Shown piece by piece: positions 1 to 64,000 of a stretch of DNA of 64,000 nt; position 1 is the stretch's first letter; each line of letters opens with the position of its first letter. The translations under genes were made by a program, and so were the position numbers. This stretch comes from Pyrinomonadaceae bacterium. GTDB taxonomy: Bacteria > Acidobacteriota > Blastocatellia > Pyrinomonadales > Pyrinomonadaceae. The stretch is taken from the NCBI GenBank assembly GCA_014380365.1, contig JACMJZ010000034.1:62001-126000 (forward strand), written 5' to 3'. Below the pieces are notes generated by a model. That model saw only the letters and a program-made list of their open reading frames with translations. It had not been told where the DNA came from and did not search any database.

Positions 1-55
1 TTCCAAGAGCTTTCATAAACTCCTGCAAACGCGCGGTGGTTACTTTTTCACGCAT
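1..55 (-). CDS. Partial CDS, N-terminus only, possibly nucleotidyltransferase-like
   Basis: On the minus strand an ATG at 55-53 opens a frame that runs off the left edge, giving about 18 residues that begin MREKVTTARLQEFMKALG. It overlaps the 3' end of the preceding 91-residue gene by 16 bases, which suggests translational coupling. The start resembles N-termini I associate with small nucleotidyltransferase-like proteins encoded next to a short partner, but that is recall on very little sequence. Product is effectively unknown. Confidence 0.35.
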   Translation of the reverse strand, partial: MREKVTTARLQEFMKALG

Positions 56-315
56 TCTGCTGCTCGTTCGTAGCTGACTAGTCTTCGTATGAAGGCGTTG
101 TATCGTGAGTGGGCTGAGTCCTGGTCGGTCTCGGAGAGTAGATCGTAAAGCCGGTGTTCCGGATTAGTTGGCAAGTGGTCAGGCAGTTCAAGGCCCAAAC
201 GTTTCAGCCTGGGAGACCCAATTGCAACCAACAAGGCGGCGACAGTCTCGCGGCCATCGTGCAAGTCCCGGACGCCGGCTTCAATGAGATCCTCGCCTGG
301 TAAACCATCGGTCAT
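40..315 (-). CDS. Conserved-looking hypothetical protein, 91 aa
   Basis: Small soluble protein with no signal peptide or membrane segment and no motif I recognise. It is mixed in charge, with Asp/Glu/Arg-rich stretches and a predicted mostly helical composition. It begins 32 bases after the nuoN stop on the same strand, so it could be read through from the nuo operon. It overlaps the next gene, which starts at 55. A small-protein/nucleotidyltransferase pair is one possible reading (an antitoxin-like arrangement), but nothing in the sequence proves it. Confidence 0.55.
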   Translation of the reverse strand: MTDGLPGEDLIEAGVRDLHDGRETVAALLVAIGSPRLKRLGLELPDHLPTNPEHRLYDLLSETDQDSAHSRYNAFIRRLVSYERAAECVKK

Positions 316-347
316 GCTTCGATTCTAGGGCCGCAAGTCGGTATTTG

Positions 348-1880
348 CTAAGGCGCAACCAGCTTCTGGACAATCTTAATGAGCGGCTGTGGGTAAACGC
401 CGATGGCGATGATGCCGACCAGCGATGCCACCAGCGCCGTTTGCAAGGCTGGGGAAAGTGACAACGGCTGATCGTCCGCGACGCGGTCACCCAGATACAT
501 TACGCGGATGAAGCGCACGTAGTAGTAGAAGGAAACGACGGTGTTGATAATGGCCCAGCCGGCGAGCCAGTAGTACCAACTCTTGCCGTCCGTACGCCCT
601 CGCTCAAGTAGCCCGCCAAAAAGAAAGTACTTGCCAATAAAACCGCCGGTCATCGGCAGCCCGCCTAGTGACAGCATGAAGATCCCCATCATCGCGGCCA
701 TGGCCGGAGCTTTCTGAGCAAGTCCGGTCAGATCGTCAACATTGTCCCCGATGATTCCACGCCGTCGTAGACTGATGATGATTCCGAAAGCACCCATGTT
801 CATGAGCGTGTAAACCAGCAGATAGATCATCAGTCCGGTGTAGCCATAACTATTTCCCGCCACCAGTCCCAGCAATAAATAACCCGCGTTAGAGATCGAC
901 GAGTAAGCCAGCAGCCGCTTCGAGTTTTCCTGCGTAACCGCGGCCCAGTTTCCCACCATGATCGTGATCGCGGCGACCAGGCCAAGCAGCGGCGCCCAGT
1001 CTGCGCGCATAGACGGCAGCGCCTCAAACAAAATGCGCGCGTACAACGCGAAGCTGGCAGCTTTTGAACCCGTGGATAAAAACGCGGTGACCGAGGTTGG
1101 CGCGCCTTCGTAAGCGTCGGGAGCCCACATGTGAAACGGCACGGCGGCGATCTTGAAAAACAAACCAGCGGCGAGTGCGATCATGCCGAGCAACAGCATC
1201 GGCCTGAGTTTCGCCAAATCGCTGGCTGGGTCTGCCGCAATTGATCCGAACACCCGCCCGACTTCCTGACCAATCTCACCAAGATTCGTCGAACCGGCAA
1301 CTCCGTAAAGCAGCGACATGCCGTAGAGCAAAACGCCGGACGAGAATGCGCCCAGCAGGAAATACTTCATCGCCGCTTCGTTCGAACGCTTCTCGCGCTT
1401 TGTGAAAGCCACCAGGACGTAGAATGTGAGGGCCATCAGTTCCAGACTGATGTAGAGCAGAATCAGATCATATCCGCAGCCCAGGAACATCATTCCGACG
1501 GTGGCGAAGAGGACCAGCGCGTAGTATTCACCGTGCTGTTCGCCCTCGATATCCAGGTAGCGCGTGGATATCGCAATTGCGAGCGACGCGGCGATGAGGA
1601 AAATTGCCTTGAACACGATCGCAAATCCGTCGATGCGCACCATCCCGTAGAATCCGGTAACGGGGAGATCGGTGTACCACCACTGAACTCCCAGAGAGAG
1701 TGCGGCGAGGGCGATGCCAATGAGCGAAAAGTAGGCGGTGAGTTTGCTCTTGCGATATGGCAGCACCACTTCCATCACCAACGCAACGCACCCGCAGAGC
1801 GTCAGGATCAGCTCCGGCGCGATTAGTTGTAAGTCGACTGCGTTGAATAACGCGGTGGTGTTGGCTTGTAATAAAAGCAT
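348..1880 (-). CDS. nuoN: NADH-quinone oxidoreductase subunit N
   Basis: One of the three antiporter-like proton-pumping subunits in the membrane arm of respiratory complex I. The 510-residue length and about 14 hydrophobic segments fit the family. The proton-channel signature around 'PFHMWAPDAYEGAPT' (about residues 247-261) and the 'LLAYSSISNAGY' segment (about 325-336) are diagnostic. It is the last nuo gene of the block, after nuoM and a small interposed secreted protein. Nothing is truncated or missing. Identification is secure. Confidence 0.97.
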   Translation of the reverse strand: MLLLQANTTALFNAVDLQLIAPELILTLCGCVALVMEVVLPYRKSKLTAYFSLIGIALAALSLGVQWWYTDLPVTGFYGMVRIDGFAIVFKAIFLIAASLAIAISTRYLDIEGEQHGEYYALVLFATVGMMFLGCGYDLILLYISLELMALTFYVLVAFTKREKRSNEAAMKYFLLGAFSSGVLLYGMSLLYGVAGSTNLGEIGQEVGRVFGSIAADPASDLAKLRPMLLLGMIALAAGLFFKIAAVPFHMWAPDAYEGAPTSVTAFLSTGSKAASFALYARILFEALPSMRADWAPLLGLVAAITIMVGNWAAVTQENSKRLLAYSSISNAGYLLLGLVAGNSYGYTGLMIYLLVYTLMNMGAFGIIISLRRRGIIGDNVDDLTGLAQKAPAMAAMMGIFMLSLGGLPMTGGFIGKYFLFGGLLERGRTDGKSWYYWLAGWAIINTVVSFYYYVRFIRVMYLGDRVADDQPLSLSPALQTALVASLVGIIAIGVYPQPLIKIVQKLVAP

Positions 1881-1905
1881 CTGGTCAGTGGCTAGGTCTA
1901 TAGCG

Positions 1906-2301
1906 TTAACAGCGTTTTCGCTTCAGAAAGACGGGCTTCTTCTCGGAAGCGCGTTGAAGTCTCAAACCGGCGGTTGTCACCGTTCCGGAAAACTTGTCGT
2001 CTTCATCGCGTCCGGCAAGCCGGATCGTGAAACTGATCTTCGCGCCATTGACGTCGACCTCCGCTGTCGCTGGGTCTGGCAGTTCAACTCCACCGCCAGC
2101 CTCTTGCACGATGGCATGGATCCCGCCGCCGCCATCGATCAGCATTACCCGCATGCCCACCAAATCCCCCGACTCTTTGCCAACCGTGAGGTTTTCATAA
2201 GTGCCTTCTATGCGAACCGGCGGCATCTTCTGTGGAATCACAGTCAGCGCGGCTGCTGATAAAAAACTGGCGATTAAGACCATCCGAATGATTGGCTTCA
2301 T
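1906..2301 (-). CDS. Small secreted hypothetical protein between nuoM and nuoN
   Basis: A 131-residue protein with an N-terminal signal peptide (basic MKPIIR start, then a hydrophobic stretch to about residue 22). The mature part is rich in Gly, Val and Asp, consistent with a small beta-sheet domain. It has no catalytic motif I recognise. It sits 25 bases before nuoN and 36 after nuoM on the same strand, so it should be cotranscribed with complex I. A periplasmic accessory role is only a guess from position. Confidence 0.65.
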   Translation of the reverse strand: MKPIIRMVLIASFLSAAALTVIPQKMPPVRIEGTYENLTVGKESGDLVGMRVMLIDGGGGIHAIVQEAGGGVELPDPATAEVDVNGAKISFTIRLAGRDEDDKFSGTVTTAGLRLQRASEKKPVFLKRKRC

Positions 2302-2337
2302 AAAATCTCCCTGTGTGTTTGAGCTTTCTATCTTTGC

Positions 2338-4038
2338 TTACTTTTCATTTGTAACCGCGGCCCTCTCCGGAGGTGGCACTGTCGCGGGCAAACCCTGGAT
2401 TGGATACGTGGGACGTATTTGGCGAACTACTGCGTTTACGGGTCGTTCGATGTACTCGAGAAACGGTTTCGGGTAGATGCCGATCCAGAGCGACATGATT
2501 ACGAGCGGCGTCATATAGATCCACTCACGAGAGCTCAGGTCGGTTAGCGTTTCGTTCTTCGGATTGTCGATCGTGCCGAAGAACATCCGCTGGTACAGCC
2601 ACAGCATGTAGCCAGCGTTCAGGATAATTCCCAGAGCGCCCCAGGCTGCCCAATACGGATTTGCCTCGAAAGCTCCGCGCAGCGCCAGAAACTCGGAAAT
2701 GAAAACGCATAGCAGCGGCAATCCAATCGCGGTCATCACCATCGAGAGAAATATTGCCGCGTAGCCGGGCATGACGTGTGACAGCCCGCCAAACTCCGCG
2801 ACGTTGCGCGTGTGCCGGCGTTCGTAAATGATTCCGACTAACAGGAAGAGGGCTGCGGAGTAGATTCCGTGGTTGATCATGTGCAGCACTGCACCGTTGA
2901 CGCCATTGGGATTGAGCGAAAACAATCCGAGCATCACGATGCCCATCGACGAAACTGACGAATACGCGACCAGCTTTTTCACGTCGCCATCTCTCTTCAC
3001 CACGAAATACATCGCCGCCAGTGCGCCGTAGATGATTCCCACAATGGCAAGGAAGATCATTACGCTGCGCACACCAAACGATCCGAAAAACGACTCGTCC
3101 GCCGACGCCGCGGGGAACATGGGCAGGTTGAAACGGAAGAAGCCGTAGGTTCCCAACTTCAGCAAGATACCGGCGAGAATAACTGAGCCGGCCGTGGGCG
3201 CTTCCACGTGCGCATCCGGAAGCCAGGTGTGAAACGGGAACATCGGCACCTTGATTGCGAAGCCGAGTGCGAACGCAAAAAACAGCAGTACCTGCATCGT
3301 GCCCATCGGGATGACTGAACCGAGCGCCTGCATGTGGAGAATATTAAAAGTGCCGGTGCCATTGTCCGCCGCTACCTGAACAGACCTTGCGACCATTGCA
3401 ACCGCTTCACTGTTCCCCGCCAGCATGTCTTTCGTGGCCTGTGTGATCTGCGAGGTCAGTGCGAGGTCCTGGGTCAGGAAGTACATCTTCAAGACGCCGA
3501 GCAACATGACAACTGATCCTACGAGCGTGTACAGGAAGAACTTTATGGCCGCATACAATCTGTTCTCACCACCCCAGATACCAATTAGGAAATACATCGG
3601 CACCAGGGACACTTCGAAGAACAGGTAGAAGAGGAACAAGTCCATCGAAGTAAACACTCCGACAACCGCCGTCTGGAGCAGAAGCAACAGTATGTAGTAT
3701 TCCTTTTCGCGCTTCTCGATATATTTCCACGACGACAACGCAGCAATAACTCCCAATAAGGTTGTCAGTACGATTAACAGCACGGCGGTTCCGTCGACGC
3801 CCATTTGGTAGCGCGCGCCAATCGAAGGAATCCACGTGCAGTCCTCGAGAAACTGCATTCCACCCATCCCGCGGTTGTAAGCGAGGAGAAGCAGCGACGC
3901 GACGAAGGCCAGTCCAAACCAGGCGGTGGCAAACTTCTTGATGCTCGTCCCCTGTGTCTTCTTGAAGAGTGCGAGAATGATGATGGCCCCAACTGTGGGA
4001 AGCCAGGTGACGATTGAAAGTATCGGAAGACTTTTCAT
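2338..4038 (-). CDS. nuoM: NADH-quinone oxidoreductase subunit M
   Basis: Antiporter-like membrane subunit of complex I, 566 residues with about 14 membrane segments. The signature 'FPFHTWLPDAHVEAP' (near residue 268) and 'KKLVAYSSVSSMGIVMLG' (near 353) identify NuoM rather than NuoN or NuoL. Its C-terminal tail is slightly long and ends in a charged, proline-containing stretch. It is followed by the small secreted gene and nuoN, and preceded by nuoL across a repeat-filled 134-base spacer. Confidence 0.97.
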   Translation of the reverse strand: MKSLPILSIVTWLPTVGAIIILALFKKTQGTSIKKFATAWFGLAFVASLLLLAYNRGMGGMQFLEDCTWIPSIGARYQMGVDGTAVLLIVLTTLLGVIAALSSWKYIEKREKEYYILLLLLQTAVVGVFTSMDLFLFYLFFEVSLVPMYFLIGIWGGENRLYAAIKFFLYTLVGSVVMLLGVLKMYFLTQDLALTSQITQATKDMLAGNSEAVAMVARSVQVAADNGTGTFNILHMQALGSVIPMGTMQVLLFFAFALGFAIKVPMFPFHTWLPDAHVEAPTAGSVILAGILLKLGTYGFFRFNLPMFPAASADESFFGSFGVRSVMIFLAIVGIIYGALAAMYFVVKRDGDVKKLVAYSSVSSMGIVMLGLFSLNPNGVNGAVLHMINHGIYSAALFLLVGIIYERRHTRNVAEFGGLSHVMPGYAAIFLSMVMTAIGLPLLCVFISEFLALRGAFEANPYWAAWGALGIILNAGYMLWLYQRMFFGTIDNPKNETLTDLSSREWIYMTPLVIMSLWIGIYPKPFLEYIERPVNAVVRQIRPTYPIQGLPATVPPPERAAVTNEK

Positions 4039-4172
4039 AAGTTTCTAGTCCGTAGTTAGTGGTCAGTTGTCCGTGGTCCGTACGTTGTGACTTGAAGCAT
4101 TGCACCATCAAGCCGCAAGCTCTCCTGCCTGTCAGCCGCCACTGACTACTGACAACTGACCACTGACTACTT
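4039..4172. repeat. 7-bp-word inverted repeat between nuoL and nuoM
   Basis: The left arm (about 4045-4080) is made of variants of the words GTCAGTT, GTCCGTG and GTTAGTG. The right arm (about 4133-4170) is the same material inverted (ACTGACTACTGACAACTGACC). The arms would pair in the nuo transcript. The middle has no coding potential. Confidence 0.8.
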
Positions 4173-6650
4173 TCAAAACCAGGTGGCGAACATTGCCTTG
4201 AACGCCGTCGTGATATCGGCGCCAAAAAACAGGATCACCGCGAGCACCAACCCCAACACCATCACCAGCGCGTAGTTTTGCGTAAAGCCGGTTTGCGCCG
4301 CACGGAACAGGGGCGACATCAGTCGCATAACAAAAGCGGCGATCGCGTTAACCAGCCCATCGACAAAGTATCGGTCAGTAAAGCCCGTCACACGGCTGGC
4401 TAGTCTTGTCAAACCCGCTGAACCATTGACCGCGCCGTCGATGACCTTGGAATCAAACGCGAACACAGCCCGCGCCGCGTCCATGGTTCGACGCGTCACC
4501 GCCCAGCCAAAAAACTCGTCTACCCAATATTTGTTGTAGCTGGCCTGATAAAGCGGACGCAGGCGCGCAGCCCAGATGTCCGGCAACCCGGGCTTCTTCA
4601 CATAGAAAAGCCAACCCAGCGCCATCCCCAGGCCGGCAACCAAAAGCGAAATGATGATGAACACCACCTCGGTCAACCAATGCTTATGCACGACGGACTC
4701 GACTGTGTGTGCGAGATTGAAACCTTCATGGCCATATGGCGGAGGAGGTTCCGCATGGACTGGCTCAGTCGTCAACACTGAAGTGGTCGCGTGTCTCTCA
4801 ACCAATTCGGGCCGTCTGCCGAAACTGTCAACGACTTCATGCGTGCCAAAGAACCGCGTGGTTGGGTTCCAGATTATGGGATCGAGAAAGTTGACTATGT
4901 TCATCCGCCCGCCGACGTGATGGCCGCCAGTGAAAGCTGGGCTGATTCCCACAAACCCGCCAATCGTCGCCAGCACGGCAAGCACTGCCAGCGGCACCCA
5001 CATTGAAGGCGGCGACTCGTGTGGAATGTGCACGTGGTGCGTTGGCGTCTCGTGATCTGCCCCGTGCACTTCGTGCCCCGGTGCGTGGTCGTGCTGATTG
5101 TCGAGAAACCTCTCTTTGCCCCAGAACGTCATCGCCATCAGACGCGTCATGTAAAACGCCGTGCAGGTGGCGGCGATAGTTCCGACGATCCAGACGATCC
5201 AGCCAACCGGGACATATCTGGTCGAAGCCGCGCTCCAAAGAATCTCGTCTTTCGACCAGAAGCCGCTGAACGGAATGATGCCGCAGATGGCGAGCCAGCC
5301 GGCGAGGAACGTCAGGTAGGTGTAGGGCATGTACTTCCTGAGCCCGCCCATCCGCCGCATATCCTGCTCGTGATGCATGCCATGAATGACGCTGCCGGCT
5401 CCGAGGAACATGAGCGCCTTGAAGAACGCGTGCGTCATCACGTGAAAGATGCCGATGGCAAAGGCGCCCACACCGCAGGCCATAAACATGAAACCGAGCT
5501 GCGAAACTGTCGAGTAAGCCAGAACCTTTTTAATGTCGTTTTGAGTGATGCCGATTGTCGCGGCAAACAGCGCGGTCGCTGCGCCAACTACGGCCACCAC
5601 CGTCATCATCGTTTGCGAATGCTGGAAGATGACGTTCGTGCGGGTCAACATGTAGAGCCCGGCGGTGACCATCGTGGCGGCGTGAATTAAAGCAGAGACG
5701 GGAGTTGGGCCGGCCATCGCGTCGGGCAACCAAACATGCAGCGGCAGCTGGGCCGACTTACCACATGCGCCGACGAAAAGTCCGAGCGCAATCCACGACA
5801 GGATTCCCCAGTTTCCTAAGGGCTCGAGCGGAAAATTGGCGGCCTGTCCAAAGACGTCCGTGTATTGAGTCGTCCCAAACGTAGCGATGACCCCAAAGAT
5901 GGCGAGGGCAAATCCGAAGTCGCCCACGCGATTCGTGATAAACGCCTTGCGCGAAGCGTTAGCCGCTTCCGGTCGATCGAAGTAGTAACCGATCAGCAGG
6001 TATGAGCAGAGCCCCACCCCTTCCCAGCCGACAAACATCATCAGGAAATTCGAGCCCATCACCAGCACGAGCATCGAAAACATGAAGAGACCCATGTAAG
6101 CGAAAAACCTGTAGAAGCCTGGATCGCCGTGCATATAGCCGGTGGCAAAAACGAAAATACACAAGCCCACACCGGTGACTACCAGCATGAAGATCGAAGA
6201 CAGTGCGTCGAGTTGGTAACTCCATTCGACATCCAGAACCGACGCGCGTTCCTCCTCGTTGTGCCCTCTGAGCACGGATATTGTCCCACCCCGCAATCGC
6301 TCTTCCGGTGTCATCTCCGCTAAACGCTTCGCCCATTCCTCTCTGGCAGACTCCTGGACAGCAACCATGGATCGAGCACTACCGCCTTGCGTGAAGCGCA
6401 CCGCTCCGCCTGGTATCCATGAATAGGACGCACCATCCTGGCTGGTGACGTAAACGTTGGGCCAGATGGCGCCGCTACCGAAAGCGTACGAATAAACTGA
6501 CGCGAGAGTAATTAGAAAGGCGAGCGCAATCGACCCCACTGCAATGCCGCCGATGAGCCGTTCAGAAAAACGGAGTTTCCGCCCGAGCAGCCCATTGATG
6601 GCCGCACCGGCGAGAGGGAGAAGTGGAACTAGCCAGATGTATCGATACAT
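4173..6650 (-). CDS. nuoL: NADH-quinone oxidoreductase subunit L, enlarged
   Basis: The largest antiporter-like subunit of complex I, which carries the long lateral helix in known structures. At 825 residues it is well above the roughly 610-650 usual for the family. The core is normal, with 'LPLHVWLPDAMAGPTP' near residue 305 and 'VLAYSTVSQLGFMFMACG' near 380. The extra length is a hydrophilic insert between the second and third membrane segments (about 69-143, including a charged helix EEWAKRLAEMTPEERL), a His-rich loop at about 515-550, and another soluble loop with many His and Pro residues before the C-terminal helices. Confidence 0.96.
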   Translation of the reverse strand: MYRYIWLVPLLPLAGAAINGLLGRKLRFSERLIGGIAVGSIALAFLITLASVYSYAFGSGAIWPNVYVTSQDGASYSWIPGGAVRFTQGGSARSMVAVQESAREEWAKRLAEMTPEERLRGGTISVLRGHNEEERASVLDVEWSYQLDALSSIFMLVVTGVGLCIFVFATGYMHGDPGFYRFFAYMGLFMFSMLVLVMGSNFLMMFVGWEGVGLCSYLLIGYYFDRPEAANASRKAFITNRVGDFGFALAIFGVIATFGTTQYTDVFGQAANFPLEPLGNWGILSWIALGLFVGACGKSAQLPLHVWLPDAMAGPTPVSALIHAATMVTAGLYMLTRTNVIFQHSQTMMTVVAVVGAATALFAATIGITQNDIKKVLAYSTVSQLGFMFMACGVGAFAIGIFHVMTHAFFKALMFLGAGSVIHGMHHEQDMRRMGGLRKYMPYTYLTFLAGWLAICGIIPFSGFWSKDEILWSAASTRYVPVGWIVWIVGTIAATCTAFYMTRLMAMTFWGKERFLDNQHDHAPGHEVHGADHETPTHHVHIPHESPPSMWVPLAVLAVLATIGGFVGISPAFTGGHHVGGRMNIVNFLDPIIWNPTTRFFGTHEVVDSFGRRPELVERHATTSVLTTEPVHAEPPPPYGHEGFNLAHTVESVVHKHWLTEVVFIIISLLVAGLGMALGWLFYVKKPGLPDIWAARLRPLYQASYNKYWVDEFFGWAVTRRTMDAARAVFAFDSKVIDGAVNGSAGLTRLASRVTGFTDRYFVDGLVNAIAAFVMRLMSPLFRAAQTGFTQNYALVMVLGLVLAVILFFGADITTAFKAMFATWF

Positions 6651-6779
6651 GAAAGCAGTCAGTGGTCCGTTGTCAGTGGTCAGTGTCAGTCAATGGTTAT
6701 TTGCCGGTAGCCCAGTTCACTGAACGCGCGTACCGTAACGCAAACAACTGACAACTGACTACTGACAACGGACAAGTTT
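6651..6779. repeat. 7-bp-word inverted repeat between nuoK and nuoL
   Basis: Left arm at about 6656-6697 (CAGTGGTCCGTTGTCAGTGG and variants). Right arm at about 6744-6775 (CAACTGACAACTGACTACTG). It is the same word family as the element between nuoL and nuoM, and fills almost the whole spacer. Confidence 0.8.
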
Positions 6780-7199
6780 CTACCATTTGAGAATATCAAT
6801 CTCGTCCACCCAGATCGTTTCCTTATTCCGATAGAGCGCAATCACAATTCCTAAACCAATCGCCGCTTCAGCCGCCGCCACCACGATCACGAACACGGCA
6901 AAGATTTGACCGGCCACAGCATTCATGTTGCCCGTCTCCTGCAAGTAACGAGACATTGCGATGAAGTTGAGATTCGCAGCGTTGAGTATCAACTCGATCG
7001 ACATGAAGATAACGATGATGTTGCGGCGGGTTAGCACGCCGGCAACGCCAATAATGAACAGCAGCGCGCCAATGATTAGAAACTTCGAGAGGTCAGGGTG
7101 TTGTGCCTTTTCCCAGACCAGCGCCATGCGACCTTGACTCTGTTCCTGAAACAACAGGCCAAGGACGGGTGTGAAAATCTTGAAAATCAGGAGGAGCAT
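6780..7199 (-). CDS. nuoK: NADH-quinone oxidoreductase subunit K
   Basis: Small three-helix membrane subunit of complex I that links the antiporter subunits to the quinone module. The helix with '[14 protein letters not shown]' carries the conserved glutamate of the proton path. The open frame gives 139 residues against about 100 in the family. The ATG at 7127 (giving 115 residues) is preceded by an AAGG ribosome-binding site, while the ATG at 7199 has none, so the shorter start is plausible. The gene starts 5 bases after the nuoJ stop. Confidence 0.95.
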
Positions 7200-7204
7200 C
7201 GTTG

Positions 7205-7888
7205 TTATTCAGTCGCTGGCACTTCTGCTAGTTCGGGATCCTTAATCGCTTCCTTTTCCAAGACGTCCGGCGCTACGTCATCAACCGCAGCTTCCTGCTT
7301 GAGTGTGCGCGCCAGCATCACTGAACCAATGATCGCCACCAGCAAAAGCACGCTGGCCACTTCAAAGGGCAACGAACCAAAACGATAAAGGCCATTGCCA
7401 ACCCACTCCGTTCCTTTTGTTATCTTGGAAGCGCCCGTTGCTGATGCGGCCAGGTTTTGATCGGCGGCCCGGCGCTCGGCGCCTGTCTGAGCAATCGTTG
7501 CTGCGTCTCGCTTTTGAATGCCTTCGTAACCAACGTTGAGCGCGTAGATAAGTCCGGCTACCAGCAAGCCGCAGAAGATAACGCTGGTCGTAACCTGTCG
7601 AGACCGGTTGAAAATCTCTTCCTGCCCACGCTCTTCCTCGCCCACGTTGACGAGCATGATCACAAACAGAAACAAGACCATTACGCCACCGACGTAAACA
7701 AGTATTTGAACGCCGGCGATGAATTCTGCATGAAGGAGAATGAAGAGTGCCGCGACGGAGACGAGCGAAGAAATCAGAAAGAGCGCGCTGTGAATGGTGT
7801 TGCGCGCCATCACGGTCAGGAGACCCGCAAAGATGGCGGCGATAGAGAAAACCCAGAAGAAGACTGCTTCCCAGCCAGAAAGGACCAT
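7205..7888 (-). CDS. nuoJ: NADH-quinone oxidoreductase subunit J
   Basis: Five-helix membrane subunit of complex I. The N-terminal helices contain the family's '[10 protein letters not shown]' and '[20 protein letters not shown]' features, including the pi-bulge helix region. The protein is 227 residues. After the last helix it carries an acidic, alanine-rich tail of about 35 residues (ending EVPATE), longer than in E. coli. There is also an extended soluble loop at about 124-165 between helices. nuoK follows almost directly; a four-helix-bundle gene precedes it. Confidence 0.95.
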
Positions 7889-7920
7889 AACTATGAATGA
7901 TGAACGCTGAACGATGAATT
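7889..7920. repeat. Short 7-bp-word array upstream of nuoJ
   Basis: Four tandem variants of the word TGAATGA/TGAACGC fill the 32-base gap between the four-helix-bundle gene and nuoJ. Related words occur again at 8279-8320, inverted, on the other side of that gene. The small gene is therefore bracketed by the two arms. Confidence 0.65.
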
Positions 7921-8307
7921 CTAAGTCCGTCTCTTGACGGTTTTAACTGAAGCTACAAAAATTGCCGCTAGTTCGTCTGCTTCCTTGCACAAATCGGAAA
8001 GTCGCTCTTTGGTGACAATCCCACTATCAGTCAAAAGATTCAGCCAGTAAATAGTTTCTTCAAGCTCTTGCAGGCCACCTTGCAGCTTGCTGATAAACTC
8101 GGCGTTCGATCTTGCTCTTGTCGCTTCATGATAGTGAGCGCCGACCGATGTGCCGCTTCGGAGAAGCTGCTTGCCCAGAACCTGAGCTTCAGCAGTCTTA
8201 GGCAGCGATGTGTAAAGCCGGACTATTCTGAGAGCGAACGAACGCGTTCGTAGCCGAAGATCGGTTGTCCTCCCCTCGTCTGACTGTCCGCCTTCATCAT
8301 TCATCAT
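7921..8307 (-). CDS. Four-helix-bundle (S23-type) protein inside the nuo operon
   Basis: A 128-residue, all-helical soluble protein. The segments 'LYTSLPKTAEAQVLGKQLLR', 'SGTSVGAHYHEATRA' and 'LQELEETIYWL' match the four-helix-bundle family first known from intervening sequences of 23S rRNA. Members are also common as solitary genes of unknown function. Here it lies between nuoI and nuoJ on the same strand, 14 bases after which nuoI's coding end lies at 8322. About 16 N-terminal residues (MMNDEGGQSDEGRTTD) are encoded by repeat-like DNA, so a later non-ATG start is possible. No complex I role is known. Confidence 0.8.
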   Translation of the reverse strand: MMNDEGGQSDEGRTTDLRLRTRSFALRIVRLYTSLPKTAEAQVLGKQLLRSGTSVGAHYHEATRARSNAEFISKLQGGLQELEETIYWLNLLTDSGIVTKERLSDLCKEADELAAIFVASVKTVKRRT

Positions 8308-8321
8308 TCATAGTTCATCAT

Positions 8322-8855
8322 TTACCTGGTGTACTTGACCGTTTCCCTGCCCTGCTCGAGCATTTCGCGGTTCCAAACGAATCCGGCGCGCGAGTAAGTT
8401 GCCAGCTCAAAGTCCTGCGTCAACTCCAGACAATATGTCGGGCAAGCTTCCTGGCAGAGAGCGCAAAACATGCAACGCGACGTGTCGAAGATAAACTCAT
8501 CGAGCACCTTCTTTTTGCGCGGCTTGCCGGCCACCATGATTTCAATGTCCAACGGAATTACGTCGATGCAATCCTCGGGACAGGCGATCGCGCAAAGGTT
8601 GCATGCGATGCAGAGCGTGTCGTGCGTTTCCGGATCCATGTTCAGCCGCGGGGCCCCATGGAAACGCGGCGCGACATCGGGACGTACTTTCGGATACTGC
8701 TCGGTATAAATTCCCTTGCCCGCAACCGGATCGCTGCCTGTAAGTGCGCCGATATTGTATTTGAGCGTGAGACGCAGACCTCGCAGGAGATCCACCATGA
8801 AGAAGCGCTGGACCTTTTCGATGAACTTTGGTTTTGGAACTTTAACTAAAGGCAT
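8322..8855 (-). CDS. nuoI: NADH-quinone oxidoreductase subunit I (2x[4Fe-4S] ferredoxin)
   Basis: Peripheral-arm subunit carrying iron-sulfur clusters N6a and N6b. Two four-cysteine motifs are present: CIACNLCAIACPEDCI and CMFCALCQEACPTYCLEL. The 177-residue length is normal. It lies between nuoH and the four-helix-bundle gene. It is one of the few peripheral subunits encoded here, together with NuoB, NuoC and NuoD. Confidence 0.97.
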   Translation of the reverse strand: MPLVKVPKPKFIEKVQRFFMVDLLRGLRLTLKYNIGALTGSDPVAGKGIYTEQYPKVRPDVAPRFHGAPRLNMDPETHDTLCIACNLCAIACPEDCIDVIPLDIEIMVAGKPRKKKVLDEFIFDTSRCMFCALCQEACPTYCLELTQDFELATYSRAGFVWNREMLEQGRETVKYTR

Positions 8856-8894
8856 AAGTACATTTCCGATTGCCCATTTCCGATTGCCAATTTA
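8856..8894. repeat. 14-bp tandem duplication between nuoH and nuoI
   Basis: Two adjacent copies of CATTTCCGATTGCC with small changes fill the 39-base spacer. The period is twice 7, which matches the word size of the other elements in this operon. Confidence 0.6.
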
Positions 8895-10211
8895 TTACCC
8901 TTCGCTAGCCACAGCCGGAACTGCCGGCTTGCCCTGCGGTATATTCACCAGCCTGATGTTGCGTCGCTGGCTCTTCAAATTGAAGTCCCGCGAACGCCAG
9001 TTAATTCTTCCGAGCAGTAAACCAGTTACTCCCAATCCGGCCAGTCCCAGAACGATCATTACACCCTTCCCTGTTCCGGTGAGGTTTAACCCTCCCGAAA
9101 GCGACTCGATCGTCTTCATTCCGCGCCAGCCATCAAGCGCCTGGACTACAAAGATCGAAATCGCGGACGTTCCGACATTGATCAGCGACGCCGGGATGAG
9201 CCACTTCCAACCGATATCCATCAGTTGATCGTAACGAAAGCGCGGCAACGTCCAACGCAGCCAGAAATACAGATAAAGAATGCCGGACAGCTTAACCAGA
9301 AAGACCAGAAGGCTGACTATAACATAGAGATTGTGGTAACCCTTTGCTTCGGTTAGACGATAAACGAATGGAAAATACCAGCCACCCAGGTAGACCGTCA
9401 CAGCCACCGCCGAGACGACAACCATCGCGGCATACTCAGCCATGAAGAAGAGTGACCAACGAAATCCGGAGTACTCGGTGTGGAAACCCGCGACCAATTC
9501 TGATTCAGCTTCCGGCAGATCAAACGGCGCGCGATTATTTTCCGCGATGCCGCTGACGAGGAAGATAAGAAATCCAAGCGGCTGATAAAGGAGAAACCAG
9601 ATGGAATCGCCACTTTGTGCGTTGACAATGCTCGACAGTGAAAGCGTGCGGGCGAACATCAGCGCGCCTATCAGCGAGAGGCCCATCGCCACTTCGTAGG
9701 AAATCATCTGCGCGCTGGAACGCAAGGCGCCCAGGAGCGAATACTTTGAGTTTGATGACCAGCCGGCCAAGATCAGCGCCAGGACGCCGACGCTCGAAAC
9801 TGCCAATACAAAGAGAAGTCCAATGTTTAGGTCGGCAATCACCGCCCAGTCCGGCCCGAAGGGAACGACCACGAAAACGATGAAGGCTGCGGCAACCGCG
9901 ATGTACGGAGCGATGAAGAAAATCCAACGATCCGCCTTGTCGGGGATGAAATCTTCCTTGGTCAGCAACTTGATGCCGTCCGCGATAGGTTGCAGAATTC
10001 CCCACGGCCCAACCCGCATCGGCCCCAGCCTCGCCTGCATGAAAGCCGACACTTTTCTTTCCAGATAGTTTGCAGCCGCAACCCAACCGGTGACGAGCGA
10101 GATCACCAGCACCACCTGAATGAACGGCCAAACGACATGGTTTACCGTGTCCGCGCTGAAAAATTTCAGCAGCATCTGATCTACGAAATCAATTGGAAGA
10201 AAGAAAAGCAA
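8895..10211 (-). CDS. nuoH: NADH-quinone oxidoreductase subunit H
   Basis: Membrane subunit that forms the quinone-access channel together with NuoB and NuoD. 'ADGIKLLTKEDFIPDKADR' (about residues 77-95) and 'NRAPFDLPEAESELVAGFHT' (about 223-242) are the family signatures. At 438 residues it is longer than the usual 320-350. The excess is an added C-terminal part with one further hydrophobic segment followed by a basic tail (about 355-438). It lies between nuoD and nuoI. Confidence 0.96.
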   Translation of the reverse strand: MLFFLPIDFVDQMLLKFFSADTVNHVVWPFIQVVLVISLVTGWVAAANYLERKVSAFMQARLGPMRVGPWGILQPIADGIKLLTKEDFIPDKADRWIFFIAPYIAVAAAFIVFVVVPFGPDWAVIADLNIGLLFVLAVSSVGVLALILAGWSSNSKYSLLGALRSSAQMISYEVAMGLSLIGALMFARTLSLSSIVNAQSGDSIWFLLYQPLGFLIFLVSGIAENNRAPFDLPEAESELVAGFHTEYSGFRWSLFFMAEYAAMVVVSAVAVTVYLGGWYFPFVYRLTEAKGYHNLYVIVSLLVFLVKLSGILYLYFWLRWTLPRFRYDQLMDIGWKWLIPASLINVGTSAISIFVVQALDGWRGMKTIESLSGGLNLTGTGKGVMIVLGLAGLGVTGLLLGRINWRSRDFNLKSQRRNIRLVNIPQGKPAVPAVASEG

Positions 10212-10253
10212 TCAACCTCCCCGGAGTCTTGTTCTTCTCTGTGCAGAGAAATA

Positions 10254-11387
10254 TTACCTGTCTATTTCACCGAGCACGATATCCAGCGTTCCGATAATTG
10301 CGACTACGTCTGCCACCAGGTGGCCCACGCACATCTGTTTCAGCGCCTGTAGATTAATGAACGACGGCGGACGCACGCGCACGCGCCAGGGCTGCGCGCT
10401 TCCATCAGAAACCAGATAACAACCAATCTCGCCCTTGGGTCCTTCGATGGAATGATAGTAATCGCCGACGGGCGGCTTCACGATCTTCGGCAGCTTCGCA
10501 TTCACCGGCCCGTCCGGAAGCTTGTCCATCGCCTGATCGATGATGCGCCGCGACTGACGCATCTCCTCGAGGCGCACGAGATACCGATCATAGGTGTCGC
10601 CGTTCTCTCCGAGTGGAATATCAAAGTCCATGTCGGCATACGCCGCGTAGGGCCGCGACTTGCGCACGTCCCAGGCCACGCCGGAACCGCGCAACGCCGG
10701 TCCTGACAACCCAATCGCCACCGCGTCTTCGCCCGAGATCACACCAATGCCCACCGTGCGGCTTAACCAGATGCGATTCTCCGACAGCACAGTTTCATAT
10801 TCATCGAGACGTTTGGGAAAGTTGCTGACGAATCGCCGCACGTCTGCTTCGAAATCGTCGTAAGCGTCGTTCGGCATTCCGCCAACTCGCCAGGCGTGAC
10901 ACGTCAGACGAGCGCCAAACTGTCGCTCAAAAATCTTTAGAATCTCCTCGCGTTCACGAAACGCCCAGAGCAGGACTGTGACAGCGCCAATGTCCAGAGC
11001 GTGCGTCGCGAGCCACAGTAGATGCGACGCGATGCGGTTGAGCTCGGTGAGAATAGTTCGCAGGTAATGAGCGCGCGGTGGAACGACCAAGCCCATCATC
11101 TGCTCGACCGTTTCTACCCAAACAAGTCCATTCGATACCGCGGCGATGTAATCGAGACGATCCCAGTAAGGAGCGATCATCGTGTACATGCGATTCTCGG
11201 CAATCTTCTCCATCCCCCGATGGAGATAACCGACGTCGCAATCGAGATCGATCACAGTTTCGCCATCGAGCTTTAGGATGATGCGCAGTACGCCGTGCGT
11301 AGACGGATGCTGCGGCCCCATGTTGAGCACCATCTCGGGGGTGTCGAGCAGTGTCTCTTGAGTTGTGGCGATTTCAACCTGATGCAT
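10254..11387 (-). CDS. nuoD: NADH-quinone oxidoreductase subunit D (49-kDa type)
   Basis: Quinone-site subunit related to the large subunit of [NiFe] hydrogenases. '[20 protein letters not shown]' at about residues 20-39 is the classic signature holding the quinone-binding His. '[14 protein letters not shown]' and '[11 protein letters not shown]' lie further on. It is 377 residues long and separate from NuoC, so this locus does not have the fused NuoCD of enterobacteria. The stop lies 42 bases before nuoH. Confidence 0.97.
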
Positions 11388-11476
11388 TTTCAGTCGTCAG
11401 TCGTTAGTGTTCAGTGGTCAGTGGTCAGTGGTTAAGGACGTCTGCAATTGAGCACTGACCACTGAACACTGATTTT
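11388..11476. repeat. 7-bp-word inverted repeat upstream of nuoD
   Basis: The left arm holds three tandem copies of CAGTGGT after CAGTCGT and CAGTGTT variants. The right arm (about 11448-11471) is the inverted form ACTGACCACTGAACACTG. It fills the gap between nuoD and the 86-residue gene. Confidence 0.85.
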
Positions 11477-11737
11477 TCAAGCTGCCGCGGGCTCGGGTTC
11501 CGCGGGTAAGTAACAACCAGTGACGCTCCATGGTTCAATTACCAATCCGATCTCAGTAGCTTCACCGGTTGTCCGTTTGTCAGCCAATTTTGTAACGATT
11601 GCCTGCGCAGCGCTCGCCTTGTTCCAAACATTTCGCGGCGCCATTGTTTCGGTCAAAACAAAACCAGCCACCTTCGCCGCCTCCGGCGTTTCAAATACTT
11701 TCGCATCATATTGGGCAGCAATCTCTTTTGGAGTCAT
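11477..11737 (-). CDS. Small hypothetical protein between nuoC and nuoD
   Basis: An 86-residue soluble protein with no signal peptide, membrane segment or motif I recognise. It has a Lys/Ala-rich N-terminal half and a Pro/Ala/Glu tail (ending PAEPEPAAA). It lies between nuoC and nuoD on the same strand and is flanked on both sides by inverted repeats of the CAGTGGT family. Good codon structure and a clean ATG favour a real gene, but function is unknown. Confidence 0.55.
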   Translation of the reverse strand: MTPKEIAAQYDAKVFETPEAAKVAGFVLTETMAPRNVWNKASAAQAIVTKLADKRTTGEATEIGLVIEPWSVTGCYLPAEPEPAAA

Positions 11738-11812
11738 TGTCAGTGGTCAGTGGTCAGTGGTCAGTGGTTGAAATCAGTTGCAACGGACTACTGACAACTG
11801 ACCACTGACTAC
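11738..11812. repeat. 7-bp-word inverted repeat between nuoC and the 86-aa gene
   Basis: Four tandem CAGTGGT words form the left arm (11740-11768). The right arm (about 11789-11809) is ACTGACAACTGACCACTGAC. This is the cleanest instance of the family in the window. Confidence 0.85.
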
Positions 11813-12742
11813 TTACTTATCTTTCGGCATCACTTCTTTATCGCCCTGGAAAATCTCGCGCATCATGCGCTCCTGCGGCACGGAGAGAATTTCCAGTCCG
11901 TAGGCCCGTCTCTGTTCCAATTGTTCACGCTGGACCTCGGTCATTACCGGCAAGTGTCGCTCGGTCCACTCATTTTCGATGAACTCGAGCGCATAGTCTT
12001 TCCGGAGCGGATGCCCAACCCAATCCGGCGGCAGCAAAATCCTTCTTAGGTCGGGATGATTGCTGAAGCTCACGCCGAATAGATCGTATACTTCGCGCTC
12101 CATCCAGTTCGCTGACGGCCAAACGCTCGTCACGCTCGCAACGCTCCCCTTCTCTGTTGTCCCTACCTTCAGACGCACGCGTTCGTTCCGCTTAATCGAA
12201 AGCAGGTTATAGACGATCTCCAGGGGAGCTTCCCTGTTCATCGGGTAGTGAACGCAGGTCAAATCTGAAAGATAGTTAAACGACGCATCCTGATCGCGCT
12301 TAAGGAAATCACAGACCTCGACAATGCGTGCCGCGTCGATGCGAATAGAAACCTGCCCCAGAAACTCGACCGCCTCGGAGACCGCTCCGTCAAACTGTGC
12401 TTTGAGTTTTTTGACCAGGCTATTGCCGGAAGCATCGACTGGCTTCGGTCCCTCTTCCTTTTTCTTAACTGGGGGTTTGGGTGTGCCGGGAGGGGCGCCT
12501 GGAGCTGGTTGGGCTGCCTTTTCGGCGAGTGATTCTTTGACGGCGGCGACGCGAGACTTTGCCTGTTCGACCATCGCTGCCTTTTCCGCGTCAGCACCGG
12601 CTGCCTCGCCTGCGTCTGGAATAGCAGAAGACGGCGGCGTGCCGGTCACATCGGCAGGAACGGTAACGCCGGGAACGTCCGGCTTTGGTTGCTCTTCCGG
12701 TTCCTCGAGCGGTTCTTTCGGCTTGTCGTTGTCGTCCGCCAT
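11813..12742 (-). CDS. nuoC: NADH-quinone oxidoreductase subunit C with long disordered N-terminus
   Basis: The 30-kDa subunit of the peripheral arm. The C-terminal 190 residues are the conserved domain, with 'ANWMEREVYDLFGVSFSNHP' and 'RRILLPPDWVGHPLRKDY' near residues 216-255. At 309 residues it is about 100 longer than typical bacterial NuoC. The extra N-terminal part (about 1-110) is Pro/Ala/Glu/Lys-rich and looks disordered. NuoC is first in the minus-strand block 348-12742, so its promoter should lie in 12743-12860. Confidence 0.95.
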   Translation of the reverse strand: MADDNDKPKEPLEEPEEQPKPDVPGVTVPADVTGTPPSSAIPDAGEAAGADAEKAAMVEQAKSRVAAVKESLAEKAAQPAPGAPPGTPKPPVKKKEEGPKPVDASGNSLVKKLKAQFDGAVSEAVEFLGQVSIRIDAARIVEVCDFLKRDQDASFNYLSDLTCVHYPMNREAPLEIVYNLLSIKRNERVRLKVGTTEKGSVASVTSVWPSANWMEREVYDLFGVSFSNHPDLRRILLPPDWVGHPLRKDYALEFIENEWTERHLPVMTEVQREQLEQRRAYGLEILSVPQERMMREIFQGDKEVMPKDK

Positions 12743-12940
12743 CAGCTTTCGGTTCTCATGATCACACTCTGACCAACAGTGCGATTCATTTACTGGATCG
12801 CGCTAACGGTTCTGATCGTTGGTGTAAAGCTATTACAAAAGGTCGGCAGAAATGGATTTAAGCATGGCGATAACTTAGTGTCAACCAACTTGTTCTCGCG
12901 GTTAAGCTGGATAATCGAGACGCCCAAGTAGTTGAGCAAC

Positions 12941-12970
12941 TTGACGATGCAATGCCCGTCACCCTATCAT
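12941..12970 (+). promoter_or_regulatory. Sigma70-type promoter for rpmE
   Basis: A -35 hexamer TTGACG (12941-12946) and a -10 hexamer TATCAT (12965-12970) are separated by 18 bases, upstream of the rpmE start at 13027. The remaining leader contains a short hairpin TTAGCT/AGCTAA just before the start codon. The rest of 12743-13026 shows nothing else I can name. Confidence 0.6.
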
Positions 12971-13026
12971 GGTTCGTTTGTAAAAGGCGGCATTTAGCTG
13001 TCTATAGCTAAGGGATTAAGAGAATC

Positions 13027-13260
13027 ATGAAACCAGAAATACATCCGCAATATCAGGAAATCACGGTTACCTGCGCGTGCGGCGAGAGCTTTAAGACTCG
13101 CTCCACCAAGAATGGCGACCTCCACGTTGAAATTTGCTCCGCCTGCCATCCGTTCTTCACCGGCAAGCAAAAGCTCGTCGATACTGCAGGGCGCGTCGAT
13201 CGCTTCAACAAGCGCTACGGCAAGAAGACTCCGGCGGAAGCACCCGCGACCACGCAGTAA
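13027..13260 (+). CDS. rpmE: 50S ribosomal protein L31, zinc-binding form
   Basis: Small protein of the large ribosomal subunit that bridges to the small subunit. The 77 residues keep the family pattern: '[19 protein letters not shown]' at the start, then [20 protein letters not shown] and VDRFNKRY. Cysteines at 16, 18, 37 and 40 make this the zinc-containing (C+) form. The C-terminal tail is a short Ala/Thr extension. It is followed by the DUF1385 gene and prfA, an order seen in several phyla. Confidence 0.95.
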
Positions 13261-13278
13261 ACCAGCGGCGGTCTGAAT

Positions 13279-13298
13279 GACAGACATTCCGGTCTGTC
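13279..13298 (+). terminator. Hairpin downstream of rpmE
   Basis: GACAGAC (13279-13285) pairs perfectly with GTCTGTC (13292-13298). Only TT follows, so it is a weak terminator or a 3'-end protecting structure. The following sequence to 13445 contains AAACGCCGGCG twice (about 13354 and 13411). Confidence 0.4.
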
Positions 13299-13445
13299 TT
13301 CGGCCTGTGAGGGCAACACTTGATTTTTAGGCACTAGCAGAACTTCCGAATCCAAACGCCGGCGAGAAATCGTCGGTCGCTATTCGTGCATCCCACGCTG
13401 CGACCGAGATCAAACGCCGGCGTTAGTATTAGTAGGAGTCGAGTA

Positions 13446-13510
13446 GTTCAGAGTACAAGCTTTTAGCTTGCTCCATGTCAAAACGGACAACCTGAAGGTT
13501 GAACTCTTAG
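13446..13510. repeat. Palindromic repeat upstream of the DUF1385 gene
   Basis: The element begins AGTTCAGAGTACAAGCTTTTAGCTTG and ends in AACCTGAAGGTTGAACTCT, so its two ends are inverted and inner AAGCT/AGCTT stems are present. Related copies occur at 14748-14800, 39378-39442 and, partly, 23070-23096. It reads open in the frame of the following gene and creates a false upstream start. Confidence 0.7.
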
Positions 13511-13533
13511 CTGCTTGCGAAGGACGAAAAACA

Positions 13534-14742
13534 GTGAGCACCAACGAAAGAGATTTGATAGTCGGCGGCCAGGCAGTCATCGAAGGCGTGATGATGCGTA
13601 CGCCAAATGCCTACGCTGTCGCCGTGCGGAAAGCTGACGGCACGATCGTCAACATCTCGGCGCGGTTGCCGAAGTGGAGCGACAAATATCCATTGCTCAA
13701 CCTTCCCGTGCTGCGGGGTAGCGCAGTACTGATCCAGTCGATGGGGCTGGGAATCAAAGCGTTGAACTATTCCGCTAACGAAGCTTTTGGCGATGCTCAG
13801 GAGGCGGAGGCAAAAGAGGTTCGGGTAGCGCTCACGCCTGCTGTGATAGAAGGCGAAGGCGACTTTGCCGGCATCACAGGGGCCATGCCTGGCCTATTCC
13901 CGATTCCCACTGAGAAGCGTTCGAAGGATGAACTCAAGAAAGGTGGCACCGCAGCCGCCGCGGGCTCGATCGTATTTGCGATCATCTTCAACATCCTGCT
14001 CTTTGTGGCCGCGCCCTTGCTCTTAACAAATGCTCTGTTCATCGGCGCTGGTTGGGCCACTCCTCCGGGTGTGCAGGCTGCATCAACAGCGGGGCCGCAA
14101 ACAAGTGACGCTCAAGTTTCCGCCCCCGGTGCAACTGCAAGCACGCCAGTGGCCGAACCTGCTTGGTACTCCAGAGCTTGGACTAGTGTGCGAAGTTATC
14201 TGCATCCGGTGCGTCCATCGATTTCTTTCAACTTAATCGACGGACTGATTCGCATGAGTTTCTTCCTGATCATGATTTTCAGTTTTTCGTTGCTGAAGGA
14301 CATCAGGCGCGTCTTCCAATATCACGGCGCGGAACACAAGACCGTGTTCACCTGGGAAGCGGGTTTACCGTTGACGGTCGACAATGCGCGGCCACAACCG
14401 CGCCAGCATCCACGCTGCGGCACCAGCTTCCTGATGGTTGTGATGCTGGTCTCAATCGTGCTGTTCTCCGTCATCAAGTTTGACTCGCTGCTTTTTAACT
14501 TTCTCGTGCGCCTCGCCCTGATGCCCTTGGTTGCCGGGCTTTCTTACGAGATCATTCGTCTTTCCGCAAAGAAGGAGAGCGGGTGGTTTTTCAAACTGAT
14601 CACGCGACCGGGAGTGTGGCTGCAGAACATTACGACGCAGGAGCCAGACGACCAACAGCTCGAAGTTGCGCTTGAAGCGTTGAAGGAATCATTGAAACTG
14701 GAACCAACAACCGGCGAGCCAGCGCTCGCGCCATTGTCTTAA
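13534..14742 (+). CDS. DUF1385 membrane protein
   Basis: Family of unknown biochemical role, commonly encoded beside rpmE and prfA. The N-terminal signature '[20 protein letters not shown]' starts at about residue 10 from the GTG at 13534. Four or more hydrophobic segments follow, with a conserved 'YHGAEHKTV' and '[12 protein letters not shown]' region holding His and Cys residues that look metal-binding. A Pro/Ala/Thr-rich linker (about 180-215) splits two membrane segments. I chose GTG 13534 over the ATG at 13468 because the first 22 codons of the longer frame are repeat DNA and GTG has a GAAGGA site upstream. Confidence 0.9.
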
Positions 14743-14747
14743 GAGGA

Positions 14748-14800
14748 GTTTAGAGTACAGCCTTTAGGCTGCTGCACGCTAAAGCGCGAACTCTGAACTA
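14748..14800. repeat. Palindromic repeat between DUF1385 gene and prfA
   Basis: AGTTTAGAGTACAGCC at the left and GAACTCTGAAC at the right are inverted relatives, with inner hairpins AGCCTTTAGGCT and CGCTAAAGCG. Same family as 13446-13510 and 39378-39442. Confidence 0.7.
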
Positions 14801-14806
14801 GAAGCA

Positions 14807-15883
14807 ATGTTAGAAAGACTTAAACAAATTGAAGCGCGCTACGAAGAACTCGCCAACGAGCTTTCCGCGCCTGAATTGTTGGCCGACCAAACCGCCTACA
14901 CAAAAGCCGCGCGGCAGCACCGCACGCTGGGCGAAATCGTAAACAAGTATCACGCCTGGAAAGTCCTTAAGGAAGAGTTGACCGGCGCGCGCGAGCTGGC
15001 CGAGATTGCCGACGATGACGAGATGCGCGATATGGCACGTTTGGAAGTCGAAACGCTTCAGCAGAAGTTAGAGGTCAGCGAAAACGACTTGAAGCTGCTC
15101 CTGGTTCCGTCCGATCCAAACGACGAGAAGAATGTGATTGTAGAAATCCGGGCCGGGACTGGCGGCGACGAGGCCACGCTGTTCGCGGCCGAGATGATCC
15201 GGATGTACAGCCGGTACGCTGAAAGGCAAGGTTGGAAGTTCGAAGTTCTCGATGCGTCGGAGTCGGGAATTGGCGGCTTTAAAGAAGCCATCGCTTTGAT
15301 CGAGGGCGAGAAAGTCTATTCGAAACTCAAACACGAATCGGGTGTGCATCGCGTGCAGCGCGTGCCTCAAACCGAAGCCAGCGGACGAATCCACACGTCC
15401 GCGATCACGGTGGCTGTGCTTCCCGAGGCGGAAGAGGTCGACGTAAAGATCGATCCAAAGGAACTGCGCATCGACACATTTTGTTCATCCGGTCCGGGCG
15501 GGCAATCAGTGAACACCACTTACTCCGCGGTGCGCATCACTCACCTGCCGACGAACACGGTTGTGTCGATGCAGGACGAAAAGTCGCAGATCAAAAACCG
15601 CGAGAAAGCGATGCGTGTTTTGCGCGCGCGTTTGCAGGAGATGGCTGAACGTGAGCAGCACGACGCCCTGGCCAGCGAGCGACGCTCCATGGTTGGTTCG
15701 GGCGATCGGTCAGAAAAGATTCGTACTTACAACTTCAAAGAGAACCGCGTCACCGATCACCGCATCGGGCTCACCATTCATCAGCTCGACCTGGTGATGC
15801 AGGGAAACATCGACGAAATCATCCAGGCCCTCGTCTCCCACGATCAAGCAGAAAAAATGAAAGCCGAAGCTATTGCAGCGTAG
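14807..15883 (+). CDS. prfA: Peptide chain release factor 1
   Basis: Recognises UAA and UAG stop codons and triggers hydrolysis of peptidyl-tRNA. The 358-residue length is standard. The codon-recognition tripeptide is P187-Q188-T189 in the context RVPQTEA, which fits the PxT of RF1 rather than the SPF of RF2. The catalytic G231-G232-Q233 lies in SGPGGQSVN. It follows the DUF1385 gene, an arrangement shared with other phyla. No separate prmC follows. Confidence 0.97.
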
Positions 15884-15885
15884 AT

Positions 15886-15961
15886 AGTTTCGAGTTCCGA
15901 GTTTCAAGTTTCGAGTTCTTCAGATTTGAAACTCGAAACTCGGAACTCTAAACTCGGAACT
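15886..15961. repeat. GTTTCGA-word inverted repeat downstream of prfA
   Basis: Left arm words GTTTCGA, GTTCCGA, GTTTCAA; right arm GAAACTCGAAACTCGGAACTC and variants. The same word family recurs at 17888-17962 and 51331-51411. It is open in the frame of the next gene and adds 12 spurious residues to the longest frame. Confidence 0.85.
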
Positions 15962-16597
15962 ATGTCTTCAACCACCCACGTCATTCTTATCCGTCACGGA
16001 CAATCCCAGGGAAACGCCGAAGGACGCTTCGGCGGACACACTGACACGCCGCTTTCACCGCTCGGTCGCCGACAAGCGGATGCTACTGCCAAAGCGCTGG
16101 GCTCTGAGAAGTTTGATGCGATTTATTCCAGTGATCTGCCCCGCGCGATTGAAACCGCGACCCCACTCGCCAAAGTTACCCACACTCCGCTGGAAACTAC
16201 CGACACGTTGCGCGAACGCAGCGTTGGAGTTATGGAAGGTCTAACGTTCGCTGAGGCCGCCGCGCAACACCCTGAACAATACCAGGCGTTGCTGCGTCGC
16301 GACTTCGATCACGTGTTGTTGGGCGGGGAGAGCTACCGGCAAATGTTGGATCGGGCCGCGGCAAAGCTCGACGAGGCGATGCAAAAACACAGAGGCGGGC
16401 GAATCGCGCTGCTCACGCACACCGGCACCATCTGCATTCTCATACTTCATCTCATGGGCGCACTCGATTCACCAGAGCTAAAGCCAGTGTGGATTGCGAC
16501 TCAAAACTGTGGACTCGCGCGCTTTGACTTAAGAAGCGACGGCTTCCTCCGCGTCCTTGCCATCAACGACACTCGCCATCTCAGCGGTATCACTTAG
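15962..16597 (+). CDS. Histidine phosphatase family protein (phosphoglycerate-mutase-like)
   Basis: A 211-residue enzyme of the branch-1 histidine phosphatase fold. The catalytic motif 'LIRHGQSQGNAEGRFGG' is at about residues 9-25, and the second active-site His is in 'ALLTHTGTICILIL' near 152. 'IYSSDLPRAIETA' and 'LRERSVGVMEGLT' are also typical. Substrate cannot be read from sequence; candidates include phosphoglycerate and alpha-ribazole phosphate. I place the start at ATG 15962 because the 12 codons upstream are repeat DNA. Confidence 0.9.
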   Translation: MSSTTHVILIRHGQSQGNAEGRFGGHTDTPLSPLGRRQADATAKALGSEKFDAIYSSDLPRAIETATPLAKVTHTPLETTDTLRERSVGVMEGLTFAEAAAQHPEQYQALLRRDFDHVLLGGESYRQMLDRAAAKLDEAMQKHRGGRIALLTHTGTICILILHLMGALDSPELKPVWIATQNCGLARFDLRSDGFLRVLAINDTRHLSGIT

Positions 16598-17072
16598 TCG
16601 GCTGCTCAGCTATGCGCGCTCGCTCCGCGTTCGCCCAATCACACAAAGCCTTAACATCCTCTGGCGAAAGCGCTGAGCCTGGATGCAACGGCGTGTAGGT
16701 ATTAAGCGGCATGGCGCCGACCTCGACCTGTTCACATATCTCCTGGAGCTTCTTCTCTTTCTCATGTGGCTGCAAGCTGCCCCACTCGGAAAAGTTCAGG
16801 TGCGATCGGCCGTGGTCAACATGGTCAACGACGAACCAGGAAACAGGTGTAACGTTGGTGTACCAGGGCCAGCGGGTCGCATTCGAATGGCAATCCTGGC
16901 AGGAACGCTCGAGGATCCCGGCTACATGAGGTGGCACTTGTAGCTGCGCCTGCATAGTCTGCGCCGGATCAATGGCAGGATTCGTTCGCGCCGGCCGCCA
17001 AAACTGGACGATAACAAATGCGCAAGTCAGCACGATAAAGATCCATTTCACCACCTTACGAAACTTTTTCAT
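16590..17072 (-). CDS. Haem-binding-domain protein, membrane-anchored
   Basis: A 161-residue protein with an N-terminal anchor or uncleaved signal (about residues 8-25), then one CQDCH haem c motif near residue 58. 'NATRWPWYTNVTPVSWFVVDHVDHGRSHLNFSEW' (read in two parts) is typical of the small 'haem-binding domain' family. It is probably a periplasmic electron carrier or sensor. The ATG at 17072 has a GGAGGAG site about 11 bases upstream; the longer frame uses TTG. Its 3' end overlaps the phosphatase gene by 8 bases in convergent orientation. Confidence 0.85.
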   Translation of the reverse strand: MKKFRKVVKWIFIVLTCAFVIVQFWRPARTNPAIDPAQTMQAQLQVPPHVAGILERSCQDCHSNATRWPWYTNVTPVSWFVVDHVDHGRSHLNFSEWGSLQPHEKEKKLQEICEQVEVGAMPLNTYTPLHPGSALSPEDVKALCDWANAERARIAEQPTK

Positions 17073-17260
17073 GCGCCCCGGCTCCTCCAATTCTGTAAGA
17101 CCTGGATTTTGAGACGTGCGTGTCTCACGTTAACTCGACTCTCTCAAGTAACGTTCAAATGCGAAGGTCCATTAACACCGGTAGGAATCTCACGGTCAGG
17201 CAGGGCAGTTGAGTTGGGACTTAGATCTATCCTGATGCTCGCAGATGGGGCCTTAAATTG

Positions 17261-17884
17261 CTAAACGGTGGCTACAACTTTTTCCGGTTCAGAGCTTGCC
17301 GGCAACCCATCGTCATCTTCGAATTCCTGTTGGCGATGGACGGTGCCGTCCGATTCAAAGATGTAAGCCGACGGCGCCTCGCGCATGATGACGTCCTGGA
17401 GACGCATCAGACCATAAAGCAAAGCCTCTGGACGCGGCGGACAACCTGGGATGTAAACGTCCACCGGAATGCAACGATCCACGCCTTGCATCGTCGAGTA
17501 GGAATCAAATGGTCCCCCCGTCGAGGCGCACGCGCCCATGGCAATCGCCCACTTTGGCTCCGGCATCTGCTCGTAGACGCGCCGAACAACCGGTCCCATC
17601 TTCAAGGTGACTGTGCCCGCGATGATGATCAAATCACTTTGGCGCGGACTCGGCCGAAACACCCCTGCGCCAAACCGATCGATATCAAAACGCCCGGCGC
17701 CCGTAGCCATCATCTCGATCGCGCAACAAGCGAGCCCGAAAGTCATTGGCCAGAGCGCAGACTTGCGCGCCCAGTTGACCACCGGCGCTGCCATATCAAT
17801 AGCCTTCGCGCCCACACTGCGCCGCACCGCGTTCATCAGCGTGTCGAATCTTGTTAGGACGAATCCCTGGTCATGTTCTGCCAT
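17261..17884 (-). CDS. nuoB: NADH-quinone oxidoreductase subunit B (cluster N2)
   Basis: Peripheral-arm subunit that ligates the terminal [4Fe-4S] cluster N2, which reduces quinone. Ligand cysteines are visible at C53, C54, C119 and C148 (numbered from the ATG at 17884) in [18 protein letters not shown] and [16 protein letters not shown]. The Glu/Lys-rich C-terminal tail is short. The first 8 codons of the longer frame (from 17908) are GTTTCGA-family repeat, so the start MAEHDQ is preferred. nuoA lies upstream across that repeat. Confidence 0.97.
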
Positions 17885-17887
17885 AGC

Positions 17888-17962
17888 TTTTGTGGTTTCG
17901 AGTTTCAAGTTTCAAGTTTCGAGTTCTAAAACTTGAAACTCGAAACTTGAAACTCGAAACTT
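17888..17962. repeat. GTTTCGA-word inverted repeat between nuoA and nuoB
   Basis: Left arm GTTTCGA-GTTTCAA-GTTTCAA-GTTTCGA; right arm AACTTGAAACTCGAAAC repeated. The arms are almost perfectly complementary, with a short AAAA loop, so the nuoA-nuoB mRNA would carry a long hairpin here. Confidence 0.9.
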
Positions 17963-17965
17963 AAG

Positions 17966-18415
17966 TTAGGCCCATTCAAGCGCCCCTTTGCGCCAAGCGT
18001 AGTAATAACCGACAACCAGGATGCCGATAAAGACAAACATCTCGATCAGCGCAAACTTCGTGAATGAAAAATCCTCGCCCATGAAAATAATTGCCCACGG
18101 CAGGAGAAAGATCGTCTCCACGTCGAAAATCAGGAACAGCATCGCCACGATGTAGTAACGAACCGTAAACCTCGAGTGGGCGTCAGTCTTCGGATCGATG
18201 CCACACTCGTAAGGCCGCATCTTTCCCTTTCCCCACTTCGCCGGCCGCAGAAACCTGCCGAGCACAATCGGAAGAATAGGAAACGCCACCGCCACTACAA
18301 AGAAGATCATCACCGGCCAGTAAGCCGTAATCGGCGAACCAATGTTTGCAGCTGCGTTTGCAGTTGCAGCCGTTGTCGCGGTGGTTGCGAGTTCTGTCGT
18401 TGCCTGGAACAGCAT
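17966..18415 (-). CDS. nuoA: NADH-quinone oxidoreductase subunit A
   Basis: Three-helix membrane subunit of complex I. 'MRPYECGIDP' near residue 74 and 'FDVETIFLLPWAI' near 102 are diagnostic. The ATG at 18415 gives 149 residues with an Ala/Thr-rich N-terminus before the first helix. An upstream in-frame start at 18571 would add 52 residues encoded by palindromic repeat DNA and is rejected. It forms a two-gene block with nuoB, about 4.5 kb from nuoC. Confidence 0.94.
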   Translation of the reverse strand: MLFQATTELATTATTAATANAAANIGSPITAYWPVMIFFVVAVAFPILPIVLGRFLRPAKWGKGKMRPYECGIDPKTDAHSRFTVRYYIVAMLFLIFDVETIFLLPWAIIFMGEDFSFTKFALIEMFVFIGILVVGYYYAWRKGALEWA

Positions 18416-18660
18416 CGTGGTTGACGAGTTGTTAAGAATGAAGGCGCTTACGATTTGGAAGATCGCGAAAATCTTAAGCGGCGAAACGATCCTTGTCAAC
18501 GGAGCGTTTGCGCGAACAGCGCCGTAGGGGCACGGCATGCCGTGCCCGGAACAACACCATACAAATCTCACGGGTTTACTTCACCGGGGTGAGGGCACGG
18601 CATGCCGTGCCCCTACGGTTGTTCGGCGGTTCGCGATCTGCCGTCAGCGTATAGCGGTAC
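18416..18660. repeat. Non-coding stretch with two copies of a GC-rich palindrome
   Basis: The perfect palindrome GGGCACGGCATGCCGTGCCC occurs at about 18528-18547 and again at 18595-18614, with CCGTAGGG/CCCTACGG sequence on opposite outer sides, so the pair is itself arranged as an inverted repeat. The nuoA promoter should lie in 18416-18525, but I see no convincing hexamer pair. Confidence 0.7.
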
Positions 18661-18664
18661 TCGG

Positions 18665-18769
18665 TCAGCGGAACGCGATCCCGAGTCTGCGGATTGCGAT
18701 CTTGGCTCTGCGGATTGCGATCTTGACTCTGCGGATTGCGATCCCGGGTCTGCGGATCGCGATACGCAA
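18665..18769. repeat. 21-bp tandem repeat, five units
   Basis: Units are variants of TCTGCGGATTGCGATCTTGA, 21 bases each, running 18665-18769 with an imperfect first and last copy. All plus-strand frames stay open through it, which creates spurious repeat peptides. The sequence from 18770 to 18869 shows nothing I can name. Confidence 0.85.
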
Positions 18770-18869
18770 GACGAAATTCACAACTATCAGAACCAAATGT
18801 TGAGGGTTTGCTCAGGAAATTGCGATTCGGGCACTTCCGACGCCCGCGTGTAGGTCGGGTTTAGTTGTG

Positions 18870-18916
18870 GGACGCGCATCTTGCGCGTGAATCACGGGCG
18901 GGACGCCCGTGCCACT
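18870..18916. repeat. REP-like double palindrome, copy 1
   Basis: ACGCGCATCTTGCGCGTGA is joined to CACGGGCGGGACGCCCGTG: two hairpins in tandem. It lies 7 bases beyond the stop codon of the minus-strand gene ending at 18924. Copies 2 and 3 are at 27444-27492 and 28476-28523. Confidence 0.85.
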
Positions 18917-18923
18917 CGGCAGC

Positions 18924-21900
18924 CTACCAGCCCTTCGCCGCTTCCTCCGCATCTTCGAGCTCTTCCTTGCGACGCCAGTAGCCACACTGCTCAATCAACT
19001 TCCGCGCGGCAGCGAGATCATCCTTCGGCCCGCGTGCCGTGCCGTCAGGATTCTTATCCCACGGATACTTCATCCTTCCGCCTTCATCCTTCATCCCTCC
19101 GAAGAGCCGCGCACGATAAAGATGGATGTCACCCATAAACAACCTCATCGGCCCGCGCTCCGCAATCTCCCACGCCTCGTCCAAATCCTCCTGCGCACTC
19201 TCGGGGCCGGTGCGCGCACCGGTGAGAAAGCGCAGCCAGGCGCGGGTGAGAAGGCCGCGTGGAAGATAATCTTGCGTGCCAGCGCGGCGGAAGCCGGCCA
19301 CGGCGGCGTCAATGTGGGAGAGGTCAGAGTTCAGAAGTCGGAGGTCAGAGTTCAGAAGTCGGAGGTCAGAGTTCAGAAGTCGGAGGTCAGAGTTTTCCAG
19401 AATCGCCGCGTAGAGCGCGGCGCGGCCCAGCGTGAGGTGGTCGAGGGCGATGTCGAGAAGGGCCTGCTGCCATGACTCAACCCACTTGAGCGTATGCGAC
19501 GCCCGCTGGAAGACGTCGCGGCACTGTTGAACTAATTCTGACTTCTGACTCCTGGCTTCTGGATTCTGCATCATTTGCCACGCTGAGCGCTCGGGGACAG
19601 CCAGGAACAGGTCGCAATAGCGGAAGCCAGGCAGAGAAGACATCAGCGGGGATTGAGGATACGTCTCGGTCCACATCTGCTCGGCCTCGCGGAAACGCGT
19701 TTCCGCCTCGACCCGGCGGCCTGCCTGGTGCAGAGCGTCGCCGTGGGTCGTGCGGTCGATCATCCGCACCCCCGCATCGCTGCTGCGGTCGGAGTAGGTC
19801 ACGGACTGCTCGGCGTCCACTACCGCCGCAGCGACGTCCCCTAGCGTCAGCTCCAGCTCGCTCAGATTGCTGTAGCTGATGGCCGCGCCGTTCCACTCCT
19901 CTACCTGGGCATCCATTTCGCCCGAAACTCGCATTGGTTCGAGCGATTCGGTCAGCCGGCCCAAAGCACGCAGACGAAGCGCCGCAGCGTTGAGCAAGAA
20001 GGATTGGTCAGTTTGCGTGAGAGCTTGCGAAACGCCGCTCCACGGCTGTTCAAAGAAGCTGGAAACCGCACCCAAGTCAGAACCAAACGCACCAAGTCTT
20101 TTAGTGCTGTAAAACTCTTGGCCGCGTTGGATGCGCTTTTTATAAGCGCTTGTGCGAGTCTCTTGCTGCAACCCCGCGTGGCAGCCGTGGGCCACAGCTT
20201 GGTAGAGCGGCTGGAGGTCTTCGAGCGTGGGCTCGACGCCCTCATTCGTCGTCGCGCAGAGGTGTTCGTAGAGCCGCCGGTGGGCCGCGCGCCAGGCGTC
20301 CGGTTGCTGCATGCGCAGTTGCCGCGCAAAGTATTCGCGCAGGTGCGGATGCGCATCGAGCGAGACGAGCGCGCCGGACGTGTCGCGGTTCACCGTGAGC
20401 AATTTCGCGGCTTCGAGGCCGCTAAGGCAGAATTCCCAATCGTCGTCGGCCAGCCCGGCCAGCGGTTCGGTTAGTGCGGGGATGGTTTCGCTCCGCAACG
20501 CCGCGAGGCAGCCGGCGTCTGCGGGCCGGTCGAACAGGCCCATGAGCCGCAGCACAGCCACTTCGCGCCGGCCCTCGTCGCCGCCGTCGCGCAAGAGCCA
20601 TTGCTCGTAGGCGGCCATGGTCCGAAAGGCGTGCCCGCCATCCATCCTCTCGTCGGCCTTCTCGAACTTCACGCGGTCGCGCTGGCGGATATCGCCGTGG
20701 AAGGCGCGTTTCAGGAATCCGCCGAGCAGGGTAACGGTGAGCGCGTGGCCTTTCACGTCTTCCACGAGCTTTTCGAACTCGTTCACCTTCTCCCCATTCG
20801 GCTCGCTGTCTTTGAGCGTCAAGTCGCGTCTTTCGCTACCTTTCACGCCAAGTGACTTGAGCAGACTCACGCCCGCGGCCCGGGGTAAGCGCCTGAGGTG
20901 GGTCTCGATCACCGCTCCGCCTTTGAACGCGTTGAGGTCAGGCACTTCAATTCGCGTCGTGACGATGCACAGACCAACATTGGTCGAAGCCAAATCTTTG
21001 AGCAGTTTCGCAACGCCTTGGTCTTTGAGTTCGCCGGGTTTGAATGCTTTTGCTTCGGTCGGGTATTGCAGCGGCTCGAGGCCGTCGAGGATGAGGAGGC
21101 TGCGCCGCGAGGCCACGATGCGGGCGAGGCGTTGTCCTTTCTCGAACGCGCCCGCGGGGCTCGCGGCAAATTCTTTGTCCGCGTCGTCGCCGAAGAAGAT
21201 GAGCGCTTCCTTGAGGAACAGGTCGGAGGAAGCCGCCACTTGGTCGCGCGTGCCCTGGCTGTAAAAGGACCACGCAAACACCACGTCGCAACCCGGCCAG
21301 TCGTCAGCGGCGAGACTCGCTGCCCACTTCGCGATGAGCGAAGTCTTCCCCTCGCCGCCGAGAGCGACGAACGTGAGAACATGCGGGCGTTTCGTTTCGC
21401 CGCGCACCGCCTGATCCCACGCGTCATTGAGAAGTTTGGTTTCATCCTCGCGTCCGATGAGTTCCGCCGGAGCGTATTTGATGATGCGGGAAATGTCTAC
21501 GGGAGGTGATGACTTAGCGGGCGCTGCAGAATCTCTTTTCGGCGCTGCGATACTAGGCGCAACCCCAGGCACATCATCTGCTTCGACGACCACAAAGCGA
21601 TACACGCTGTACGAGTTGTTTTGTTTGTCGGCGACTGACTCGGGGCCGCGGTAACATTCTTGGAATTTGCGAGGAAGCTCCTCGAACGTCGCTTCATCGA
21701 TGAGGATGTGCCCCCTCTGGCCGGCAGCTTCCAGACGGACAGAGTCGATGATGCTTGTGCCTGATATCTCTTTACCGCGAATGGCGATCTCACCCGTCGA
21801 GATGCCGATGCGAAAATGCCGATGGGCGACGGGATCAGCTTTTGAGGCGTTGTACCTCTTCGTGGCGCGATGAACTGCCTCGGAAAATCGGTGAGCTTCG

Positions 21901-22142
21901 GAGGCGCGTTCGAAGACCAGCAGGGCGTTATCGCCCGCAGTGCCGTTGACGACATCTCTTCGGGCGAGTCCGACTTCTCGGAGACCCTCGTCAACAAAGC
22001 TCTGGACTTGATCGCTGAGGTGAAATACGACGGTGGCGTCGGTCTGTCGTTCGAGCTCCCGGGCGACATGGCTGTAGCCGACTAAGTCGAGTTCGACGAC
22101 AGTGCGACGGACCAAAGCGCTTTTCTTGGTTGAGGGGCTCAT
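18924..22142 (-). CDS. Cyclase-homology / STAND ATPase / helical-repeat protein
   Basis: A 1072-residue multidomain protein. Residues about 14-190 are a class III nucleotide-cyclase homology domain with both metal aspartates (D19 in LDLVGYS, D71 in GTAGDN) and the later R136, but the position of the catalytic Asn, four before that Arg, is I132. A NACHT/NB-ARC-like ATPase follows, with Walker A 'LGGEGKTSLIAKW' (about 260-272) and Walker B 'SLLILDGLEPL'. The C-terminal half is TPR-like. This is a signalling or conflict-type architecture. Three in-frame insertions of repeat DNA lie in the C-terminal part (see 19068-19110, 19321-19394, 19535-19570). Start chosen at ATG 22142; ATG 22175 would add 11 residues. 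Confidence 0.85.
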   Translation of the reverse strand: MSPSTKKSALVRRTVVELDLVGYSHVARELERQTDATVVFHLSDQVQSFVDEGLREVGLARRDVVNGTAGDNALLVFERASEAHRFSEAVHRATKRYNASKADPVAHRHFRIGISTGEIAIRGKEISGTSIIDSVRLEAAGQRGHILIDEATFEELPRKFQECYRGPESVADKQNNSYSVYRFVVVEADDVPGVAPSIAAPKRDSAAPAKSSPPVDISRIIKYAPAELIGREDETKLLNDAWDQAVRGETKRPHVLTFVALGGEGKTSLIAKWAASLAADDWPGCDVVFAWSFYSQGTRDQVAASSDLFLKEALIFFGDDADKEFAASPAGAFEKGQRLARIVASRRSLLILDGLEPLQYPTEAKAFKPGELKDQGVAKLLKDLASTNVGLCIVTTRIEVPDLNAFKGGAVIETHLRRLPRAAGVSLLKSLGVKGSERRDLTLKDSEPNGEKVNEFEKLVEDVKGHALTVTLLGGFLKRAFHGDIRQRDRVKFEKADERMDGGHAFRTMAAYEQWLLRDGGDEGRREVAVLRLMGLFDRPADAGCLAALRSETIPALTEPLAGLADDDWEFCLSGLEAAKLLTVNRDTSGALVSLDAHPHLREYFARQLRMQQPDAWRAAHRRLYEHLCATTNEGVEPTLEDLQPLYQAVAHGCHAGLQQETRTSAYKKRIQRGQEFYSTKRLGAFGSDLGAVSSFFEQPWSGVSQALTQTDQSFLLNAAALRLRALGRLTESLEPMRVSGEMDAQVEEWNGAAISYSNLSELELTLGDVAAAVVDAEQSVTYSDRSSDAGVRMIDRTTHGDALHQAGRRVEAETRFREAEQMWTETYPQSPLMSSLPGFRYCDLFLAVPERSAWQMMQNPEARSQKSELVQQCRDVFQRASHTLKWVESWQQALLDIALDHLTLGRAALYAAILENSDLRLLNSDLRLLNSDLRLLNSDLSHIDAAVAGFRRAGTQDYLPRGLLTRAWLRFLTGARTGPESAQEDLDEAWEIAERGPMRLFMGDIHLYRARLFGGMKDEGGRMKYPWDKNPDGTARGPKDDLAAARKLIEQCGYWRRKEELEDAEEAAKGW
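19068..19110. repeat. TTCATCC-word array inside the STAND gene
   Basis: TTCATCC-TTCCGCC-TTCATCC-TTCATCC words, read on the minus strand as MKDEGGRMK. The same words form the intergenic element at 50272-50348. Reading frame is maintained. Confidence 0.75.
19321..19394. repeat. 21-bp tandem repeat inside the STAND gene
   Basis: Three and a half copies of AGGTCAGAGTTCAGAAGTCG (plus one G, 21 bases), encoding tandem SDLRLLN heptapeptides on the minus strand. The 21-bp unit equals three 7-bp words and seven codons. Confidence 0.9.
19535..19570. repeat. TTCTGAC-word array inside the STAND gene
   Basis: CTGACTTCTGACTCCTGGCT followed by TCTGGATTCTG, in 7-bp steps, encoding PEARSQKSEL on the minus strand. 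It looks like the same kind of element that is intergenic elsewhere. Confidence 0.6.
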
Positions 22143-22257
22143 AGATGGAGTCAGCCACGGCCGACGGCGATACAAGGGAGGTCGCTTGGGCCGAGAGATT
22201 CAAGGCCGATATCAGAGGCGCGAAGCTTACCACAGACTCTATGACGCGATAAGGAAA

Positions 22258-22755
22258 TCAGTGCAGGTCGCCGCCGGGGGAGCCGGCGAGCAGGGCAATG
22301 GCGTGGTTGAGGACGGGGGCGATTACGGCGAAGCTTTCGCGGACGGCTTTGGGGGAGCCGGGGAGGTTAATAATCAAAGTGCCGTTGCGGATGCCGCAGA
22401 CGCCGCGCGAGATCATGGCCATCGGGGTTTGTTTGAGCGTTTCGATCCGCATGGCTTCGGCGAGGCCGGGGGCGGCGCGTTCGATGACGGCGAGTGTCGC
22501 TTCGGGAGTGTTGTCGCGCGGGGAGAAGCCGGTGCCGCCCGTGGTGACGACGAGATTCACGTCGTCGCGGTCGGCGGATGCGCGCAGCAACTCAGAAAGC
22601 GGTTCCAGATCATCAGAAACGATTTTGGCTTCGACGATCTTCGCGCCGATGTCGAGAAGAAGTTGGGCGAGGGCTGCGCCAGACGCGTCTTCGCGCTCGC
22701 CGCGCGAGCAAGCGTCGCTGACTGTGATTACGACTGCGCGAATTTGAGTTGGCAT
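22258..22755 (-). CDS. Molybdopterin adenylyltransferase-type protein (MogA/MoaB family)
   Basis: A 165-residue protein of the MoCF-binding fold used in molybdenum cofactor synthesis, where the family adenylylates molybdopterin. 'AVVITVSDACSRGEREDASG' lies near the start, 'LVVTTGGTGFSPRDNTPEAT' at about 70-90 is the central motif, and 'LIINLPGSPKAVRES' follows. The longer frame from 22878 adds 41 residues coded by palindromic repeat, so I start at ATG 22755. No other molybdenum gene is nearby. MogA and MoaB cannot be separated from sequence alone. Confidence 0.9.
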   Translation of the reverse strand: MPTQIRAVVITVSDACSRGEREDASGAALAQLLLDIGAKIVEAKIVSDDLEPLSELLRASADRDDVNLVVTTGGTGFSPRDNTPEATLAVIERAAPGLAEAMRIETLKQTPMAMISRGVCGIRNGTLIINLPGSPKAVRESFAVIAPVLNHAIALLAGSPGGDLH

Positions 22756-23117
22756 CTGTTTTGTAGCTTTGAGACCAAGCGGAAGCCCGCGCGTAAGCAA
22801 GGGCTCGCTTCTCTTGGGCTCTCTTCCTGCGACTGTTGCCGAGCCCTCCCTGACGGTCGGGCTTCCGCTTGGGCCCATCCGCTACAGGCAGCTGACAAGA
22901 GCCCTCCCTGACGGTCGGGCTTCCGCGCTTCGGAAACTTTCTGTCGCCCCTTCAGGGCGAGGACAGTGTGGGGCACGTGATCCAGGGGCGGCGCTTCGCT
23001 TGCCCCTGGCTACTATCTGTCACGCCTTCCGCGTGATGCCCACCGGATAACGCAGGTGGTTCTGACACGGCAAGCTAAAGCTTGTACTCTGAACTACAAG
23101 TCTCTGGCGTTGATCCT
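22756..23117. repeat. Gene-free stretch filled with palindromic repeats
   Basis: Two copies of GAGCCCTCCCTGACGGTCGG with a GCTTCCGC tail occur at about 22838-22868 and 22898-22928. A third copy ends the cyclophilin gene at 35799-35823. Further hairpin units follow: CAGGGGCGGCGCTTCGCTTG (about 22984-23008), CACGCCTTCCGCGTG (about 23022-23036), and a part-copy of the AAGCTAAAGCTTGTACTCTG element at 23070-23096. No coding evidence. Confidence 0.75.
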
Positions 23118-26333
<3,216 letters not shown>

Positions 26334-26386
26334 GAAAAGCTGATTCGACTGGCTCTCTCGCGAATTGACCGAAGTGGAGTCGAAGC

Positions 26387-26415
26387 ATTATACATAAGCC
26401 GTCTCAGACTGTTGA
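26387..26415 (-). promoter_or_regulatory. Promoter for carB
   Basis: On the minus strand a perfect -10 TATAAT (26387-26392) is preceded by TCAACA (26410-26415) with 17 bases between them. The expected transcript start gives a leader of about 45 bases, too short for a classic attenuator. Confidence 0.6.
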
Positions 26416-26475
26416 AACTCCCCCTCAAGACCTCGCATGTCGATAACGTCTAAAACTTCGATCCGTGTCAAACAC

Positions 26476-27432
26476 ATGGGAACGTTTATAAACTGGGCGC
26501 GGGGTTTGCTCATGGTGGTTTGCCTGTGGGGTGTTGCCAGCGCGCAGTCTCCACGGACCGCCGAGGAATACAACAATCGTGGACTCGACCGGCAGGCCAC
26601 GGGTGATTTAGACGGAGCGATTGCCGACTACACCAAGGCGCTCTCTCTAAAGGACAAACCTATTGTCATTGCGACGGTCTATAACAACCGTGCCAACGCC
26701 AGACTTAACAAGAATGATCTTGACGGCGCCATTGCTGACTATGGAAAGGCGATTGAGCTCCAGCCCCATGACTTCGAGAATTATTACAACCGCGGCGTCG
26801 CTCTTATGGCGAAACCAGAATACGATGCCGCTATTGCTGACTTCTCGAAATCCATCGAAATTTTTCCGAAGTTCGCCCCCGCCTACGACAACCGGGGCAC
26901 CGCTAAGCGAATGAAAGGCGACTTGGAAGGAGCAATCCTCGATTACCGGAAAGCCGTTGAGATTCAACCCAAATTTTCTCAGGCGTACTACAACCTCGGA
27001 GCCGCGAACCAAGCGAAAGGCGACACGAAGGCTGCAATAGCAGACTACAGTGCCGCCCTGGAACAGTCGCCAAAATTTGCGGATGCTTATGTCAATCGCG
27101 GACAGGCGCGTCAGTCGGTCAATGATTTTGAAGGCGCGATAGGCGACTACGATCAGGCGATTGCCTTGAAGCCTGACGCCGGGGTTTATTACGCTCGGGC
27201 CACGGCGAGGCAAGCTAACAAAGACCTGGTGGGAGCCGTTGCTGATTATTCAAAGGCGATCGAACTTAATCCGACCATGGCTAGCGCTTACGCGAATCGA
27301 GCGGTTGTCGAAACACTACAGGGGAAGAAGCTGGAAGCTACTCGCGATTTTGATACTGCGTTTAAGCTGGAGCCAGGTTTGCGGAAAAATTTCGAGAAGT
27401 TCCTGGAGCGCCTCAAATCGAGAACGCCATAG
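26476..27432 (+). CDS. Secreted TPR protein, eight repeats
   Basis: A 318-residue protein with a signal peptide ending near ASAQS, followed by eight consecutive 34-residue tetratricopeptide repeats of the 'NRG-A----GDLDGAIADY-KAIEL-P' type that fill the rest of the chain. TPR arrays bind other proteins, so a scaffold role in the periplasm is likely. No catalytic domain is present. The ATG at 26476 directly precedes the signal sequence; an ATG at 26437 would add 13 polar residues. Confidence 0.85.
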   Translation: MGTFINWARGLLMVVCLWGVASAQSPRTAEEYNNRGLDRQATGDLDGAIADYTKALSLKDKPIVIATVYNNRANARLNKNDLDGAIADYGKAIELQPHDFENYYNRGVALMAKPEYDAAIADFSKSIEIFPKFAPAYDNRGTAKRMKGDLEGAILDYRKAVEIQPKFSQAYYNLGAANQAKGDTKAAIADYSAALEQSPKFADAYVNRGQARQSVNDFEGAIGDYDQAIALKPDAGVYYARATARQANKDLVGAVADYSKAIELNPTMASAYANRAVVETLQGKKLEATRDFDTAFKLEPGLRKNFEKFLERLKSRTP

Positions 27433-27443
27433 CAATTGTTGGT

Positions 27444-27492
27444 GACACGCGCATCTTGCGCGTGAGTCACGGGCGGGACGCCCGTGCCACTC
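27444..27492. repeat. REP-like double palindrome, copy 2
   Basis: Same two-hairpin unit as copy 1 (18870-18916), same orientation, and again only a few bases after the stop codon of a minus-strand gene (27497). With copy 3 it brackets the DnaC/IstB-like gene in inverted orientation. Confidence 0.9.
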
Positions 27493-27496
27493 GTCA

Positions 27497-28336
27497 TCAA
27501 ATCGCTGGCGAGTCAATTCTTCGCTGGTCAAGCCGCTTGCGGTAGTCGTCACCTTCAATCATAACCTTCTTGCACATCTCAAACAGGCGGCTACGCAATG
27601 GCGTCCCAATGCGTTCCTCAAGAGTCGTTAACTCCTGGATTCGCTCAGTACTAAAGCTGCGGCTCCGGCGCGGCGCGTTGGCAGCTTCCGAATCTCCTGC
27701 GCCTGCGCGCGTCACATCGAAATAATTGGTAGTGAAGATTGTGAGCTTCTTGTTGTTGTAGCGCGTATTGATTATCTGGTAGAGCGTATCGCGCACCCAA
27801 TTGGTCGGCACCGTCGCACCCAGTTCGTCCAAAACCAGCACCTCCGCTTGAAAGACTGGCGCCAGCACGCGCATCTCCGAAGTTTGGGAAACTGGATTGT
27901 AGGAATCCTGAATCGCCTTAAGCAGCGAACCCGACTCGTAGAATAGACTGCTTACGCCTTTCTTTGTTATCAGTTCTTTGAGTACCGCAATTGCGAGGTG
28001 AGTTTTCCCTACGCCTACCGGACCCATAAACAAAAGTCCGGAATCAACGGCCGGATACTCCTCGACCAGCCTGGAAGCAAAGCTATGCGCGAAAAACTGT
28101 GAATCGTTTTTTGGGTAGTAGTTGTGAAAATTGCACTCACGAAACCGCGGCGGAATTCGTGCGGCGTCAAGGAACCGGGAACCACTATTAGTACGCCGGC
28201 AATCGCATATAGCTGCCCCCCGGCCCGGCTCGATACGCGTGCCGGTACCATTGCAAAGCTCACAGACGACGTTATCTGTCGCCGCTTCACCTGCACCGTC
28301 GCGCGGTTTTGACAGATCGTGAAGAGTATTAACCAT
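27497..28336 (-). CDS. DnaC/IstB-like AAA+ ATPase, probable helicase loader
   Basis: A 279-residue ATPase with Walker A 'GPVGVGKTHLAIAVLKELI' (about 106-124), Walker B 'VLVLDELGA' and a C-terminal arginine near 'GTPLRSRLFEM'. The N-terminus has a cysteine set CELC...CDC (about 25-49) resembling the zinc module of DnaI/DnaC-type loaders. The family loads the replicative helicase or, as IstB, helps IS21 transposase. No istA-like gene is nearby, so a chromosomal loader is more likely. Inverted REP-like copies flank it. Confidence 0.85.
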   Translation of the reverse strand: MVNTLHDLSKPRDGAGEAATDNVVCELCNGTGTRIEPGRGAAICDCRRTNSGSRFLDAARIPPRFRECNFHNYYPKNDSQFFAHSFASRLVEEYPAVDSGLLFMGPVGVGKTHLAIAVLKELITKKGVSSLFYESGSLLKAIQDSYNPVSQTSEMRVLAPVFQAEVLVLDELGATVPTNWVRDTLYQIINTRYNNKKLTIFTTNYFDVTRAGAGDSEAANAPRRSRSFSTERIQELTTLEERIGTPLRSRLFEMCKKVMIEGDDYRKRLDQRRIDSPAI

Positions 28337-28475
28337 CTGGATAAGTCTATTGATTCGGAATGCGAAGGCTCACAAGCAAACGTTCATTACTGCAGCGAAC
28401 CCATGGGCCGGATTATAACATCGCAAGAAACGAGCGCAACGAAGTGACGCAAACAAGACTGTTAATTCAGACTGT

Positions 28476-28523
28476 GGCAGGGGCGTCCCGCCCGTGAATC
28501 ACGCGCAAGATGCGCGTGCCACC
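28476..28523. repeat. REP-like double palindrome, copy 3 (inverted)
   Basis: The same unit in the opposite orientation: GGGCGTCCCGCCCGTG then ACGCGCAAGATGCGCGT. The remaining sequence in 28337-28598 shows no gene. Confidence 0.9.
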
Positions 28524-28598
28524 GTCAAACTACCGTGATAAATCCCGAGTATCATGAAGGTCGATTTTCAAATTAGGGAAGGTTGAACTATTGTTATT

Positions 28599-29081
28599 AT
28601 GAACGGAAGTTTTATTGAGACAGAAATGCCCTTGCTACACTCATTGTTAAGTAAGCTCGGACTCAGCCAGGTCAAAGCGGAGCGTCACCCGATTCGTGTT
28701 TTTCTTTTGGACGACGACCGACGAAGGCATCGGTGGTTTAACGCGCGTTTCAAAGGCGATTTCGTGGATGTCGCCGATAATGTCGCGCAGGCGCAGAAGT
28801 TGTTAAGCGCGAATTCCTACGACGCCATCTTTCTGGATCACGATCTGCACCCGGAGCACTACAACAACCTGAGCCGTGATGATGCACGGACTGGCTACGC
28901 TATCGCTTCATGGCTGGCCGCAAATCCCGAACTTCAGCGTGCCTCGACGATCATGGTGCACACGAGAAATGCCGACGGTGCAATGCGCATGGTCGAAGAA
29001 CTTCGCCGCGCCGGGCGAAACGCGGACTACGTGCCATTCCCCATGCTTGAGGAAAGAATCAAGCGCTACTGGAAAGGATAG
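28599..29081 (+). CDS. Receiver-like protein (cyclic-phosphate processing receiver type)
   Basis: A 160-residue single-domain protein with a CheY-like core: 'RVFLLDDDRRRHRWF' near residues 31-45 (acidic cluster) and 'YDAIFLDHDLHPEHY' near 75-89 with the phospho-acceptor-like Asp. The His residues after that Asp (DHDLHPEHY) are characteristic of the receiver subfamily described as cyclic-phosphate processing, rather than ordinary response regulators. There is no output domain and no kinase nearby. An alternative start is ATG 28626. Confidence 0.8.
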   Translation: MNGSFIETEMPLLHSLLSKLGLSQVKAERHPIRVFLLDDDRRRHRWFNARFKGDFVDVADNVAQAQKLLSANSYDAIFLDHDLHPEHYNNLSRDDARTGYAIASWLAANPELQRASTIMVHTRNADGAMRMVEELRRAGRNADYVPFPMLEERIKRYWKG

Positions 29082-29153
29082 ATCGCGGACGAGTCTCAGC
29101 CTTCAGGCCTCGCTCTGTTCACTATTTACTATTCACTATTTACTGGTTTTTTT

Positions 29154-29229
29154 TGGTGGCCAGGGACGGATTCGAACCGCCGACGCCGGCCTTTTCAGGG
29201 CCGCGCTCTACCAACTGAGCTACCTGGCC
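29154..29229 (-). tRNA. tRNA-Phe (GAA)
   Basis: A complete 76-base cloverleaf on the minus strand. The acceptor stem is GGCCAGG/CCTGGCC, the D arm GCTC-AGTTGGTA-GAGC, the anticodon stem CGGCC/GGCCG with loop CTGAAAA (anticodon GAA), and the T arm GGCGG-TTCGAAT-CCGTC. The 3' CCA is encoded. It has its own promoter at 29251-29279. Confidence 0.97.
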
Positions 29230-29250
29230 TACAGGTAGGAAAGACCGCGT

Positions 29251-29279
29251 AGTATAGGGAGTTGCGTAAGGAACTGCAA
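29251..29279 (-). promoter_or_regulatory. Promoter for tRNA-Phe
   Basis: On the minus strand TTGCAG (29274-29279) and TATACT (29251-29256) are separated by exactly 17 bases, 21 bases upstream of the mature tRNA 5' end. Confidence 0.7.
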
Positions 29280-29325
29280 CTTTGCTCCAAAAACTTCGGT
29301 TTTGTCTAATTAGTCACAAAACTCG

Positions 29326-29353
29326 TTGACGGATTTCTTGTAAGGTGTATAAT
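29326..29353 (+). promoter_or_regulatory. Strong plus-strand promoter with no downstream plus-strand CDS
   Basis: TTGACG (29326-29331), a 16-base spacer and a consensus TATAAT (29348-29353). It points into 29360-29547, which has no plus-strand gene but contains an intrinsic terminator. Confidence 0.65.
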
Positions 29354-29359
29354 CCCGGT

Positions 29360-29513
29360 CGTTGAGGATGGGGTTGGCGCCCAAACGTCAGTCCGGTTGA
29401 AAGACGACATCCGATTCAAAATCGATGCCCGCCAGTGCCAGCTCGGCCGCCGATCGCGCCCCCCGCAGTCGCTACCTCCGAGTTGGCACAGCTATTTCCA
29501 GCCAACTCTTTTT
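29360..29513 (+). ncRNA. Candidate orphan small RNA, about 154 nt
   Basis: Bounded by a near-consensus promoter and a textbook terminator, in a 318-base gap where no protein gene fits. Local structure is visible: TTGG-CGC-CCAA (29374-29384), CATC(C)GAT pairing with ATCGATG (29408-29427), and GGATG (29366-29370) complementary to CATCC (29408-29412), which competes with that hairpin. It does not look like tmRNA, SRP RNA, RNase P RNA or a riboswitch of a class I can recognise, and the next gene downstream is on the opposite strand. Confidence 0.5.
29480..29513 (+). terminator. Intrinsic terminator of the candidate small RNA
   Basis: GAGTTGGC (29480-29487) pairs perfectly with GCCAACTC (29501-29508), with a 13-base loop, followed by TTTTT (29509-29513). 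The T-run is on the plus-strand side, so it does not serve the minus-strand gene ending at 29548. Confidence 0.75.
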
Positions 29514-29547
29514 CCAATCACAATCAGCCCGTGCAGTTTTCTGGGAT

Positions 29548-30885
29548 TCAGGTCTTAAGCCCCGCGCGTTTGAGTAGTTCTGAACTCTCTCGGTCTGCGT
29601 CTCGCCTGACTGATTCCTCATCGAGAGTCAGCAAATGACCATCCCTCATGACAAGCTGTCCGTCAATCACGACGCTTTGAACGTCACTGGTCTGGGCGGA
29701 GTAAACCAGGGCTGAGACTACATCCTGCTGTTGCGGTGCTGAGTGCAGAGCATCCAGATTTACGACAATTACATCGGCCCGCTTACCGGTTTCCAAACTC
29801 CCAATCTGTCTTTCCAGCCCCATAGCTGTAGCGCCCCCCATTGTGGCGACGCGCAAAGCTTGTTTCGAGGGAATCACTTCGGGACCGTGGAGGGCCTTTT
29901 GCAGTAACGCCATCGTGCGCATCTCCGTGAACATGTCGAGACGGTTGTTGCAGGCGGCACCATCGGCGCCGAGCGAAACTGAGATTCCGCGTTCCAGCAT
30001 GTTCGTGATTTCAGCGATTCCTGAACCAAGTTTCAAATTGGAGGACGGGCAATGCGCGACGTTCGTCTGCGTCTCAGCCAAAGTAACAAACTCGGATGCA
30101 TCCAAATGAACGCAGTGCGCCAGGACTGTGTGCCGGCCGCTGATCCCAAGCGAATCGAGATAGGAAACGTTGCGAAGACCGGTGTCCTTTTCGACCTCCG
30201 CACACTCATTCCTGTTCTCGGACGCGTGCGTATGAACCATGACGCCGCGCTCTTTCGCTAACTTTGCAACTTCATTAAGGAGTTCGCGCGTGCAACTGAG
30301 CGCGAAGCGTGGAGCGAAGCAATAACGTATTCGCCCATTCGCTTTCCCATCCCACTTTTCCAGCAAGCGAAGTGATTCTTTGATGGAAGCGCCGGTATCT
30401 TCGCAAAGGCCGGCCGGAACCTCGTCACCTTTGTCCATCATGCACTTGCCCACCGTGGCGCGGAAGCCGGACTCTTCAACCACCTTGAAGACTTCTTCGG
30501 TGTGGTTCACAGTCTCCATCGTCAAAGCGCAGGTCGTTCCACCTTTAATGAGTTCGGCGACACCCAGTCGCGCGGACGCCCTGATTGACTCGCGGCTATG
30601 AGCAGCTTCCATCGGCCAAACCCGCTTCTTGAGCCAATCAAGGAGTGACAAGTCGTCAGCGGAGCCACGAAAGATGGTCTGACAAAGATGAATGTGGGTC
30701 TGAACGAAGCCCGGCAGCACAGCGCACCCAGCCGCATCAATAACGACGTCCGCCTCAGCACCGACGCCACCCACCTCACCCCTTGCGGCTATGCGACCAT
30801 GGCGGATCAGCAGGTCGCCACGCAGGATGGAGTCGTCGCCATCCATCGTGACCAGCGTTCCATGCTTGATAAGAATAGATTTCAT
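29548..30885 (-). CDS. Amidohydrolase, 5'-deoxyadenosine / S-adenosylhomocysteine deaminase type
   Basis: A 445-residue enzyme of the MtaD/TrzN branch of amidohydrolases. Metal ligands are in '[16 protein letters not shown]' (about 59-74), '[14 protein letters not shown]' (about 212), '[10 protein letters not shown]' (about 247) and '[12 protein letters not shown]' (about 301). These deaminases act on adenosyl or methylthioadenosyl compounds in the salvage of SAM by-products; the exact substrate cannot be read here. It lies downstream of recA, behind the recA terminator. Confidence 0.85.
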
Positions 30886-30949
30886 AATAGGTCGGCGGTT
30901 AAAGGCGGATTATCAGCGGAGGCGAAGACCGCTGTAAAGCGTTAATGTT

Positions 30950-31002
30950 GGACAACAAAAAGCGCTCGGCTATGGAGAAGACTTGATCCATCGCCGAACG
31001 CT
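30950..31002 (-). terminator. Intrinsic terminator of recA
   Basis: On the minus strand a long hairpin with arms AGCGTTCGGCGATGGA and TCCATAGCCGAGCGCT (two mismatches) is followed by TTTTTGTTGT. It begins 20 bases after the recA stop codon. Confidence 0.85.
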
Positions 31003-31021
31003 GGTTGTGTGCTGACTCGAT

Positions 31022-32098
31022 TTACTTCTTTTCCGCGCCCGCGGCCTTGGCGTTGGGAGCGGCGGCGGCAGCCGGTTCCGCGCGCACAGGCAGCCCCAGT
31101 TTGACCTTTACTTCCTTTTCGATTTTTCTGAGAAGCTCCGGCTTCTCCTTCAATGTGGCCTTCGAATTCTCACGTCCTTGTCCCAGCCGATCTCCCTTGT
31201 AGGAAAACCAGGCGCCACTCTTATCAACCACGCTTTGGGCGACCGCCAGATCCAGGACATCACCCTCACGCGATATACCTTCGCCGTACATGATGTCGAA
31301 TTCGCATTCACGGAAAGGCGGCGCCACTTTGTTTTTCGCCACCTTGACCCGGGTGCGGTTACCCACCACTCGGTCAGCGTCTTTGATCGCGCCGATGCGC
31401 CTGATGTCGAGCCGCATGGACGCATAGAACTTAAGCGCCCGGCCGCCGGTCGTAGTTTCCGGGCTGCCAAACATCACTCCGATCTTTTCACGGATCTGAT
31501 TGATGAAGATGAAACAGGTATTCGACTGCGCCACAATCGCCGTAAGTTTGCGCAAAGCCTGCGACATCAAACGCGCTTGCAGTCCCGGCAAAGAGTCGCC
31601 CATCTCTCCGTCGAGCTCCGCGCGCGGGACCAACGCCGCAACTGAGTCGACCACAATCACGTCGACGCCATTTGAGCGCACCAGAGCTTCCGCGATCTCG
31701 AGCGCCTGTTCACCTGAATCAGGCTGTGAGATCAGAAGCTGATCGATGTTTACGCCCAGCTTCCCCGCATACTCTGCGTCCATCGCGTGTTCAGCGTCGA
31801 TGTAGGCCGCAACTCCGCCGGCCTTCTGGGCTTCGGCCACGATATGGAGCGCAAGGGTGGTTTTCCCTGAGCTTTCGGGACCATAGATCTCAATAATTCG
31901 TCCTCGCGGCACGCCGCCAATTCCGACAGCCACGTCAAGGCTCAAAGAAGTGGTGGAAATTGCCGGAATATCAGAGATCTCGCGTTCACCTAAACGCATA
32001 ATCGATCCCTTGCCAAATCTCTTTTCGATGTTTAGCAGTGCGGCCTCAACAGCCTTACCGCGATCCATGCCTATTCGATCCTCAGCCATAAATTGCAT
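31022..32098 (-). CDS. recA: Recombinase RecA
   Basis: Forms filaments on single-stranded DNA, catalyses strand exchange and triggers the SOS response. The 358-residue length and motifs are standard: Walker A '[14 protein letters not shown]' (about 71-84), '[20 protein letters not shown]' (about 145-164, Walker B) and '[20 protein letters not shown]' (about 217-236, loop L2). The C-terminal tail is Ala-rich and ends AAGAEKK. Its promoter region has an SOS-box-like palindrome. Confidence 0.98.
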
Positions 32099-32177
32099 CT
32101 CTTTCTCCTGCTCCTATTCTCGTGAGTCTGCTGACCGAGCGCTTCTCTTCTACGCCGCCCGCCGCGAATTGGCGCCC

Positions 32178-32215
32178 AGCATAACACATGAAACGCGAGA
32201 ATGGAACAGTGTTTC
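32178..32215 (-). promoter_or_regulatory. recA promoter with SOS-box-like operator
   Basis: On the minus strand an extended -10 TGTTATGCT (hexamer TATGCT at 32178-32183) lies 17 bases downstream of the -35 position (32201-32206). Overlapping the -35 is GAAACACTGTTC (32204-32215), one base away from the GAAC-N4-GTTC palindrome bound by LexA in Gram-positive bacteria. Confidence 0.45.
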
Positions 32216-32360
32216 ACACTTGCAACAGTATTATTTTTGGTCGGAGGGTTAGAGTCGTTAACATCTGGCCCGCGCCAGTTGCTCGATGCGTTCGACAGCA
32301 GCCCTCTCTGTTGTCGGTCTTGCCGTGAGGCCAGCGTGCAGCGTCAAATGAAATCAAAGA

Positions 32361-32717
32361 TCACTCCGAGCGGTTATCGTTCGCAGCAATCAGTTCTTCG
32401 ACAGTGCGGCCGGTTCGTTGCTCCACCTGTTCGCGAAGCGAGGGAATCCCGCCGGCGGCTTCATCCCTCGAGATACGTTCGACGCGCCACATCGGAAAGA
32501 AGAGATCACCCAATCCAACAAAAGGTTCCTCATGCACTATCGCGCGCAACCACTCCTCAAACGAATTCAAGTCGAGGCCACGCAAAAATACTCCGGCCTG
32601 ACTAACCTCGTCGAGTATGCCCCAACACTTTTCACGCGGCGCATGGAGAACGATGAGTACGGCGGCGCCTTGCTGAATTCCTGAGCTGCTTTCTTGAATT
32701 CCCGTCACACGGTTCAC
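32361..32717 (-). CDS. Conserved hypothetical protein, acidobacterial type, 118 aa
   Basis: A soluble 118-residue protein with segments VLIVLHAPREKCWGILDE, GVFLRGLDLNSFEEWLRAI and FFPMWRVERI followed by a short helical tail with ELIAAND. I recognise the pattern from conserved proteins of Acidobacteria that have no known function. The start is GTG at 32717. It is upstream of recA on the same strand but separated by 262 bases containing recA's promoter. No catalytic residues are evident. Confidence 0.75.
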   Translation of the reverse strand: MNRVTGIQESSSGIQQGAAVLIVLHAPREKCWGILDEVSQAGVFLRGLDLNSFEEWLRAIVHEEPFVGLGDLFFPMWRVERISRDEAAGGIPSLREQVEQRTGRTVEELIAANDNRSE

Positions 32718-32730
32718 TTTCAGCCCGGTA

Positions 32731-32758
32731 TTGGACAGGCATTGTCCCGACCCGGGCT
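32731..32758 (-). other. Hairpin between the S9 peptidase and the 118-aa gene
   Basis: On the minus strand AGCCCGG and CCGGGCT enclose an inner stem (GGGACA with TGTCC) across about 35 bases. No T-run follows, so it is an mRNA structure or pause site rather than a clear terminator. Confidence 0.4.
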
Positions 32759-32851
32759 TACCTTAGGCTTGGCTGAAACTCATGGCAATAGCTGCGCTGA
32801 CATCGCCTGCCACAGACGAATGCAAAACTTTCGGCAAGCGTGCCTGCCTCT

Positions 32852-34888
32852 CTAATTGCTCCTGGCAGTATTCGTATTTCCGGCGAGGCCCAGATATTTC
32901 TCGAACCACTCCAGATTAGTCTGCTTGGCTTTCAGAACCATTTTCGGTTCATTGGGTCCATGGGGCATCCGCGGCAATACAATCATGCGCACCGGCACAT
33001 TCTGCACCTTGAGTGCGTTGTAAAACTCATAGCCTTGCGAGATGGGCACGCGCTCGTCTGCTTCGCCATGTTGAATCAGTGTCGGCGTCTTAACCCCTTT
33101 CGCGTTGAACATGGCCGAGTGGGCGCGATAGATTTCCAGGTTCTCCCACGGTTGTGCTCCAAAATAATCAGGAATGAAACTGGGAATGTCGGCGGTGCCT
33201 ATGAAACTCATCAGGTTGGTAACTGCGGCGCCGACCGACGCTGCCTTGAACCGATGCGTTTGAGTTATTGTCCAGGAAGTCATGAATCCACCATAACTCC
33301 AGCCCATTACGCCCAAACGCTCAGGATCAGCCACACCCATCTCAACCGCACGATCGACGCCGGTCAACAGGTCTTTGTAATCGCCACCACCCCAGTCCTT
33401 GATATTCGCGTAGCGAAACTTTTGACCGTAGCCGGACGAGCCTCGCGGGTTCACGCGCAGGACAGCGAAACCGCGGGACGCGAACGTCGCGATTGGATAA
33501 ACACCTCGACCGGCTGGGTAGCTTTGCGTAAACACCCCGGCCGGACCACCATGCACTACCAGCAACAAAGGAACCCGCGTGCCCGCCTTATAGCCCACCG
33601 GATAGGTCAACAACCCTTCCACGTCGAGCCCGTCAGAACTCTTCCACCTGAGTACCTCGGTCTTTCCCAACGGCAGCTTCGGCGAGTTCGCATTGGCTCT
33701 ACTAATTTGAACCGGAGCGAAATTACCTATGGTGCTTACGAAAGCTTCGGGCGCCCTGTCCGAAGACTGCATGGTGAAACCACGCACGGTGCCGCCGCGA
33801 TTGATTGAAAAACTCCCGAGCACTTCGTTTCCCTTGTTGATTTCAGTGATAACGCCAGTCGATACATCGAGTGCGGAAACGCGACTAATGGTGCCACGCG
33901 TCTCGGCGAAGTAAATTTGCTTGCCGTCGCCAGACCAGTCGATCACTCCTGGCTGTGCGTCAAAGGTTTCGGCGAGCAGTCGCGGCGTTCCCCCGGCTGC
34001 CGGAATCAGCGCTATTCTCTGGTATCCCGCCCACCGGGGCGGGTCGTCCGAAATCGTAAACGAGATCCACTTGCCGTCCGGTGAATAAGCAGGTCCTGCT
34101 TCAGCGGCGGTAGTGGCCGCAAGGGTTTTCACTTCTCCCGTCGCAACGTCAACCGCCAGCAGATCTGCGGTAGTCCAATAGTCGACCTTCGGCGTTTTTG
34201 TACGCGTAAACGCAATTGTTTTACCATCGGGCGACCATTTGAAATCGCCCAGGACATTAGCGTCGCCAGTTAAACGGCGCGGCTCACGCTTGCCGTTTGC
34301 GTCCTTGTCCAGACTGATTACGTTTAGGCGGTTGAGTTTCACAGCCTCATCAATCCAGCGCCAATCGTCTTTGCCCTTGTTGTTCTTTTCCTCGTCGTCG
34401 CTCGGTGCGTCGCGCAGCAAAAACGCTATTCGGTTGCCTTCAGGCGACCAACCGAAGTCGCCGACTCCGCTTTTGACATCGGTGAGTTGTTCCGCCTCAC
34501 CGCCAATCAGGCGAAGCACGTAGAGATTACTTTTCCCGCTGCGACTGGACGTGAAGGCGAGCATGCTGCCATCCGGCGACCAACGTGGGTTATCGGATGA
34601 TTTCTCAGCGTAAGTTAACTGCACGGCATTGGTCCGCTTGTCGCTCTCACTGTTGGCCACCCAGATTTGAGAGACATACTCACTCTTGTCCGGACTCATC
34701 ACGGCATCGCTCACGGTGTAGGCGACTCTTTTCCCGTCCGGCGAAACGCGCACCGCGCCAATTACCTTAACTTTCATTTCCTGTTCCGGCGTCCACCCTG
34801 TCTGTCCCTGGGAGACAACAGGAACAGCAAACAAAAGAACGGGTAGCAAAAGGCGAGCAACTGTCCTCAGGGGGTTGATACTTCGCAT
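32852..34888 (-). CDS. S9 family peptidase (acylaminoacyl-/dipeptidyl-peptidase type), secreted
   Basis: A 678-residue serine peptidase with signal peptide (to about residue 28), an N-terminal beta-propeller with WD40-like 'WSPDG' repeats, and a C-terminal alpha/beta-hydrolase domain. The nucleophile is in 'GWSYGGFMTSW' (about 540), the acid in 'GEADERVPISQ' and the His in 'RMPHGPNEPK' near 650. Such enzymes cleave short peptides or acylated residues after entry through the propeller. It is probably periplasmic and nutritional. Confidence 0.93.
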   Translation of the reverse strand: MRSINPLRTVARLLLPVLLFAVPVVSQGQTGWTPEQEMKVKVIGAVRVSPDGKRVAYTVSDAVMSPDKSEYVSQIWVANSESDKRTNAVQLTYAEKSSDNPRWSPDGSMLAFTSSRSGKSNLYVLRLIGGEAEQLTDVKSGVGDFGWSPEGNRIAFLLRDAPSDDEEKNNKGKDDWRWIDEAVKLNRLNVISLDKDANGKREPRRLTGDANVLGDFKWSPDGKTIAFTRTKTPKVDYWTTADLLAVDVATGEVKTLAATTAAEAGPAYSPDGKWISFTISDDPPRWAGYQRIALIPAAGGTPRLLAETFDAQPGVIDWSGDGKQIYFAETRGTISRVSALDVSTGVITEINKGNEVLGSFSINRGGTVRGFTMQSSDRAPEAFVSTIGNFAPVQISRANANSPKLPLGKTEVLRWKSSDGLDVEGLLTYPVGYKAGTRVPLLLVVHGGPAGVFTQSYPAGRGVYPIATFASRGFAVLRVNPRGSSGYGQKFRYANIKDWGGGDYKDLLTGVDRAVEMGVADPERLGVMGWSYGGFMTSWTITQTHRFKAASVGAAVTNLMSFIGTADIPSFIPDYFGAQPWENLEIYRAHSAMFNAKGVKTPTLIQHGEADERVPISQGYEFYNALKVQNVPVRMIVLPRMPHGPNEPKMVLKAKQTNLEWFEKYLGLAGNTNTARSN

Positions 34889-34924
34889 CGTATTTTTCTC
34901 CTCAGTAAGAATTGTCTACCGATC

Positions 34925-35758
34925 TCATCGGTGCAGTAGCCCGACCGTCTGCAGGAGCTCCGCCACTTCGTCCCTCTTATTCTCGATGGCCCAAGCCGCT
35001 GCGGTTCTGCCTTTGTTGTCCTTGAGCGAAGCGTCCGCCCCCTTTTCCAGGAGCACGCGCGCCGCGTCCTCGTGGCCGAAAACGGCAGCCCACATCAGGG
35101 GCGTTCCTCCCGCCTTGTTCTTGACGTTTGGATTTGCACCCTTTCCGAGCACCATCCGCAGAACATTCACATTGCCGCGCTGCGCCGCGCTGTGAAGTGC
35201 GGTGTCGCCGTCGCTATCTTGCAGGTCGACGCTTGCGCCGCGCTCTAAGACCTTTCGTACCATGTCTTCGCGATCGCGCGCGGTATAACGCATTAAGACA
35301 GTCAGGCCGTTTACGCCCTGGGCATTCAAGTTGATATCGTGGCGGGCCAGGATCAACTCCGCGACCTCATCGTGCGGACTTTCGAGCGCGCGCAGCACCG
35401 CGGTGTAACCGCTTCGATCCTTCGCATTAACGTTAGCCCCGCCGTTCAAGAGTGCCCTGACAATCTCGATGTCGCCATGCGCAGCCGCCGAAATGAGCGG
35501 CGTACCGAGACTGTTCTGATCCTTGGTATTTGGGTTCATCCCGGCGGCGAGAAAAGCGTTAACCGCAGCTGCGTCATTCGCTTTGGCGGCGGCCAAGAAT
35601 GAAGCTTCGTCATAATTGTAGCCGCGCAACTTCAAGAATTGTTTCGCGGTGCCGGCGTTGAGTCTTGGCGGTTCGGTCGGCGCGCAACTGGTTAGACTGA
35701 GCAGGACGCCGCACAGAAGACAAAGCGCAAAAACCATTGTGTTTCTGTTTCTCGGCAT
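34925..35758 (-). CDS. Ankyrin-repeat lipoprotein
   Basis: A 277-residue protein with a lipobox-like signal (LLSLTSCAP, Cys near residue 25), so it is probably lipid-anchored. About seven ankyrin repeats follow, with patterns such as 'GTPLISAAAHGDIEIVRALL' and 'GDTALHSAAQRGNVNVLRMV'. Ankyrin arrays bind proteins; no enzymatic domain is present. It lies upstream of the S9 peptidase gene on the same strand, 36 bases away, so the two may be cotranscribed. Confidence 0.88.
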   Translation of the reverse strand: MPRNRNTMVFALCLLCGVLLSLTSCAPTEPPRLNAGTAKQFLKLRGYNYDEASFLAAAKANDAAAVNAFLAAGMNPNTKDQNSLGTPLISAAAHGDIEIVRALLNGGANVNAKDRSGYTAVLRALESPHDEVAELILARHDINLNAQGVNGLTVLMRYTARDREDMVRKVLERGASVDLQDSDGDTALHSAAQRGNVNVLRMVLGKGANPNVKNKAGGTPLMWAAVFGHEDAARVLLEKGADASLKDNKGRTAAAWAIENKRDEVAELLQTVGLLHR

Positions 35759-35798
35759 GCTTTCAGTTTCACCGTTTCAAGTTATTGCCAAAGGCTGG

Positions 35799-35823
35799 AG
35801 CCCTCCCTTACGGTCGGGCTTCT
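35799..35823. repeat. Palindromic repeat overlapping the cyclophilin stop
   Basis: AGCCCTCCCTTACGGTCGGG followed by CTTCTGC, a third copy of the unit at 22838-22868. The last codons of the cyclophilin (AEARP and its stop) come from this repeat. Confidence 0.8.
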
Positions 35824-36491
35824 GCTTTTTTACACGCAGCTACCACCGCACGATTGATCCGCACCGGCTTGTCAGGCTTTTCCCCTTGAAGCTCGGCTCG
35901 ATTGATCGTGTCAGCAATCTCGATGCCCTTCGTTACTCTGCCAAACGCCGAAAACTTTCCGTCGAGGTGTTGGCCCTCGCCCACGAGAATGAAGAAGTTC
36001 GTGGTTGCGCTGTTCGGTTCTTCGGGGCGCGCCATGGAGACGATGCCGCGAACGTGCCTTACCAAGCCGGGTTCGTCCGGCAGCTTTCGTGCCATCCGCT
36101 TCGACAACTCCACGCCCCACCTCTCGCTGGTTGAAAGGTTGCCGCCCTGAATCACAAAGCCTTTGACCACCCGGCTGAAGGTGGTCGTATCGAGGGCGCG
36201 GGTAGCAGCGAGATTTAGAAAACTGCGGACACTCTCCGGCGCAACCTCGGGAATGAATTCTATTTCAATCGAACCCAAATCAGTTTCGAGGCTAACGCAC
36301 TGCGCGCGCATCTTCTCGACCGACGCCCCATCAAAAGGCTCCGCTGTGGCGGCTCGTTCGGCGGGTCTGGCGTTAGCCTTTTTCGCCGCGTCAGTTGGGT
36401 GACCAGATTGCGCGTTGGCGGCAACAGCAAAGGCGAAGCTGGTGCCCAGTACCAGAATGAAGTTCAGTCGATACTTCGAAAAGTTAGTCAT
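35808..36491 (-). CDS. Cyclophilin-type peptidyl-prolyl isomerase, exported
   Basis: A 227-residue protein with signal peptide (to about AVAANA) and one cyclophilin domain of the short bacterial type: 'VKGFVIQGGNLSTSERWGVE', 'GIVSMARPEEPNSATTNFFI' and 'FSAFGRVTKGIEIADTINRA'. It catalyses cis-trans isomerisation of proline bonds in the periplasm. ATG 36491 is chosen because the signal peptide starts there; the longer frame adds 17 residues. The C-terminus lies in a repeat element. Confidence 0.92.
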   Translation of the reverse strand: MTNFSKYRLNFILVLGTSFAFAVAANAQSGHPTDAAKKANARPAERAATAEPFDGASVEKMRAQCVSLETDLGSIEIEFIPEVAPESVRSFLNLAATRALDTTTFSRVVKGFVIQGGNLSTSERWGVELSKRMARKLPDEPGLVRHVRGIVSMARPEEPNSATTNFFILVGEGQHLDGKFSAFGRVTKGIEIADTINRAELQGEKPDKPVRINRAVVAACKKAEARP

Positions 36492-36542
36492 GAACTCTTG
36501 TTCGCCGATAACTCGGTTTACACGGCTCAACCGCAGTCGCAC

Positions 36543-37325
36543 TCACACCATTCGCGCCGCCGACAACCACTGTCCGCCGTCTACCACTAACATCGCCCCA
36601 TTGATAAAACTGGCCGCATCCGAACAGAGAAACACAGCGGCCGTTTCGATGTCTTTGATTCGTCCAAATCGTCCCAGCGGAATATTCTTCCGCAGTTTCT
36701 CTTTAATCGGCTCAGGCACCAGGCGCTTCATGCCTTCTGTATCTTCAATCGGCCCCGGCGCAATTCCGTTCACGCGGATGCCGTAGCGTCCCCACTCGAC
36801 CGCGAGGTTGCGCGTCAGCGCATCAACCCCAGCCTTCGCAGCCGAAACGTGGAGTTGCATCGGCGTCCCAAGGTAATGGAGCGTAGCGCTGATGTTCAGT
36901 ATCTGGCCGCGATGCTCCTTCAGTTGGGCGAACGCCGCGCGGCACACGTTGAATGTTCCCTTGAGATCGATATCCACCACAGTCCCAAAACCATTTGGGG
37001 ACAACTGCTCAGCCGGGACCAGGAAATTTCCGGCGGCGCCGTTAACGACGATGTCGATCTTTCCAAATTGAGCAACGGTCGCGGCAATCGCCCGCTCCAC
37101 CTCTTCGGGATTGCGCACGTCCGCGGCGACAGCAAACGCTTTGCCGCCATTCTCGTTTATCGCCGCCGCGGCCGGTTCAAGGTGCTCCAGCTTGCGACTA
37201 ACCAACGCAACGCTCGCGCCAGCTTCGGCTAGCGCGCGAGCGACGCCGCCGGTGATGCCGGTGCCCCCGCCGGTTACGAAAGCGACGTGATCGTTAAGAA
37301 GTCCGTCTACGAAGATGTTGGTCAT
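36543..37325 (-). CDS. SDR oxidoreductase, 2,4-dienoyl-CoA reductase-like
   Basis: A 260-residue Rossmann enzyme. The cofactor motif is 'TGGGTGITGGVARAL' (about 18-32). 'VNGAAGNFLVPAEQLSPNGF' and 'APGPIEDTEGM' are close to peroxisomal/bacterial 2,4-dienoyl-CoA reductases. The usual SDR catalytic Tyr is replaced: the motif reads HVSAAKAG, with only the Lys kept, which is a feature of that reductase group. Likely role: NADPH-dependent reduction in beta-oxidation of unsaturated fatty acids. It lies 51 bases upstream of the cyclophilin gene. Confidence 0.85.
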   Translation of the reverse strand: MTNIFVDGLLNDHVAFVTGGGTGITGGVARALAEAGASVALVSRKLEHLEPAAAAINENGGKAFAVAADVRNPEEVERAIAATVAQFGKIDIVVNGAAGNFLVPAEQLSPNGFGTVVDIDLKGTFNVCRAAFAQLKEHRGQILNISATLHYLGTPMQLHVSAAKAGVDALTRNLAVEWGRYGIRVNGIAPGPIEDTEGMKRLVPEPIKEKLRKNIPLGRFGRIKDIETAAVFLCSDAASFINGAMLVVDGGQWLSAARMV

Positions 37326-37344
37326 ATTCTCATGGAGCCCGAAC

Positions 37345-37410
37345 TATGAATTGTTGTTCGCGCCTGACGGCGCTCATTGCAGGCAAGATGCCTGCGCTCC
37401 CAGCCAACCG
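37345..37410. repeat. Short hairpin repeat upstream of the SDR gene
   Basis: GCGCCTGACGGCGC and GCAGGCAAGATGCCTGC hairpins side by side, in the gap between the secreted dikinase-like gene and the SDR gene. Confidence 0.55.
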
Positions 37411-37419
37411 CGTTCACGG

Positions 37420-39330
37420 CTAGCCACCGGCGATGAATGGGCGTGACTGGACGATGTAGATCTGACCCTTCATGTAGGCCCACTCGATGTCCTGCTCGCG
37501 GTTGCTGAAGACACGCCTGATTGAAGTCGCCGCGCGCACCAGCCGTCGCACCACATCATCGTTTAAGACTACTCGCTCGCCAGTGATCGCAACTTCCTTA
37601 ACGCCGCCTCGTTCGTCAAACGTCAGCAGACTGTCTTCGTCCGAACGCGTCAACACCTGAATCGCATTGGCGCGCTGGCGGAAAATGATCTGCTCTGCGA
37701 CGCGCTTCCCTTCGACTACCTTGATTCCCAGACCGCGTTTTGCGCTGATGTAGATGGCTTCCTTGTTGTCCTTGTCGAAAGGGTCGGCGGTGATCATTAC
37801 TCCCGAACTCTCGGAATTGATCCCTTCCTGAATCAGCACGGCCATGAAAATCTTCGAGTGGTCAACCGACGCACGCTCGCGCGCCTCGTAGGCTTCGAAA
37901 TTCCAGAGCGACGCCCAGACGGTCTTGATTGCGTCAATGAGTTGCTGATCGCCGCGAACGTTGGGAACGGTGTTGTATAACCCGGCCCCGCTAAACTTCG
38001 GCAAGTCTTCGGAGTTTGACGAACTGCGGACAAACAGTCCCTTGCCGGCAAACTGCTGCGCCACGCGCTTCAAAATCTTCGCCCGCAACGCGTCGTCAAA
38101 CTTCGCTTGCTGCACGCGCTCGCGCAACTCAACCAGCCTTGCGCGCCGGTAGGGAGGATCGTGCACAAACTTCTGATCGTTTAGCAACGTGTAGATCGCA
38201 TCGTCAAGCTTGTTGGCTTTCAGAAACTGGTCGTAGTAAAAAAAAGGAATAGTGAACCCATCCGGCACGGCGATGCCGGCCAGTCGCGCGTTCATCACTT
38301 CACCGAGGTTCGCGGACTTGCCGCCAAAGGCGATAGTCATGCGCGCCCGCTGTTGGGCCAGACCCAGCAGGCGCGTCTCCGACAGATCAAATCTCGGCTT
38401 CATGACATCGAGACGTTGCGCCAGCCGGCGTTGATACTCCCGCAGTTGATCGACGTCAGCTCGCTTGATCGCATACGCATCGCGCTTCGCGTCAAACGTT
38501 ACCCACCATCCGTCGTACTGTTTCAGCAGCGTGGTCGCATTTTTGATGTAGGCGTTGGGTACGCCCCAGCCTTTGGCCAGCAGGTTGATGTGCGAAAGCG
38601 GGGTTGAAGGTTGCGATGTGATTATGCCGGCCACCGGCGGCAGATGAATCGGCACCTCGTCGAGCACCAGTATTTCGTTGGAACCTATCTCGACGTGATC
38701 GTCGAGTTTGGTGATGACATGAATGCGGCCGATGCCTTTGGCAACGTTCAACGCTTGATACGATTGCTCCCGCGCGATGTCACTCTGTAAAACGCGCTGA
38801 AGTCCGGCAACGCCCCGCGACTCTTCCTCTTGTCGAAGCGAATTAGGTTTGTAGGCGACGGGGGCGAAAAAGCTAGCATTGATGATGTCGGCGGTGAGCT
38901 TCACCTGGTAGAGCGGAATCAGGGTGCCTTCCCAGAATTCAAACGTCCAGCGCTTAATCGGAGTTTGATAGGCAAGCGAGCCGAGGATGAAACGGCGGTT
39001 CTCTTTGAGATAGTTGTTGTCGAAAAACTCCTTGCCGCGCTCGAGCGACAGGTAAGTTCCATTCACGAAGTCTTTGTGGAACGCATATTTTTTCGTGTTG
39101 ACGTAATAGATCTTGTTCTTGTCCTTGCGGTCGATGACGAACAACAGATGCGGCAGCGCATACGGTGTGTTTTGATCGTAGGTCACGGCGAGTGAATCAA
39201 ACTCGGCCTGCGATCTGATTGCGCCAAGCGAGCGTGGCGCGCTGGTTTGCGCGAACACGTGTTTGGACACAGCGCCCAAGGAAAACAAGACCAACATCAA
39301 AGCCACTAAGCATTTACTTCTGAAAACCAT
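37420..39330 (-). CDS. Secreted PEP/pyruvate-binding protein with swivel-domain-first order
   Basis: A 636-residue protein with a signal peptide (to about VFAQ). Residues about 225-265 resemble the phosphohistidine swivel domain of PEP-utilising enzymes ('STPLSHINLLAKGWGVPNAY', candidate His247). Residues about 330-636 are an ATP-grasp PEP/pyruvate-binding domain ('GGKSANLGEVMNARLAGIAV', 'RSSSNSEDLPKFSGAG'). The order, swivel before ATP-grasp, is that of glucan/water dikinases, not PEP synthase, and no PEP-binding barrel is present. Substrate unknown. Export makes an ATP-using role puzzling. Confidence 0.8.
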   Translation of the reverse strand: MVFRSKCLVALMLVLFSLGAVSKHVFAQTSAPRSLGAIRSQAEFDSLAVTYDQNTPYALPHLLFVIDRKDKNKIYYVNTKKYAFHKDFVNGTYLSLERGKEFFDNNYLKENRRFILGSLAYQTPIKRWTFEFWEGTLIPLYQVKLTADIINASFFAPVAYKPNSLRQEEESRGVAGLQRVLQSDIAREQSYQALNVAKGIGRIHVITKLDDHVEIGSNEILVLDEVPIHLPPVAGIITSQPSTPLSHINLLAKGWGVPNAYIKNATTLLKQYDGWWVTFDAKRDAYAIKRADVDQLREYQRRLAQRLDVMKPRFDLSETRLLGLAQQRARMTIAFGGKSANLGEVMNARLAGIAVPDGFTIPFFYYDQFLKANKLDDAIYTLLNDQKFVHDPPYRRARLVELRERVQQAKFDDALRAKILKRVAQQFAGKGLFVRSSSNSEDLPKFSGAGLYNTVPNVRGDQQLIDAIKTVWASLWNFEAYEARERASVDHSKIFMAVLIQEGINSESSGVMITADPFDKDNKEAIYISAKRGLGIKVVEGKRVAEQIIFRQRANAIQVLTRSDEDSLLTFDERGGVKEVAITGERVVLNDDVVRRLVRAATSIRRVFSNREQDIEWAYMKGQIYIVQSRPFIAGG

Positions 39331-39377
39331 TCGAACAACTCCTTGACCATAAGGTACTGCTGCGCTTAAAGCCGGAA

Positions 39378-39442
39378 GTTTAGAATACAGCCTTCAGGCT
39401 GCTGATTCGCAACATGCAAGCTAAAGCTTGTACTCTAAACTG
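39378..39442. repeat. Palindromic repeat upstream of the decarboxylase stop
   Basis: AGTTTAGAATACAGCCTTCAGGCTGC at the left and AAGCTAAAGCTTGTACTCTAAAC at the right (both shown in part). Same family as 13446-13510 and 14748-14800. Confidence 0.75.
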
Positions 39443-39444
39443 CT

Positions 39445-40887
39445 CTATTCCAGTTCGGCGCTTTTGCGCTCGAGCAATTCTACCAAATCATCGATGTGAC
39501 GGCGCTCCGTAAGAAAGCTATTAATATTTGCCCGCAACGCTCGTCGCCCTTTGAGCACGGTGGTTGTAATCCAGGCTTCGCCGCTCTGCTCGATCTCCTG
39601 TTGCAACCGCTGCTGCAAACGGTCCTGTTCGATGCCGGCGATATTCGTCATTACCTCAGGCAAAAATTTGAAACAACAAACAGCAGTTTCAACCATGCCG
39701 ACCGTCTTGAAGTCGGTTAACTGATCGATGCGACTTGCCAGGTACTCGGTTAGTTCAATCTGACGCTCGACAACACTCGCGTAACCCTTCCGGCCCATAA
39801 ACTTCATTGCCATCCAAAGTTTGAGCGAATTAAACCGGCGGGTGCCCAGCTGTCCATAGCGAAAGAAGTCAAACTCGACATCAGCGCCGCCGCGATCCTC
39901 ATCTAGATATTCCGGCGTGATATCAAACGCATCTCGCAAAACGCGCCCACCTTCACGCACCAACACAGCGCCGCAGGCAAACGGGACAAACATCCACTTA
40001 TGCGGATCGAAAGTAATCGAATCAGCCAGCGCGATGCCAAGCAGTTTGTGCCCATGCTTTTCTGAGAAGGCCATCGTGCCGCCGTAAGCAGCATCCACGT
40101 GATACCAGCAATTGTTCTCTCGCGCTATCTCGGCTAACTCAGGCAGCGGATCGACCACGCCGGTGGAGGTTGTGCCGGCAATGCCGACGACGCAGCACGG
40201 CACACAGCCCGCGTCGCGATCGGACTCAATCTGCTTTCGTAACGCATCTGGGCGAATGTGAAACCCGTCGTCAGTTTCGATCTTGCGCAAACTCGTCCGG
40301 CCCAATCCGAGAATGTCCAAACTTCGCTCGATGGAAAAGTGCGCTTGCTCAGATGCGTAAACAGTCAGATCACCCGGCGCCGATCTCAGGCCACGTTCGG
40401 TGGCCGCCGCATGCGCGTGGTCGCGTGCACACTTGAGCGCAATCAGATTTGCTTCGGTGCCGCCGCTGGCGAGCGTGCCAAAGCTGGTGTCGTCGTAACC
40501 AACCAATTCGCACAGCCAACGAATCACGCGCGCCTCGATCAACGCCGATGTCGGACCATTGCGCCAGGCGCCCGCATTCTGATTTAGAGTTGACGCGAGC
40601 GCGTCCGCCCACACTCCAATTGGTAGCGGCGTCGGATTAAACTGGCCGTAATAGCGCGGGCTGGGAACGTTCATCGCGTGCGCCATCACATCCTTTTTGA
40701 ACTGTTCGAGGATCGCTTCAGACGGGATTCCCTGCTCCGGGAAGTGTTCGTCAAATAGCTTCTCCAGGTCGTGAGGCGTGGCTTCGGAGGCAACCGGGGT
40801 CGAATCCAGACGGCTCGCGTATTCAGAGATGATGGCCGTCACCTCGCGACCGAGCCGCTCGTGTTGTTTTGCCAGGTCATCGATCAC
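39445..40887 (-). CDS. Group II PLP-dependent decarboxylase (aromatic-L-amino-acid / glutamate type)
   Basis: A 480-residue fold-type I PLP enzyme. The cofactor Lys is in 'ITFDPHKWMFVPFACGAVLV' near residue 300, with 'YHVDAAYGGTMAF' (Asp binding the pyridine nitrogen) before it and 'GTLASGGTEANLIAL' near 142. The family decarboxylates aromatic amino acids, glutamate or related substrates; the group cannot be narrowed with confidence. The next operon-like neighbour on this strand is the dikinase-like gene. Confidence 0.9.
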   Translation of the reverse strand: MIDDLAKQHERLGREVTAIISEYASRLDSTPVASEATPHDLEKLFDEHFPEQGIPSEAILEQFKKDVMAHAMNVPSPRYYGQFNPTPLPIGVWADALASTLNQNAGAWRNGPTSALIEARVIRWLCELVGYDDTSFGTLASGGTEANLIALKCARDHAHAAATERGLRSAPGDLTVYASEQAHFSIERSLDILGLGRTSLRKIETDDGFHIRPDALRKQIESDRDAGCVPCCVVGIAGTTSTGVVDPLPELAEIARENNCWYHVDAAYGGTMAFSEKHGHKLLGIALADSITFDPHKWMFVPFACGAVLVREGGRVLRDAFDITPEYLDEDRGGADVEFDFFRYGQLGTRRFNSLKLWMAMKFMGRKGYASVVERQIELTEYLASRIDQLTDFKTVGMVETAVCCFKFLPEVMTNIAGIEQDRLQQRLQQEIEQSGEAWITTTVLKGRRALRANINSFLTERRHIDDLVELLERKSAELE

Positions 40888-40967
40888 GAGGAAAGAATCT
40901 CACGTGCCGCCGCAAACGAGCAAAGAGCCGAGCCTGTGCCTACCACCTGCCACGGCCAGTGTGAAAA

Positions 40968-41150
40968 CCATGAAAGCGCTGAAGGCGCGAAATAGAATGT
41001 GTCGACCAAAGATAGTAAAGTGTGTGCGCTGCCTCCAACATCATTTCGCGCCTTCAGCGCTACGAGGCTTTAACTGGTTACCAACCTGGGCCGATGGCCC
41101 AGGCTATTTTATTTCGCGCCCTTGGCGCTGTGAACCGCAGGCCCCAACAC
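40968..41150. repeat. Palindromic repeat cluster upstream of rsmG
   Basis: GCGCTGAAGGCGCGAAAT (about 40976-40993) and its inverse ATTTCGCGCCTTCAGCGC (about 41043-41060), then hairpin CTGGGCCGATGGCCCAG (about 41087-41103) and another ATTTCGCGCCCTTGGCGCTG. The longest rsmG frame runs through this DNA. Confidence 0.75.
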
Positions 41151-41825
41151 TTGAACGACACAGACTTCGCCGCCCAGCTAAATGAGTTTCGCTCCGCCCT
41201 TGAAGCCAACGCGCAAACCTACGGCCTCTCACTCAACGCGGAATCGCTCGCGGGGTTATTAAAGTATTACGAACTACTCAGCGCCTGGAACGCGCGCTTG
41301 CATCTGGTTGCGCCCACTTCGCCGCGCGATTTCGCCACCAGACATATTCTCGAATCGCTCGTTTTGCTCCCCCACTTGCCGCCGGGCGCCGCCGTCGCGG
41401 ACATCGGCTCGGGCGCGGGCCTGCCGATCATTCCGTGTCTCATCGTCAGGCCTGACCTTCATGCTGTGCTGATCGAAGCGTCGCCAAAGAAGGCAGTGTT
41501 TCTCAGCGAAGCTCTTCGTGAGGTCCTGGAGCAAACGGTTAGCTCGGGGAAACTCACGCGGGCCACCGTCGTTGCGAAACGATTTGAGGACATTGCGGCG
41601 CCTGCAGTTGATTTCATAACTTGCCGCGCGCTGGAGCGTTTCGAAGAGACGGTTCCAAAGCTGATCGAGTGGGCGCCGAAGAATTCCACGCTCCTGCTGT
41701 TTGGAGGAGAAGGATTGCAAGAAAGGATCGAAGCTTCAGGCCTTGCGGTGAGCGCCAGCCTGATTCCGAATTCTCAACGACGGTTCCTCTTCCTAGTCAG
41801 AAAAACCCGCGAGGTCTCGTCATAA
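41151..41825 (+). CDS. rsmG: 16S rRNA (guanine527-N7)-methyltransferase
   Basis: Methylates G527 of 16S rRNA in the 530 loop using SAM. The SAM-binding motif is 'VADIGSGAGLPIIPCLIVRP' (about 81-100 from the chosen start), and 'LIEASPKKAVFL' and 'TCRALERFEETVPKL' are typical. Start is uncertain: TTG 41151 gives 224 residues, close to the family length. The ATGs at 41094 and 41022 fall in palindromic repeat DNA and are less likely. It is not next to mnmG or parAB here. Confidence 0.9.
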   Translation: MNDTDFAAQLNEFRSALEANAQTYGLSLNAESLAGLLKYYELLSAWNARLHLVAPTSPRDFATRHILESLVLLPHLPPGAAVADIGSGAGLPIIPCLIVRPDLHAVLIEASPKKAVFLSEALREVLEQTVSSGKLTRATVVAKRFEDIAAPAVDFITCRALERFEETVPKLIEWAPKNSTLLLFGGEGLQERIEASGLAVSASLIPNSQRRFLFLVRKTREVSS

Positions 41826-41872
41826 TTATCTGTAGGGCGGCACTCCGTGGCCGCCCCTCTTCCCGAATCCGC

Positions 41873-42262
41873 TCAACTCTCCAAATCCATGCTGTACGCG
41901 AGCGCCATCAGCCACTTGCCATCGCGCAGCGCAAACACGTCGGTGAACGCTACCGAGCTGATTCCCTTTACGTCGTCACCTTGTCGCCACTCAGCATGCT
42001 GCACTCCGGTCAGCACCGCGACCTCACCATAGACATCAACCCTCTGATGCTCACCCCTGATGGAGACAACTTCCACTGGCATCGCGCTGATGCTCCGCAG
42101 GAAGTCGTCCTTCCCCGACTCCGATCCATTCGAAGTCCGATGGACGAAGTCCTCGGACAGAAAGCTGCCCAACAATTCAACGTCTTTGCGTTGGATGGCT
42201 GTAAAGACTTTCTGCTCAATCCCAAGAACTATTTGCTCGATGTCCCCTTCAATATCGCTCAT
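41873..42262 (-). CDS. NTF2-like (DUF4440-type) protein
   Basis: A 129-residue single-domain protein with the cone-shaped NTF2-like pattern: a helical start (IEQKVFTAIQRKDVELLGSF), 'LSEDFVHRTSNGSESGKDDF', then strands 'VDVYGEVAVLTGVQHAEW' and 'FTDVFALRDGKWLMALAYSM'. The fold binds small molecules or does simple enzymology; no specific activity can be assigned. Its ATG at 42262 overlaps the stop of the upstream gene (ATGA), which fixes the start and indicates translational coupling. Confidence 0.8.
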   Translation of the reverse strand: MSDIEGDIEQIVLGIEQKVFTAIQRKDVELLGSFLSEDFVHRTSNGSESGKDDFLRSISAMPVEVVSIRGEHQRVDVYGEVAVLTGVQHAEWRQGDDVKGISSVAFTDVFALRDGKWLMALAYSMDLES

Positions 42263-42636
42263 CGCATACCCAACCATACCAGCACCGCAATCAACAGAAA
42301 GACCACCCAAGACAGATGACGCCCGCGCGAACCTATCAATGCAACCACGGCACTCGCCAGAAACGTCACGGCAATTGCCGTGGAAAATCTTCGTGCAGTA
42401 GCATCAAGCGGGAAAGAGGCAACTATCAGAAGCAAGGCTGCGGCGCCGAACAACGCGACGGTCGTAATATGCCACGCAAACCGCAACGTGCGTTTAGTGA
42501 ACTCATCACTTCCAAATAGATGTGGGATGTCCGCGCGCCGGAAGAGGCGCATTAAGATATAACGCTCACCCAACCAGGAGTGAGCCAGACCGATTGCGAA
42601 TGCGAGCATCGCCGCGGTGACGAAATAGAAGTTCAT
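42259..42636 (-). CDS. Four-helix membrane protein of unknown function
   Basis: A 125-residue protein with four predicted membrane segments (about 3-20, 50-72, 80-100, 105-123). No signature I recognise. Its ATG overlaps the stop of the upstream gene by ATGA (42633-42636) and its own stop overlaps the start of the NTF2-like gene. It is the middle gene of a tightly coupled three-gene operon. Confidence 0.75.
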   Translation of the reverse strand: MNFYFVTAAMLAFAIGLAHSWLGERYILMRLFRRADIPHLFGSDEFTKRTLRFAWHITTVALFGAAALLLIVASFPLDATARRFSTAIAVTFLASAVVALIGSRGRHLSWVVFLLIAVLVWLGMR

Positions 42637-43346
42637 GTCGTCACTTCAACAGTCACTGGCGCGGTGCTGCCGAGGTTTCCGTTCATTTCGGTGGCCACAA
42701 TACTGACTTCATAGTTTCCGGGGTTCGGAAAGATATACGACGTCGAAAACATACTGGGAACGCCCGTGTAACTCATCGTTAGAGTCTGGACTTCTGCTCC
42801 ATTGCTGATGGTGGCCTGTACGTTGAAATTGCCGGCGGGCCAGAACAGGTTATCAATCAAGCAGCCGCACATCATGCGCACCTGAGCTGTAATGGTCGTG
42901 GACGTGCCTGCGACAATGGAACCTCCGGTCGCCGGTTCGGTCAAGGCAGTCAACAAACCCTGTAAGACCAGCACCACAGCCATCGCGCCGGTGAGCGGCA
43001 CGTTTGGCAGCACCAACCGATCGCAGGAAGCCGAAATGCGAGTATCTGCCACCGAGGTCGCCACGAAGGTCAGTACCGTGGGTTCGGTCAGCGGAACTTC
43101 AAAGGTGAATGCCGTCGCCTCATCGGCGCGCACGGGGTAACCCCAGGGGTAGGGCTGGCCCATGATCAGGGCCGTCACGCCGGAGCCATCGGTGTTTTCC
43201 ACCAGCCCCTGATTGGCCAGGCCAGACGCCAAAGGCGTGTCGGGATCCGTTCCGTAAACGTCAACTTGGGCAAAACCAACGTGCTGGCCGATGAACTTAC
43301 CTCCGAGGGCCAGAACTCGTACAGATATTTGGGTGGTGGCGGTCAT
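42633..43346 (-). CDS. Hypothetical Ig-like-domain protein, first gene of coupled operon
   Basis: A 237-residue, beta-rich protein without a signal peptide. The N-terminal part (about 1-110) starts MTATTQISVRVLALGGKFIG and reads like a beta-sandwich. The C-terminal part (about 120-237) looks like an Ig-like or PKD-like domain ('FPNPGNYEVSIVATEMNGNL'). Two Cys lie close together in MMCGCLID. No known catalytic pattern. The lack of an export signal is odd for such a fold and may mean cytoplasmic use or non-classical export. Confidence 0.65.
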   Translation of the reverse strand: MTATTQISVRVLALGGKFIGQHVGFAQVDVYGTDPDTPLASGLANQGLVENTDGSGVTALIMGQPYPWGYPVRADEATAFTFEVPLTEPTVLTFVATSVADTRISASCDRLVLPNVPLTGAMAVVLVLQGLLTALTEPATGGSIVAGTSTTITAQVRMMCGCLIDNLFWPAGNFNVQATISNGAEVQTLTMSYTGVPSMFSTSYIFPNPGNYEVSIVATEMNGNLGSTAPVTVEVTT

Positions 43347-43377
43347 TGAAATCTCCTTAGTTCAGTAGGTGGCTGGC

Positions 43378-44010
43378 TTATTCATAGCCGAACCGGATAG
43401 AGAAGTCGAAGTCCTTGAGCAGGTACGTGGCGAATTTCTTACGTCGGGTCCTGGTGACTGGTTTGCGATCGCCCTTCTGTTTCTTTTCGATTACTAACCC
43501 TGTCCGCAAGTTCATGTCTGTATCACGCGTTGCAGGCGTATCGGGACCGTGATCTGTGTAGTAGCTCTTTATTTTGACCAGCCGCCACTCTCCCTCATGA
43601 AGTTTGAACTGATGAGTGACCGCTTCCATGACACTTGCCGTCTTGGCATTGTTTTGTATGTAAATGCTTGAGCGGCGTATCTCCAGGCTCTCCATCCAAC
43701 AACAGCCCATCCCGGGAATCTCCTCTTCCATAGATTTCTCGGCAACATGAAAGCCGCCTTGGCGCAGCCGAAGAAGAACGTAGAGCTGATACGTTGGCGA
43801 AGTATCGGCGGGCCGTCTGTGAATCACTCCCGCCCAATCCGCCAGCCCGTCGCCGTTTAGGTCACCTGTGGCCGCGTCGGTTAGGCGATCCTCGCCTTTC
43901 AGGGTTGATTTCACGAAGGCATCGATACTAGAGAAATTTCCCTGAGCAGGGATAGACAAGGGAAAAGAAAAGAGAAGCGCAATTGAACAAACGAGAACTG
44001 TTTGGTTCAT
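43378..44010 (-). CDS. Secreted hypothetical protein with FG-GAP-like segment
   Basis: A 210-residue protein with a signal peptide from ATG 44010 (MNQTVLVCSIALLFSFPLSI). 'AATGDLNGDGLADWAGVI' near residue 48 resembles a calcium-binding FG-GAP/dockerin-type Asp loop. The rest is a mixed alpha/beta region with a basic tail (KPVTRTRRKK). An in-frame extension to 44178 has no signal sequence and is rejected. Function unknown. Confidence 0.7.
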   Translation of the reverse strand: MNQTVLVCSIALLFSFPLSIPAQGNFSSIDAFVKSTLKGEDRLTDAATGDLNGDGLADWAGVIHRRPADTSPTYQLYVLLRLRQGGFHVAEKSMEEEIPGMGCCWMESLEIRRSSIYIQNNAKTASVMEAVTHQFKLHEGEWRLVKIKSYYTDHGPDTPATRDTDMNLRTGLVIEKKQKGDRKPVTRTRRKKFATYLLKDFDFSIRFGYE

Positions 44011-44288
44011 AGTTTGGAGAGTCCTTCTATTTGCAATCATTTTACGGAAGCGTGGCGCAAGACCAGAACGATGCGTGCATAAGCTGTGATTCATCAGCCT
44101 GGGGATGTAGTGTCGAAAACTCTCGCACGAGGTTACCAAAAAATGATCGACGAAAGCACACGAAATAACACGAACCACACTTGGGGTCTGTTCCCGTACT
44201 AATGGATCGTTTTACCATCTGCCTTGGCAAGTGGACAGGCCCGCCGCGGACCGCTAATTTGGCTGCGGAAATGCCGCTTTCTGCCCGT

Positions 44289-44317
44289 TTGCTTCTATCC
44301 TGCCCTTTCCGTATAAT
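44289..44317 (+). promoter_or_regulatory. Promoter for the rimP-nusA-infB operon
   Basis: TTGCTT (44289-44294), a 17-base spacer and a consensus TATAAT (44312-44317). It leaves a leader of about 79 bases before the rimP start at 44403. Confidence 0.65.
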
Positions 44318-44351
44318 TCACGACTTGCTCGAAGCGCGGCTGTTCAGTCCT

Positions 44352-44382
44352 GTGGGTTCGCGCCCACTTTTTCTTTTGGGCG
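44352..44382 (+). promoter_or_regulatory. Attenuator-like leader with competing hairpins
   Basis: GTGGG (44352-44356) pairs with CCCAC (44363-44367) and is followed by TTTTTC, a weak intrinsic terminator inside the leader. An alternative stem CGCCCA (44361-44366) with TGGGCG (44377-44382) uses the same bases, so the two structures exclude each other. Confidence 0.4.
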
Positions 44383-44402
44383 AGCGCTTTTTCGGAGGGG
44401 CG

Positions 44403-44891
44403 ATGGGTTCTGCAATCGAAGAGCGCGTGCAAGCTATCGCCGAACGAGTAGCGATCGACCACGGACTGGAGTTGGTACACGCCGAAGTCGCCGGGCCAGA
44501 CAACAAGCCCATCGTGCGCATCTTTATTGACAAGCCCGGAGGGGTCGCTCACAAGGATTGTGCGGAAGTGAGTCTCTACCTCGGCACGATTCTCGACGTC
44601 GAAGATTTCATCCATTCGTCCTACACGCTGGAAGTATCTTCGCCAGGTTTGGAGCGCGGTCTCTACAAGCGGAAAGACTACGAGCGTTTTGCGGGTAGCT
44701 TGGCGAAGCTGAAGAGCCGCAGCCCAATCAACGGCCAGCGTAACTTCCGCGGCCGCCTGCTGGGAATCGACGGTGACGAAGTTCTGATTGAGGACCGGAC
44801 CAGCGGGCGCGTCAGAGTTGATTTCAACTCTATCGCCAAAGCCAATCTGGAATTAGAAGTCGAGAAAGAGTTTCATCGCGCACAGGAGTAA
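44403..44891 (+). CDS. rimP: Ribosome maturation factor RimP
   Basis: Needed for assembly of the 30S subunit. The 162 residues show the family features 'RIFIDKPGGVAHKDCAEVS' (about 37-55), 'YTLEVSSPGLERGLYKRKDY' (about 75-94) and a C-terminal Sm-like domain ('FNSIAKANLELEV'). The start ATG 44403 is preceded by GGAGGGG; a longer frame from 44181 includes the promoter and is rejected. It is first in the rimP-nusA-infB-rbfA-nrnA operon. Confidence 0.96.
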   Translation: MGSAIEERVQAIAERVAIDHGLELVHAEVAGPDNKPIVRIFIDKPGGVAHKDCAEVSLYLGTILDVEDFIHSSYTLEVSSPGLERGLYKRKDYERFAGSLAKLKSRSPINGQRNFRGRLLGIDGDEVLIEDRTSGRVRVDFNSIAKANLELEVEKEFHRAQE

Positions 44892-44956
44892 CGCAAACTG
44901 TTTGTTTGCGTCGGTAGTTAGAGAAAAGGTGCGACGCAAACTAACTGTTTGCGTTA
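44892..44956. repeat. Inverted repeat between rimP and nusA
   Basis: ACGCAAACTGTTTGTTTGCGT is itself a hairpin (44893-44913, quoted to its 20 inner bases at most elsewhere), and a second version, ACGCAAACTAACTGTTTGCG, lies at about 44934-44953. Confidence 0.7.
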
Positions 44957-45047
44957 CATCAGAACTTACAACTGAATAACAATTGAATAGGCTCAACGAC
45001 GTACAGCTATTAAGGCGTCGAGCCAGCCCGGAGATACAAAGGTCCAA

Positions 45048-46892
45048 ATGAGTTCATCCATCGCACAAAACATCGAGGCGCTCTGCCAGGAACAAGGCAT
45101 TGAGCGCGACCTCGTCATCGACGCAATGAAAGAGGCGGTTCGCGCCGCAGCCAAGAAGCAGTTTCGATCTGGCGAGGACATCCAGGTGGACTGGAACCAG
45201 GACACCGGCATCGAGCTTTCCGCTACGAAAGTGGTGGTCGATGAAGTGGCCAACCCGGCGACGGAGCTTTCCATCGATGAAGCGCGCGAATTGGCGGGCG
45301 AAGAAGTCGAGTTAGGCGATGCCCTGCTCTTGCCGCTCCCCATGGAAGAACTTGGGCGCATCGCCGCGCAGACGGCAAAACAAATTCTCTTTCAGAAAGT
45401 TCGCGATGCTGTTCGCAGCAACGTCTACGAACAGTACGTCGACAAGATCGGCGACCTCGTCAACGGCTACGTAAAACGATTCGAACGCGGCAACATTATT
45501 GTCGACCTGGGAAACCTCGAAGCTATTCTGCCCCGTTCGCAGCAATCGCGCGGCGAGCAGTGGAATCAGGGCGAGCGAATTCGCGTAGTCATCAATAACG
45601 TTTCGAAGGAATCCAAGGGGCCCCAGGTAGAAGTTTCGCGCACCTCGCCGGAGCTGTTGCTGCGTCTCTTCGAAATGGAAGTGCCTGAGATTTACGACGG
45701 CACCGTCGTGATCAAGTCTGCGGTGCGCGAACCAGGGGAACGGGCGAAGATTGCTGTTACTTCGAATGAGCGCGATGTGGACCCGGTCGGCGCTTGCGTT
45801 GGTATGAAGGGTTCGCGCGTACAGGCGATCATCCGCGAGCTTAGAGGCGAGAAGATCGACATTATCGAGTGGTCTGATGAGCCTTCCGTGTTTGCGGCCA
45901 ACGCTCTATCGCCGGCTAAAGTTAATAAGGTTCGCATCACTGATATCGACAACCGGCAGATGGAAGTCATCGTCAACGAAGATCAGCTTTCGCTCGCGAT
46001 CGGTAAGCGCGGGCAGAACGTGCGGCTCGCGACCAAGCTCGTTGGTTGGAACATCGACATTCGCAGCGAAGAAGAAATCAAACGCGAGGTTTCGGAACAG
46101 ATGGGCGCGCTCATCGCTTCCGGTGGCTCGGTGCCCCTCTCAGTTATTGAAGGCGTGACGGCAGCGCAGGCTGATGTACTTGCGGAACACGGCATCAACG
46201 ATATCGATACCCTCGCGCAAACTTCAGTGGACGATCTGGTCGAGTTTCTTGACTTGAGTTTGGACGAGGCCGAAACCATTCTCAGTGCTGCGATCGCCGT
46301 CATATCCCTGCGTGATAGGACGCTGGCGGGTGGCGAAGAGACGGGCGAAGAAACAGGCGAAGAAGCGGGTGAAGATGCCGGCGACGAATCCGGAGAGGAA
46401 TCGGGCGAATCACTCGACGCTGCACCCTCGGAAGAAATTGCAGAAGCCGAGACCGCGGCGGGCTCCGATGAAGTTGACACCACTGCCGAAGGCTACGACG
46501 AGGCGGTTGAGGCGGGCCAACCTTTTGGCGCTGAACCTGAAATACTCGCGAAAGATTCTGCCGATCCCGTAGCGGTCACGGAGATGGAGCCGACTACTGA
46601 AGGTGAACTCGTCCTCCAGGAGTTAGGCAGGGATCTTCGGCCGGACACGATAGTGCCTTCTCCCGATCTTACCGCTTCCAGCGCTGCCGCCCTCGAGAGC
46701 CTCGACAAGATCACGGGCGATCAGACAGGCGAGTTATTAGCCGACCAGTTTGCGATGAATGAAGAAAATGCTTCCGAAAGCTCAGGCGACGAAGCCGAAC
46801 AACCTGCTCCCGCCGTTTTGGAAGACGCCGCATCAGGCGAGAGCACTGACGAAGAGAAGCAGGATGCTTCCTCAGATGATGCGGCAAATTAG
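45048..46892 (+). CDS. nusA: Transcription termination/antitermination factor NusA with acidic tail
   Basis: Binds RNA polymerase and modulates pausing, termination and antitermination. Domain order is normal: NusA N-terminal domain (1-135), S1 (about 136-200; 'GYVKRFERGNIIVDLGN'), two KH domains ('VGACVGMKGSRVQAI' near 247, 'LSLAIGKRGQNVRLAT' near 315) and one helix-hairpin-helix-like repeat (about 365-420). Unusual is an extra C-terminal tail of about 190 residues, almost all acidic or small (GEETGEEAGEDAG and similar), which takes the protein to 614 residues. Confidence 0.97.
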   Translation: MSSSIAQNIEALCQEQGIERDLVIDAMKEAVRAAAKKQFRSGEDIQVDWNQDTGIELSATKVVVDEVANPATELSIDEARELAGEEVELGDALLLPLPMEELGRIAAQTAKQILFQKVRDAVRSNVYEQYVDKIGDLVNGYVKRFERGNIIVDLGNLEAILPRSQQSRGEQWNQGERIRVVINNVSKESKGPQVEVSRTSPELLLRLFEMEVPEIYDGTVVIKSAVREPGERAKIAVTSNERDVDPVGACVGMKGSRVQAIIRELRGEKIDIIEWSDEPSVFAANALSPAKVNKVRITDIDNRQMEVIVNEDQLSLAIGKRGQNVRLATKLVGWNIDIRSEEEIKREVSEQMGALIASGGSVPLSVIEGVTAAQADVLAEHGINDIDTLAQTSVDDLVEFLDLSLDEAETILSAAIAVISLRDRTLAGGEETGEETGEEAGEDAGDESGEESGESLDAAPSEEIAEAETAAGSDEVDTTAEGYDEAVEAGQPFGAEPEILAKDSADPVAVTEMEPTTEGELVLQELGRDLRPDTIVPSPDLTASSAAALESLDKITGDQTGELLADQFAMNEENASESSGDEAEQPAPAVLEDAASGESTDEEKQDASSDDAAN

Positions 46893-47060
46893 TATCAACC
46901 AGGACGCCGGTCTATCCGGCGGCTTGTGCTGCTCGTCCCCTTGCCATTATTGCGCGCTGCGCTTCTGACGCACGCTTCAAAAGTGGTTAAGGACGAGAGT
47001 TCTTTAAACCACTGGAGAAGCCAGACGCCTGTGACCCAAACAGCGTCTGAGAAGGAGTGC

Positions 47061-49829
47061 ATGACCGTTACCTCTAAGATTCGTATTTACGACCTCGCCA
47101 AAGAACTGAAGCTTGACACCAAGCGGCTTATTGAAGAGGTGCGACGCGAAGGCGTCGACGTGAGCGTGCCCTCCAATTCCGTTTCCAAGGAATTGGCCGA
47201 AAAGATCCGCACCAAGTACTTCCCGAAAAAAGAGGCGACGGTAAAGCGCGGGATAAAAGTGGTCAAGCGGGCCGAGCGCGCGATCGAAGAGCCGCCGGTG
47301 TTGGAAGCTGCTGGAGCCCCCGTCGAAGTTGCTGGACCTGAAATCGAAGTCAGTGCTCAGGCTCCGCAACCGGCGGCGCCGACGGCTACGGCGGATGCTG
47401 GGACCACGCCGACGCCATCCAGTCCCGGGATTCTGGATAGTGCGAAGCAACCGGTAACTTCCAAATTGATGCGCAAGCTGGCGCCCGCGACGCGAGCGGA
47501 GCAGCCTGACGCCGTCGAGACTCAGCCCGCGCCCGAGACAACGGTCGAACCTGAACTCGAAATTGCCGACACGAATGGCGGACCTGCGGCGGCCTTCGCG
47601 ACAGAGTCGGAAGCCGCTCCGGCCACCGCGGGAACGACGGCGCCGCCTTCGCGCCAGATCAGAGTTTTACGGCCGACCGTTGCTGCGCTCAATGCGGGCA
47701 TTCGCCCTGGCGAACGTGCCCCTTCGCCAATCGTGCCTCCTTCAACAACGCCAAGAGAGCGTGCCGAGCGTGGTCGTGTTAGAGAACGCACACCTCTTGC
47801 AAAAACTGAACGACTGGGCACGCCCGGAGAGACTGCGACCCCGCAAACCACGTATATTCCGCCTCCGGATGCGGGCCGGCGACGATCGCGGCGCACGCCG
47901 GCACGCGGCGGACGCAAGGGCGCGGATGGTAAAGGCGGACGCTTCGACAGAGACTTCGTGCAGCCGCCGCGGGCGCTGTCGCTCGAAGATCGCATCGCCG
48001 GCAGGCTTGAGCCCGGCGCGGTTCCCGGCGAACTTAAGACCGCGCGTTTGATCGAAGGTTCAACCGTTAAAGAGTTTGCGGAGAAACTGGGCATCAAGCC
48101 AAAGGACGTTGTGACTCTGCTGTTGCAGCGTGGAGTCTTCGCGACTATCAATCAACCATTGAACGATGATGTAGCGATTGAGCTGGGTCAGCGATTCGGA
48201 TACGAGGTCACCTTTGTTCCCTTTGAAGAGATGGTGGCCGAAGAAGAGTTTGAAGATTTGATCGCCACCGATGCCGACGACGTCGAGTTGCCGCGAGCCC
48301 CAGTGGTCACCGTCATGGGTCATGTAGACCACGGCAAGACGTCGCTTCTCGACGCGATTCGCGCCACGGAAGTCGCGGCCGGCGAGGCTGGCGGCATCAC
48401 CCAACACATTGGCGCTTATAGCGTTCAAGTGGCGAGCCCGGATCATCCGGGCGAAACCCGCCGCGTTGTCTTTCTGGACACCCCTGGTCACGAAGCGTTT
48501 ACCCTAATGCGCGCGCGGGGGGCGAAAGCCACGGACGTGGTCGTGCTGGTTGTTGCCGCTGACGACGGCGTCATGCCGCAAACGATTGAAGCGATTGAAC
48601 ACTCCCGCGCCGCTGGCGTTCCGATTGTTGTCGCCATCAATAAAATAGATAAACCTGATGCAAATCCGGATCGCGTCCGGCAGGAGCTTTCGCAACACGG
48701 CCTTTCGCCGGTCGAGTGGGGCGGCGAGACCGAAATGGTCCAGGTTTCTGCCAAGAAGCGTGAGAACCTCGAAAACCTGCTGGAAACCATTCTGCTGACT
48801 TCAGACATTCTGAATCTGCGCGCCAGCGCCACCAGATTGGCGTCCGGCGTGGTGCTGGAGGCGAAGCTCGATCGCGGTCGTGGCGCCGTCGCCACCGTCC
48901 TGGTGCAACAAGGGACCTTGCACGTACACGAGCCGTTCATCGTAGGTCAGATTTTTGGCCGCGTGCGTGCCATGTTCAATGACAAGGGCGAAGCGATCAC
49001 TGAAGCGGCTCCGGCGACGCCAGTTGAGGTGCTCGGGTTGCAAGGCGTTCCCCAAGCGGGTGACAGCTTCCAGGTCGTTGCCGACATCGCCCGCGCACAG
49101 CAAATTTCTGGTCACCGCCAGATGGTGAACCGGCAAGCGACGCTGCTGCAATCGACCAAGCGCGGTATCGAAGCCCTGGGCGAGAGCGAAGTCAAAGAAC
49201 TGCTGGTCGTCATCAAAGCCGACGTGCAGGGCTCCGTCGAAGTTCTCAAATCAACTTTGCAGAAGCTTTCAACTGACCGGGTTAAGGTAAAAGTTATTCG
49301 TTCCGGCGTGGGAGCCATTACGGAGTCAGACGTGCTGCTCGCGTCAGCCACGCAAGCCGGTTCAGCGATTTCGGCGGTGGTGGTCATCGGATTCAACGTG
49401 CGCCCAGGCTCGCGCGCCACTGACCTGGCGAAACAGGAAGCTGTCGATATTCGTCTCCACTCGATTATTTACAAGGTCGAGGAGGAGATTCGCGCGGCCA
49501 TGATCGGCATGCTCGAAGCCATCGAGAAAGAGAAGATTATCGGCAAGGCTGATGTTCGCGAAGTCTTCCGTGTTCCGAAAGCCGGCGTGGTGGGCGGATC
49601 GATGGTCATCGATGGCGTCATCCGGCGTACCGCTCGCGCCCGTTTGATTCGCGACGGCGTGGTGAGCTGGGAAGGCAATATTACTTCCCTCCGTCGTTTC
49701 AAAGACGACGTCACGGAAGTGCGTGAAGGCTTTGAGTGCGGCATTGGTCTGGAAAACTTCAACGACCTCAAGGTCGGCGATCAGATCGAAGCCTACATCG
49801 TCGAGAAAGTGGCCGCCACGGAACTCTAA
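47061..49829 (+). CDS. infB: Translation initiation factor IF-2
   Basis: GTPase that delivers initiator tRNA to the 30S subunit and promotes subunit joining. At 922 residues it includes an IF2N-type start ('KIRIYDLAKELKLDTKRLIE'), a long Pro/Ala-rich linker, a second IF2N-like segment near 335, then the G domain with 'GHVDHGKT' (from about residue 420), 'DTPGHEAF' and 'NKID', followed by domains II-IV. ATG 47061 has an AGGAG site; the 45 codons upstream in the open frame lack family similarity. Confidence 0.97.
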   Translation: MTVTSKIRIYDLAKELKLDTKRLIEEVRREGVDVSVPSNSVSKELAEKIRTKYFPKKEATVKRGIKVVKRAERAIEEPPVLEAAGAPVEVAGPEIEVSAQAPQPAAPTATADAGTTPTPSSPGILDSAKQPVTSKLMRKLAPATRAEQPDAVETQPAPETTVEPELEIADTNGGPAAAFATESEAAPATAGTTAPPSRQIRVLRPTVAALNAGIRPGERAPSPIVPPSTTPRERAERGRVRERTPLAKTERLGTPGETATPQTTYIPPPDAGRRRSRRTPARGGRKGADGKGGRFDRDFVQPPRALSLEDRIAGRLEPGAVPGELKTARLIEGSTVKEFAEKLGIKPKDVVTLLLQRGVFATINQPLNDDVAIELGQRFGYEVTFVPFEEMVAEEEFEDLIATDADDVELPRAPVVTVMGHVDHGKTSLLDAIRATEVAAGEAGGITQHIGAYSVQVASPDHPGETRRVVFLDTPGHEAFTLMRARGAKATDVVVLVVAADDGVMPQTIEAIEHSRAAGVPIVVAINKIDKPDANPDRVRQELSQHGLSPVEWGGETEMVQVSAKKRENLENLLETILLTSDILNLRASATRLASGVVLEAKLDRGRGAVATVLVQQGTLHVHEPFIVGQIFGRVRAMFNDKGEAITEAAPATPVEVLGLQGVPQAGDSFQVVADIARAQQISGHRQMVNRQATLLQSTKRGIEALGESEVKELLVVIKADVQGSVEVLKSTLQKLSTDRVKVKVIRSGVGAITESDVLLASATQAGSAISAVVVIGFNVRPGSRATDLAKQEAVDIRLHSIIYKVEEEIRAAMIGMLEAIEKEKIIGKADVREVFRVPKAGVVGGSMVIDGVIRRTARARLIRDGVVSWEGNITSLRRFKDDVTEVREGFECGIGLENFNDLKVGDQIEAYIVEKVAATEL

Positions 49830-49830
49830 A

Positions 49831-49915
49831 AAGGTATCGGGTGTCGGGTGTCAGGTGCCGGTAAATCCGATCTCTGAAACCCGACACCTGATACCTGATA
49901 CCTGTCACCCGAGTT
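49831..49915. repeat. GGTGTCG-word inverted repeat between infB and rbfA
   Basis: Left arm GGTATCG-GGTGTCG-GGTGTCA-GGTGCCG in exact 7-bp steps. Right arm ACCCGACACCTGATACCTGA and continuing. It forms a long hairpin in the operon mRNA just before rbfA. Confidence 0.9.
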
Positions 49916-50278
49916 ATGCGTCGTCCTGAGAGAGTTGCTGACATTCTTCGCGAGGAGATTTCTCAGATTGTTGGATACGAACTTGAGGATCCGCGGCTTA
50001 CGATGGTAACCGTGACCGACGTTCGCATGTCTGACAATTTGCGAGACGCCAATGTTTTCGTCACCGTTGCAGGCGACGAAGAGGAACACAAGCTGGCGCT
50101 TGCCGCTCTCCGTCGCGCCGCCCCCTACGTTCGTAAGCAACTGGGCTTGTCGCTCAACCTTCCCCGGACACCCGAGATTCATTTCCTACGGGATAGCGTG
50201 GAAGAGAAGGGCGAACGCGTCGACCAATTGCTGCGACAAATGGAACAAGAACGGCCCCAGGGAAAGGATGAAGTATGA
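49916..50278 (+). CDS. rbfA: Ribosome-binding factor A
   Basis: Small KH-like protein that binds free 30S subunits and is needed for processing of the 16S rRNA 5' end and for cold adaptation. The 120 residues carry the typical start 'RRPERVADILREEISQIV', 'DPRLTMVTVTDVRMSDNLRD' and 'APYVRKQLGLSLNLPRTPEI'. Its place after infB is the standard order. Confidence 0.96.
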   Translation: MRRPERVADILREEISQIVGYELEDPRLTMVTVTDVRMSDNLRDANVFVTVAGDEEEHKLALAALRRAAPYVRKQLGLSLNLPRTPEIHFLRDSVEEKGERVDQLLRQMEQERPQGKDEV

Positions 50279-50348
50279 AGGATGAAGGATGAAAGATAGA
50301 GAGCCTCCGGCTTTTTCATCCTTCATCCCTCAGCCCTCATCCCTTAGT
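50272..50348. repeat. TTCATCC-word inverted repeat between rbfA and nrnA
   Basis: Left arm GAAGGAT-GAAGGAT-GAAAGAT; right arm TTCATCC-TTCATCC-CTCAGCC-CTCATCC. The centre is GAGCCTCCGGCTTT. The rbfA stop codon lies inside the left arm. The same words occur in frame inside the STAND gene at 19068-19110. Confidence 0.9.
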
Positions 50349-50349
50349 T

Positions 50350-51330
50350 ATGCTTAGTCAAGTTGTTGAGTTAATTGAAGAGAAACAGAAGTTTGCGATC
50401 ACCGCCCACCTTCGACCCGACGGCGACAGTCTGGGTTCATCCCTGGGTCTCTACTGGTTGTTGCGAGCCCTCGACAAGGACGTCGAGGTCATCATGCGAG
50501 ATCCGGTACCTCACACTTACCGAAAATTGCCGGGCGCGAACGACGTAAGAGTCACCCCTGCTGCTGATGATTCATACGATGGCGTCTTCGTCATCGAATG
50601 TTCCGACGTCGCGCGCCCGGGTTTGCTGAATCTCGATAAGCAATTCGTAATAAACATCGACCATCACGCCACGACCGCACACTTTGGCAAGATCAACTGG
50701 ATCGACTCCACCGCCGCTGCGTGCGGAGAGATGATTTACAACCTCGCCAAAGCTCTGGGCGTACGCGTGACCAAGGAAATCGCCGAGTGTTGTTACACGG
50801 CGCTGATTACCGATACCGGTTCGTTTCATTACTCCAACACGACTGAACGTACGTTCAAAGTAGCGTCGGAGCTTTTGCGGACGGGAGTGAAACCCGCCAA
50901 GACCGCGGAGGCGGTTTTCGCCAGTTACCCCTGGAGCAGAATTCAGTTGATGGGCGCGGTGCTGTCAACCGCGCGACGCGATTCAACCGGCCACGTGGCA
51001 TTCCTCCGCCATAGTCTGGAGATGCAACACAGCGCCGAGGCATCTGATGAAGACGCCGATGGGTTTGTTAACTATCCGCTGACGGTTGGCGAGGTTGAGG
51101 CCGTGGCGATGCTCAAGGAAAGCGAGCCGGGCGTCTATCGCACCAGCCTGCGATCCAAGGGCGAGGTGAACGTGGCAAAGGTCGCGGAAATGTTTGGCGG
51201 CGGCGGCCACCGCAACGCAGCCGGGTGCACCTTGCGCGGCACCTGGGAAGAGGCCGAGGAAAAGATTCTCGGTCTGCTGCAGAACGCGGTGGAACGCGCG
51301 AATGGATCGGCCGAGACCCCAGAAGAGTAG
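50350..51330 (+). CDS. nrnA: DHH-family oligoribonuclease / pAp phosphatase
   Basis: Degrades very short RNA oligonucleotides and may dephosphorylate pAp. The 326-residue protein has the DHH phosphoesterase motifs: 'TAHLRPDGDSLGSSLGL' (about 18-34), 'VIECSDVA' (about 79), 'VINIDHHATTAHFG' (about 99-112) and 'TALITDTGSFHYSNTT', and a DHHA1 domain ending 'FGGGGHRNAAGCTL'. Gene position after rbfA is common outside Proteobacteria. Confidence 0.93.
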   Translation: MLSQVVELIEEKQKFAITAHLRPDGDSLGSSLGLYWLLRALDKDVEVIMRDPVPHTYRKLPGANDVRVTPAADDSYDGVFVIECSDVARPGLLNLDKQFVINIDHHATTAHFGKINWIDSTAAACGEMIYNLAKALGVRVTKEIAECCYTALITDTGSFHYSNTTERTFKVASELLRTGVKPAKTAEAVFASYPWSRIQLMGAVLSTARRDSTGHVAFLRHSLEMQHSAEASDEDADGFVNYPLTVGEVEAVAMLKESEPGVYRTSLRSKGEVNVAKVAEMFGGGGHRNAAGCTLRGTWEEAEEKILGLLQNAVERANGSAETPEE

Positions 51331-51411
51331 TTTCGAGTTCCAAGTTTCGAGTTTCGAGTTAGGTCAGACTTCGAACTTGAAACTCGAAACTCGAAACTTG
51401 AAACTGCCTCA
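51331..51411. repeat. GTTTCGA-word inverted repeat between nrnA and cobO
   Basis: Left arm GTTTCGA-GTTCCAA-GTTTCGA-GTTTCGA; right arm ACTTGAAACTCGAAACTCG and continuing. Same word family as 15886-15961 and 17888-17962. Confidence 0.9.
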
Positions 51412-51990
51412 ATGTCTTCCAAAGAAAAAAAATACAAGTGGCGGCGCGAGGACTATCAGGAAAACACCCGCGGCCTGCTAATGGTTCACACCGGCAACGG
51501 TAAAGGTAAGACGACGTGCGCCCTGGGCCTGATGATGCGCGCCGCTGGTCGCGGTTTGAAGTGTTGCATGATTCAGTTTATGAAGTCGCGCAACGACCGC
51601 TATGGGGAGCACGAGTCGGCTGAGAAGCTGGGGATAGAAGTGCACACGATGGGCGATGGGTTCACCTGGGACACCAAAAATCCCGAACAGGACCGCGCCA
51701 CGTCGCGAGAAACCTGGAACCTTTGCGTCGAGAAGCTGCGCAGCGGCGACTACGACCTGCTGGTCTTCGACGAGTTAGTCTACGTCCTCAGTTACGATCT
51801 TCTGCCTATCGATGAAGTACTGGAAGAGTTCCGCGCCACCCGAGTTTCCCAACCCGCCCTGCATATTGTCGTAACCGGCCGCGACGCCCCGGCCGCCTTG
51901 ATTGAGAGTGCCGACCTGGTGACCGAAATGACCGAGATCAAACACCCCTTCAACGCCGGCATCCGCGCCCAGCAAGGGATCGAGTTCTAG
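51412..51990 (+). CDS. cobO: Cob(I)yrinic acid a,c-diamide adenosyltransferase
   Basis: Transfers the 5'-deoxyadenosyl group from ATP to cobalt in cobalamin synthesis or salvage. The 192 residues match the CobO/BtuR family: P-loop 'HTGNGKGKTTCALGLMMRAA' (about 23-42), 'LRSGDYDLLVFDELVYVLSY' (about 112-131) and the C-terminal 'VTEMTEIKHPFNAGIRAQQG'. No other cobalamin gene is adjacent, which favours salvage, but that is inference. Confidence 0.95.
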   Translation: MSSKEKKYKWRREDYQENTRGLLMVHTGNGKGKTTCALGLMMRAAGRGLKCCMIQFMKSRNDRYGEHESAEKLGIEVHTMGDGFTWDTKNPEQDRATSRETWNLCVEKLRSGDYDLLVFDELVYVLSYDLLPIDEVLEEFRATRVSQPALHIVVTGRDAPAALIESADLVTEMTEIKHPFNAGIRAQQGIEF

Positions 51991-52004
51991 GCGACTGCCT
52001 CATC

Positions 52005-52080
52005 TGAAGGGGTGTGCCTCCGTGGGCACCCCCTTTTGCGACCCCGAGCCCAGGAGGCACACGGAGGGACGCCCCTACAG
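52005..52080. repeat. Inverted repeat downstream of cobO, terminator-capable
   Basis: GGGGTG (52009-52014) pairs with CACCCC before CTTTT, giving a terminator-like hairpin for cobO. A further arm, GGAGGCACACGGAGGGACGC, is the inverse of the first half (GTGTGCCTCC). Confidence 0.65.
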
Positions 52081-52196
52081 AATTAGGACAATGCCCGTTT
52101 GGCGCTGCCTTCATCCTTTCGCCTACCTGTGCTAACCTCTGCGTCATCCCACACAGCTGAATCCGAGAAACGGTTTTTCGAAACACTGAGCTACTG

Positions 52197-53105
52197 ATGC
52201 CCTGGTTTAGTAAAAAAAGTAAACAAATCGAAGCGGTCCCGCCCGAGGAGCGCGTCGTCAAGACGGAGAACATTTTCGTCAAGTGCGATGGTTGCGAAGC
52301 GCACCTTTACCGGCGTGAGCTGGAAGAATCGCACCAGGTTTGTTCCCACTGCGGTTATCACTTTCGGCTGGGCGCGCGCGCGCGGTTGGCGATGATTTTC
52401 GACGACGGTAAATACGAGGAGCTGGACGCCGAAGTCATTTCAATAGATCCGCTGGAGTTTACCGATACTAAGGCTTATCCAGACCGGCTCCGCCAGGCCA
52501 CGAAGAGTTCAGGACTGCCGGAGGCGATAATCAACGCGCGCGGCAAGGTCGGCGACCACCTGGTTTTCGCCGGCGCGATGGATATGTCGTTCATCGGAGG
52601 TTCGATGGGATCGGCTGTGGGCGAGAAGGTCACGCGGCTGATCGAACGCGCCTTAACCGAGCATGGCGCGGTTGTCATCTTTGCGGCGTCTGGGGGCGCG
52701 CGGATGCAGGAAGGTGCTTTGTCGCTGATGCAGATGGCGAAGATTGCCGCGGCGCTCGCCGAATTGGATGAAGCGCGTCTGCCTTTTGTTTCGGTCTTGA
52801 CTGACCCAACGACGGGAGGCGTGACCGCCAGTTTTGCCACCTTGGGAGACATCATCATCGCCGAGCCTAAGGCGCTAATTGGTTTCGCCGGGCCGAGAGT
52901 GATCGAACAAACTATCCGGCAGAAACTGCCCAAAGATTTCCAGAAGTCTGAATTTCTCCTCGATCACGGTATGGTCGATGCGATCGTGGACCGGCGTGAA
53001 CTGAAGGAGTACATCACCAAACTCCTCAATTTCATGATGAATCCGGAACTTTCAAACGAGTCGGAGATGGGACGCGTGCGCAGTCGCGCTGCTTCGAGAA
53101 ACTAA
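52197..53105 (+). CDS. accD: Acetyl-CoA carboxylase carboxyltransferase subunit beta
   Basis: Beta half of the carboxyltransferase that makes malonyl-CoA for fatty acid synthesis. The N-terminal zinc finger is visible as CDGC...CSHC (about residues 30-52). 'GKVGDHLVFAGAMDMSFIGG' and 'FAASGGARMQEGALSLMQMA' (about 160-179) are crotonase-fold signatures. The 302-residue length is standard. accA is not in the window. accD followed by folC is a frequent order. Confidence 0.97.
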   Translation: MPWFSKKSKQIEAVPPEERVVKTENIFVKCDGCEAHLYRRELEESHQVCSHCGYHFRLGARARLAMIFDDGKYEELDAEVISIDPLEFTDTKAYPDRLRQATKSSGLPEAIINARGKVGDHLVFAGAMDMSFIGGSMGSAVGEKVTRLIERALTEHGAVVIFAASGGARMQEGALSLMQMAKIAAALAELDEARLPFVSVLTDPTTGGVTASFATLGDIIIAEPKALIGFAGPRVIEQTIRQKLPKDFQKSEFLLDHGMVDAIVDRRELKEYITKLLNFMMNPELSNESEMGRVRSRAASRN

Positions 53106-53406
53106 CAGAGGTTTCCCTCCTCTGCCGTGTTCGACACCTCAACTTCGAACCGACCCTCCACACAACCGGGAACTCAGATACCCTGCGGCTTTGCCGCCGC
53201 CCAGTGCGGAAAGCCTATGGCTTTCCGTTTAGTCACCAAACCCCTCTTTTCCTGAGGCTGCGCCTCAGGAAAGGTCCTGCCAATTACTAGCGACGGTAAG
53301 GCAAGCCTTACTGCACTGTGCGGCGGCAAAGCCGCAGATGCCTCAGACAGGTAATCTCATCCGTCCTTTTGCGGTTTCGTTCACGACGTGAAATGCTGTT
53401 CCCCTC
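53106..53406. repeat. Gene-free stretch filled with small hairpin repeats
   Basis: Hairpins include CTGCGGCTTTGCCGCCGC (about 53182), CGGAAAGCCTATGGCTTTCCG (about 53208), CCTGAGGCTGCGCCTCAGG (about 53252), GGTAAGGCAAGCCTTACTGC (about 53297) and GCGGCGGCAAAGCCGC (about 53321). The outer GCGGCTTTGCCGC elements are inverted relative to each other. The folC promoter should be near the right end, but I see no clear hexamers. Confidence 0.75.
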
Positions 53407-54777
53407 ATGAACTTTCCCGAGACAATCGAATACCTGTTAAGCCTCGGACATGAGACGGTTGCCATCAAGCTGGGGCTCCGAAACACTCAGGTGCTCCTTG
53501 AAGCACTTGGGAATCCCCACACGAGTTTTCAGTCAGTACAAATCGCAGGAACTAACGGCAAGGGCTCGACGGCGGTAATGCTCGAATCAATTTGTCGTTC
53601 AGCCGACATCGCCCCGGGCCTTTACACCTCGCCTCATCTGATTTCGATAACGGAAAGAATCCGAATCAACGGAGCGAATATTTCGGAGAACGACTTTGCA
53701 AAGCACGCGACCCGTGTGAGAGCGGCAGCCGAGAGCTTGCTGGACTTGAGAACGCTAGAAACATTGCCGACTTTTTTTGAGCAGGTCACCGCAATTGCAT
53801 TGGTGGCTTTCAGGGAAGCGGGTGTCAACCTTGCGATTCTGGAGACGGGTCTTGGTGGACGGCTCGATGCCACTACCGTCGCCGGCGCGAACACGGTAGC
53901 AATTACACCCGTCAGTCTCGACCATCAGGAATACCTCGGCGAGACTCTGGCAGAGATAGCGTCGGAGAAGGCGGCCATCATTCGCCCCGGCGTGACCGCG
54001 GTAATAGCCCGGCAGCCCGCCGAGGCGCTCGCTGTGATCTTACGGCGATGCGCTGAGGTTAGTGTCGAGCCTGATCTGGAACGCCAGGCAAGCATCGAAG
54101 CGACTACCGACGACGGTCACTTCAAAGTCACATTTGAGTCAAGGGAAGTGAGCTACGATAACGTGTTGCTGGGGCTGCGTGGGCGACATCAGATTACCAA
54201 CGCGATGGTGGCGATTCAGCTGGCGGAGTCGTTGCGGAAGCAGGGCTTTGAGATTCCGAAAGACGCCGTGGTCGCAGGAATTGAGCAGGCGCAACACGCC
54301 GGCCGGTTGGAATTGTTTCAAGGTCAACCGTCCGTACTGCTCGACGGCGCGCATAATCCCTCAGGAGCGCAGGCTTTGCGGGACTATCTAGCTGAGTTTG
54401 CGAAGGCGCCTATCACATTGGTTTTCGGCGCGATGAATGATAAGAGACTCGAAGAAATTGCTGAAGTCCTTTTCCCCCTCGCAGATCTCTTGATACTTAC
54501 CCAACCCGACAATCCTCGAGCTGCTCGCGTTGATGAACTAGTTGAGTTAGCCGCTCGCTTCGTTTCGCCCGACAAGATAGTCTCTTCCAACTCAGTGCCC
54601 GAGGCAGTTGCTCTGGCGAAAAGCCTGACTCAGCCGGACGGCACCGTCTGTGTTACGGGGTCGCTTTATCTGGTTGGAGAAACAATGGCCATCATGAATG
54701 CGGTAATATCGGGTTCACCACAGAGGCTACAGAGAAACACAGAGGATGAACGACGCAATAAGCAGCCGGCTATTTGA
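53407..54777 (+). CDS. folC: Bifunctional folylpolyglutamate synthase / dihydrofolate synthase
   Basis: Adds glutamate to dihydropteroate and to folates. The 456 residues contain the Mur-ligase-like ATP site 'GTNGKGSTAVMLESI' (about 49-63), 'TSPHLISITERIRING' (about 76-91) and 'LLDGAHNPSGAQALRDYL' (about 316-333). The final 20 or so codons after the family's usual end run into a repeat (CACAGAGG words), giving a hydrophilic RNTEDERRNKQPAI tail that is probably not functional. Confidence 0.95.
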   Translation: MNFPETIEYLLSLGHETVAIKLGLRNTQVLLEALGNPHTSFQSVQIAGTNGKGSTAVMLESICRSADIAPGLYTSPHLISITERIRINGANISENDFAKHATRVRAAAESLLDLRTLETLPTFFEQVTAIALVAFREAGVNLAILETGLGGRLDATTVAGANTVAITPVSLDHQEYLGETLAEIASEKAAIIRPGVTAVIARQPAEALAVILRRCAEVSVEPDLERQASIEATTDDGHFKVTFESREVSYDNVLLGLRGRHQITNAMVAIQLAESLRKQGFEIPKDAVVAGIEQAQHAGRLELFQGQPSVLLDGAHNPSGAQALRDYLAEFAKAPITLVFGAMNDKRLEEIAEVLFPLADLLILTQPDNPRAARVDELVELAARFVSPDKIVSSNSVPEAVALAKSLTQPDGTVCVTGSLYLVGETMAIMNAVISGSPQRLQRNTEDERRNKQPAI

Positions 54778-54885
54778 GTAATTTCGCTAGCCTTTATTTA
54801 CCGGAAGCCATTCAAAGGTTGGCCGACTGGGAACAAAATGATATGTCAGTGATCTCTGTGTCCTCTGTGGTGAAACAATCTCCGC
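54717..54885. repeat. CACAGAG inverted repeat around the folC stop
   Basis: Left arm CACCACAGAGGCTACAGAGA (from about 54718) inside folC; right arm TCTCTGTGTCCTCTGTGGTG (about 54853-54873). The arms face each other across about 110 bases that include the folC stop codon. Confidence 0.8.
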
Positions 54886-54906
54886 CACGTCCTGAAGGGA
54901 ACAATC

Positions 54907-55476
54907 ATGACTTCTACAGAACACCCCCAAATTCTTAAGAGTGTAGAGATTTTTCGCGGCCGTGTGTTTGAGGTAACGCTGGACACGATTAGGGAGGGCG
55001 ACACAACCTACGAGCGCGAGGTAGTGCATCACCCGGGCAGTGCGGTGATCATTCCGATCTTTGACGACGGGACGATCGCACTCGTTCGGCAGTACCGACA
55101 CCCGGCCGTTCGTTACCTGCTGGAGGCGCCGGCGGGCACCTTGGAGCGTGGCGAAGCGCCGGAAGAAGGCGCTGCTCGCGAGCTGGAAGAAGAGCTGGGC
55201 TTTGTGGCCGGGCGACTCGAAAAGTTAACCGAGTTTTTTGTGTCGCCTGGGTTTTGTGAAGAGAAGATGTGGGTTTACCTGGCTACGGAAATGACGCAGA
55301 CCGAGCAGCGACTCGAAGATGATGAGATTGTTGAGGTCGTGCGAATCCCCTTCTCGCAAGCGTTGAGCATGATTACGACCGGTGAGATAGACGACGCCAA
55401 AACCATCATCGGTGTGATGCTGGCGGCGCCGCGGGTTGGTCCCTCAATGTTGGAGGCTGACTACCCGGCGGTATGA
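54907..55476 (+). CDS. Nudix hydrolase, ADP-ribose pyrophosphatase type
   Basis: A 189-residue protein with a complete Nudix box: G-x5-E-x7-REL-x-EE-x-GF in 'GTLERGEAPEEGAARELEEE' (about 78-97). An N-terminal strand domain ('FRGRVFEVTLDTIREGDTTY') and 'VPSPGFCEEK'-like segment place it with ADP-ribose/ADP-sugar pyrophosphatases (NudF-like). It cleaves nucleoside diphosphate sugars such as ADP-ribose; the exact substrate is unproven. Confidence 0.92.
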   Translation: MTSTEHPQILKSVEIFRGRVFEVTLDTIREGDTTYEREVVHHPGSAVIIPIFDDGTIALVRQYRHPAVRYLLEAPAGTLERGEAPEEGAARELEEELGFVAGRLEKLTEFFVSPGFCEEKMWVYLATEMTQTEQRLEDDEIVEVVRIPFSQALSMITTGEIDDAKTIIGVMLAAPRVGPSMLEADYPAV

Positions 55477-55489
55477 ATAACGCCGAACC

Positions 55490-55605
55490 ATGATATCCGC
55501 AGATTACGCGGATTACACCGACCAGGGAAACAGCAACTTCAGGAGAACTCCAGCTGGTTCGACGGCGTCTTTGAATCGGCGCCATCGCGTAATCTGCGGA
55601 CAAGG
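55490..55605. repeat. Inverted repeat ATCCGCAGATTACGC family
   Basis: ATCCGCAGATTACGCGGATT (about 55496-55515) and its inverse GCGTAATCTGCGGA (about 55585-55598) enclose about 70 bases of unremarkable sequence between the Nudix and CPBP genes. Confidence 0.8.
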
Positions 55606-55667
55606 CTTTGGTGTCTTTCGTCTTTCAGTTTGACCCCTCCAGGACAAGTTCATACACTCAATTCATC

Positions 55668-56660
55668 GTGACTAATCATAACGAAGCGACCGCCTTCCCC
55701 TCTATCGCCGAAGCAGAAGCACCCTACTTAAGAGAGCCGCACTTCGAAGCGCCCAACCGTCCTATCGATCCTGATAGGCCGACATGGGGAGTTGGAGGTG
55801 CGCTGTTCGTTTGGTTTGCGAGTCTCCTCCTGGTGGTCTTCGTCCCGTTGGTGTTTCTGATTCCGTATGCCTCACACCGGGGAATCAGTCCCGGTTCGCC
55901 AGACTACCTGCCAGCGTTAACTCAGTTCGCAATGGGCGACAAGACGGCGGTTCTACTTCAAGTAGCAGCGCTCCTCCCGATTCACATTCTGACGGTTCTA
56001 CTCGTCTGGGCGCTGGTCACGCGATTTGGCAAACAGTCGTTTTGGCAGGCGCTGGGATGGGGCTGGGCCCGCGGCTTCCGTTTGTGGTCCTGCATCGGGC
56101 TGGGAGTTTTGCTGTTTATGGTGGCCAGCTTCATGGCCAAATGGCTGGGCGCAGACACACCCACTCAACTCGAGCAGGTCGTCAATAGTTCTTACGCTGC
56201 GCGTGTCGCCATCTCGTTTATGGCCGTTTGTACTGCACCGTTTGTGGAAGAGTTCGTGTATCGCGGAGTTCTTTATTCGGCATTGCGACAGGGGGTGGCG
56301 ACACTGGGCGCCGGAGTTTTCGCGCTTTTCTCTGTGCGCCTAGAACCGAATACGAAGGAGCGAATGGGGATTGTGGGCGCTGTTATCCTCGTGCTGGCGC
56401 TTTTCACCCTGATCCACGTCCCGCAATATTGGCCGAACATGGGTGTCATCGCCGCGGTTGGACTTCTCAGCCTCGTGCTGACGGTAGTCCGCGCTTATTC
56501 AGGCAAGCTGCTGCCGTGCGTAGCGATTCATCTCGTCTTCAATGGGATTCAGGCGGTAATCCTCCTCGTGGAACCCTACGCGCAACGGTTCCTGCCACCG
56601 GGCGCGAAACCGGTTGAGCCAGCCGCAATTATCTTGCCGTTAATCGGAATCATAAACTGA
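55668..56660 (+). CDS. CPBP-family intramembrane metalloprotease
   Basis: A membrane protein with about eight segments of the CPBP/Abi (CAAX-protease-like) family. The glutamate pair and arginine are in 'EEFVYRGVLYSAL' (near residue 192), the first His in 'LFTLIHVPQYWPN' and the last in 'AIHLVFNGIQAVI'. Members cleave membrane proteins or prenylated substrates; bacterial targets are mostly unknown. GTG 55668 is chosen as start; TTG 55608 and GTG 55611 would add about 20 residues from repeat-adjacent DNA. Confidence 0.88.
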   Translation: MTNHNEATAFPSIAEAEAPYLREPHFEAPNRPIDPDRPTWGVGGALFVWFASLLLVVFVPLVFLIPYASHRGISPGSPDYLPALTQFAMGDKTAVLLQVAALLPIHILTVLLVWALVTRFGKQSFWQALGWGWARGFRLWSCIGLGVLLFMVASFMAKWLGADTPTQLEQVVNSSYAARVAISFMAVCTAPFVEEFVYRGVLYSALRQGVATLGAGVFALFSVRLEPNTKERMGIVGAVILVLALFTLIHVPQYWPNMGVIAAVGLLSLVLTVVRAYSGKLLPCVAIHLVFNGIQAVILLVEPYAQRFLPPGAKPVEPAAIILPLIGIIN

Positions 56661-56664
56661 CAAC

Positions 56665-58152
56665 ATGGATTGCGAAGTTGCGGTAGTAGGCGGCGGCATC
56701 GGCGGACTGACCGTCGCTGCCCTGCTGGCAGAACGCGGAGTGGACGTCTGTCTGCTGGAGCGCGAATCGCGAGTGGGCGGGTGCGCTGCTAACTTCGAAA
56801 AGTTTGACTACAGCTTCGAGCAGGGCTACGGCCTATACGCTTCCTGGCAACCCAATGAAATTCACGCTCGCGTGTTTTCCGAGTTGCCGGTTGAGCCTCC
56901 AGAAACACGCTTTTTAGAACCGAGCTACATCGTGCGGCTTCCCGACCAATCCGAAGTCGCTTTGATAAGCAACACGGAGAAGTTTGAAGAAAACCTTCGC
57001 AGCGTTTTTCCGGAGTGTTCCGCCGAGGCCGTGGAGTTTTACCGGAGGCTCGTCGAGGTCGGCGCTGCACTGCGCCGAACGTTCCAACATACGCCAGATA
57101 TCCTTACATCATCTGAAGCACAACAAGCTAACACCTTGCTCCGGGAAGACCGCATTTCCGCCGAAATTATTGGCGCCCCTCAACAGACGACCGCGGACAG
57201 GTTGCAAGCAGTCTCGCAGCGTTTCCGGGGTTTCGTAGACGTGCAATTGCAGGCTCTGGCGCAGGCACCCAGCTCCGTTGTTGGTTATCTTCCCGCTGCA
57301 CTCGCGCTGACCGCGCCGCTCGAGGGAATGTTTGCAATTCGTGGGGGTGCCGGAGCGCTGGCAGATCGTCTCGCCGAATCCATTACGCAAAGCGGTGGAA
57401 GGGTCAGGCTGGATGCACCGGTCCTCAGATTGGCCTACGACTCCGCTGGTCAGGCACGAGGGTTAGATCTGCTGAGCGGTGAGACCTTGACCGCGTCACG
57501 CGCGATCATCAGCAATCTGACTGTTTGGGACACCTATGGAAAACTCATTGGACTCAACCGCACTCCGAGCGTCATCCGACAACAACTGAAGACCTTGCAT
57601 AGCTGGGGAGCTTATCTGCTTTATCTGGCGATGGACGAGGATGCAGCAGAACGAATTGGCTCAGATCATATCCTGGCTCTCACCGAGTGGTCCGGCGAAG
57701 GACAATACGATCCCGAACGTCAACATCTGATGTTTGCCGCCGCACCCGCCTGGGACTCGAGGGCGCCGCTAGGTAAGCGGGCAGTCACGGTGCACGCCTT
57801 CACTGAGGTTGACGACTGGTTCACGTTTCACACGGACGAAACTGAACTGGAGGCGAAAGACCAAACGATGCTTGAACAATGCTGGCAGCGTCTGCACTCG
57901 GCGATTCCGGAGCTGGGCAGCAGCATCGAGGTCATCGACACAGCAACCCCCAGAACATTCTACGATCTCACGCGCCGCAGGCTGGGCATGGTGGGAAGCG
58001 TCGCCCCAGCCCTGCCGGGCTCGCAGTCGTTACCGGGTTACGTAACATCGCTGCCCAACGTCTTCCTGATCAGCGATACGACGTCCCCAGGCGGCCTAGC
58101 AAGCCTCACCCAAGCCGCACTCGTCTTAGCGAATCACCTAACAAACCGTTGA
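56665..58152 (+). CDS. FAD-dependent oxidoreductase, phytoene-desaturase-like
   Basis: A 495-residue flavoprotein. The dinucleotide-binding start 'VVGGGIGGLTVAALLAERGV' (residues 7-26) and 'LLERESRVGGCAANFE' follow the pattern of the CrtI/CrtISO amine-oxidase group. The C-terminal 'NVFLISDTTSPGGLASLTQA' is the second FAD motif. Such enzymes desaturate or isomerise carotenoids or related polyenes, but no carotenoid genes are nearby, so the substrate is open. It begins 4 bases after the protease stop. Confidence 0.88.
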   Translation: MDCEVAVVGGGIGGLTVAALLAERGVDVCLLERESRVGGCAANFEKFDYSFEQGYGLYASWQPNEIHARVFSELPVEPPETRFLEPSYIVRLPDQSEVALISNTEKFEENLRSVFPECSAEAVEFYRRLVEVGAALRRTFQHTPDILTSSEAQQANTLLREDRISAEIIGAPQQTTADRLQAVSQRFRGFVDVQLQALAQAPSSVVGYLPAALALTAPLEGMFAIRGGAGALADRLAESITQSGGRVRLDAPVLRLAYDSAGQARGLDLLSGETLTASRAIISNLTVWDTYGKLIGLNRTPSVIRQQLKTLHSWGAYLLYLAMDEDAAERIGSDHILALTEWSGEGQYDPERQHLMFAAAPAWDSRAPLGKRAVTVHAFTEVDDWFTFHTDETELEAKDQTMLEQCWQRLHSAIPELGSSIEVIDTATPRTFYDLTRRRLGMVGSVAPALPGSQSLPGYVTSLPNVFLISDTTSPGGLASLTQAALVLANHLTNR

Positions 58153-58193
58153 GCGACACACAATTCTCCATCAGATAAAGCCTAAAAAAGTGC

Positions 58194-58236
58194 TAGACAA
58201 GTGAGGATTGTCTGTTGTATAGAGTCAACAGACAAT
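58194..58236 (+). promoter_or_regulatory. gntR promoter overlapped by a perfect palindrome (probable operator)
   Basis: TAGACA (58194-58199), an 18-base spacer and TATAGA (58218-58223). ATTGTCTGTTG (58207-58217) and CAACAGACAAT (58226-58236) form a perfect 11-bp inverted repeat with an 8-base spacer that holds the -10. The ATG follows at once (58237), so the mRNA would be nearly leaderless. Confidence 0.7.
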
Positions 58237-58614
58237 ATGTATATAACCATTGATGAAAGAGACAAACGACCGCTCTATCAGCAGGTTGCGGACGAGATTA
58301 AGGGACTTATTGCCGCCGGAGAGTTACCGCAGGGTTCCTCATTGCCTCCAGTTAGACAGGTTGCGGCTGACCTCGGCGTAAACCTCAACACTGTGGCTTT
58401 TGCCTATCGACGTTTGCAGAAGGAAGGGCTGATAAAGGTCAAGCACGGCTCGGGCGCTCTGGTCACTTCCAGGATGGCCGGCCAGAAACCTGACGATCAG
58501 GTGAAGTCACAGCTCCGAGCTGCCCTGACAGATCTAGTGCTGGCAGGACTGACTCGGGCCGAGATCAGCGCTCTGGTTTCTGAAGTGCTGGATGGCATGA
58601 TCAGAGAAAAGTAA
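58237..58614 (+). CDS. GntR-family transcriptional regulator, YtrA type
   Basis: A 125-residue regulator with an N-terminal winged helix: 'RPLYQQVADEIKGLIAAGEL', 'LPPVRQVAADLGVNLNTVAF' and 'YRRLQKEGLIKVKHGSG'. Only a short helical tail follows, as in the YtrA subfamily, which usually sits with an ABC transporter; none is adjacent here. The ATG at 58237 touches the palindrome that overlaps its promoter, which points to autorepression. Confidence 0.92.
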   Translation: MYITIDERDKRPLYQQVADEIKGLIAAGELPQGSSLPPVRQVAADLGVNLNTVAFAYRRLQKEGLIKVKHGSGALVTSRMAGQKPDDQVKSQLRAALTDLVLAGLTRAEISALVSEVLDGMIREK

Positions 58615-58622
58615 GAACGCCG

Positions 58623-59660
58623 CTAAGGGTTTGGCTGGCGGTCGTTCAAACGTTCCACCTTACCTGCAGCCGCGGCGGGAATGCCTGAAGGCGAGTATGT
58701 TCGTGTCGGATTACCTGAACCGCTGGGTGATCCGCTGGTTGGAGAGCCGGGGGTGTTTCCCGCCGGATACGGTTGGTGGCCACAGCAGTAATTGCCTCCG
58801 TAATAGCCACCGTAAAAGGCGCTGGAGTAGGAATTCCCGTAAGGAGAGCCCCAACCAGAATAAAAGGGCATAAACGTGTAGCAGGCAGTTTTTGGGTTGT
58901 ACACCCACATGCCTCCCGACCGGAACCCACGAGACCAGGGATCGTTGTAGCTGGCCAGCAGAAGACTGACGTCCCGGTTTTTGATCTTCCGGTTGGCCTG
59001 GGCCACTGTTTCCGCCCGCTGTTTGCTCCAGACCTCAAATGTATCGACATTCTTCTTGTCAGCCTTATTGAGTCTGGCTACGGAGAATGTGTGACCGCTG
59101 CTGATTACTACCTTGTCACCACCCTTAATCTTTGTGTGAAAACCTTCGAGCATAACGCGGCCTTTTCTCACAATAAGCTCAGTCGCGTCGCCCGGCACTA
59201 CGTTCACACGATAAAGTCCGCGCCGGACAATGGCCATCCGTGTGTGAGGCGTGGTGACATTGATCAGCAACTCGGTATCATCCGCGCCGGTTACTTCCAT
59301 GATCGCGGTGCCTCTGATTAGCCGCACTTCCAGGTTTTCGATTGAGTTATTAGACAATTCAAACTCGGAATTCTCAGCCAGGCGCATATAAGAACCTGGA
59401 TTGAGAAGTACCTCCACGCGGCCATCCTGGCCAGTCTTCACGACGTCTCCTCGTTCGAGGTCTTCGGTAATCATGAGTTGTTGCCATTCGCCGGTTCCCC
59501 GCCCGCGCACGGTGGCTCGTCCGGTTACTGCGTTGACCCCGCCGGCACGTGCCGAGATAACAAACTTCTCCCGATTCTGCGCGGAGATAAGCAAGGGAAA
59601 GCTAAAAAGCAGCGCCGCGACGAAAAACGAGTGGGTCAGAGGAATGGAGACTTTTCTCAT
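58623..59660 (-). CDS. FecR-domain secreted protein
   Basis: A 345-residue exported protein with signal peptide from ATG 59660 (MRKVSIPLTHSFFVAALLFS). Residues about 45-185 match the FecR domain ('GRVEVLLNPGSYMRLAENSE', 'ATELIVRKGRVMLEG'). The C-terminal third is rich in Gly, Tyr, Ser and Pro and looks disordered, typical of acidobacterial FecR-like envelope proteins. There is no sigma factor or TonB receptor nearby, so iron signalling is unlikely. It is convergent with the gntR gene, 8 bases away. Confidence 0.85.
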   Translation of the reverse strand: MRKVSIPLTHSFFVAALLFSFPLLISAQNREKFVISARAGGVNAVTGRATVRGRGTGEWQQLMITEDLERGDVVKTGQDGRVEVLLNPGSYMRLAENSEFELSNNSIENLEVRLIRGTAIMEVTGADDTELLINVTTPHTRMAIVRRGLYRVNVVPGDATELIVRKGRVMLEGFHTKIKGGDKVVISSGHTFSVARLNKADKKNVDTFEVWSKQRAETVAQANRKIKNRDVSLLLASYNDPWSRGFRSGGMWVYNPKTACYTFMPFYSGWGSPYGNSYSSAFYGGYYGGNYCCGHQPYPAGNTPGSPTSGSPSGSGNPTRTYSPSGIPAAAAGKVERLNDRQPNP

Positions 59661-59775
59661 GAGTTTTTCCTTCGGTTTGGTTCGGTTCAAGCTCGCTGCC
59701 TGGGGAGTCTGATTATAGTCTTGTTGGAAACATTTACAAGTTTTTCAGGTCCGCTTTGAATAACCCCGACACGTC

Positions 59776-61389
59776 TCAGTTTGCATAGTAGCCACGTTTA
59801 CCCCGCGCCACCGCCGCCGGGCGATTGACATTGACCTTTATAGATCGCCATTTGCCGTCTCGAGCCTTATCTGATGGTCGGTAAGCCAGGCTGTAAACCG
59901 TACCCAAATCCGCCACCACGCGTTCATAGGCTCCGGCTAAATCCTGGAGACTTTTCACCTCGTAGAATAAGCCGCCGCCAACACTGGCCAATTCCTGCAT
60001 TTGGTCGTGAGCATCATCGAAAGCCTCAGGCTGCGTATCATCCGGATGCAGAGCAACGTAGCTAGTGTTTAGCCATAACGTATACAGGACGCCATCAAAC
60101 TCCTGAACTCGGCTGAGCAAATCCTGATATGGGAGTCGGGAACCGTCGCCTCGAACTCCCTCAATGCTGCCGTCAAGTCCATCACTCATGAGGACTATGG
60201 CGGTGCGGCGTTTGTTCTGTGTCTCCTGCAACAACAGGGTCGCGGCAAAGTCGGTTGCGTCGTAGAGTTTAGTGTCACCAACTACCGCCGTTTCCATTGC
60301 GTTAACGCGATCGCGCAGAGTCTGGCGATCGAGCGTTAACGAAGAAATCACGGTCGGTTTACCTGCGAAGGTAATGACTCCGATGCGGTCGAAGGAGCGC
60401 GCGGCATTTATGAAGCGCAACGCCGCGGCGCGAATCAGCGCCACCTTATCCTTTGTCGAACCAGAAAGATCGATTAACAGAAGAAGATCAAAAGGAGCTG
60501 CGGAGGATTCGAACTGAAGTATTTGTTGCTCGGCGCCATTTTCGAAGAGTCTAAAATCAGATCGTCCGAGCCCGAGTAGGCCCCGACTTGTGTTGCGGTC
60601 GACGACGCTCATGTTGAGCGTTACCAGTTGCGAATCCACACGGATGACATCGCCCTCGCTGACTTCCTGCGTATCGGAAAGTGGCGCGGGTATACCAGCC
60701 GCCTTATTGCGCGGAGTCAGGGTAAGTGGATCATCTGATTCTTCGTTCCCTCTCTCCCTCGCAACGGCGGGCGCGGCCGCAGTCAACGTGATAGTTCCAC
60801 TTTGGGTGGTAATCCTGAGTGCCTGGCCGCCGGCGCCGACGCGTGACTGCAGTACGTGTCCGCTACTGCTCACAAGTTGTGGAATAGTGGAGTTGATTGA
60901 ACCCTTCGTCGATTTTGCGCTGATGTCGGCGTTTACTGAGGGCGGAAGTTCTACTTTGATATCTCCCGTTAGCGAAGTCATTAAGGCAGAAGATGGAAGG
61001 CCATTCATAACGGAGGTGTGTTTTCCGGTAACGATTTCAACATGCGCATTCTCGGGAACCTTCACAGCAAGTTCGATGGCTGCCACGGGATCGTTACGCC
61101 TGCGAACAACGCTTATAGCAAGCAATCGGAGTCTGTTTTCGATTACAACCGGGGAGCGCACGAATGACGCTCCTGGGTCAAAGAAGGCCGAGACCGAAAC
61201 GTATTTTTCTTTCCAAACTTCAATCCTGACTTCGCCATACTGATTTTCGATACGAATTTGCCCGCCAGCCGGCGCATCGATTTGAACACCTTGATACACG
61301 CTGTTTGAAGGAGTTTGGGAGACGACGGAAAATGCCGGGAACGCGGAAAAAAAAGCGACGCCCACAAGGATGCGAATAAAAAATTGCAT
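59776..61389 (-). CDS. VWA-domain protein, acidobacterial VWFA-related type, secreted
   Basis: A 537-residue exported protein. After the signal peptide comes a beta-helical adhesin-like region (about 30-210) and then a von Willebrand A domain with the metal site 'LLIDLSGSTKDK' (about 306-317), 'VITFAGKPTVIS' and 'IVLMSDGLDGS'. The pattern 'VNVNRP...RGKRGYYAN' at the C-terminus and the linker 'LVTLNMSVVDRN' match the VWFA-related domain described from Acidobacteria. It probably mediates protein or surface binding. Confidence 0.9.
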   Translation of the reverse strand: MQFFIRILVGVAFFSAFPAFSVVSQTPSNSVYQGVQIDAPAGGQIRIENQYGEVRIEVWKEKYVSVSAFFDPGASFVRSPVVIENRLRLLAISVVRRRNDPVAAIELAVKVPENAHVEIVTGKHTSVMNGLPSSALMTSLTGDIKVELPPSVNADISAKSTKGSINSTIPQLVSSSGHVLQSRVGAGGQALRITTQSGTITLTAAAPAVARERGNEESDDPLTLTPRNKAAGIPAPLSDTQEVSEGDVIRVDSQLVTLNMSVVDRNTSRGLLGLGRSDFRLFENGAEQQILQFESSAAPFDLLLLIDLSGSTKDKVALIRAAALRFINAARSFDRIGVITFAGKPTVISSLTLDRQTLRDRVNAMETAVVGDTKLYDATDFAATLLLQETQNKRRTAIVLMSDGLDGSIEGVRGDGSRLPYQDLLSRVQEFDGVLYTLWLNTSYVALHPDDTQPEAFDDAHDQMQELASVGGGLFYEVKSLQDLAGAYERVVADLGTVYSLAYRPSDKARDGKWRSIKVNVNRPAAVARGKRGYYAN

Positions 61390-61463
61390 ACTCTGAATTT
61401 GGATTAACGACTGATTTCAGGGGAGAGTGACCAGAATTTTTCCGAACTACTTGAAGCTTACGG

Positions 61464-62663
61464 CTATCTCTCGATCATATCAAGCATTGAAGGCTCGTCC
61501 GCGGCTTTCGGCGGCGCCGGGGTAGGAGTGGCCATGTCCGCAAGCCTCAGAAGCAGATTATTGGCATTCGTCGCATAAGGCATCGCTCCCACTTGCGTCA
61601 AAACTCCAGTGCGCACCATTTTTTCAATCACACCGTCGAAGGTCTGCATTCCTTCCTGGTCGCCCTGCTCCATAGCGTCAATCAACGACTTGCCCTCGGA
61701 TTCGCCCTTTTCAATGTACTCGCGTGTCCGCATCGTTGACTTCAGAATCTCAATGGCCGCAACTCTCCCTTTTCCGTCCGGGCGGGGTATTAGGCGCTGT
61801 GAAATGATGAAGCGAAAAGTTTGTGCGATGCGGGTGCGTATCACGCGCTCCTCATTCTTGGGGAACACCCCGATGATTCGGTCGACTGTCTTAGAAGCGT
61901 CAATAGTATGCAGAGTTGATAACACCAGGTGGCCTGTTTCGGCAGCCTCTAGCGCTACTTCGATGGTTTCCCGGTCTCGCATTTCACCTACCAAAATAAC
62001 TTTTGGCGCCTGGCGAAGAGCAGCGCGCAAAGCGACTGCAAAATTTGGTGTATCGGAGTGGAGCTCTCGCTGGTGAATAGTTGAGGTCTTGTGTGCGTGC
62101 AAAAACTCGATGGGATCCTCGATGGTGACAACATGGTACGCCTTCGTTTGGTTAATCAAATCAATAATCGCCGCAAGCGTAGAACTCTTTCCGCTCCCAG
62201 TGGGACCAGTTACCAGCACCATCCCGTTCTTAATATCAACAATCTCTTTCAACTGCTCCGGCAAGTCAAAATCAGCAAAGTTCGGAGGGTCGGTGGGAAT
62301 CACGCGCATCACGATGGCGTAAGTGCCACGCTGCTTGAAGATATTTACGCGGAACCGAGCCTCCCCTGGAGCGCTAAAGGAAAGATCGGCGGATCCGGTT
62401 TTTTCGATGCTTTCGTTAGCGGATTCATGGCCACCGATAATTAATTTCGCAATGCTTGCAGTGTGCGCGGGAACGAGTTTTTCCAGTCCAGGAAACCTAA
62501 CCCCTTCGAGCTTGCCGGCCAGTTCAATCTGAGGGGGACGTCCCGGAGAAAACAGTAAATCGCTGACTTTATCTGACGTTTTCAGCATCTGGCGTAGCAA
62601 GGCAAGGAAATTCAGGGGCGGCGGAGTGCTAACCGGAGGTTCCATTGTGATTTGATTGCTCAT
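61464..62663 (-). CDS. pilT: Type IV pilus retraction ATPase PilT-like
   Basis: A 399-residue secretion-type ATPase. 'LVTGPTGSGKSSTLAAIIDL' (Walker A, about 152-171), 'IEDPIEFLH', 'ILVGEMRDRETIEVALEAAE' (Walker B) and 'GHLVLSTLHTIDASKTVDRI' are the PilT/PilU hallmarks. It drives pilus retraction. No other pil gene is in the window. PilT and PilU cannot be fully separated without alignment. The C-terminal tail is Pro/Ala-rich. Confidence 0.92.
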   Translation of the reverse strand: MSNQITMEPPVSTPPPLNFLALLRQMLKTSDKVSDLLFSPGRPPQIELAGKLEGVRFPGLEKLVPAHTASIAKLIIGGHESANESIEKTGSADLSFSAPGEARFRVNIFKQRGTYAIVMRVIPTDPPNFADFDLPEQLKEIVDIKNGMVLVTGPTGSGKSSTLAAIIDLINQTKAYHVVTIEDPIEFLHAHKTSTIHQRELHSDTPNFAVALRAALRQAPKVILVGEMRDRETIEVALEAAETGHLVLSTLHTIDASKTVDRIIGVFPKNEERVIRTRIAQTFRFIISQRLIPRPDGKGRVAAIEILKSTMRTREYIEKGESEGKSLIDAMEQGDQEGMQTFDGVIEKMVRTGVLTQVGAMPYATNANNLLLRLADMATPTPAPPKAADEPSMLDMIER

Positions 62664-62831
62664 CTTCTATTTACTTTCCTTCGGCGGCAAGGTGAAGAAG
62701 TCCTAAGCTGTCTTGCTCGCAAGTTCCTTTTCAAACGAACGAACTCGATCCCCTTCACGTACATCAAAGCACAGGTCAAGCGACAGGGACACTGTTACTT
62801 TCGACTAATCTCAAAGGAGGAGCAGAAAGAC

Positions 62832-63089
62832 ATGGCAACGTACAGAGACCCTATTAGATGCTTTGCCCCATTTGAAGTGCTGGAGCGCCTGCTGGAAATC
62901 CGCACCGAAGCGGGTTTCGCACCTGCCGTGTATCTCCTTTCACTCGATGACCTGGCAGATTACCTCGATGCGTTTGGGTTCGACGTCTATGCTCTTTCGG
63001 AAGCTGAGACTGGGTTTCACTTCGGAAACTACCACGCGCCCCTGGCACCCGGTGGCGATCACGCGCACAACTCGATGACCGCTCATTAA
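62832..63089 (+). CDS. Small hypothetical protein, 85 aa
   Basis: An acidic soluble protein with no motif I recognise (starts MATYRDPIRCFAPFEVLERL). The ATG at 62832 has an AAAGGAGGAG ribosome-binding site, which decides it over the longer frame from 62652. It is followed by a clear intrinsic terminator, so it is transcribed as a single unit. The C-terminal end is His-rich (DHAHNSMTAH). Confidence 0.7.
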   Translation: MATYRDPIRCFAPFEVLERLLEIRTEAGFAPAVYLLSLDDLADYLDAFGFDVYALSEAETGFHFGNYHAPLAPGGDHAHNSMTAH

Positions 63090-63116
63090 TTACAATTGGC
63101 TTGCGTTACTCCGAAG

Positions 63117-63149
63117 GGGAGACAGTGCAACAGGCGCTGCCTCCCTTTT
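63117..63149 (+). terminator. Intrinsic terminator after the 85-aa gene
   Basis: GGGAGACAGTGC (63117-63128) pairs with GCGCTGCCTCCC (63134-63145), with one mismatch and one wobble, around an AACAG loop, followed by TTTT. Confidence 0.75.
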
Positions 63150-63188
63150 GCTTTGCGGCAAAGTCACCCTACACCACGACCAGTTTTC

Positions 63189-64000
63189 CTAAAGCGCCTT
63201 GATGACAAAAAAGGTTACATCGTCGGTTACGCCAACTCCCTCAGCCCATTCAACCACTTCTTTGTGAACAGCTGTGATCAACTCCCGAGCTGGGAGTTTG
63301 CGATGCGCCTTCACGGCTTGGGCCAGCCGAGCGCGTCCAAATTCCTCACCAAGCAAATTCTGAGCTTCTGTCACTCCGTCTGTATAAAGCACCAGGACGT
63401 CACCCGGCTCAGTAGTCAAATAATACTCGTGATACCGGGTGTCCCTGAACATTCCGAGAGGGAAACTACCCCGGTCGAGAAATTGCGACTTGCCATCCTT
63501 CTTCAGAAGCAATGGCGGATTATGACCGGCGTTTGTGTATGCAAGAGTTTTATTCGTTACGTCGAGGATACCGTAGAAAGCGGTGACAAACTGGTTTCGC
63601 TCAATGGATTCCCAGAGCAAATAGTTCACCTTAACCATCGAGATATGTGGTGAATAACCAATGTGCGTGGCCGCGCGCAAACTCGCTCGCAGGAAGGCCA
63701 TCAGCAACGCGGCGGGAACGCCCTTGCCGGAGACATCGGCGACTACCAGTCCTATTTGATCGTCATAAATCTTCACCCAATCGTAGTAGTCTCCCGAAAC
63801 TTCCTCAGTGGGGAAGTTGTATGCGCTGATGTCGTACCCCGTTAACTGCGGATCCTTCGCCGGCAGTAATTCCAATTGGACCTGGCGCGCCACTTCAAGT
63901 TGGCCTTCGAGACGCTTCTTCTCTATCAACTGCTCATGCAGCATCACCTTTTCAATGATGATCGCCACCTGCGAAGCCAGTAACATCAACACTTCGAGAT
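63189..64000 (-). CDS. SpoIIE-type serine phosphatase, C-terminal part
   Basis: Only the last 270 residues are in the window; the frame stays open to base 64000. The PP2C-like domain shows the metal-site motifs 'VSGDYYDW', 'LVVADVSGKGVPAALLMAFL', 'NAGHNPPLLL' and 'LYTDGVTEAQN'. The segment before it (VAIIIEKVMLHEQLIEKKRL and on) looks like the end of a GAF domain plus a signalling coiled coil. Such phosphatases (RsbU-like) dephosphorylate anti-anti-sigma factors in partner-switching regulation. Confidence 0.9.
   Translation of the reverse strand, partial: LEVLMLLASQVAIIIEKVMLHEQLIEKKRLEGQLEVARQVQLELLPAKDPQLTGYDISAYNFPTEEVSGDYYDWVKIYDDQIGLVVADVSGKGVPAALLMAFLRASLRAATHIGYSPHISMVKVNYLLWESIERNQFVTAFYGILDVTNKTLAYTNAGHNPPLLLKKDGKSQFLDRGSFPLGMFRDTRYHEYYLTTEPGDVLVLYTDGVTEAQNLLGEEFGRARLAQAVKAHRKLPARELITAVHKEVVEWAEGVGVTDDVTFFVIKAL

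Follow-up and report, generated by a model that had tools for sequence, protein, structure and literature searches.

A conserved small RNA of one Acidobacteria family whose C-rich hairpin probably pairs with ribosome-binding sites

Introduction

In the mycobacterial 6C/B11 small RNA, C strings in the hairpin loops are described as pairing in some cases with ribosome-binding sites (PMC10470900). The PmaR RNA of Agrobacterium has a long stem bearing a C-rich loop, and it is reported to activate the majority of its targets, chiefly at positions other than the ribosome-binding site (PMC6234868). Among the Acidobacteria, the motifs Acido-1 (RF01686) and Acido-Lenti-1 (RF01687) came from comparative genomics and were judged not to be cis-regulatory (PMC2864571).

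The locus analyzed in this study lies in a 64,000-nucleotide stretch of DNA (the window) from a bacterium of the family Pyrinomonadaceae. A sequence-only reading had proposed an orphan small RNA gene there, between a tRNA-Phe and an amidohydrolase gene. Among the titles and abstract beginnings of the open-licence PMC literature, no published report of this RNA was found.

Results

Locus, features, and existing annotation

Both proposed flanks, the tRNA-Phe and the minus-strand amidohydrolase, were confirmed (Table 1). The amidohydrolase is followed by recA, while the tRNA-Phe was found upstream of the RNA in 35 of the 45 loci scanned. Between positions 29354 and 29513 the open reading frames are short frames only, in agreement with the earlier view that no plus-strand gene is apparent there. 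The ends given for the small RNA are approximate, as the start (~29360) was placed from the promoter and the end (~29499 or 29513) from the T-runs. The product of the gene upstream of the tRNA-Phe, at 28599-29081, has a cREC_REC domain (PF20274, a cyclic-phosphate processing receiver domain), and 10 of the 73 loci have a homologue of this gene upstream of the RNA.

Table 1. Positions of the small RNA, its parts, and the neighboring genes in the window
Feature	Position	Strand	Remarks
tRNA-Phe	29154-29229	minus	divergent neighbor, upstream of the small RNA gene
TTTGT-N10-ACAAA	29301-29320	plus	palindrome-like motif, just 5' of the -35 box
Promoter TTGACG - 16 - TATAAT	29326-29353	plus	-35 box 29326-29331; -10 box 29348-29353
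Small RNA	29360-29503	plus	about 140-155 nt; model R1 matches in genomes of the family
5' domain, window's clade	29366-29412	plus	helix GGATG(G)/(C)CATCC enclosing two hairpins
5' domain, inner hairpins	29372-29393; 29396-29405		the second small, with a GNRA-type loop
Pyrimidine-rich linker	29413-29434	plus	ends TGCCCGCC; anti-Shine-Dalgarno-like
P1, 5' strand, GTGCCAGCTCGG	29435-29446	plus	12 pairs; 99.3% of cells paired; nine pairs change on both sides
P2 and apical loop	29451-29471	plus	loop CCCCC 29459-29463
P1, 3' strand, CCGAGTTGGCAC	29478-29489	plus	followed by a conserved AGCTATTT tract, 29490-29497
8-bp stem, GAGTTGGC / GCCAACTC	29480-29487 / 29501-29508	plus	followed by TTTTT 29509-29513
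Amidohydrolase gene	29548-30885	minus	Amidohydro_1, E 2.1e-74

The statement that the RNA matches no recognised class was borne out, as no Rfam family reached its threshold in the window, in 16 relatives, or in one divergent copy. Specifically, the search of the window with Rfam 15 returned no family at or above its gathering score at the locus, and the only hits in the window were to tRNA and, far off, to an Acido-Lenti-1 RNA (RF01687; 41085-41129, plus strand, 39.5 bits against a gathering score of 37). A permissive search of the spacer gave two sub-threshold matches, neither of them on the small RNA, and at E values up to 1 no match overlapped the RNA in the loci of the 16 relatives. The divergent copy (L148) had only a sub-threshold miRNA match (MIR5038, 23.8 bits against a threshold of 70). 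The 6C model, searched at E values up to 10, did not hit the locus. Its two matches in the same genome (E 4.38, with 21 bits against a cut-off of 47, and E 4.7) were both elsewhere, and none of 14 control genomes passed the cut-off either.

Promoter and upstream motif

The near-consensus promoter is present where the sequence-only reading had placed it. Eleven of its 12 positions agree with the consensus, and it was the best of three sites found between 27 and 32 kb, where 2.4 are expected by chance. A promoter with 11-12 of the 12 positions was observed in 66 of 69 loci (the remaining four of the 73 had too little upstream sequence), and in 65 of these 66 the spacer was 16 bases long. As a control, 2 of 2,070 shuffled stretches reached 11 positions.

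The exact TTTGT-N10-ACAAA motif occurred in 24 of the 46 loci without a downstream lipoprotein gene and in none of the 27 loci with one. Its half-site spacing is that of the CRP/FNR type. Conserved in the window's clade between the divergent promoters of the tRNA-Phe and the small RNA, the motif could be the site of a CRP/FNR-type regulator for either of them, but its center near -50 is an unusual position for activation.

Distribution among bacterial genomes

When 59 genomes were searched at the DNA level, 20 of them, including the window's own, contained the stretch. The aligned relatives retained the promoter together with a core that stops short of the right arm of the 8-bp stem, with the exception of L019. 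In this locus (genome G002, of the same genus), the small-RNA promoter was kept and the RNA was absent, which is either a true deletion or a fault in the MAG assembly. A covariance model built from 20 sequences (R1) was then applied to 119 genomes of the window's family and matched 72 of them, at 73 places, with 22 of the family's 29 genera represented. When 162 genomes of the class were searched, all 72 matching genomes belonged to this family. Similarly, a core-only model applied to 396 genomes of the phylum gave 16 strong matches inside the family, while outside it only four genomes matched, with 22-25 bits, and these were taken as chance matches.

Three genomes that were first scored as lacking the RNA (G031, G062, and G063) were found to carry it when filters were turned off, at 52-68 bits and with none of the three copies used in the core model. 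Hence, the count of 72 of 119 genomes is a lower bound, because search filters can lose weak copies such as these. An exact-pattern scan of contigs, which was too strict, returned three records, all from Acidobacteria MAGs and two of them labelled gp4. Genome G028 contained two different copies of the RNA (L109 and L096), one beside the tRNA-Phe and one elsewhere; the assembly is fragmented, and contamination is a possible explanation. The promoter and stems that relatives were expected to conserve are indeed kept, with compensatory changes, and as judged from the comparison of genomes it is near certain that the locus encodes an RNA gene.

The conserved core hairpin

The conserved core (29435-29489) is composed of the 12-bp helix P1, an asymmetric internal loop, the 7-bp helix P2, and a five-base pyrimidine-rich loop. 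This structure was returned by an unconstrained RNAalifold prediction from 59 of the 73 members, the core alignment (A2) leaving out 14 that were mostly near copies. Across the 59 rows, 97.5% of the cells were paired, and 14 of the 19 pairs changed on both sides with pairing kept. For P2, 94.4% of the cells were paired, and five of the seven counted pairs had both-side changes. The core contained 151 double-change cells compared to 47.7 in shuffles, with 0 of 500 shuffles as high, and the count fell to 10-29 in controls with slid partners. The G-U states observed at several core pairs (17 U-G at 20-63, 14 G-U at 24-59, and 14 U-G at 37-45) show that the RNA is on the plus strand.

The apical loop is closed by a G-C pair that was invariant. 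The loop itself was C5 in 28 of the 59 rows and belonged to one of eight other types in the other 31. All nine types (CCCCC, UCCCC, CCCUC, ACCCC, UCCUC, ACCUC, CCAUC, UCCAC, and UCUUC) contain at least four pyrimidines among their five bases. The left side of the internal loop was ACGC or CCGC in 39 of 59 rows, and its right side was CTACCT, CAACCT, or CAACAT in 38 of 59.

Compared to shuffles, the core of the window folded with a z-score of -4.06 and the whole RNA with -2.75, with 1 of 200 shuffles as good as the latter. Among 11 genomes of the window's genus, mean identity was 98.9% in the hairpin, 76.8% in the 5' domain, and 72.2% in the tail; it was 60.6% in the promoter spacer, over nine of those 11 genomes. 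The hairpin is under strong selection in this genus. A small peptide was rejected as the product of the core, since the core length varied between 52 and 57 and each frame contained a stop in 9 to 29 of the 59 rows.

The 5' domain and the linker

The 5' domain of the window's clade can be read as a three-way junction. Its three helices were 92, 80, and 85% paired in 20 sequences, with 11 of 17 pairs changing on both sides, in a structure drawn by eye from the same alignment and differing from the free RNAalifold prediction for the 5' part. Folded alone, the 5' part of the window was no more stable than shuffles (z -0.19), and in other genera it looks by eye like a different, single hairpin.

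Two alternative folds had been suggested from the window's sequence, with GGATG and a hairpin at 29408-29427 competing for CATCC. The GGATG:CATCC helix shows compensatory change, but the competing hairpin shows none and was rejected, as 0 of its 3 inner pairs changed on both sides. The outer CAT/ATG arm of this hairpin was seen, by eye among the aligned relatives, only in the window. A pseudoknot between the C loop and a GGGG of the 5' domain was also rejected because, by eye, neither L014 nor the second-clade rows viewed contain this GGGG.

The linker between the 5' domain and the core is conserved. Its members contain either ACCUUCC and ACCUGCCC or GUGCCCGCC, and ACCUUCC...ACCUGCCC is the form of many other genera.

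The 3' end

The perfect 8-bp stem followed by five T, regarded as a terminator in the sequence-only reading, exists in the window and is stable (-12.5 kcal/mol; 0 of 200 shuffles as good), but the hairpin that is conserved is the 12-bp one instead. The left arm of the 8-bp stem is the right arm (P1 3' strand) of the larger hairpin, and the best fold of the whole RNA contains the larger hairpin without the 8-bp stem. By eye, the 8-bp terminator was absent from the aligned relatives and seen only in the window's species. A terminator scan reported none at the locus because its loop limit was 8 and the loop here is 13.

A T-run of at least four within 10 columns 3' of P1 was counted in 46 of the 59 alignment rows. 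With a looser span, such a run was found in 60 of 73 loci. In that count the helix finder was off by 1-2 bases for most rows, and for L058 and L092 it set the helix in the wrong place. The terminator appears weak because the T-run begins a few nucleotides after P1. The window has only three T at this position, and its 8-bp hairpin with five T may compensate for the short run.

Association with a lipoprotein gene

The description of the RNA as an independent orphan holds in the window, but in 27 of the 73 loci it is the leader of a small lipoprotein gene (124-152 amino acids) whose start lies no more than about 30 nt from the modelled RNA end, a distance that leaves little room for a separate lipoprotein promoter. 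This number derives from an ORF rule that identified 29 downstream ORFs, two of which (L059 and L088) did not look like lipoproteins by eye and were removed. In the other 46 loci, including the window, the RNA was followed by a minus-strand amidohydrolase (23 loci), directly by recA on the minus strand (nine loci), or by another gene or the contig end (14 loci). In the window's genus, the amidohydrolase and not the lipoprotein gene was downstream in 10 of 11 loci, and the eleventh (L007) ends there. A fixed link to one downstream gene class, by which a leader or riboswitch would be recognized, was not found, with the lipoprotein gene following in only 27 of 73 loci. An RNA acting as a cis-antisense to the amidohydrolase was rejected, as the convergent neighbor differs among relatives.

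No lipoprotein homologue was found by a search of eight RNA-bearing genomes that lack the downstream gene. Eight genomes carry the lipoprotein gene beside recA without the RNA, as read by eye and confirmed by search for G101 and G112, and in these the RNA is dispensable. The lipoprotein at L061 (2333-2791) contains repeated GATPTPGIPD motifs and, as the one protein tested, had no Pfam match. In several genera, its relatives have the RNA on one side and recA on the other.

In a RecA tree of 60 rows, the joint state of RNA and lipoprotein gene was spread across the family, and on well-supported branches the state of RNA without the gene needs at least four changes. This tree has a midpoint root only, 20 of its 57 inner branches are unresolved, and six loci were dropped from it (five without a recA found and one too short), while the label rp was assigned by default to L140, L142, L149, and L150. 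The simplest reading would be an ancestor with both the RNA and the lipoprotein gene, followed by separate losses.

The 5' part of the RNA paired with the Shine-Dalgarno (SD) site of the lipoprotein gene with a mean probability of 0.56, compared to 0.30 when the 5' part was shuffled. The test covered 24 of the 27 leaders, with the SD site chosen by a rough rule, and its Wilcoxon p of 9e-5 is too optimistic because the 24 leaders are related. For 12 of the 24, at least 8 of 40 shuffles paired as well, and L076, L084, and L086 fell below the shuffled mean. The stretch of the RNA that pairs with the SD site differed between loci.

Discussion

The locus has its own promoter, no ORF, a conserved fold, and an unpaired seed, as expected of a trans-acting base-pairing small RNA. 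The comparison of genomes supports the promoter, the strand, the fold, the conservation, and the persistence of the RNA with or without the downstream gene, and a regulatory role is plausible. The reading favored here, with a probability of roughly 0.55, is that of a small RNA specific to the family, with unpaired C/U-rich stretches that pair with SD sites. This pairing would be in cis where the lipoprotein gene follows and in trans at all other loci. The strong promoter would give rise to a structured small RNA of about 140 nt, whose pyrimidine-rich loop (CCCCC in the window) and ACCU/CCC linker resemble the anti-Shine-Dalgarno end of 16S RNA. The loop and linker would then cover purine-rich ribosome-binding sites, and translation would be lowered. 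With the lipoprotein gene no more than about 30 nt downstream, the linker can pair with the SD site of that gene, and the RNA would be a cis-acting leader. At loci without the gene, such as the window's, the RNA would regulate other mRNAs in trans. Hfq, which is encoded in the window's genome (94.6 bits), may take part in this. The C-rich hairpin probably pairs with the ribosome-binding sites of mRNAs, base pairing being a working mode that we infer and that goes beyond what the comparison itself shows.

A base-pairing regulator is favored on account of the C/U-rich stretches, the pairing with SD sites, and the presence of Hfq, and its main rival is a protein-binding or sponge RNA. Known RNAs work in this manner, as 6S RNA binds polymerase and CsrB binds CsrA. 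Here, the internal loop and the C-rich loop would bind a protein, and complementarity to mRNAs would be irrelevant. The conserved internal-loop bases and the unvarying G-C pair that closes the apical loop are consistent with such a role. However, the 6S RNA of this genome is a different locus, and the 5' domain differs between clades while the C/U-rich stretches persist, which fits pairing better. A protein-binding RNA is considered rather unlikely. An improbable explanation is that the RNA is solely a cis leader of the lipoprotein gene, acting by attenuation or SD masking, and a relic at loci that have lost the gene, the window's among them. The position of the gene in 27 of 73 loci, the excess of SD pairing by the 5' part over shuffles, and the spread of the joint state over the RecA tree all agree with it. 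Nevertheless, the RNA shows no decay without the gene, with 98.9% identity in the hairpin, consensus promoters, and compensatory pairs, and 46 of the 73 loci have no such gene downstream.

A DNA element, either a cruciform or a protein-binding palindrome between the tRNA-Phe and recA, appears very improbable. The 12-bp inverted repeat is a palindrome in DNA as well, and it lies near recA in many genomes. Yet DNA would have no reason to keep the plus-strand G-U pairs seen at several positions, and the promoter points into the repeat in 66 of 69 loci. The remaining alternative of a promoter and terminator that came together by chance in a spacer, with no gene, can draw on the roughly 2.4 promoter-like sites expected in these 5 kb. 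It was ruled out by the conservation and covariation of the RNA and the retention of its promoter, and its probability is negligible.

To our knowledge, few small RNAs have been described from the Acidobacteria, a common soil phylum. The RNA described here is a clear new family in this phylum: its promoter is a consensus one, its fold is supported by compensatory changes, and its range is defined. Its occurrence with and without the lipoprotein gene in close relatives provides a natural series for the interconversion of leaders and stand-alone small RNAs. A more speculative reading, which is possible but doubtful, regards the RNA as a mimic of the 16S anti-Shine-Dalgarno tail that began, or doubles, as an SD-masking leader of the lipoprotein gene. 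Repeated losses of that gene would have freed the RNA to regulate translation in trans, while in other species the gene shed the RNA. If this double life were true, the birth of a trans-acting small RNA from a cis leader could be traced inside one bacterial family.

Among known systems, 6S RNA (RF00013) is similar in length and stand-alone state, but identity with it was rejected, as its model did not match at the locus and the 6S RNA of this genome is located on another contig (G000:C9:207797-207981, 53.4 bits). Of the two Acidobacteria motifs, neither model was found at the small RNA locus, and Acido-Lenti-1 occurs elsewhere in the window. The likeness to PmaR is one of description, and PmaR differs in activating most of its targets. 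Another likeness is to the actinobacterial 6C/B11 RNA (RF01066), also a small RNA with a C-run in a hairpin loop (CCCCC in 28 of 59 rows here). Where 6C/B11 has two C loops, the RNA described here has one apical loop on a hairpin of 12 and 7 bp, together with a linker. With the covariance model below its cut-off, membership in 6C was rejected, and the likeness is one of working mode. The small RNA is best described as a new family within a kind already known.
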